From positions 1-25,489 of the forward strand of contig NZ_JAACGD010000120.1 of NCBI RefSeq assembly GCF_022810445.1: 25,489 nt of DNA. The letters are read 5' to 3'. Numbering within the stretch: the stretch's first letter is position 1; each line of letters begins with the position of its first letter. Below are positions 1-25,489 of this stretch, piece by piece. The stretch is from Candidatus Cardinium sp. cBcalN2. GTDB taxonomy: Bacteria > Bacteroidota > Bacteroidia > Cytophagales > Amoebophilaceae. Position numbers and translations under genes: made by a program. A model generated the notes under the pieces. The model was not told the origin of the DNA and ran no database searches. It saw nothing but the letters and a program-made list of their open reading frames with translations.

Positions 1-119
1 ATATCAACTACTACAAATAACTAAAAGATTATAAAAAAATATAAAAATGCTTGTTTAAATTATTTTTATTGTTTATTATAAATTTGTGATTCATTTATTT
101 CTATTTAATATCGGTTTGC
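1..119. other. A+T-rich leader upstream of the first ankyrin gene
   Basis: No gene is visible here. The stretch is almost entirely A and T and leads into the ankyrin lipoprotein gene. The only recognisable element is a TAnnTTTG-type -7 box at 79-86, listed separately. Confidence 0.5.
79..86 (+). promoter_or_regulatory. Bacteroidota-type -7 box (TAAATTTG)
   Basis: TAAATTTG fits the Bacteroidota -7 consensus TAnnTTTG and lies 33 bases before the ankyrin gene start. The 13-mer holding it (75-87, ATTATAAATTTGT) recurs upstream of the second ankyrin gene at 19142-19154. A TTG at 51-53 could be the -33 element, but the spacing is longer than usual. The match is short and A+T-rich, so chance is possible. 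Confidence 0.3.
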
Positions 120-1712
120 ATGCAACATAATAAATTCTTCACTAGCCATTCCAACTTAGTAGTAATAGGCTTTGTAATGCTTTTGCTATGCACTGCTGGC
201 TGTAACCAAATAACTGTTAAACATGATGTTAAGCAATCTGTTGAATCAAAGTCTGAAACTAACCAATTTAGTCAATCTTTTTCTGGCACTGATCCTGAGA
301 AAATTTATGCCAGGTATATTCAACATCTTAATGAGTGTAGCATCCAGAAATTTGAATGTATAGTTGAATGTGAAATTCATATAATGCTTTCACAAAGCGA
401 AGAGCAACAACAAGCTGCTAGCTCTTTATCCAATATATTGGTACATTTACTAAGCTCACTAACACCATTGAAAGAAAACTTTACTACCATACCTGAGGAT
501 CCGTCTGGCCAAACACTTAGTAAAATAGCAATTTTATTAAACAAGCTTTCAAGTCATGCCCAAACACTTCAATCAGATTCATTAAAAAAATTCAAATCGC
601 TTACGCATGATCATATCATTTCAACAGTTGCTTTTAAGAAGGCCTTATCATTAGCAGTCGAACGCGCTCCCATAAACGTAGTCAATACAGTACTATCAAG
701 TATATGCCAAATATATCAATCAGACCTTTCCCAAATACGCCAAATTATTTGTAGGCCTTTAGAAGAAGGCAATTATAGTTTGCTTTATAAAGCACTATTA
801 CGTCCTAGATCTAATTCAATAGCAATGATACTTTGCTTGGTACGTCATCTAGTTGATATAGAGCCTTGGCTTAATGATGATACTTCTTTGCTTTCGCATA
901 TAAAGCTTCTGCCTCTGGATATAAAAAGTTGTTTTTTAGACCAACAAGTTGAATATGCTCCTGGTAAATATCATACGGCCCTACATTTTGCCATTGAAAA
1001 CGCTAACTATCAACAAGTTCAATGCCTACTAGAGCTTGGAGCTGATCCAAACATAAAAGATAGTTCAGGAAAAACCGCTTTACATTTGGCTTTCGGAAGA
1101 AATGAACCTGTTATAGTTGGATACTTACTGAAGTATGGTGCTAGCCTATGTCTAAAAAATAGCCAAGGAGTAACTATTTTTTCTATGGATCAGATGTTTA
1201 ATAAAGCTTTAAACTTATGCGAACGTCTATGCCGTTCGAGAAGATTAGCCTCTAAGCGTCAGAGGCGAGCAATAACTGATTTAAGGGATATGTTACTTGG
1301 ATTTAAAACTTTATGGAAATCAGTTACCTTTCGTAACCAATATAATTTGTTACGTACTCAATACCGAAATCTAGTTCTAGGCGCCTACAAATCTTTTCAC
1401 CAAAACTTTCCCTACGGACAGAATTTAGAACACCATTATACATGCCAGAAAATTACGAATTGGTTAATTTTGTGTAATAATATACTAGACCTTGATAGCC
1501 AACTAATGTTTGATGATGTAAGAATATCTCTTAGTCCAAAAAGTGATGATAGCCATGATAGCTATGATAGTCAACTAACCTGTGATAGCGGAGTGACGCA
1601 TGCCAGCAGTGGTATCGGTCATCCCCTCTACTGTAAGCCTTTATCCAGTACGCCTAATAATTATAACGAGCAATGCGCAAAGCCTCTATGCTTTTCAATA
1701 AGCTCTTTTTAG
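120..1712 (+). CDS. Predicted ankyrin-repeat lipoprotein
   Basis: A 530-residue protein. Residues 1-28 form a signal peptide: a short polar start, a hydrophobic run (VVIGFVMLLL), then a cysteine at C28 in the context TAGC, close to a lipobox. It is therefore probably a membrane-anchored lipoprotein. Two clear ankyrin repeats lie at about residues 282-347, each with the TALH core and the LLxxGA turn. The rest is helical and matches nothing I recognise. Near the C-terminus, nucleotides 1548-1574 hold three 9-base units encoding DSH-DSY-DSQ. Ankyrin proteins are common candidate host-interaction proteins in Amoebophilaceae, but the partner cannot be inferred. Although on the plus strand, its coding sequence is richer in C than G, unlike the plus-strand genes to its right. 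The ATG at 120 places the signal peptide correctly. Confidence 0.8.
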   Translation: MQHNKFFTSHSNLVVIGFVMLLLCTAGCNQITVKHDVKQSVESKSETNQFSQSFSGTDPEKIYARYIQHLNECSIQKFECIVECEIHIMLSQSEEQQQAASSLSNILVHLLSSLTPLKENFTTIPEDPSGQTLSKIAILLNKLSSHAQTLQSDSLKKFKSLTHDHIISTVAFKKALSLAVERAPINVVNTVLSSICQIYQSDLSQIRQIICRPLEEGNYSLLYKALLRPRSNSIAMILCLVRHLVDIEPWLNDDTSLLSHIKLLPLDIKSCFLDQQVEYAPGKYHTALHFAIENANYQQVQCLLELGADPNIKDSSGKTALHLAFGRNEPVIVGYLLKYGASLCLKNSQGVTIFSMDQMFNKALNLCERLCRSRRLASKRQRRAITDLRDMLLGFKTLWKSVTFRNQYNLLRTQYRNLVLGAYKSFHQNFPYGQNLEHHYTCQKITNWLILCNNILDLDSQLMFDDVRISLSPKSDDSHDSYDSQLTCDSGVTHASSGIGHPLYCKPLSSTPNNYNEQCAKPLCFSISSF

Positions 1713-2132
1713 ATAAACTGGGCCAAATAGATAAGACTTATCAACTACACATAAGTAAGCTTTCCACAAAAATCTATCCATTTATTTACATTTATCTACA
1801 TTACCAATTACCTTAGTAAGGTAGATAACTTAAAAATGATTAAGTGAACATGTAAAATGATGATACAAACAAAGTTATTAAGAATATAGTTACATACTTT
1901 TTATTAACAATTTTTCTTCTTACTCTATAGCTAAAAGGTCAATCTACTAGAGAGTAAAAAATTGATGAAACGGTATATTTAAGCAAAAACTACATTACTT
2001 TTACAAGTATTTTACATATAATTAGCTTTTAATCAACTATATTCAGGTCATATAAAGTTGATGATTGAAGAAAATAAATACCCATTTCTGATCCCAATCG
2101 GTTGGTGGATAAGTCCAATCTACTAACTACGA

Positions 2133-2141
2133 TTATTCACA
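2133..2141 (+). promoter_or_regulatory. DnaA box (TTATTCACA)
   Basis: A full match to the relaxed consensus TTATNCACA, in the orientation opposite to the exact box at 2240-2248. A further one-mismatch box lies close by at 2104-2112. Confidence 0.4.
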
Positions 2142-2239
2142 ATCTTATTTTAGAAATTATACTTTTACACAAATCCACAGCTTAATAAGAATAAATTTTT
2201 TGATTTATATCAAATTACTTATAATAACTCTTAGATAAG

Positions 2240-2248
2240 TGTGGATAA
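2240..2248 (-). promoter_or_regulatory. Exact DnaA box (TTATCCACA on minus strand)
   Basis: The plus strand reads TGTGGATAA, the exact complement of the high-affinity DnaA 9-mer. It sits 70 bases before the recG start, at the right end of the box cluster. Confidence 0.5.
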
Positions 2249-2317
2249 GTAACCTTGCTGCTGAGCTTGCTCAGTCTAATCATAAAACGTTTATCCTACC
2301 TTGAACCTTTCTTAATT

Positions 2318-4405
2318 ATGGATAATTTTTTTTCCAGAGATATAACACTCCTTGCAGGATTAGATAAAGGACAATTACTTAAGGATGAACTGGGTATACA
2401 CACTTATGAAGATCTTTTGAAGCATTATCCATTTCGGTATGAAGATCGAAGTACCCAATCTACTATTGCATCATTAACCCCTACCCCTGCAAGTGTACAA
2501 TTACAAGGTTACATTAGAAAACTGCAAAAACTCGATAAGGGAAAAAAAAGATTGGTAGCACTATTTGAAGATAATACAGGACAGTTAAACCTTATATGGT
2601 TTCATAGTATTTCCTGGATTATGAAGAAAATAAAGGCTAATGTACTTTACTATGTTTGGGGTAAGCCCATTTTTTTACCAAATGGCCAAAAACAAATTAT
2701 TCATCCGGAAATAAATTCGGTAATCGATAAATCATATAAAACAAGCAACTTGTTGCCTTTATATCATAGCACAGAAAAGCTAAAAATAAATCAACTGGGT
2801 AATAAAAAAATTGCTTTTTTACAAAAAAAGTTGTTAATTCAACTCAATGGAGTTATAGAAGAAACTTTACCAGGTTATCTATTGACACGTTATCGACTTC
2901 CATCTTCAGTAGAAGCTTTTATACATATCCATTTCCCTACTAACCAAACCCTATTAAAACAAGCTCAAAGGAGACTTAAGTTTGAGGAGTTGTTTTTTAT
3001 TCAGTTAAAATTGCTTAAAGTAAGGCAGGTACGTTCAGAAAAAGAAAAAGGTAAAATCTTTAATGATTTATCATTATTCAACCTATTTTATCATAACCAT
3101 TTACCTTTTAGCTTGACCAATGGTCAAAAGGAGACTATCAGAGCAATATATCGGGATTTAAGTTCTGGCAAGCAGATGAATAGGCTTCTACAAGGTGATG
3201 TAGGAAGTGGTAAAACAATTGTTGCTTTTCTTGCCATGCTCATGGCAATAGGTAATGGGGCACAAGTGGCGATTATGGCTCCTACTGAAATTTTGGCCAA
3301 GCAGCATTTTGAACGTTTTTATCTTTTTAGCCAGCAGTTGAACCTGCATATTGCTTTACTTACAGGGAGTACTAAAAAGAAAGAAAGAGAACATATTTTA
3401 TATCGACTTAAAGTAGGCATACTACACATTATAGTGGGCACACATGCCTTGCTAAGCGATGACGTTTCGTTTCATGAGTTAGGTTTTTTTGTAATAGATG
3501 AACAGCACCGTTTTGGTGTCGCACAGCGTGCTGGTCTTTTAAAGAAAAATCAAATTTATGCACCCCACATACTCATTATGACCGCTACTCCTATTCCAAG
3601 AACTTTAGCTATGACTTTTTATGGTGACTTGGATCTTTCTACTATTTATGAATTACCATCAGGTAGACAACCTGTTAAGACACAACACTTTTATGAAAAC
3701 TTTCGCTTAAAAGTCTTTCAATTTATAAGAGAACAACTTTTATTGGGTAGACAAATATATATTGTCTATCCCCTTATTGAAGCCTCTGCTTCATTGGATT
3801 ATAATAATCTAATGGCTGGTTATGAATCTATTACTAGGGCTTTTCCGGATATTCCTATTGGAATGATACATGGCAAAATGGATAGCGTAGCTAAGGATAT
3901 AGAGATGAAGCGTTTTGAAAAAAATGAAACGCGTATTCTAGTTACTACAACGGTTATAGAAGTAGGTGTTAATATACCTAACGCAACAGTGATGGTTATA
4001 GAAAGTGCGGAGCGATTTGGATTATCTCAATTGCACCAGTTGCGTGGAAGGGTGGGCCGTGGTAGTGAACAATCCTATTGTATTTTAATGACCGATTATC
4101 GTTTAAACAAAACAAGTAAGGAAAGAATCGAAACCATGGTTAAAACAAGTAATGGGTTTGAAATAGCGGAGTTGGATCTTAAACTCCGTGGTCCAGGGGA
4201 TCTAATGGGATTGCAGCAAAGTGGTGCCTTAAATTTAAAAATAGCTGATCTGTCAAAAGATGCTGCTATTTTAGAAGTAGCGCGTGATGTAGCTAAGGCG
4301 ATCATTGAACAAGATCCGGATTTTCAGCATCCCGTTAACTTGCCAATTTATAGAGAATATACTAGATTACTTGCTGTAGCTGGATATTGGAATAAAATAG
4401 GATAA
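2318..4405 (+). CDS. recG: ATP-dependent DNA helicase RecG
   Basis: RecG is a superfamily 2 DNA translocase that remodels stalled forks and Holliday junctions. The product is 695 residues when started at ATG 2318, essentially the usual RecG length. An in-frame TTG at 2255 would add 21 residues but is less likely. The N-terminal wedge/OB region spans roughly residues 40-190. The helicase core has Walker A (GDVGSGKT, residues 293-300, K299), the DEQH box (D394-H397), a TATPIPRT motif shortly after it, and the C-terminal motif with LHQLRGRVGRG. The C-terminal KLRGPGDLMGLQQSG block is typical of RecG. The gene lies directly downstream of the candidate replication origin. All motifs look intact. 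Confidence 0.97.
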   Translation: MDNFFSRDITLLAGLDKGQLLKDELGIHTYEDLLKHYPFRYEDRSTQSTIASLTPTPASVQLQGYIRKLQKLDKGKKRLVALFEDNTGQLNLIWFHSISWIMKKIKANVLYYVWGKPIFLPNGQKQIIHPEINSVIDKSYKTSNLLPLYHSTEKLKINQLGNKKIAFLQKKLLIQLNGVIEETLPGYLLTRYRLPSSVEAFIHIHFPTNQTLLKQAQRRLKFEELFFIQLKLLKVRQVRSEKEKGKIFNDLSLFNLFYHNHLPFSLTNGQKETIRAIYRDLSSGKQMNRLLQGDVGSGKTIVAFLAMLMAIGNGAQVAIMAPTEILAKQHFERFYLFSQQLNLHIALLTGSTKKKEREHILYRLKVGILHIIVGTHALLSDDVSFHELGFFVIDEQHRFGVAQRAGLLKKNQIYAPHILIMTATPIPRTLAMTFYGDLDLSTIYELPSGRQPVKTQHFYENFRLKVFQFIREQLLLGRQIYIVYPLIEASASLDYNNLMAGYESITRAFPDIPIGMIHGKMDSVAKDIEMKRFEKNETRILVTTTVIEVGVNIPNATVMVIESAERFGLSQLHQLRGRVGRGSEQSYCILMTDYRLNKTSKERIETMVKTSNGFEIAELDLKLRGPGDLMGLQQSGALNLKIADLSKDAAILEVARDVAKAIIEQDPDFQHPVNLPIYREYTRLLAVAGYWNKIG

Positions 4406-4485
4406 AGATAGCGTAAAGAACCTTTTTTAATTTTTTTGTTTGGTCTTTTCATAGACGCTCAATCAATACTTATAAACAGTTCGCT

Positions 4486-5991
4486 ATGTCACTGTACAAA
4501 AGTTTTGTAGAAAAATTTAGCCACATTCGCTTGCTCCATCAAGTGGAGGCGCTTTTGTCATGGGATCAACAAACTTATATGCCTGCTGGTGCAATTGATA
4601 TTCGTGCTAAACAACTTGCTTACATGGCTAGCCTAGCACATACAGAAGCAACTAGTAGTATGTATCGTGATACATTAGCCGAAATGATCGATATCGATAC
4701 GGAAACAGTTAAATTGCAAGGGTTATCCTTAATGCAACAATCCAACCTTAGGCAATGGTGTAGAGATTTTAAAAAAAACAACAAACTACCTCAAGATTTT
4801 ATTAAGGCCTACTATGCCACTACTACCACTGCAACAGAAATATGGAAAAAAGCTCGACAAGCTGCCAATTTTTCTTTATTTAGCCCCTGGCTTGAGAAGA
4901 TTGTAACCCTTAATAAAGAAAAAGCCAATCTGTTAGGCTATCTAGATAGTCCTTATGATGCCCTTATCGACTTATATGAACCTGGTGTAAACACTTCTAC
5001 CTTATCCATGCTTTTTGCTGATTTGTCTGATTTTTTATCTTCTCTTGTAAGAAGAACTAATGGAAAAGATAGCCCTTATGAGAGCTATTTTAAGTATTCT
5101 TTTCCACAAGCAGCACAAATGGAGTTTGGTTATTTGCTCTTACAGGCGATGGGCTTTGGGGGTGAACATAGTAGGTTAGATTGCTCTGTTCATCCTTTTT
5201 GTTCTGGAATACATCCTTCTGATGTAAGATTAACCACTAGTTTTAATGGTGGTTTGTTGGCACATATTTTTGCTGTTTTACACGAAGGTGGCCATGGACT
5301 TTATGAGTTAGGACTTCCTAAAGGGGAATGGGCTACACCTGCTGGTCAGGCTGCCTCTATGGGATTACATGAAAGTCAATCCAGATGGTGGGAAGTGATG
5401 ATTGGCAAGTCTTTGCCTTTTTGGTCTTATATTTACCCTTTTTTTCAAAAACAATTTCCTCATTTTAAGTCACTACCACTTGCTAATTTTTACCGACATA
5501 TTAACCATGTACAAGCCTCGCCTATTCGTATTTATGCAGATGAAGTAACCTATTCGTTGCATATTATTCTTAGATTTGAAATAGAAAAACAGTTAATAGA
5601 AGGAACGATTCATGTAACAGATATTCCAGAGATTTGGAATGCCGCTATGCAAAAACTTTTAGGTATTACACCTAAAAATGACTCAGAAGGGTGTTTACAA
5701 GATATTCATTGGTCTTCAGGTTATTTTGGTTACTTTCCAACTTATGCATTAGGTAATATTTATGCAGCCCAATATTTTGCTGCCTTTGCTAAATCTTTTC
5801 CAGACTGGCAGGTGAAAGTAACTAATGGATCGTTTGCCTTTATAAATGACTGGTTGCGCCAAAAGATTCATCGATTTGGTAGAATGTATAATGCGCAAGA
5901 AAGTATGAAGCGTATTACCGGTTGTCCGATATCTATAGAACCTTATAAAGATTATCTTTCAAATAAGTATAAAGCACTTTCTGCTGCGTAG
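4486..5991 (+). CDS. M32 family metallocarboxypeptidase (carboxypeptidase Taq)
   Basis: A 501-residue zinc carboxypeptidase that removes C-terminal amino acids from peptides, expected in the cytoplasm. The family signature is clear: the zinc motif HEGGH (H266, E267, H270) and the downstream HESQSR block whose glutamate E296 is the third ligand. The N-terminal stretch with LLSWDQQTYMP and the length also fit M32. No signal peptide is seen. It probably helps digest peptides taken from the host or from protein turnover, which would suit a parasite living on host amino acids; that role is inference. It follows recG after 80 bases. No Shine-Dalgarno sequence precedes the ATG. Confidence 0.95.
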   Translation: MSLYKSFVEKFSHIRLLHQVEALLSWDQQTYMPAGAIDIRAKQLAYMASLAHTEATSSMYRDTLAEMIDIDTETVKLQGLSLMQQSNLRQWCRDFKKNNKLPQDFIKAYYATTTTATEIWKKARQAANFSLFSPWLEKIVTLNKEKANLLGYLDSPYDALIDLYEPGVNTSTLSMLFADLSDFLSSLVRRTNGKDSPYESYFKYSFPQAAQMEFGYLLLQAMGFGGEHSRLDCSVHPFCSGIHPSDVRLTTSFNGGLLAHIFAVLHEGGHGLYELGLPKGEWATPAGQAASMGLHESQSRWWEVMIGKSLPFWSYIYPFFQKQFPHFKSLPLANFYRHINHVQASPIRIYADEVTYSLHIILRFEIEKQLIEGTIHVTDIPEIWNAAMQKLLGITPKNDSEGCLQDIHWSSGYFGYFPTYALGNIYAAQYFAAFAKSFPDWQVKVTNGSFAFINDWLRQKIHRFGRMYNAQESMKRITGCPISIEPYKDYLSNKYKALSAA

Positions 5992-6107
5992 AACTAGTAG
6001 AGCTAAATGGGTATTCCATATATTTAGTGTAAATAATTTGCAGTCAGCCTATTGGGCATATAGGTCTAATTAAATCTAAATAAAAACGCTAAATGCACTA
6101 TAAATAA

Positions 6108-7193
6108 ATGTTTTATTTTAATATTGTTATTTATCTAACTATTTTTCTTTCTATTACTGGTTTTCATTGTGCTAGACTAAGTGAAGGCACTTTAACAGAT
6201 TCAAATTCAAATTTGAATCTAAAACAAGATAAGGGTAACCCCGTAATTGCTCTTTTGCATGGCTTAAACTCAAAAAGCTCCTGTTTTAATAGCCTAAAAG
6301 AAAATCTTGAACAGGCTTTTCCTGATGCGCTTGTTGTTGCTTTGACTAGTGTTGAAAACCATAATACTGTGGTGCTTTCCATAAAAGAACAAGCCAATAG
6401 CACCTTCAAGGAACTGCTAGAAAAAATACCTGATGTATGTAATAGGCCTATCCTACTAATAGGGCATAGTCAAGGTGGCCTTCGTGCTTATAAAATGTAT
6501 GATGCATACAATGATCTATTAAATGTAAAAGGAATCATTACCCTAGCTACGCCATGGGAAGGCGCTCCTGTTACTAATGCAGATCAAGCATTATTGTCAG
6601 AATATTGCCAAACTCCTTTTGTTTGGAGAGATATACAGAAGTTCTCCATGGACTATGAAAAAAATATTGATTTTATGAATACCACTTTGCAAAAGATAAT
6701 CAAAGATTACCAAAAAGTAAGTAAATGCAGTGGAATAATAGATTTAAAGCCACAGAGCAAATTTTTATGTGAAGTTGCAGAGAAGCTTCCTAAGCTATTA
6801 GTTCCTATTCTAGCTATAGGAGGGGCCCAAAGTGACTTTAGGGTTTTTCTAAGCAAAAAAAGCAACTATGATTTTAAAAATTTACGTAACGTATGGACCA
6901 TGTTTATAGTGGGTGAACCGTATAATAGAGCAAATAAAGCACATGATATGGTAGTGCCTCTTTACAGTCAGCATGCGGATAATATTGCACGAGAAAATAA
7001 AAATTTCGAACGATTTGTAGTACTAGATGCGCTTCATGATGAAGTTTTACTATTACCACCTGAGAAAAAATTCCACAATATACTTGAGCATCCTCGTGCA
7101 TTTGAAAAGATTAAGGAATTTGCTAAAAGAGTACTATCTCAACCATCCAATCAAAAAACGAATACACCACAAAGTATCGCAGAGGTTGCTTGA
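6108..7193 (+). CDS. Exported alpha/beta-hydrolase, lipase-like, possible lipoprotein
   Basis: A 361-residue protein. The N-terminus is a hydrophobic signal (about residues 2-20) ending at a cysteine in GFHC, so export and perhaps lipid attachment are likely, although the lipobox is not canonical. The hydrolase signatures are an oxyanion-type HGLNSKS near residue 50, the nucleophile elbow GHSQGG (S121) and the following TLATPWEGAP typical of lipases/PGAP1-like enzymes. Likely acid and histidine residues lie in AHDMVVPL (about residue 283) and ALHDEVLLLP (about residue 308). The substrate may be a lipid ester or a thioester. Such an enzyme outside the inner membrane could act on host or envelope lipids. 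Its stop lies 10 bases from the cysS stop on the other strand. Confidence 0.75.
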   Translation: MFYFNIVIYLTIFLSITGFHCARLSEGTLTDSNSNLNLKQDKGNPVIALLHGLNSKSSCFNSLKENLEQAFPDALVVALTSVENHNTVVLSIKEQANSTFKELLEKIPDVCNRPILLIGHSQGGLRAYKMYDAYNDLLNVKGIITLATPWEGAPVTNADQALLSEYCQTPFVWRDIQKFSMDYEKNIDFMNTTLQKIIKDYQKVSKCSGIIDLKPQSKFLCEVAEKLPKLLVPILAIGGAQSDFRVFLSKKSNYDFKNLRNVWTMFIVGEPYNRANKAHDMVVPLYSQHADNIARENKNFERFVVLDALHDEVLLLPPEKKFHNILEHPRAFEKIKEFAKRVLSQPSNQKTNTPQSIAEVA

Positions 7194-7203
7194 AAAAAGC
7201 ACT

Positions 7204-8691
7204 CTATTGATATTCCCAACGTATGCCATTTGGATGATCTTTTATAGCAATTCCTATTTTATGAAGCGTAGTACGTATAAAGTCAATTTGATTATACTGT
7301 TTTGCTGATTTAGCCTTTTGGTAAGTCATTAACACTATCTCTAGCATAGGATGAATAGAAGAGTTATGGTCTTCTTTGAACCCTAGTAGGTCTATAAGAA
7401 AAGTAGTATAAGTCTTGCGTAATGCATTCCATGCGGCTTTTGAGATAGCTGCGTAACTCAATGTCCCATTATGCCATCCATTTATTTTTTTTAGCAAATT
7501 AAATAAATTTGCTAAAACCTTTGCTGTATTGAAATCATCGTTTATAGCGCTATAGCAAGCAGCACAATCTGCATAAATGGCCTCATCTAACCTACCATTT
7601 GTATGAGTGTTTTCTACGGCTTCTTGGTCGAGCTGAGTCAATAGATACCAACCATTCATTAACCTGCGATAGCCTTGATAAGCTGCTTGTAAGCCCTCTA
7701 CTGTAATAGAAAGTGTGCTTCTGTAATGGGCCTGTAGCATAAAAAAGCGTAATACCATAGGGCTATAAGGCTGGTCTATGGCTGAGTGGCTTCCTGTAAA
7801 AAGCTCGTCTAGTGTAATAAAGTTACCCAATGATTTACCCATTTTCACTCCATTAATTGTAACTAAATTATTATGGATCCAATAGGTAGCCAAATCGGTG
7901 TTTAAGCTAGCTTGTGCTTGCGCTATTTCGCATTCATGGTGTGGAAAGCGCAAATCCATGCCGCCTCCGTGAATGTCAAACTGATTGCCTAAATATTTTG
8001 CAGACATAGCAGAGCATTCAATGTGCCATCCAGGAAAACCCTCCCCCCAGGGAGAAGCCCAACGCATAATATGCATCGGTGTTGCCTTTTTCCATAAGGC
8101 AAAATCTACGGGATCTCTTTTATCTGTTTGTTTGACTAATGAACGCATGCCTGACCGGGTTGCTTCTATCATTCTACCTGAAAGTTTGCCATAATGGTGC
8201 ATTTGATTGTATTTAGCTACATCAAAATAGACAGATCCATCGATTATATAGGCTAACCCATTTTGAATGATCTTTTCTATCATGGTAATTTGTTCGGGAA
8301 TGTGTCCGCTTGCACAAGGCTCAATGCTAGGAGGTAATAGATTAAGCTGTTCCATATTTTTTCGATAGTTATTGGTGTAGCGTTGCGCTACCTCCATAGG
8401 ACTTACCTCCTCTAGCTTGGCTTGTTGTGCTATTTTGTCCTTGCCTTCATCTAAATCTCTTTCCAGATGGCCTACATCAGTAATATTACGTACATAACGA
8501 ACTTTGTAATCTAAGTGTTGTAGATAGCGGAAGAGTATATCAAAGGTAATGGCAGCACGTGCATGACCCAGATGTGCTTTTCCATAAACGGTAGGACCAC
8601 ATAGATAGATACCCACAAAAGGCGGTCTAAGGGGTTTAAATAGTTCTTTTTGTCTGGTTAAACTATTGTAGATACATAATGGTTGCTGCAT
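7204..8691 (-). CDS. cysS: Cysteine--tRNA ligase
   Basis: Class I aminoacyl-tRNA synthetase that charges tRNA-Cys. Started at the ATG at 8691 it has 495 residues; an in-frame TTG at 8706 would add five residues with no family support. The N-terminal CGPTVYGKAHLGHARA holds the zinc cysteine C31 and the HIGH signature (HLGH, 40-43). A second zinc cysteine is in WHIEC (C226), followed by the HHECEIAQ block. The KMSKS loop reads KMGKS (283-287), a variant seen in other synthetases. The gene converges on the lipase-like gene and diverges from the protease gene. It appears intact. Confidence 0.97.
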   Translation of the reverse strand: MQQPLCIYNSLTRQKELFKPLRPPFVGIYLCGPTVYGKAHLGHARAAITFDILFRYLQHLDYKVRYVRNITDVGHLERDLDEGKDKIAQQAKLEEVSPMEVAQRYTNNYRKNMEQLNLLPPSIEPCASGHIPEQITMIEKIIQNGLAYIIDGSVYFDVAKYNQMHHYGKLSGRMIEATRSGMRSLVKQTDKRDPVDFALWKKATPMHIMRWASPWGEGFPGWHIECSAMSAKYLGNQFDIHGGGMDLRFPHHECEIAQAQASLNTDLATYWIHNNLVTINGVKMGKSLGNFITLDELFTGSHSAIDQPYSPMVLRFFMLQAHYRSTLSITVEGLQAAYQGYRRLMNGWYLLTQLDQEAVENTHTNGRLDEAIYADCAACYSAINDDFNTAKVLANLFNLLKKINGWHNGTLSYAAISKAAWNALRKTYTTFLIDLLGFKEDHNSSIHPMLEIVLMTYQKAKSAKQYNQIDFIRTTLHKIGIAIKDHPNGIRWEYQ

Positions 8692-8850
8692 ATTTGTATA
8701 GGTCAAAAATATTTTAGATTTTTGTTAGTGTACTTATATGTTCGTTTTTAGCATAATATGCACTTCTATAGCATTTTGTGCATAGAGTTTTAAGCTTTGG
8801 GCGAATTAAGCAGCAGCAAACAATTGTAAAATTACAAAAATAAAATCGCT
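8692..8850. promoter_or_regulatory. Divergent intergenic region between cysS and the HtrA gene
   Basis: It must hold the promoters of both divergent genes. A short inverted repeat, TTGTAA-AA-TTACAA, occupies 8824-8837, just ahead of the protease start, and a smaller palindrome GCATA-A-TATGC lies at 8751-8761. Either might be an operator or a 5' hairpin; nothing ties them to a named regulator. Confidence 0.3.
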
Positions 8851-10413
8851 ATGTATGAACAATTTAAGAAGCAATCTGTAGAAAAAAACCTATTTAGTAT
8901 AATTGTATTGGCTCTATTTGGTGTGTGGTCATGTTTCCGTTTGCCTTATATACTAGGTGAAAAACAAAAACCAATGCTTGCTACAGTAGCTACCCAACAG
9001 GTTCGGCTTCCTTCTGTAGAACAGCATCAACCACTCGAGAAGACTCCATTAGTATCAGAAGATAAACCTCTGTTAACCAAACTGCCCGATTTTACCTATG
9101 CAGCTAGAGTAGCTACACCAGCTGTAGTGCATATACACGCCTCTCAAGATCCTAAATTGCTTAAACGGCATATTACACCTTTAGAGCAATTTTTTCAAGA
9201 ATTTTTTGGAGAGAGACTAGTGATACCCAAAGAGTATCAGAGGCCTGCCCAAGCATCTGCTGGTTCTGGTGTTATTTACAAAAGTAATGGATATATTGTT
9301 ACCAACAACCATGTGATTGAGGGGGCAGATAAAATAAAAGTAACCTTGAATAATAATAGGTCTTATGAAGCAAAATTGGTTGGTACTGATCCTCGTACTG
9401 ACTTAGCACTTTTAAAAATTGACGCATCTGGCCTTCCTGCCCTAGTGCTAGGTAATTCTGATAAGTTAGAGGTGGGAGAATGGGTGTTGGCTGTTGGTAA
9501 CCCCTTTAATTTAAATTCTACAGTCACGCAAGGGATTGTAAGCGCTAAATCTAGACGCTTAGGGGGGTGTGGTAACGGAAAGTTAGATATTCAATCTTTT
9601 ATCCAAACTGATGCAGTTATCAATGAAGGTAATAGTGGAGGCGCATTGGTCAATTTATATGGGGAATTAATTGGCATCAATACGGCTATTTATGCTTCAA
9701 GATCTGCCTCCTTTATGGGATACGGGTTTGCTATACCTGCTTCTTTAGTAAAAAAGGTAGCTGATGATTTTATCCAATATGGTGCCGTACAACGTGCCTT
9801 ATTAGGCGTAATCATTGATGATGTAGACGCTACGTTAGCTGAAAAATTAGGCTTAAAAGTAGTTAGTGGGGTCTATATTCGTGGCATTCAAGAGCATAGC
9901 CCTTGTGCAAAGCTATTGCAAAAAGAAGATGTTATTACCCAAATAAATGGGCGAAAAGTTAATAATTATTCGGATTTACAAGAAATAGTCGCTTGTTCTC
10001 AACCGGGAGATAAGTTAACTATTACCTTATATCGCAAGGGTAAAGAAAAAATGGTCAATGTATTGTTGGAAAAAGCACCTGATGCGTTGCAAATTGTAGA
10101 ACAAGGTAATAAACTGAAAGTAGAAGGTGCTGTTTTTCAAAATCTTGATCCAAAAACAAAAGCTAAATTTAAGCTTTCTGGTGGTGTTTTGGTTGAGGAA
10201 GTTACCAAAGGAAAATTTCAAGCTGCTGGCCTTAAAAAAGGTTATATCTTAGTTGCGTTTGATAAGAAACCTGTTGCAGGTATAGTGGAATTAGCTGAAA
10301 TCATTCGACGTACAACAGAACCTGTTTTGATACAGGTTATAGAACCTAATAAGGGCGCTACTAGTTATCTAGCTATTGACTTGGGTAGTCCTACTTGTCA
10401 TAAGGAGAAATAA
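8851..10413 (+). CDS. DegP/HtrA-type periplasmic serine protease
   Basis: A 520-residue Do-family protease/chaperone that removes misfolded envelope proteins. A hydrophobic segment at about residues 15-33 serves as signal sequence or membrane anchor. The trypsin-like domain has a complete catalytic triad: H154 in TNNHVIEGA, D184 in PRTDLALLKI and S262 in NEGNSGGALVN. Two PDZ domains follow, at about residues 305-395 and 415-510, giving the DegP rather than the DegS architecture. It sits beside envelope genes (an LptA-like protein, murG) and faces away from cysS. All key residues are intact. Confidence 0.95.
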   Translation: MYEQFKKQSVEKNLFSIIVLALFGVWSCFRLPYILGEKQKPMLATVATQQVRLPSVEQHQPLEKTPLVSEDKPLLTKLPDFTYAARVATPAVVHIHASQDPKLLKRHITPLEQFFQEFFGERLVIPKEYQRPAQASAGSGVIYKSNGYIVTNNHVIEGADKIKVTLNNNRSYEAKLVGTDPRTDLALLKIDASGLPALVLGNSDKLEVGEWVLAVGNPFNLNSTVTQGIVSAKSRRLGGCGNGKLDIQSFIQTDAVINEGNSGGALVNLYGELIGINTAIYASRSASFMGYGFAIPASLVKKVADDFIQYGAVQRALLGVIIDDVDATLAEKLGLKVVSGVYIRGIQEHSPCAKLLQKEDVITQINGRKVNNYSDLQEIVACSQPGDKLTITLYRKGKEKMVNVLLEKAPDALQIVEQGNKLKVEGAVFQNLDPKTKAKFKLSGGVLVEEVTKGKFQAAGLKKGYILVAFDKKPVAGIVELAEIIRRTTEPVLIQVIEPNKGATSYLAIDLGSPTCHKEK

Positions 10414-10463
10414 GGTCTGCCTATGTACCTATTGATGGCCTTTACATACTTTTTTGGCTTATA

Positions 10464-11063
10464 ATGATCAAGAAAAATATCTTTTTAAACTTTATCTGCA
10501 GTTTTAATGGCCTTCTATTTCTATTTCTATTTTTATTTGCTATAATTAGCTGGTCTGCTCCAGTATATGCTGAAAATGATTTACCGGAAGAGGTTCCTCT
10601 ATTAGAAACTACTCAATTTGAGCTCTTGGGGACAAATTCTGGTAAGTTACGTATAAGCATTAGGGCATATGAGATGCGTCAATATGAAAGTGGAAATATA
10701 ACGTTGACAGGTGAAATAGAAATCATTATATTAAATAGTAAATCTGATAAAGGCGAAGGTCCTATTCATATTCAAGCCAATAGGCTTTCTTACAATAAAG
10801 AAAAAAACCTTTGTGTGATAGCCGGAAATGTTTTGCTTACTAAGCCGCAGCAACAATTCAAAATCAACACGGAGCATTTGTGTTATGATATGAACCAAGA
10901 AGTAATATTTACAGAAACCCCTGTTGTAATAGCAGATAAGGAGCATGTGTTAAAAGGGAGTTTATTACGCGCTACAAAGGATTTAACCAGGTATACAGTC
11001 ACTGGGCCTAGTGGAACAGTAGACATGAAAAAAGAGACTGTTCTAGGGGCTAATCCATTATAA
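10464..11063 (+). CDS. LptA/OstA-like periplasmic protein
   Basis: A 199-residue protein with a long hydrophobic signal (about residues 5-32, ending near VYA). The mature part alternates short beta strands in the pattern of the OstA/LptA/LptC superfamily: IHIQANRLSYNKEKN, CVIAGNVLLTKPQQ, then a repeat ending VTGPSGTVDM. Proteins of this fold form the periplasmic slide that carries lipopolysaccharide or a similar lipid to the outer membrane. The neighbour murG begins five bases after its stop, so the two are probably co-transcribed. An LptF/G-type permease lies 11 kb away at 22148. I cannot decide between LptA-like and LptC-like. Confidence 0.7.
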   Translation: MIKKNIFLNFICSFNGLLFLFLFLFAIISWSAPVYAENDLPEEVPLLETTQFELLGTNSGKLRISIRAYEMRQYESGNITLTGEIEIIILNSKSDKGEGPIHIQANRLSYNKEKNLCVIAGNVLLTKPQQQFKINTEHLCYDMNQEVIFTETPVVIADKEHVLKGSLLRATKDLTRYTVTGPSGTVDMKKETVLGANPL

Positions 11064-11068
11064 TATTT

Positions 11069-12169
11069 ATGCGTGTTTTGATAGGTTGTGGAGGTACTGG
11101 GGGGCATATTTATCCTGCGATAGCTATTGCCGATGGGATTAAAAAACAATTTCCAAATGCGACCTTCCTGTTTGTAGGCGCAAAAGGAGGTAAAGAAGTA
11201 GGTCTAGTAGTTGCTGCTGGTTACCCTATTATGAGAATTAGCATAAGAGGCTTTCAAAGAAATAAAATTATTAAAAACCTGTTGTTGCCTTTTCTTCTTT
11301 TAAAAAGCTTATATCAAGCAAGATCTATTATTAAATCATTTAAGCCTGATGTAGTTATTGGAACAGGAAGTTATGCCTCTTTTCCTACCTTGTTTGTAGC
11401 TTCTATTCAAAAAGTTCCTACGCTTATTCAAGAACAAAATAGCGTTGCTGGATTAACCAACCAATTGCTTTCTAGATGGGTTAACAAGATTTGTACAGGT
11501 TATCCAAAGGTTATTTTTCCTTGTCCAAAAGAAAAAGTAATATTTACCGGTAACCCTGTACGTGCATCCCTCTGTACTTTTCAAGAAGACCGCATGGATG
11601 CGCTTGAGTATTTTAATTTTTCTGCTTTTCAAGATAAAAAATGTTTACTAGTAGTAGGTGGAAGTGGAGGTGCAAGCGTATTGAATAGTACTATTTTAGA
11701 ATGGAAAGAACAATTGAGTAACTTAGATATCCAAGTTATATGGATAACGGGTGAGCGTTATTTTGAGCCTATTAAACAGGCTATGAAAGATTATCGTTAT
11801 ATAAAATGTTATCCCTATTTAACTAATATGGAAATGGCTTATGTAGCAGCTGATATTGTTGTTGCCAGAGCTGGAGCGCTATCCATAGCAGAGCTTTGTG
11901 TAAGAAAAAAACCTGCTATTTTGGTTCCATCATCCAATGTTGTAGGAGATCATCAAACGAAAAATAGTTTACCACTAGTTGCCCAAGGGGCAGTTATACA
12001 GATTACAGATCAGGAATGTCCTTTTTTACTTATTCCTAAGGTAGTAGAATTATTCAATGATGAGGCGCAACAATTAGAGCTAGTTAAGCAAATGGAACCT
12101 TTTACCGCATTACATGCTGGTGCCCAGAATAAGCTAGTGGAAGTAGTCGTTGAGTTGATAAAAAGGTAG
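11069..12169 (+). CDS. murG: UDP-GlcNAc:lipid I N-acetylglucosaminyltransferase MurG
   Basis: MurG adds N-acetylglucosamine to lipid I on the inner face of the membrane, producing lipid II for peptidoglycan. The 366 residues match the family. The N-terminal GGTGGH (8-13) is the glycine-rich loop that binds the lipid pyrophosphate. GTGSYASFP near residue 100 and IQEQNSVAGLTNQ are MurG blocks. The C-terminal donor-binding region contains R267 and E275 in RAGALSIAEL, followed by GDHQTKN. It has no signal peptide, as expected. It is likely in an operon with the preceding LptA-like gene. An intact copy implies that lipid II synthesis is at least partly kept. Confidence 0.97.
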   Translation: MRVLIGCGGTGGHIYPAIAIADGIKKQFPNATFLFVGAKGGKEVGLVVAAGYPIMRISIRGFQRNKIIKNLLLPFLLLKSLYQARSIIKSFKPDVVIGTGSYASFPTLFVASIQKVPTLIQEQNSVAGLTNQLLSRWVNKICTGYPKVIFPCPKEKVIFTGNPVRASLCTFQEDRMDALEYFNFSAFQDKKCLLVVGGSGGASVLNSTILEWKEQLSNLDIQVIWITGERYFEPIKQAMKDYRYIKCYPYLTNMEMAYVAADIVVARAGALSIAELCVRKKPAILVPSSNVVGDHQTKNSLPLVAQGAVIQITDQECPFLLIPKVVELFNDEAQQLELVKQMEPFTALHAGAQNKLVEVVVELIKR

Positions 12170-12199
12170 TGGTATGCTTTTTTTACTTAATTAATTGAT

Positions 12200-12217
12200 A
12201 AAAACAGATATGTTTTT
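12200..12217. terminator. Hairpin between convergent murG and nfo
   Basis: AAAAACA-GATA-TGTTTTT forms a 7-bp stem with a 4-base loop between two converging genes. An outer pairing of ATGCTT (12174-12179) with AAGCAT (12227-12232) could lengthen it. The A- and T-rich arms would suit a bidirectional terminator, though the stem has little GC. Confidence 0.4.
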
Positions 12218-12253
12218 GTACTTTTGAAGCATGACTATAATGGTGAATAGATC

Positions 12254-13126
12254 CTAAAAACTTTGCAAAAGTTTGATTTCTTTTATCCACATAGTGTCAC
12301 CATTAGGTGTTTCTAAATATTTAGGGATGAGTTTAAGTTTGGGGTGTTGCATCATCGCCTTAAAGCAAGCCATGCCTATTTCTCCATCCCCTAAGTTAGC
12401 GTGTCGATCTTTTCTTGAACCAAGTGGTGTCATGGAGTCATTGACATGTAGTGCATAGAGATGGTTTAGGCCGATGATTGACTCAAATTTAGCCAATGTA
12501 TCTTCCCATTCGGCAAGTGTACGAATAGCATACCCTGCTGCAAAAACATGGCAAGTATCCATGCAAACCCCAATAGGCACTACCTCTTTGACTTTTTGGA
12601 TCATATAGGCTAACTGTTCAAATGAATGGCCAACCGTAGAGCCTTGGCCTGCAGTAGTTTCTATAAGCAAGCGTAAAGAGTTCTCTTTTTGAAAAAGTGG
12701 TTCAAGTGCCCATAAGCTTTGCACGATTCTGTCTAAACAAGCAGTGGCATGATCACCCGTTGCAGCACCTGGGTGAAAGTTTAAATAACTGACCTTTAAA
12801 GCTAAACAACGTTCTATTTCTTCTATAAAGGCACTGCGGCTTTTCGTTAATAAGGCTTGTTGGTTGGAACCCAGATTGATTAGGTAGCTAGCATGGCTCA
12901 TAACCTGTTGCATAGAGGTAGCCTCCAGCGTATCATGCCAGCTAATCAGCTCTGCTTTGTTTAATGGTCTACTGGCCCATTGGCGTTGGTTGCTCGTAAA
13001 AAACTGTATGGTAGTAGCACCTATTGTAGCGCCATGCAGTAACGCTTTCTCAAGCCCCCCTTGAGTAGAAGTATGGGCGCCAATAAGTGATTTAGTTTGA
13101 TGTATTGTTGTGGAAATTGCTACCAT
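12254..13126 (-). CDS. nfo: Endonuclease IV (apurinic/apyrimidinic endonuclease)
   Basis: A 290-residue AP endonuclease that nicks 5' of abasic sites in base excision repair, using three zinc ions. The TIM-barrel family and every metal ligand can be read: H78, H118, E156 (LIETTAG), D190 and H193 (MDTCHVFAAGY), H227 (HVNDS), D240 and H242 (KDRHANLGDG) and E272 (LETPNG). The N-terminal IGAHTSTQGG is typical. It diverges from ppa and converges on murG. The ATG at 13126 adds about 13 residues before the conserved block. It appears complete and functional. Confidence 0.97.
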   Translation of the reverse strand: MVAISTTIHQTKSLIGAHTSTQGGLEKALLHGATIGATTIQFFTSNQRQWASRPLNKAELISWHDTLEATSMQQVMSHASYLINLGSNQQALLTKSRSAFIEEIERCLALKVSYLNFHPGAATGDHATACLDRIVQSLWALEPLFQKENSLRLLIETTAGQGSTVGHSFEQLAYMIQKVKEVVPIGVCMDTCHVFAAGYAIRTLAEWEDTLAKFESIIGLNHLYALHVNDSMTPLGSRKDRHANLGDGEIGMACFKAMMQHPKLKLIPKYLETPNGDTMWIKEIKLLQSF

Positions 13127-13239
13127 ATACGTTTAAGGTTTTTCTATATTAGTATAGCAACCTATGGTTTTCTATCTAAATTACATGATTCATCTAATAT
13201 AGACTATATTACTGGTTATTTAATTAAATCTTAAACGGA

Positions 13240-13767
13240 ATGAACATAGAAAAAATATCATCAGGAGATGATTTTCCAAATGACTTGCATGTCATCATTG
13301 AAATCCCGATGCATCATGATCCTGTAAAGTATGAAATGGATAAGTCGTCTGGTACTTTATTTGTGGACAGGTTTATGTCAAGCCCTATGTATTATCCTTG
13401 TAACTATGGATTTGTACCCCATACTCGTTCTAACGATGGAGACCCAATTGATGTTTTAGTAGTAGCTACTTATCCTATTATACCTGGTGCAGTCATTAAA
13501 GCTAGACCTATTGGCGTATTGTTGATGGAGGATGAATCTGGTTTTGATGAAAAAATTATTGCCTTGCCTACTAAAAAAGTAGCACCTGAGTTTGCACATA
13601 TTGACCATATTGAGCAATTAAGCACCCTTTTAAAGGGTCGCATTCTACACTTTTTTAGCCACTATAAAGACTTGGATAGTGGAAAATGGGTTAAAGTAAA
13701 AGGATTTGAAGGGCAAGAGAAGGCTATAGCACTTTTGAAAGAAGCTGCGCAAAACGTTATAGGATAG
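13240..13767 (+). CDS. ppa: Family I inorganic pyrophosphatase
   Basis: A soluble cytoplasmic enzyme splitting pyrophosphate to phosphate, which pulls DNA, RNA and aminoacyl-tRNA synthesis forward. The 175 residues match the bacterial family I length. The signature DGDPIDVLV provides the metal aspartates D66, D68 and D71. E21, D98 and D103 (MEDESGFDEK) also line up with the active site of this family. Just 37 bases separate its stop from the parC start, so the two may share a transcript. No unusual feature. Confidence 0.96.
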   Translation: MNIEKISSGDDFPNDLHVIIEIPMHHDPVKYEMDKSSGTLFVDRFMSSPMYYPCNYGFVPHTRSNDGDPIDVLVVATYPIIPGAVIKARPIGVLLMEDESGFDEKIIALPTKKVAPEFAHIDHIEQLSTLLKGRILHFFSHYKDLDSGKWVKVKGFEGQEKAIALLKEAAQNVIG

Positions 13768-13804
13768 TTAGTCGGGTAGGTAATATGATTTCTTCTTGAA
13801 GATT

Positions 13805-16306
13805 ATGAACGAAAGATCCGACTTAGAACAAGACACTAATAACCTAGATAATACCGTGGCTTCCATAGGGACTATGGAAGCCATGTATGAGCAGTGGTTT
13901 TTAGCATATGCTTCTTATGTAATTTTGGAGCGAGCCGTACCTGCTATAGAAGATGGTCTCAAACCTGTGCAGCGTCGGATTCTCCATGCCATGCAGCTAA
14001 TTGATGATGGTCGTTATAATAAAGTAGCCAATATTGTAGGTCAAACCATGCAATACCATCCCCATGGCGATGCATCCATTACAGAAGCCATTGTAGCCAT
14101 AGGGCAAAAAGAATTATTAATAGATACACAAGGAAATTGGGGAGATGTACGAACTGGAGATAGTGCAGCTGCAGCTCGTTATATAGAAGCCCGTCTTGCG
14201 CCCTTCGGCAAAGAAATTTTGTACAGCCCACAGATTACAACCTGGCAGCTAGCTTATGATGGCAGAAAAAAAGAGCCTCGTAACCTTCCGGTTAAATTTC
14301 CCCTATTGTTGGCCCAAGGCGTAGAGGGGATTGCGGTAGGACTAGCTACTAAAATTTTGCCCCATAATTTTATAGAATTGATACAGGCCTCCATAGATTT
14401 GCTTAAGGGTAATGCCATTGACCTTTTTCCAGATTTTGCAACAGGTGGTTTAGCAGATTGTACTCATTACCAATCAGGAAAAAGGGGAGGAAAAGTCCGG
14501 GTGCGTGCCCTTATACTAGTCCGAGATCAGCAAACATTGGTGATCACCCAAATCCCTTACGGAACAACGACTACTAGTTTAATTGAATCTATTCTAAAAG
14601 CACATGAAAAAGGTAAAATAAAAATTAAACATGTAGTGGACAACACGGCAGAAGATATTGAAATCCTGATTAACCTGCTTCCTGGTCAATTAGCAGAAAC
14701 CGTTATAGACGCACTGTATCTGTTCACAGATTGTGAGGTAAGTTATGCACCTAATGCTTGTGTGATTCAGGATGACAAACCTGTTTTTGTAACCGTTCAT
14801 GAGCTCCTAGCCTATACGGTAGACCGTACCACTGCTTTATTGGAACAGGAATTGCTTTTAGAAGAGCAGACATTAAAAGAAAAAATATTTTTTGCTAGTT
14901 TAGAAAAAATTTTTATTCAAAACCGTATCTATAGGCAGATAGAGGATTGTCAAACCTGGGCAGATTTACTCATGACCATAGCAGACCATCTAAAGCCTTA
15001 TGATTTTTATCGGCCGATTGTAGAAGCAGATTTGATTCGTTTAACCGAGATTAAAATTAAACGCATCTCACAATACGATAGTTTACGTGCGCAGGAGACA
15101 TTGACCCAGCTCCAAACCAACTTAGCTACTACCATACATCATTTACAGAACTTGAAAGACTATACCATAGCCTGGTATAGTCGTTTGCTTGAAAAATATG
15201 GAAAAGGTCGAGAAAGAAAGACAACCTTAACTAGCTTTGATACTATTGAGCCACATGATGTAACGGCAAAGGAGTATAAGCTCTATGTAAATCGTAAACA
15301 AGGTTTTATAGGTTATGGCCTTAAAGGAGAAGAATTTGTTGAACTTTGTTCAGATATAGATGATGTGATCGTAATAGGTAAAGATGGCCAATATGTTATT
15401 ACTAAAATAGCAGATAAACTTTTTGTAGGGAAAGATATTATGCACGTTTCTGTTTATGATAAAAAAGATACAAGACGCTGCTATAATCTAATTTATGTGG
15501 ATGGTGCCACCGGTATAGCCTTTGCCAAACGGTTTCAGATTATAAGTATGACACGTGATAAAACCTATGATCTCACCTTAGGTACACCGGGTTCTAGAGT
15601 AGTCTATTTAAGTTCACATCCCAATGGAGCTGCTGAAATCGTTACCGTTTTACTCTCTCCTATTAGTAGAACAGCTAAAAGAAAGTTTGAATTTAACTTT
15701 GCTGATTTAGCTATAAGAGGACGTGCTGCCAAAGGTAATATCTTAACTAAGCATGCTATTTATAAGGTTCAACCAAAAACACAGGGTTTTTCTACCCTAG
15801 CTGCCGTGGAGCTTTGGTACGATCCTGCTACTGGTAGCATAGCCCCTAAGGGCAAAGGGCAATTATTAGGTCTTTTTGACCCAACAGATAAAATATTGGT
15901 AGTCTTTAAAGAAGGTGAGTACCTTGTAACCACCTATCCGTTGCCTTTTCGACTAATCCCGGATCGGGTTTTGCTTATAGAGCGATTAAAAGCTTCACAT
16001 GTGCTTTCAGTGGTCTATTACAACAGTGTAGTGCGAAACTATTTTGTAAAGCGCTTTGTGGTAGATGTACGGGTTTTGCATAAGAAATATAACATATTCT
16101 TTTCAGAATCAAATAATTGCGTCTTAAAAATAGTTACTTCTTTTGTAGCACCCAAATTACAGTTGCACTATTTGGTGGATACGACTAATAAAGATAAACG
16201 ATCAATTATGTATGATTTAGAAAAAGTGGCTGTTAAAACTACTAAGGCTAAGGGCACTCTACTTTCTAGAAGTAAAATTACACAAGTAGATTTGTGGAAC
16301 GAATAA
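13805..16306 (+). CDS. parC: DNA topoisomerase IV subunit A
   Basis: An 833-residue type II topoisomerase A subunit. The breakage-reunion domain opens with YASYVILERAVPAIEDGL and carries the catalytic tyrosine Y126 in AARYIEARL. The HPHGDASI block and NWGDVRTGDSAAA resemble Bacteroidota ParC more than GyrA, which is why I call topoisomerase IV. ParC with ParE unlinks daughter chromosomes. The quinolone-determining serine position is alanine here, as I recall for Bacteroidota ParC. I prefer ATG 13805; a TTG at 13796 would add three residues. The parE partner is not in this window. The C-terminal beta-pinwheel region appears full length. Confidence 0.9.
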   Translation: MNERSDLEQDTNNLDNTVASIGTMEAMYEQWFLAYASYVILERAVPAIEDGLKPVQRRILHAMQLIDDGRYNKVANIVGQTMQYHPHGDASITEAIVAIGQKELLIDTQGNWGDVRTGDSAAAARYIEARLAPFGKEILYSPQITTWQLAYDGRKKEPRNLPVKFPLLLAQGVEGIAVGLATKILPHNFIELIQASIDLLKGNAIDLFPDFATGGLADCTHYQSGKRGGKVRVRALILVRDQQTLVITQIPYGTTTTSLIESILKAHEKGKIKIKHVVDNTAEDIEILINLLPGQLAETVIDALYLFTDCEVSYAPNACVIQDDKPVFVTVHELLAYTVDRTTALLEQELLLEEQTLKEKIFFASLEKIFIQNRIYRQIEDCQTWADLLMTIADHLKPYDFYRPIVEADLIRLTEIKIKRISQYDSLRAQETLTQLQTNLATTIHHLQNLKDYTIAWYSRLLEKYGKGRERKTTLTSFDTIEPHDVTAKEYKLYVNRKQGFIGYGLKGEEFVELCSDIDDVIVIGKDGQYVITKIADKLFVGKDIMHVSVYDKKDTRRCYNLIYVDGATGIAFAKRFQIISMTRDKTYDLTLGTPGSRVVYLSSHPNGAAEIVTVLLSPISRTAKRKFEFNFADLAIRGRAAKGNILTKHAIYKVQPKTQGFSTLAAVELWYDPATGSIAPKGKGQLLGLFDPTDKILVVFKEGEYLVTTYPLPFRLIPDRVLLIERLKASHVLSVVYYNSVVRNYFVKRFVVDVRVLHKKYNIFFSESNNCVLKIVTSFVAPKLQLHYLVDTTNKDKRSIMYDLEKVAVKTTKAKGTLLSRSKITQVDLWNE

Positions 16307-16457
16307 TTTTTTTGTTTGGTAAGGATAGCTTAAAATTGGGTTATTTTTAGCATCAACTATTCATATATTAAGCTTGTTGCTTTTATAACTTAGCTGTTTA
16401 GCCTCAAGTCATTGTGCTATGTGATTAAATCATTTTAAGTACTATCTAAAAAGTAAC

Positions 16458-17234
16458 ATGAAAAATACCCTACAAAAAATTATAGGTGTAATGGCATTAT
16501 CAGCCAGCTTGCTAAGCTATGCATCAGCCTTCGCTACAGTACTCGATTCTGACCAGGTAGTGAGTGGTAAACAGAATCTTTCGTGGTCTATTGGTGTAAA
16601 AATACTTACTAAAAATTGTTTTCAAGTTCTTGTACACCGTACTGCTAGTGGTGTAGAATTAGCTATTGATATTTTTGTAGGTTTGAAACTGTCTGATAAA
16701 ATATCCATGCAAAGTGGCTTGATCTGTGGTTACAACGATTTGTATACAGTAGGTTATTATGCCTGGAAAAGGGAGGTAATTAGTGGTTGGTCTCTTGTTC
16801 ATAGGCGACCTACAAAAACTAAATCCACAGTATTGCTAGACGTAGATAAAGTTACATTTTACGCGATTAGTATTCCGTTATCTATTCGCTGGTATCCAGG
16901 CAGCGGTCGGCAATTTGCATTACATGGGGGACCTCGTTTGATGATACCTATATCTAAAGTAGAACAAATTTGCTGCCAGGATTTGATTCTTGATCAGAAT
17001 AGTAACTTTTGGGATCAGTTTCTAAAATTTATTGATGGTAAATTAAAGCATAAAGCATCTAACAAGTCGCTTAATGAGATTGCACTTCCATCTTATTTAA
17101 CCTTTGACTTTGGATTTGATTACACATTCAAATCTGGGTTTATAATAGGTATGAATGGGTTAGGTACTCAAATAGGCTATGATTTTACGCACCTGTTTAC
17201 TAAACAGGTACTGGCTATGCCGGCCGATAATTAG
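16458..17234 (+). CDS. Predicted outer-membrane beta-barrel protein, copy 1
   Basis: A 258-residue protein with a cleavable signal (about residues 1-26, ending near YASAFA). The mature protein alternates short amphipathic strands and glycine/aromatic turns, as in 8-10-strand Bacteroidota outer-membrane barrels (PorT-like or OMP_b-brl_2 type). It is a paralog of the next gene: shared blocks include the strand with GLICGYNDLYTV, the IPLSIRWYPG...GGPR block, and KSGFIIGMNGLG (from K225). Unlike copy 2, it continues past the final strand (IGYDF) with about 15 residues. The function is unknown; a surface protein facing the host is likely for an intracellular bacterium. Confidence 0.7.
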   Translation: MKNTLQKIIGVMALSASLLSYASAFATVLDSDQVVSGKQNLSWSIGVKILTKNCFQVLVHRTASGVELAIDIFVGLKLSDKISMQSGLICGYNDLYTVGYYAWKREVISGWSLVHRRPTKTKSTVLLDVDKVTFYAISIPLSIRWYPGSGRQFALHGGPRLMIPISKVEQICCQDLILDQNSNFWDQFLKFIDGKLKHKASNKSLNEIALPSYLTFDFGFDYTFKSGFIIGMNGLGTQIGYDFTHLFTKQVLAMPADN

Positions 17235-17539
17235 TAATTAAAAAGCTTTGTTGTATCCATTCAGTATTATAGTGTAGCTACACAAAAAATGCCTTCAGTA
17301 AAATAGTTGTTTGCCAGAACTTTTTACAGGGGACTTGATTTTTTGTCCATTTTTTGATCAAGCAAAAAGTGGGATTAAAAACTTTTTTACCAATCTTGCG
17401 AAGATATACGCTTTTATTTTTGTAAAAAGTTTTATTTTGCTTGGAAAGAGGAAATGGTGATTGCTCAAAAGCTTCATTTAATTGAAGTTTGTTGCTTTGC
17501 ATAACTTGTGCTGTAGTTGTCAGCTAAAAAAACAATTTA
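17235..17539. other. Gene-free stretch with palindrome and hairpin repeats
   Basis: A 305-base gap between the two paralogous barrel genes. It holds a perfect 12-base palindrome, GTGTAGCTACAC, at 17272-17283. A hairpin follows at 17319-17370, pairing ACTTTTT with AAAAAGT and CTTGAT (17334-17339) with ATCAAG (17357-17362). Beyond that, A-runs and T-runs face each other in AAAAACTTTTTTAC and GTAAAAAGTTTT (about 17378-17433). A minus-strand reading frame covers it, but its lysine- and phenylalanine-rich composition looks non-coding. It probably carries a terminator for copy 1 and the promoter of copy 2. Confidence 0.45.
17319..17370 (+). terminator. Imperfect hairpin after the first barrel gene
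   Basis: Outer arms ACTTTTT/AAAAAGT and inner arms CTTGAT/ATCAAG enclose a T-rich loop of 17 bases. It lies 85 bases after the stop of the first barrel gene. From memory, similar TTGATCAAGCAAAAAG-containing hairpins recur between genes in Bacteroidota; I could not check this. Confidence 0.35.
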
Positions 17540-18445
17540 ATGGTGACGAAAATACAAATTTCTGTGATGCTTGTTGCATTATGCACATTTTTTGTAACTC
17601 ATCATTCGGCTTCTCCCATAATGCCTTCCACTACTCCAGTGGAACAATCCGTACAAAAAAATGATTTTTTTGGTAAACAAGCCGAGTTTTTCTTGCCTTT
17701 TGGTATAAAAGCTTGGGCAAAAGTAGATAAAAAAGTTATTCAGAACCGTTGGGCCCTTGGTGGTGAAATAGCTATTGGTCCTGTTATGGAATGGCATCCT
17801 TTAAATGGAATAGGTATTCAAATAGGATTGCTTTATAGTTATAATGCCTTTTTTACAGTATGTTTTTCGCTTGACCGTAAAAGATTTTTGGATACAAGTT
17901 TGTCCTCGTTTGGCACACGTGTTCTAAATGCAATTAATGCTTTATCTGCCAAAGGTGAAGGCTATATAGCCCATGGTGGTTTAGAGCATATAGCATTTCA
18001 TGCAATAAATATCCCCCTGTTTTTTGAGCTGTATCCAGAAAAAAGTCTCAGGTTGGTATGTTATGGAGGCCCTCGTTTCCTATTGACCTTGTCTAATCTA
18101 GCTATAAAAGAATTTTGTCCTGTCTATATTGATACGTCTAATATTAAAAAAATATTATTTGAAGCCTTGGATAGAGCTAAAAATCTCGATCCTGATAGTA
18201 GCACCACCCTTGATGATATAACTAATATAGCTGAAGATGGCCTATTGCAAATATATCGTTGTATTTTTAATCTTAATGTTCATCCTCATTATCATCCTTA
18301 TCCAGGTCAAAACCAACTTCTTCATAAAAAGCAGCGCTATTGGGATATCGTTTGGGATTTTGGACTTGAGTTTAGAGCAAAATCTGGATTTGTAATAGGT
18401 ATGAATGGGTTAGGGGTTGTACTGGGGTATCGTTATGTACGATAA
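17540..18445 (+). CDS. Predicted outer-membrane beta-barrel protein, copy 2
   Basis: A 301-residue paralog of the preceding gene. A signal peptide spans about residues 1-24 (ending near HHSAS). The first strands (FGIKAWAKVD, GGEIAIGPVMEW, GIQIGLLYSYNAFFTV), the IPLFFELYPE...GGPRF block and KSGFVIGMNGLG (from K281) follow copy 1 in order. It ends directly at the last strand (GYRYVR), with arginine after the aromatic residue rather than the usual terminal phenylalanine. Between the two conserved blocks it has a longer loop with a histidine cluster, HPHYHPYP (nucleotides 18283-18306). That loop is the main difference and would be exposed at the surface if the barrel prediction is right. Function unknown. 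Confidence 0.7.
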   Translation: MVTKIQISVMLVALCTFFVTHHSASPIMPSTTPVEQSVQKNDFFGKQAEFFLPFGIKAWAKVDKKVIQNRWALGGEIAIGPVMEWHPLNGIGIQIGLLYSYNAFFTVCFSLDRKRFLDTSLSSFGTRVLNAINALSAKGEGYIAHGGLEHIAFHAINIPLFFELYPEKSLRLVCYGGPRFLLTLSNLAIKEFCPVYIDTSNIKKILFEALDRAKNLDPDSSTTLDDITNIAEDGLLQIYRCIFNLNVHPHYHPYPGQNQLLHKKQRYWDIVWDFGLEFRAKSGFVIGMNGLGVVLGYRYVR

Positions 18446-18467
18446 TTTCTTCTTATTAACCAAAGTC

Positions 18468-19016
18468 ATGCAGCTAGACGAACCCTATCTTGTAGGTCTT
18501 GTGTTGCTTAGACCTACTATACATTATGATAGCAGAGGTTATTTTTTTGAAACCTACCATAAAGAAAAATATAAAGCAATGGGCTTGGATCTTTGTTTTA
18601 TACAAGAAAATCAATCTTTATCTAAAAAAGGAACGGTTCGTGGCCTTCATTACCAGCTGATTCCTTATGCACAATCCAAATTGGTTCGTGTGGTAGATGG
18701 CGTTATATGGGATGTGGTAGTAGATTTGCGTAAGGGAATGGATACATTTGGTAAATGGCAAGGATTTTTACTTTCTTCAAAAAATCAACATCAACTTTTT
18801 ATTCCTAAGGGTTTTGCCCATGGCTTTATAGCGTTAAGTAACCAAGCTATAGTGACTTATAAGTGCGATGCATACCATTGCCCAAATGCAGAACAAGGTA
18901 TTCATTTTCAAGATCCTACATTAAATATTCCTTGGGAAGATTATGGTAAACCCCAAATTATTTCAGCAAAAGATGCCGCATGGCCTCTTTTCCAAAAGGC
19001 AGTCTTTAATTTCTAA
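18468..19016 (+). CDS. rfbC: dTDP-4-dehydrorhamnose 3,5-epimerase
   Basis: RmlC/RfbC epimerises C3 and C5 of dTDP-4-keto-6-deoxyglucose in dTDP-L-rhamnose synthesis. The 182 residues from ATG 18468 match the family length and place DSRGYFFETY where it belongs. An ATG at 18435 would add 11 residues and overlap the barrel gene stop, so it is less likely. The cupin core includes GTVRGLHYQ with the catalytic-type histidine H61, the strand IPKGFAHGF, and the C-terminal YKC...EQGIHFQDP block. No rmlA, rmlB or rmlD gene is nearby, so whether it serves rhamnose or another sugar is unknown. It begins 22 bases after the second barrel gene. Confidence 0.92.
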   Translation: MQLDEPYLVGLVLLRPTIHYDSRGYFFETYHKEKYKAMGLDLCFIQENQSLSKKGTVRGLHYQLIPYAQSKLVRVVDGVIWDVVVDLRKGMDTFGKWQGFLLSSKNQHQLFIPKGFAHGFIALSNQAIVTYKCDAYHCPNAEQGIHFQDPTLNIPWEDYGKPQIISAKDAAWPLFQKAVFNF

Positions 19017-19305
19017 ATATTTATGTGAACAATAGCCTTCTTGTCAAACCCTACTTCTGTTGCTAATTTGCACATCGAGCTAATGTTTAAAGTTTCACGT
19101 ATATCTAATTAGGAGCTGGTTTTCCAAGAAGTCTATTATTGATTATAAATTTGTTTTTAAAAACTATTTGTTAAAAACATTAAAAAATACTTGCAAAACT
19201 CAATTTATATTTATATAATAACATTTTTTATTACAAAGCAACTAACAGAGTTTTTTCTATATAGATTTAAGACAGCTATATAAGGCTATTGATCCTAAAT
19301 ACGAA
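19017..19305. other. A+T-rich gap upstream of second ankyrin gene
   Basis: No gene is visible. It holds a TAAATTTG -7-like box at 19146-19153, inside the 13-mer also found before the first ankyrin gene. Overlapping the end of that 13-mer is a perfect palindrome, GTTTTTAAAAAC (19153-19164). Confidence 0.4.
19146..19153 (+). promoter_or_regulatory. Bacteroidota-type -7 box (TAAATTTG)
   Basis: Part of ATTATAAATTTGT (19142-19154), identical to 75-87 ahead of the other ankyrin gene. It lies about 150 bases before the start codon and I see no convincing -33 element, so this is weaker than the first copy. Confidence 0.2.
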
Positions 19306-20565
19306 ATGGTTATGAATCTGCTAGGTTTAGTACAAGATAGATTGCAATATATATTATATGGTATAATTTTAATATCTATCGTTACTTGTAGTAAAGTGCC
19401 CTTTGTAGTTGCTGTTCGTAAGCGTGCGCAAGAGGCTGAAAACAGGTCATCTAAGCATAATAAGCAAGCTAGCGTTTGCCCTTCTAAAACATCATCTCGC
19501 TATCGTGGTAACGAGCTTCATTGGGCCGTTATCCATTGTGATGCACATGGTGTTGAAAGGGTATTCCAGTATAAGTCAGTAAACTGCATCAAGCGTGTAC
19601 TGAAACAAAATGATAGTTGGGGAGTCCCTCCTGTATATTGGTGTTTAAATACTAATAATGTTTTAGATAAGCAACAACCGGCTCGAGGAAAAAACTATTT
19701 ATCTATATTGGAGCATTTTTTAGATAATCCTCATTTTAATCTTTTTATACGAGATAAATTCGATAGAAACTTGCTCCATTGGATAGTTATTAATAAAAAT
19801 CTAGAGGCACTGCAACTGATATTGGCTAGGTTCATAACGAACCATTCAGCCAAACTCAAGAAGCTAAGCAAAAAGGACTCGTTTGGTTATCCTCCTTTAC
19901 ATTATCTAGTTGTAGATCATTTAGATACTTGGACTAAAGCACATTCAGCTATACTGAAATATTTTTTAGAGCATGATCTAGGTGATGTTAATGCAAAAGA
20001 TGCTGAATATTTACCTTTGTTATATTGGTTAATTTACTATAACCAGTCAAAGCTTGCAGTAATAGTATTAGCATCTCGGCAGCTAGAAACATTTAGAGCG
20101 TTTATCTCTAACGCACTTGACCAATCTTGCAGCTCTCGCTTTGGCCGCAGCCATAGACCTTTGACCTTAAAACAGTTATTGGCCTCTGTAAGGGCAATTT
20201 TAGAGGTGTCTGTAAAGTTTTTAAAAACTGCTGATCAAGTAGATACAGATTTAATGAATACAAAAAAAATGTTATTAAACAGATATTTTGGTGTGGATGT
20301 ATGCAATCAACCCATTAACGGAGTGTTAGATATACTCAAGTTAGTCTTAGAATCATATAAGTTTGAAGAAGCAATCAAGCGCTTACAACAAAACCCATTA
20401 TTGGATGAACTTAAAGAAGACATAGAGGATATCTCAAAAATATTTGACTGTCCAATTTATAACGCTGATCAAGGAAACGGACTGATAGTAGACTCAAAGC
20501 CAGTTGATGAACAAAAAGTAAAAGATTTTATAAAAGAAACCTACAAAAGATATGTTTATAAATAG
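19306..20565 (+). CDS. Degenerate ankyrin-repeat protein with N-terminal membrane segment
   Basis: A 419-residue protein. A hydrophobic segment at about residues 14-28 ends with a cysteine (SIVTC); the threonine before it makes a lipobox doubtful, so it may be a membrane anchor or signal. Ankyrin-like units run from about residue 65 to 255: NELHWAVIHC, PPVYWCLNTN, RNLLHWIVINKNLEALQLIL, FGYPPLHYLVVDHLD and LPLLYWLIYYNQSKLAVIVL. In most of them tryptophan or tyrosine replaces the usual alanine after the LH or LY pair. The C-terminal 160 residues are helical and charged with no recognised domain. It could be a host-interaction protein like the first ankyrin gene, but the repeats share little with it. 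Confidence 0.7.
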   Translation: MVMNLLGLVQDRLQYILYGIILISIVTCSKVPFVVAVRKRAQEAENRSSKHNKQASVCPSKTSSRYRGNELHWAVIHCDAHGVERVFQYKSVNCIKRVLKQNDSWGVPPVYWCLNTNNVLDKQQPARGKNYLSILEHFLDNPHFNLFIRDKFDRNLLHWIVINKNLEALQLILARFITNHSAKLKKLSKKDSFGYPPLHYLVVDHLDTWTKAHSAILKYFLEHDLGDVNAKDAEYLPLLYWLIYYNQSKLAVIVLASRQLETFRAFISNALDQSCSSRFGRSHRPLTLKQLLASVRAILEVSVKFLKTADQVDTDLMNTKKMLLNRYFGVDVCNQPINGVLDILKLVLESYKFEEAIKRLQQNPLLDELKEDIEDISKIFDCPIYNADQGNGLIVDSKPVDEQKVKDFIKETYKRYVYK

Positions 20566-20705
20566 CTAGAGGGGTATCTGCTCCAAGCGTAACTATTTTA
20601 CAAGAGACATTTTTAGTGTACTGCTGCCACAGTAGTGGATAAATGCCCTAAAAGAGCTATGCTTTAAACGCTATATAAGTCTTATGAGCCTCAGGACACC
20701 ACTAG

Positions 20706-21266
20706 TTAGCTTTTATCGTTACAGCTTTTATTCCTTGTTTCATAAAACCGATGCACCCACCATCCTATAGAGCAACCAACTATCGCACCAAATAAAATAT
20801 CTGATGGATAGTGCACCCCACCATATATTCGACCATACGAAACAATAGTAGCCCATATAAAGAATAACCAGCTGAAGGGATACAGCGTTTTAAACGTTCG
20901 CCAAAAAAGCATTGCAAAAGCATATGTATTGCTCGCGTGAGATGATGGAAAACCATATATGCCTTTATAGCTACCTAACAGATGGATCTCTGTAATCGGC
21001 ATCACATAGCAAGGTCGGTATTTTGCAAAAAATGGTTTGAGCCATGTAGCAGAGGATTGATCTGAAATAACAATCGTGAAGATAAAAAGTAGCACAGCAT
21101 CCCAACCCAATCTTTTTTTAATAAAAAATATGAGCCAGATATATAGGGGAGTCCAAAAAAAAGAATTAGTTACCAATAAAAAAATAATATCCATAACTGG
21201 ATGATGCAACTGGTTTAGTATAAGAAACCATGTTTGGTCAAACCTATTGAGAATGGTTAACATCAT
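20706..21266 (-). CDS. PAP2-family membrane phosphatase
   Basis: A 186-residue integral membrane phosphatase with about five hydrophobic segments. The three active-site motifs can be read: KPFFAKYRP (K77, R84-P85), PSSH (107-110, H110) and the R146...H152...D156 block in GRIYGGVHYPSDI. Such enzymes dephosphorylate lipid phosphates. In bacteria a common substrate is undecaprenyl pyrophosphate, whose recycling supports peptidoglycan synthesis and would complement MurG here; a phosphatidylglycerophosphate or lipid A substrate is also possible. Its start overlaps the end of trmD by 23 bases in another frame, so the two are very likely translated from one mRNA. It starts with two consecutive ATG codons. 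Confidence 0.9.
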   Translation of the reverse strand: MMLTILNRFDQTWFLILNQLHHPVMDIIFLLVTNSFFWTPLYIWLIFFIKKRLGWDAVLLFIFTIVISDQSSATWLKPFFAKYRPCYVMPITEIHLLGSYKGIYGFPSSHASNTYAFAMLFWRTFKTLYPFSWLFFIWATIVSYGRIYGGVHYPSDILFGAIVGCSIGWWVHRFYETRNKSCNDKS

Positions 21267-21942
21267 CAGTAGCTAGCAGATAGGGTCGTCTTGTTTTAGT
21301 TCTAGCGAGCGTTTCTTGTTGCGTCCAGGCTTGAATAGCTTTATGATTACCAGAGCATAACACATCTGGAACCTTTTTACCCTCAAAATTATAAGGTCGT
21401 GTATAAGCAGGTGGTGCTACCAATCCATCTTGAAAAGAGTCCGTTAGTGCAGAAGAAGCATCTGATATAACACCTGGTATAACCCGAACCATAGCATCCG
21501 CTAAGACCAGTGCAGGCAATTCGCCTCCAGAAAGCACATAGTCCCCAATACTAATTTCTAGCGTAATAAAGTGCTCACGTATCCGCTCATCTATTCCTTT
21601 ATAGTGGCCACACAATAGTATCAAATGCTGCTTAAGGGAACATTTATTCACAAGATCTTGTTCTAGTGGCAGGCCATCTGGGGCCATATAAATAACTTCA
21701 TCGTAGACTCTTTCTTTTTGAAGTGCTTTGATGCAATTGGCAATTGGTTCTGCCATTAATAACATACCAGCTGCTCCACCATAGGGGTGATCGTCGATTT
21801 TACCATGTTTGTAGGGGGTATAATCACGTAAGTTATGTATGTATACCGAAAGGTATTGCTGTTTTATAGCTTTTTGAAAAATAAAATGTCTAAGTGGACT
21901 CTCAAACCACTGTGGACAACAAGTGATAATATCTAGCCGCAT
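21244..21942 (-). CDS. trmD: tRNA (guanine-N1)-methyltransferase
   Basis: TrmD methylates G37 next to the anticodon, preventing frameshifting. The 232 residues fit the family. The trefoil-knot S-adenosylmethionine site shows in LLCGHYKGIDERI (109-121) and IGDYVLSGGELPALVLADA (132-150). The substrate side has TDSFQDGL (167-174), with the catalytic aspartate D168, and YTRP. The N-terminal block is YGGAAGM, where many TrmD proteins have GGGAGM, so one glycine is alanine. The usual partners rpsP, rimM and rplS are absent. It is upstream of and overlaps the PAP2 gene. Confidence 0.95.
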   Translation of the reverse strand: MRLDIITCCPQWFESPLRHFIFQKAIKQQYLSVYIHNLRDYTPYKHGKIDDHPYGGAAGMLLMAEPIANCIKALQKERVYDEVIYMAPDGLPLEQDLVNKCSLKQHLILLCGHYKGIDERIREHFITLEISIGDYVLSGGELPALVLADAMVRVIPGVISDASSALTDSFQDGLVAPPAYTRPYNFEGKKVPDVLCSGNHKAIQAWTQQETLARTKTRRPYLLATDDVNHSQ

Positions 21943-21988
21943 CCAAGTAAGAGAAATGCCTTGTTAAACATAGCTATGTAAAAATATG

Positions 21989-22063
21989 TAGCGAGGAGGG
22001 GAGTTGAACCCCTGACCTTCGGGTTATGAATCCGACGCTCTAAACCGCCTGAGCTACCTCGCC
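21989..22063 (-). tRNA. tRNA-Met (anticodon CAT)
   Basis: Read on the minus strand, the 75 bases fold as a cloverleaf. The acceptor stem is GGCGAGG/CCTCGCT, with a G-U at the first pair and A73. The D stem is GCTC/GAGC, the anticodon loop TTCATAA gives CAT, the variable loop is AGGTC, and the T arm is AGGGG-TTCAACT-CCCCT. The anticodon stem has one A-C mismatch next to the loop. The form looks like the elongator methionine tRNA of Bacteroidota, although CAT could also be a tRNA-Ile whose C is later modified. CCA is not encoded. Confidence 0.92.
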
Positions 22064-22147
22064 CTAGATTACCTTTACTAAGTTCTATAGGTATAGTAGT
22101 TAAATTGTTTCTATATTTAGGGTAAATTTAGGCACAAATTTATAAAA

Positions 22148-23704
22148 ATGAGCAATATTGGTATTAAAAAAATTGACAAACTACTATTACGTACTTTTGT
22201 AACTACTTTTATACTATTACTTGTATTGGTATTATTTGTAATGGTCATACAAACTTTTTTCGCAGTATTTAGTAATATTGCAGGTAAAGGATTGGGCATC
22301 CGGATTTACTCAAAGTTGTTGTTTTACTTATGTTTGAATATAGTCCCTGATGCTTTTCCTGTTGCGATTCTCATGACCTCTCTTATTGTTTTTGGTAATT
22401 TTTCTGAAAGCTGTGAATTAACAGCCATGCGTTCTGTAGGCCTATCTTTACAACGTACCCTACAGTTGCCTTTTATTTTTATTCTTGTTTTAAGCAGTAC
22501 GCTCTTTTATTTTCAACATTACATTTATCCAAATAGTAAACAGAAAATTTTTGCTTTAGTAAGTGATATCTGGAAAAAAAAATCTGCTTTGTTTATTCAA
22601 CAAGGTATTTTTTGTAACAATATACCAGGATATAGTATTCGAGTAGATAAAAAATCAACTGATAATGAGTCTATGGAAGGTATTATTGTATATGATTATA
22701 CTAAAAAGTATGGAACCGTTTCTATAATAACTGCAGAGCAAGGTAGGCTCTACACTACTCCAGATGAAGGCTATTTGGTCATGGAATTGACCAATGGACA
22801 TAATTATGTAGAACCTTTACCTGCTAAACATGATGATGCTACGTATGATCAAAAACCATCTTTTTATAGAAATGGTTTTTCAAGTCAAAAACTAAGGATT
22901 AGTTTAGAGGCACTTAAGCTTGGTAAAACAAATGCTAAATACGCTCTTGAGCCAAGAACAAGAACTCGCCCGCAGTTAAAAAAAATGATTGAAGAAAGGG
23001 CGCAAGGGTTAGTAGATTATCGTAAAAATAGCCAAAAATTCTTGGTTCAAGAAGCTATTCATTACTATGGCATAGCGCCGTCGAGCTTATCATTGAATCA
23101 TGGTACAATCGAGGGATTAGCATCAACGCTTCAAACAACTAATCAAGAGGCTGATTTTATTTTGCTTAGAGATCGGCTTGTAGAAAAAAAAATTAATTCA
23201 GGTATAGAGTCCCCTACCCAACCGCATGACTATACTTTACAACGGGTTGTTCAGGATGCGTTGTATCATGTAAAGAAAAGAAAAAAAGCCTTAATCCATC
23301 AGAGAAATGATGAAACTATAGTTCAGGCAGATCTGAATGATGCTTTATATCAGCAGGAGCATCGTTGTGCAATTGCCATGCGATGTGTGATTATGTTTTT
23401 ACTAGCAGCTCCTTTAGGTTGTATTATTAGACGAGGTGGTTTTGGCATATCTGTAATCATTAGCTCTTTTTTTATATTGCTAGAGTATATTCTTTCTATA
23501 TTTGGCAGGGATTACGCTATGTCAGGTGCCATCTCCACTTTTATGGGCGCTTGGCTGCCTAACTTTATGCTATTGCCTTTTTGTTGCTTTTTTTTGGTAA
23601 AGGCCGAGCAAGGCAGAGGACTATGGTCAACCGATTGGTACGCTTTTTATATAAAAGTTAAAAACAAGATTAAGCGAAAAACTACTACAACAATAAGGTC
23701 ATAA
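22148..23704 (+). CDS. LptF/LptG-family permease (YjgP/YjgQ)
   Basis: A 518-residue inner-membrane protein. Hydrophobic segments lie at about residues 17-40, 53-75 and 100-122, and again at 408-425, 430-450 and 462-485, with a long polar domain between. This is the LptF/LptG plan: six helices around a periplasmic jellyroll. Family blocks include the N-terminal KKIDKLLLRTFVTTF, VVPDAFPVAI-like NIVPDAFPVAILM, and FGNFSESCELTAMRS. LptF and LptG, with the ATPase LptB, extract lipopolysaccharide from the inner membrane. One member is seen here; Bacteroidota often use a single gene or a distant pair. A glutamine- and lysine-rich insert occupies about residues 275-400. Confidence 0.88.
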   Translation: MSNIGIKKIDKLLLRTFVTTFILLLVLVLFVMVIQTFFAVFSNIAGKGLGIRIYSKLLFYLCLNIVPDAFPVAILMTSLIVFGNFSESCELTAMRSVGLSLQRTLQLPFIFILVLSSTLFYFQHYIYPNSKQKIFALVSDIWKKKSALFIQQGIFCNNIPGYSIRVDKKSTDNESMEGIIVYDYTKKYGTVSIITAEQGRLYTTPDEGYLVMELTNGHNYVEPLPAKHDDATYDQKPSFYRNGFSSQKLRISLEALKLGKTNAKYALEPRTRTRPQLKKMIEERAQGLVDYRKNSQKFLVQEAIHYYGIAPSSLSLNHGTIEGLASTLQTTNQEADFILLRDRLVEKKINSGIESPTQPHDYTLQRVVQDALYHVKKRKKALIHQRNDETIVQADLNDALYQQEHRCAIAMRCVIMFLLAAPLGCIIRRGGFGISVIISSFFILLEYILSIFGRDYAMSGAISTFMGAWLPNFMLLPFCCFFLVKAEQGRGLWSTDWYAFYIKVKNKIKRKTTTTIRS

Positions 23705-23842
23705 AGTGCATTTACTGGTTTTAATAAAAGTACACTTAACAATATTAATACAACATATGCGCAATTACTTGACAGTTATATTGGCAAATTTGATCTAAAA
23801 TAGTACTTTTTTGTGTTGCTTGCCGCCATGTATATTGTGCAC
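23705..23842. promoter_or_regulatory. Leader of the first Fis-type regulator gene
   Basis: The last 39 bases (23804-23842) match the sequence before the second regulator gene almost codon by codon. In frame this reads YFFVLLAAMYIVH, preceded by a TAG stop at 23801-23803. It may be a conserved promoter, or a translated leader using the GTG at 23813 or the TTG at 23816. Confidence 0.4.
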
Positions 23843-24340
23843 ATGGAAGAGCATACAGAAAAACATCAAGGAAAAATAGTCGAGGCAGCTATTAAAGAAA
23901 CGGGTTACCAAATGAAGGCAGTAGCTAGGGAGTTAAATATTGCCCGTAACACCCTTTATATTAGATTAAAGGAAGCTCAGTTAGAAGATTCGTTTATTAT
24001 AAATGTTAGCAATATCATACACTACGATTTCTCTAAAGTCTTTCCGGAAGTATATGAACGAGCTAAAGCTAAGGTGAAAAATAAGCCTGAGCGTTTCTAT
24101 TCAGATCAGCCTGATCCGTCTGGCTCATCTGATGAATTTCCTCAGTTACCATACTATGAGCATGTATATAAAAATCCATATTTTGTTGAATATAACTTAT
24201 TAATTCGAAAATATGTCAGACTGATGGAGGATTACCGTACATTGTTGAAAATTTTAACCGCTATAGCCAATAACAATGAATTAATAGGCGTTAAAAAAGA
24301 AATTATGGAGTTCTTAGAAAATGAAAAAAAAGAAAACTAA
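23843..24340 (+). CDS. Fis-type helix-turn-helix regulator, copy 1
   Basis: A 165-residue probable DNA-binding protein. A Fis-type helix-turn-helix covers about residues 8-44 (GKIVEAAIKETGYQMKAVAR then LNIARNTLYIRLKEA). It is followed by SFIINVSNIIHYDFSKVFPE, a segment resembling the small Bacteroidota regulators that end ...IS..L.HDFF. The middle is proline- and serine-rich and variable. The last 55 residues form a helical domain (KYVRLMEDYRTLL, NNNELIGVKKEI) shared with the next gene. I chose ATG 23843 because it matches the start of that paralog; a GTG at 23813 or ATG at 23828 is possible. The target genes are unknown. Confidence 0.75.
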   Translation: MEEHTEKHQGKIVEAAIKETGYQMKAVARELNIARNTLYIRLKEAQLEDSFIINVSNIIHYDFSKVFPEVYERAKAKVKNKPERFYSDQPDPSGSSDEFPQLPYYEHVYKNPYFVEYNLLIRKYVRLMEDYRTLLKILTAIANNNELIGVKKEIMEFLENEKKEN

Positions 24341-24684
24341 AGACAAAAGTTTGTTTCCATAAAAGTTTTTAGTTTTTCCCTAAAGCAGCAAATCTTACTA
24401 TCTTAAGAATAGAATTACAATTTTATTATCCTACTTTAGTGAATCCATTGCTAGGAAAATGAATTCAACGTATCATTATTTATTTAACTATTAAATTCAC
24501 CTACTTTAGGTATAGACTCCCATTCAGTACTGTGGTAGGGTTATCTACCATAGAAAAGGAATGTTCCTTAACTTTTATCCAGGCCTTGATTTTTGACCTA
24601 AAGGTAGCTTTAAAAAAATTTTACCAATGCTGTGAACAGATACGGTATTTTTTTGTTTTGCTTGCAGCTATTTATATTGCAGTT
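24341..24684. other. Gap between the two Fis-type regulator genes
   Basis: A 344-base stretch with no separate gene that I accept. The last 150 bases are open in frame with the second regulator (from GTG 24532), giving a possible N-terminal extension. CCTACTTTAG occurs twice (24431-24440 and about 24500-24509). TTTGACCTAAAGGTAG near 24594-24609 resembles TTTGATCTAAAATAG at 23789-23803 upstream of the first copy. The final 39 bases match the other gene's leader. Confidence 0.4.
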
Positions 24685-25155
24685 ATGGAACAACACAAAG
24701 GAAAAATAGTAGAAGAAGCCATTAAAAAGAGCGGCTTTCGAATGAAAGCATTGGCTAATAAGCTAGGTATTGCCCGAAATACCCTTTATACTCGGCTAAA
24801 GGAAGCTGATATAAAAGATTCATTTATTCTAGCTATTGGTAGGATTATACACTATGATTTTTCTAATGATTTTCCAGGTATAGATCAAAAGAATGAAAAT
24901 AAGTATAGGTTTAATGCTGAGGCCCCTGATTACGAGCTTAAAGAAAATAATTATAAGCTGAGCAGTGACTCTGCTGTTATAAAAGATCCTTATTTTGATA
25001 AACTACAAGCATTAAATAAAAAATATCTCAATCTAATGGAAGATTATAACAAACTTTTGCAAATTTTAATTCTGCTAGCTAACGATAATGAATTAATCGG
25101 TATTAAGCAAGACATTGTGGGATTCATCAAAAATATTCAGAGTCAGAAAGATTAA
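24685..25155 (+). CDS. Fis-type helix-turn-helix regulator, copy 2
   Basis: A 156-residue paralog of the preceding regulator. The helix-turn-helix lies at about residues 4-40 (GKIVEEAIKKSGFRMKALA then LGIARNTLYTRLKEAD), followed by DSFILAIGRIIHYDFSNDFP. The linker differs entirely from copy 1. The C-terminal part (KKYLNLMEDYNKLLQIL, NDNELIGIKQDI) is conserved. The tandem arrangement and shared ends indicate a local duplication. ATG 24685 corresponds to the copy 1 start; the frame stays open upstream to GTG 24532, which would add 51 residues including YFFVLLAAIYIAV. The function is presumably transcriptional control; no target is evident. Confidence 0.75.
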   Translation: MEQHKGKIVEEAIKKSGFRMKALANKLGIARNTLYTRLKEADIKDSFILAIGRIIHYDFSNDFPGIDQKNENKYRFNAEAPDYELKENNYKLSSDSAVIKDPYFDKLQALNKKYLNLMEDYNKLLQILILLANDNELIGIKQDIVGFIKNIQSQKD

Positions 25156-25356
25156 AACAGTTGTATCCATGCAACATGGTGGCAGGAACACGTACAAAAA
25201 AACACCCTTTGTAAAATAATTGCGATTAGCAATCATCCTTTACAGCTAAATAGAAAAACGTTTCCATTTAGCCCTATGGCAGAGGTACACACAAAAAGAA
25301 AAAAGTAAGTTCAAAACATCTTATTTGCCACTGACTTGAATAGATACCATTCAGCT
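25156..25356. other. Gene-free stretch after the regulator pair
   Basis: No gene or clear element was seen between the second regulator and the partial minus-strand frame. Confidence 0.4.
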
Positions 25357-25488
25357 CTAAAGCTTTGTTTTAAGCAAATGTCCTTTAAGGGTTAACTTAT
25401 ATACTGAAGCAACTTCTGTCAGGGTTTCTTCTAGGGATAATTGTAACAATTCTGATGTGTCATTTGTGTTTCCGTTCACGACTGTGGC
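25357..25488 (-). CDS. Partial C-terminal end of an unidentified protein
   Basis: A minus-strand frame enters from the right edge and runs 43 codons to a TAG at 25357-25359. Its C-terminal stretch contains SELLQLSLEETLTEVASVYK and ends LLKTKL, with a protein-like mix of residues. The two other minus-strand frames were not both fully examined; one of them closes after nine codons. I recognise no family. It may be a real gene cut by the window edge or a chance open frame. Confidence 0.4.
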   Translation of the reverse strand, partial: ATVVNGNTNDTSELLQLSLEETLTEVASVYKLTLKGHLLKTKL

Positions 25489-25489
25489 A

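Follow-up and report, generated by a model that had tools for sequence, protein, structure and literature searches.

The gene-free, A+T-rich stretch that precedes recG is likely the place (oriC) where chromosome replication begins in this Cardinium-type symbiont and throughout its genus, and this origin would be unlinked from dnaA. A candidate origin had been proposed here in a preliminary description of the sequence, a reading that our analysis supports without proving it. We favour oriC because a cluster of DnaA boxes lies on the recG side in seven of eight genomes of the genus, because the boxes are conserved in place, and because in one relative (G009) they are found without an intact recG. 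The observations underneath are an excess of boxes, the conservation of their sequence and spacing, their coincidence with the lowest GC content, and their presence beside recG across the genus.

A cluster of DnaA boxes in the gap before recG

The window (the whole stretch of DNA analysed, 25,489 nucleotides) is the whole of contig 25 in an assembly of 1,047,371 bases, 272 contigs and 98.1% completeness. We label this assembly G000 and the other genomes of the family Amoebophilaceae G001-G020 (21 in total); eight are of the same genus (G000, G007, G008, G009, G010, G011, G012 and G013). As the preliminary description had stated, the gap before recG is free of genes and strongly A+T-rich: 1713-2317, bounded by the end of the ankyrin ORF (1712) and the ATG of recG (2318), contains no ORF of at least 60 aa, GC content is 26.6% vs 35.7% for the whole window, and the ten 400-mers poorest in GC within the window all start at 1681-1851. 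In the recG frame, only an upstream TTG extension enters the gap, back to 2255. The ankyrin-repeat gene is not the upstream gene of recG in the relatives looked at. Throughout, a box is a site that differs from TTATCCACA at no more than one position, unless two mismatches are stated. The features of the locus are:

120..1712, + strand: ankyrin-repeat protein gene, the other flank of the gap (ORF list, domain match)
1713..2317, no strand: gene-free A+T-rich stretch between the ankyrin-repeat gene and recG, proposed oriC region
1792..1800, + strand: outlying one-mismatch DnaA box TTATCTACA, without counterpart at this place in aligned relatives
2104..2248, no strand: four-box core of 145 bp, conserved better than the rest, with unchanged spacing in five loci
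2104..2112, - strand: DnaA box 1 of the core, TTATCCACC, one mismatch
2133..2141, + strand: DnaA box 2 of the core, TTATTCACA, inverted in G008 and displaced there by one base
2163..2171, + strand: DnaA box 3 of the core, TTTTACACA, weak here (two mismatches)
2182..2233, no strand: proposed unwinding element, the lowest-GC part of the gap
2240..2248, - strand: DnaA box 4 of the core, exact consensus
2317..2325, - strand: one-mismatch DnaA box TTATCCATA over the recG start codon, reaching 8 bases inside recG
2318..4405, + strand: recG, ATP-dependent DNA helicase (RecG_wedge, DEAD, Helicase_C and RecG_dom3_C), the locus marker

Five boxes start at the locus, at 1792 (+), 2104 (-), 2133 (+), 2240 (-) and 2317 (-), and the one at 2240-2248 is an exact TTATCCACA on the minus strand, just as first described. 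The clustering of DnaA-like 9-mers also held up against chance. Four complete boxes lie wholly in 1713-2317 vs a mean of 0.196 expected, a count reached by none of 500 random sequences with the dinucleotide make-up of the region; when two mismatches are allowed, there are 11 sites vs 2.8 expected, again equalled by 0/500. Across the 1.047-Mb genome, one-mismatch TTATCCACA sites number 294 vs 439 for a backwards control pattern. The motif itself is therefore not enriched; what stands out is its clustering. Five box starts within 525 bp were obtained in 0.4% of 5000 random genome-wide placements. The pattern TTWTNCACA has 109 sites in the genome; 2133-2248 holds the only triple within 110 bp among the 100 sites listed, and such a triple arose in 0.84% of random placements.

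One claim of the preliminary description failed, namely that a lone near-match at 20634 was all that lay outside the locus. The whole window contains 18 one-mismatch sites, 13 of them scattered outside the locus, and one of these, at 12283-12291 (+), is an exact TTATCCACA inside a coding ORF of the other strand (12254-13126). The next densest 605-bp stretches away from the locus hold two boxes.

We also considered other kinds of element. At the Rfam gathering threshold, the window yields only a tRNA (21989-22063), and in 1600-2400 we found a single two-copy 15-nt repeat in place of iteron-type repeats, and no inverted repeats. Further along the window, 6108-7193 encodes a predicted, secreted-looking alpha/beta-hydrolase that matches the profiles of palmitoyl-protein thioesterase, DUF676 and PGAP1; these families are known chiefly from eukaryotes.

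Conservation of the core and of its place beside recG

Five loci were compared over the core (G000, G013, G011, G008 and the box locus of G009). Mean pair identity was 0.872 in the box columns (36 columns), 0.598 in the other columns of 2095-2255 (125 columns) and 0.357 in an upstream control (1720-2090), and none of 141 circular shifts reached the identity of the box columns. Four aligned boxes, in the order - + + -, are common to G000, G013, G011 and the G009 box locus; the third, weak in our sequence, is TTTTCCACA or TTCTCCACA at the four remaining loci. The box at 2317..2325 is a two-mismatch site in several relatives. G010, G007 and G012, which keep boxes without the core layout, were left out of the conservation count; of the core boxes, G007 and G012 share only the third. 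Conservation of the boxes in place, as is required of an oriC, is thus found on five loci, and the absence of the core layout from these three genomes counts against the oriC reading. An adjoining A+T-rich unwinding element is indicated by composition and conservation: GC content falls to 12% in the 50-mers starting at 2182-2184, and an invariant block, ATCAAATTA.TTATAAT, lies at 2209-2225, ahead of the last core box.

The gene recG is present in all 21 family genomes, and 3-6 one-mismatch boxes lie within 1500 bases upstream of it in seven of the eight same-genus genomes (6 in G013; 5 each in G000, G011, G008 and G012; 3 in G010 and G007), counts that at most one in 100 random sequences reached. 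Box clusters beyond chance are therefore found both at the locus and in relatives. Outside the genus, G016, G019 and G018 have 9, 5 and 4 boxes upstream of recG, respectively (0/100 random sequences each). G005 has 3 (6/100 random), at sites more than 1 kb from recG, and few are found in G014 (2), in G002, G003, G004 and G015 (1 each) and in G001, G006 and G020 (0). Altogether, a significant cluster was detected in three of the 12 testable genomes of other genera and was absent in nine, which counts against the oriC reading; G017, with only 106 bases upstream of recG, was left out of this test. The cluster of G016 is the densest on the recG side, with its nine one-mismatch boxes within 420 bp, and dnaA was not found in that genome either. 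In G015, dnaA and recG lie ~32 kb apart on one contig (C7), and the single box upstream of recG is 1.3 kb away. A wider recG-side origin in Cytophagales was rejected: at none of 26 recG loci from outside the family, retrieved from among the 54 such genomes that gave a match, were there at least three boxes in the 900 bases upstream. Within this sample, the feature seems restricted to the family.

The arrangement in G009 separates the boxes from the gene. This genome carries recG twice (on C5 and C6), one copy intact and the second in two pieces with in-frame stops, which are separated by two copies of a single ORF, a putative transposase. Before the broken recG stand four one-mismatch boxes, at -236 (-), -206 (+), -178 (+) and -100 (-), in register with the core of the window. 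In the 1500 bases upstream of the intact recG, the core is absent and there are two boxes, a number equalled by 10/100 random sequences; downstream of it lies the usual carboxypeptidase. That the boxes were kept at the broken recG suggests that they are independent of a working recG nearby, although the break may be recent.

We also scanned 600-bp windows in sampled stretches of four relatives (24-45% of each genome). Windows with at least four boxes were found 1/1300 times in G008 and 2/1430 times in G011, all at recG, 1/1300 times in G007, at a site 4.5 kb away from the start of recG, and 0/1495 times in G001. The G007 group (C1, ~786.3-786.8 kb) is additional to the three boxes upstream of recG and consists of four one-mismatch boxes, at distances of 4.5-4.9 kb from the start of the gene.

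GC skew and the missing dnaA gene

The genome itself is in 272 contigs, and genome-wide skew was taken from relatives (28-46% of each genome sampled, interpolated). In the window, which offers a left flank of just 2.3 kb, cumulative GC skew is lowest at 2966. In G007, a single clear global minimum stands at 745 kb, with recG at 782 kb (37 kb away) and dnaA at 0. G008 shows a near-tie, its global minimum at ~191 kb being only just deeper than that at ~325 kb; recG is at 354 kb, 30 kb from the 325-kb minimum, and dnaA at 679 kb. In G011, the global minimum is at ~228 kb and dnaA at 265 kb, and a shallow minimum lies at recG (1159 kb). In G001 (Amoebophilus), which has no boxes before recG, the minimum is at ~455 kb, recG at 358 kb and dnaA at 1 kb. 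The skew is thus mixed: the minimum of G007 speaks for a recG-side oriC, and the lack of uniformity among the other genomes counts against it. Rearrangement, which is reported for the genus Cardinium in the available text of PMC12842512, could lie behind the offsets of the minima from recG, and irregular skew is described for one Cardinium genome in that of PMC3486910. The preliminary description had held that a skew minimum elsewhere, with denser boxes there, would speak against an origin at this place. We found no such coincidence: a three-box cluster is lacking at ~229 kb in G011, none of at least three boxes occurs at 190-276 kb in G011 or at 420-520 kb in G001, and at 180-200 kb in G008 there are at most two boxes per 500 bp.

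Local skew at the locus turns from negative to positive in G000, G013, G011, G010, G012 and G001, with flanks that in the first five are often short on one side. In G008 and G007, both flanks are positive; at the intact G009 locus and in G019, a value near zero is followed by a positive one; and the G009 box locus and G016 are at about zero. G018 lacks a left flank. The local change is weak evidence because G001 shows it without boxes at recG, and it may partly reflect the composition of recG itself.

No dnaA gene adjoins the locus, as the preliminary description had already noted, and in relatives dnaA sits elsewhere. In the G000 assembly, we found no match to PF00308 or PF08299, no hit to the full-length G008 DnaA (a search run without a positive control), and none to a seven-row DnaA profile, with which the same search found G011 and G007. 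Family-wide, PF00308 is present in 18/21 genomes and not in G000, G013 and G016. A Bax-inhibitor-like gene (identity by reading) adjoins dnaA in relatives; among six genomes searched, G008 and G010 have it, G011 has a copy interrupted by stops, and it is missing in G000, G013 and G016, so that both dnaA and this neighbour were not found in G000 (C68, C73), G013 and G016. The ftsQ-like former neighbour of dnaA lies inside contig C68 of G000, beside comEC-like and rnhB-like genes that occupy the side taken up in G008 by the dnaA block. The ung junction of G000 says little on dnaA because ung and dnaA are already apart in G011.

The missing dnaA of G000 is probably an assembly or binning gap and possibly a true loss; the gap is the likelier since the boxes show no decay. 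Moreover, Cardinium DnaA proteins in the protein collection come from contigs of 2,567-5,639 bp (P0004, P0005, P0006 and P0010), so short that a bin can easily miss dnaA. Removal by a contig-length filter was rejected for G000, where 20 of 272 contigs were looked at and the shortest is 234 bp, and is plausible for G013, where the shortest of 20 contigs looked at is 11,937 bp. Plasmid-borne dnaA was likewise rejected: 76 plasmid records match Cardinium DnaA, all below 60% identity, and none in that collection is thus Cardinium-like. We regard it as unlikely that the lineage truly lost dnaA and kept its DnaA-box origin intact, which some other factor or an outside DnaA would then fire. The presence in the assembly of contigs as short as 234 bp, the missing Bax-inhibitor-like gene, the relocated ftsQ-like gene and the same double absence in G013 and G016 speak for such a loss, and the undecayed boxes and the known short DnaA contigs speak against it. 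The available text of PMC12842512 reports dnaA as kept in Cardinium, which also counts against loss. In support of the oriC reading, DnaA of the genus keeps GGRDHTT in its C-terminal domain, the part that reads the box.

Alternatives to an origin and relation to known systems

If the stretch is oriC, DnaA would bind to the boxes, which are ordered along the 145-bp core (2104-2248), and build a complex there, which would melt the A+T-rich block (~2182-2233) between the third and fourth boxes; helicase would be loaded at the melted block and two forks would depart. The failure to find dnaA in this assembly is a point against this reading.

The boxes could instead be a DnaA-controlled operator for recG transcription, with replication starting elsewhere. 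They lie directly ahead of recG, the TTATAAT at the end of the invariant block is similar to a -10 element, and the deepest skew minimum is elsewhere in G011 and G008. We consider this quite unlikely: in G009 the boxes were kept before the broken recG and the core is absent at the intact copy, promoter-like matches in 1600-2400 number 5 vs a mean of 5.0 in shuffles, with the TATAAT of the block unused, and four spaced boxes over 145 bp would seem to exceed what an operator needs. Equally, the cluster might be a DnaA-titrating or regulatory reservoir and not a start site. Such box clusters exist away from origins, datA of E. coli being a DnaA-titrating reservoir, and the skew minima of relatives lie up to hundreds of kb from recG. 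This also appears improbable, as the other sampled skew minima (G011, G001 and G008) showed no denser cluster, and an A+T-rich block inside the core suits melting. Chance clustering in non-coding DNA, for which the 73% A+T of the gap and the two of five one-mismatch sites (1792 and 2317) not conserved as such in aligned relatives could be invoked, is highly improbable given that 0/500 random sequences of the same make-up match the count, that relatives have the cluster and that the box columns are conserved.

A location apart from dnaA has already been published for Cardinium origins. A 2026 paper (PMC12842512) places, by GC skew, the origins of the Cardinium symbionts of Bursaphelenchus and Heterodera glycines at a distance from dnaA; its Cardinium maps put dnaA at zero, and its Bursaphelenchus symbiont genomes include closed ones of 695 kb in which skew is pronounced. 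These origins resemble our locus in belonging to the same genus and lying away from dnaA, and differ from it in that the available text relies on skew and gives neither a box cluster nor a recG neighbourhood, recG being mentioned there solely for an orthogroup. No recG-side origin is named in the available text of PMC12842512, PMC3486910, PMC3196728, PMC9997750 and PMC10117132, or in that of the literature on Cardinium, Amoebophilus and Bacteroidetes origins, oriC, dnaA, recG, GC skew and symbiont dnaA loss.

The points of interest are the recG-side place, the G009 case and the missing dnaA. A conserved recG-side box locus would anchor the origin of the genus in sequence and supply a natural zero point for maps and read-depth growth estimates, and would exemplify an origin that stays put while the surrounding genes move. 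Lineages that truly lack dnaA, if such exist, would be test cases for the firing of a DnaA-box origin without its own initiator gene.

Compared with DnaA-dependent origins of the E. coli and B. subtilis type, the locus likewise has a cluster of TTATCCACA-type boxes that point both ways, adjoins an A+T-rich block, lies between genes and keeps its spacing among relatives; unlike in those origins, its neighbour is recG and not dnaA, and its binding of DnaA and its melting are predicted from sequence. The origin of Wolbachia, reportedly described by Ioannidis et al. in 2007, is likewise that of an arthropod symbiont and is said not to lie at dnaA, but Wolbachia belongs to another phylum, and its origin has other neighbours and other binding proteins.
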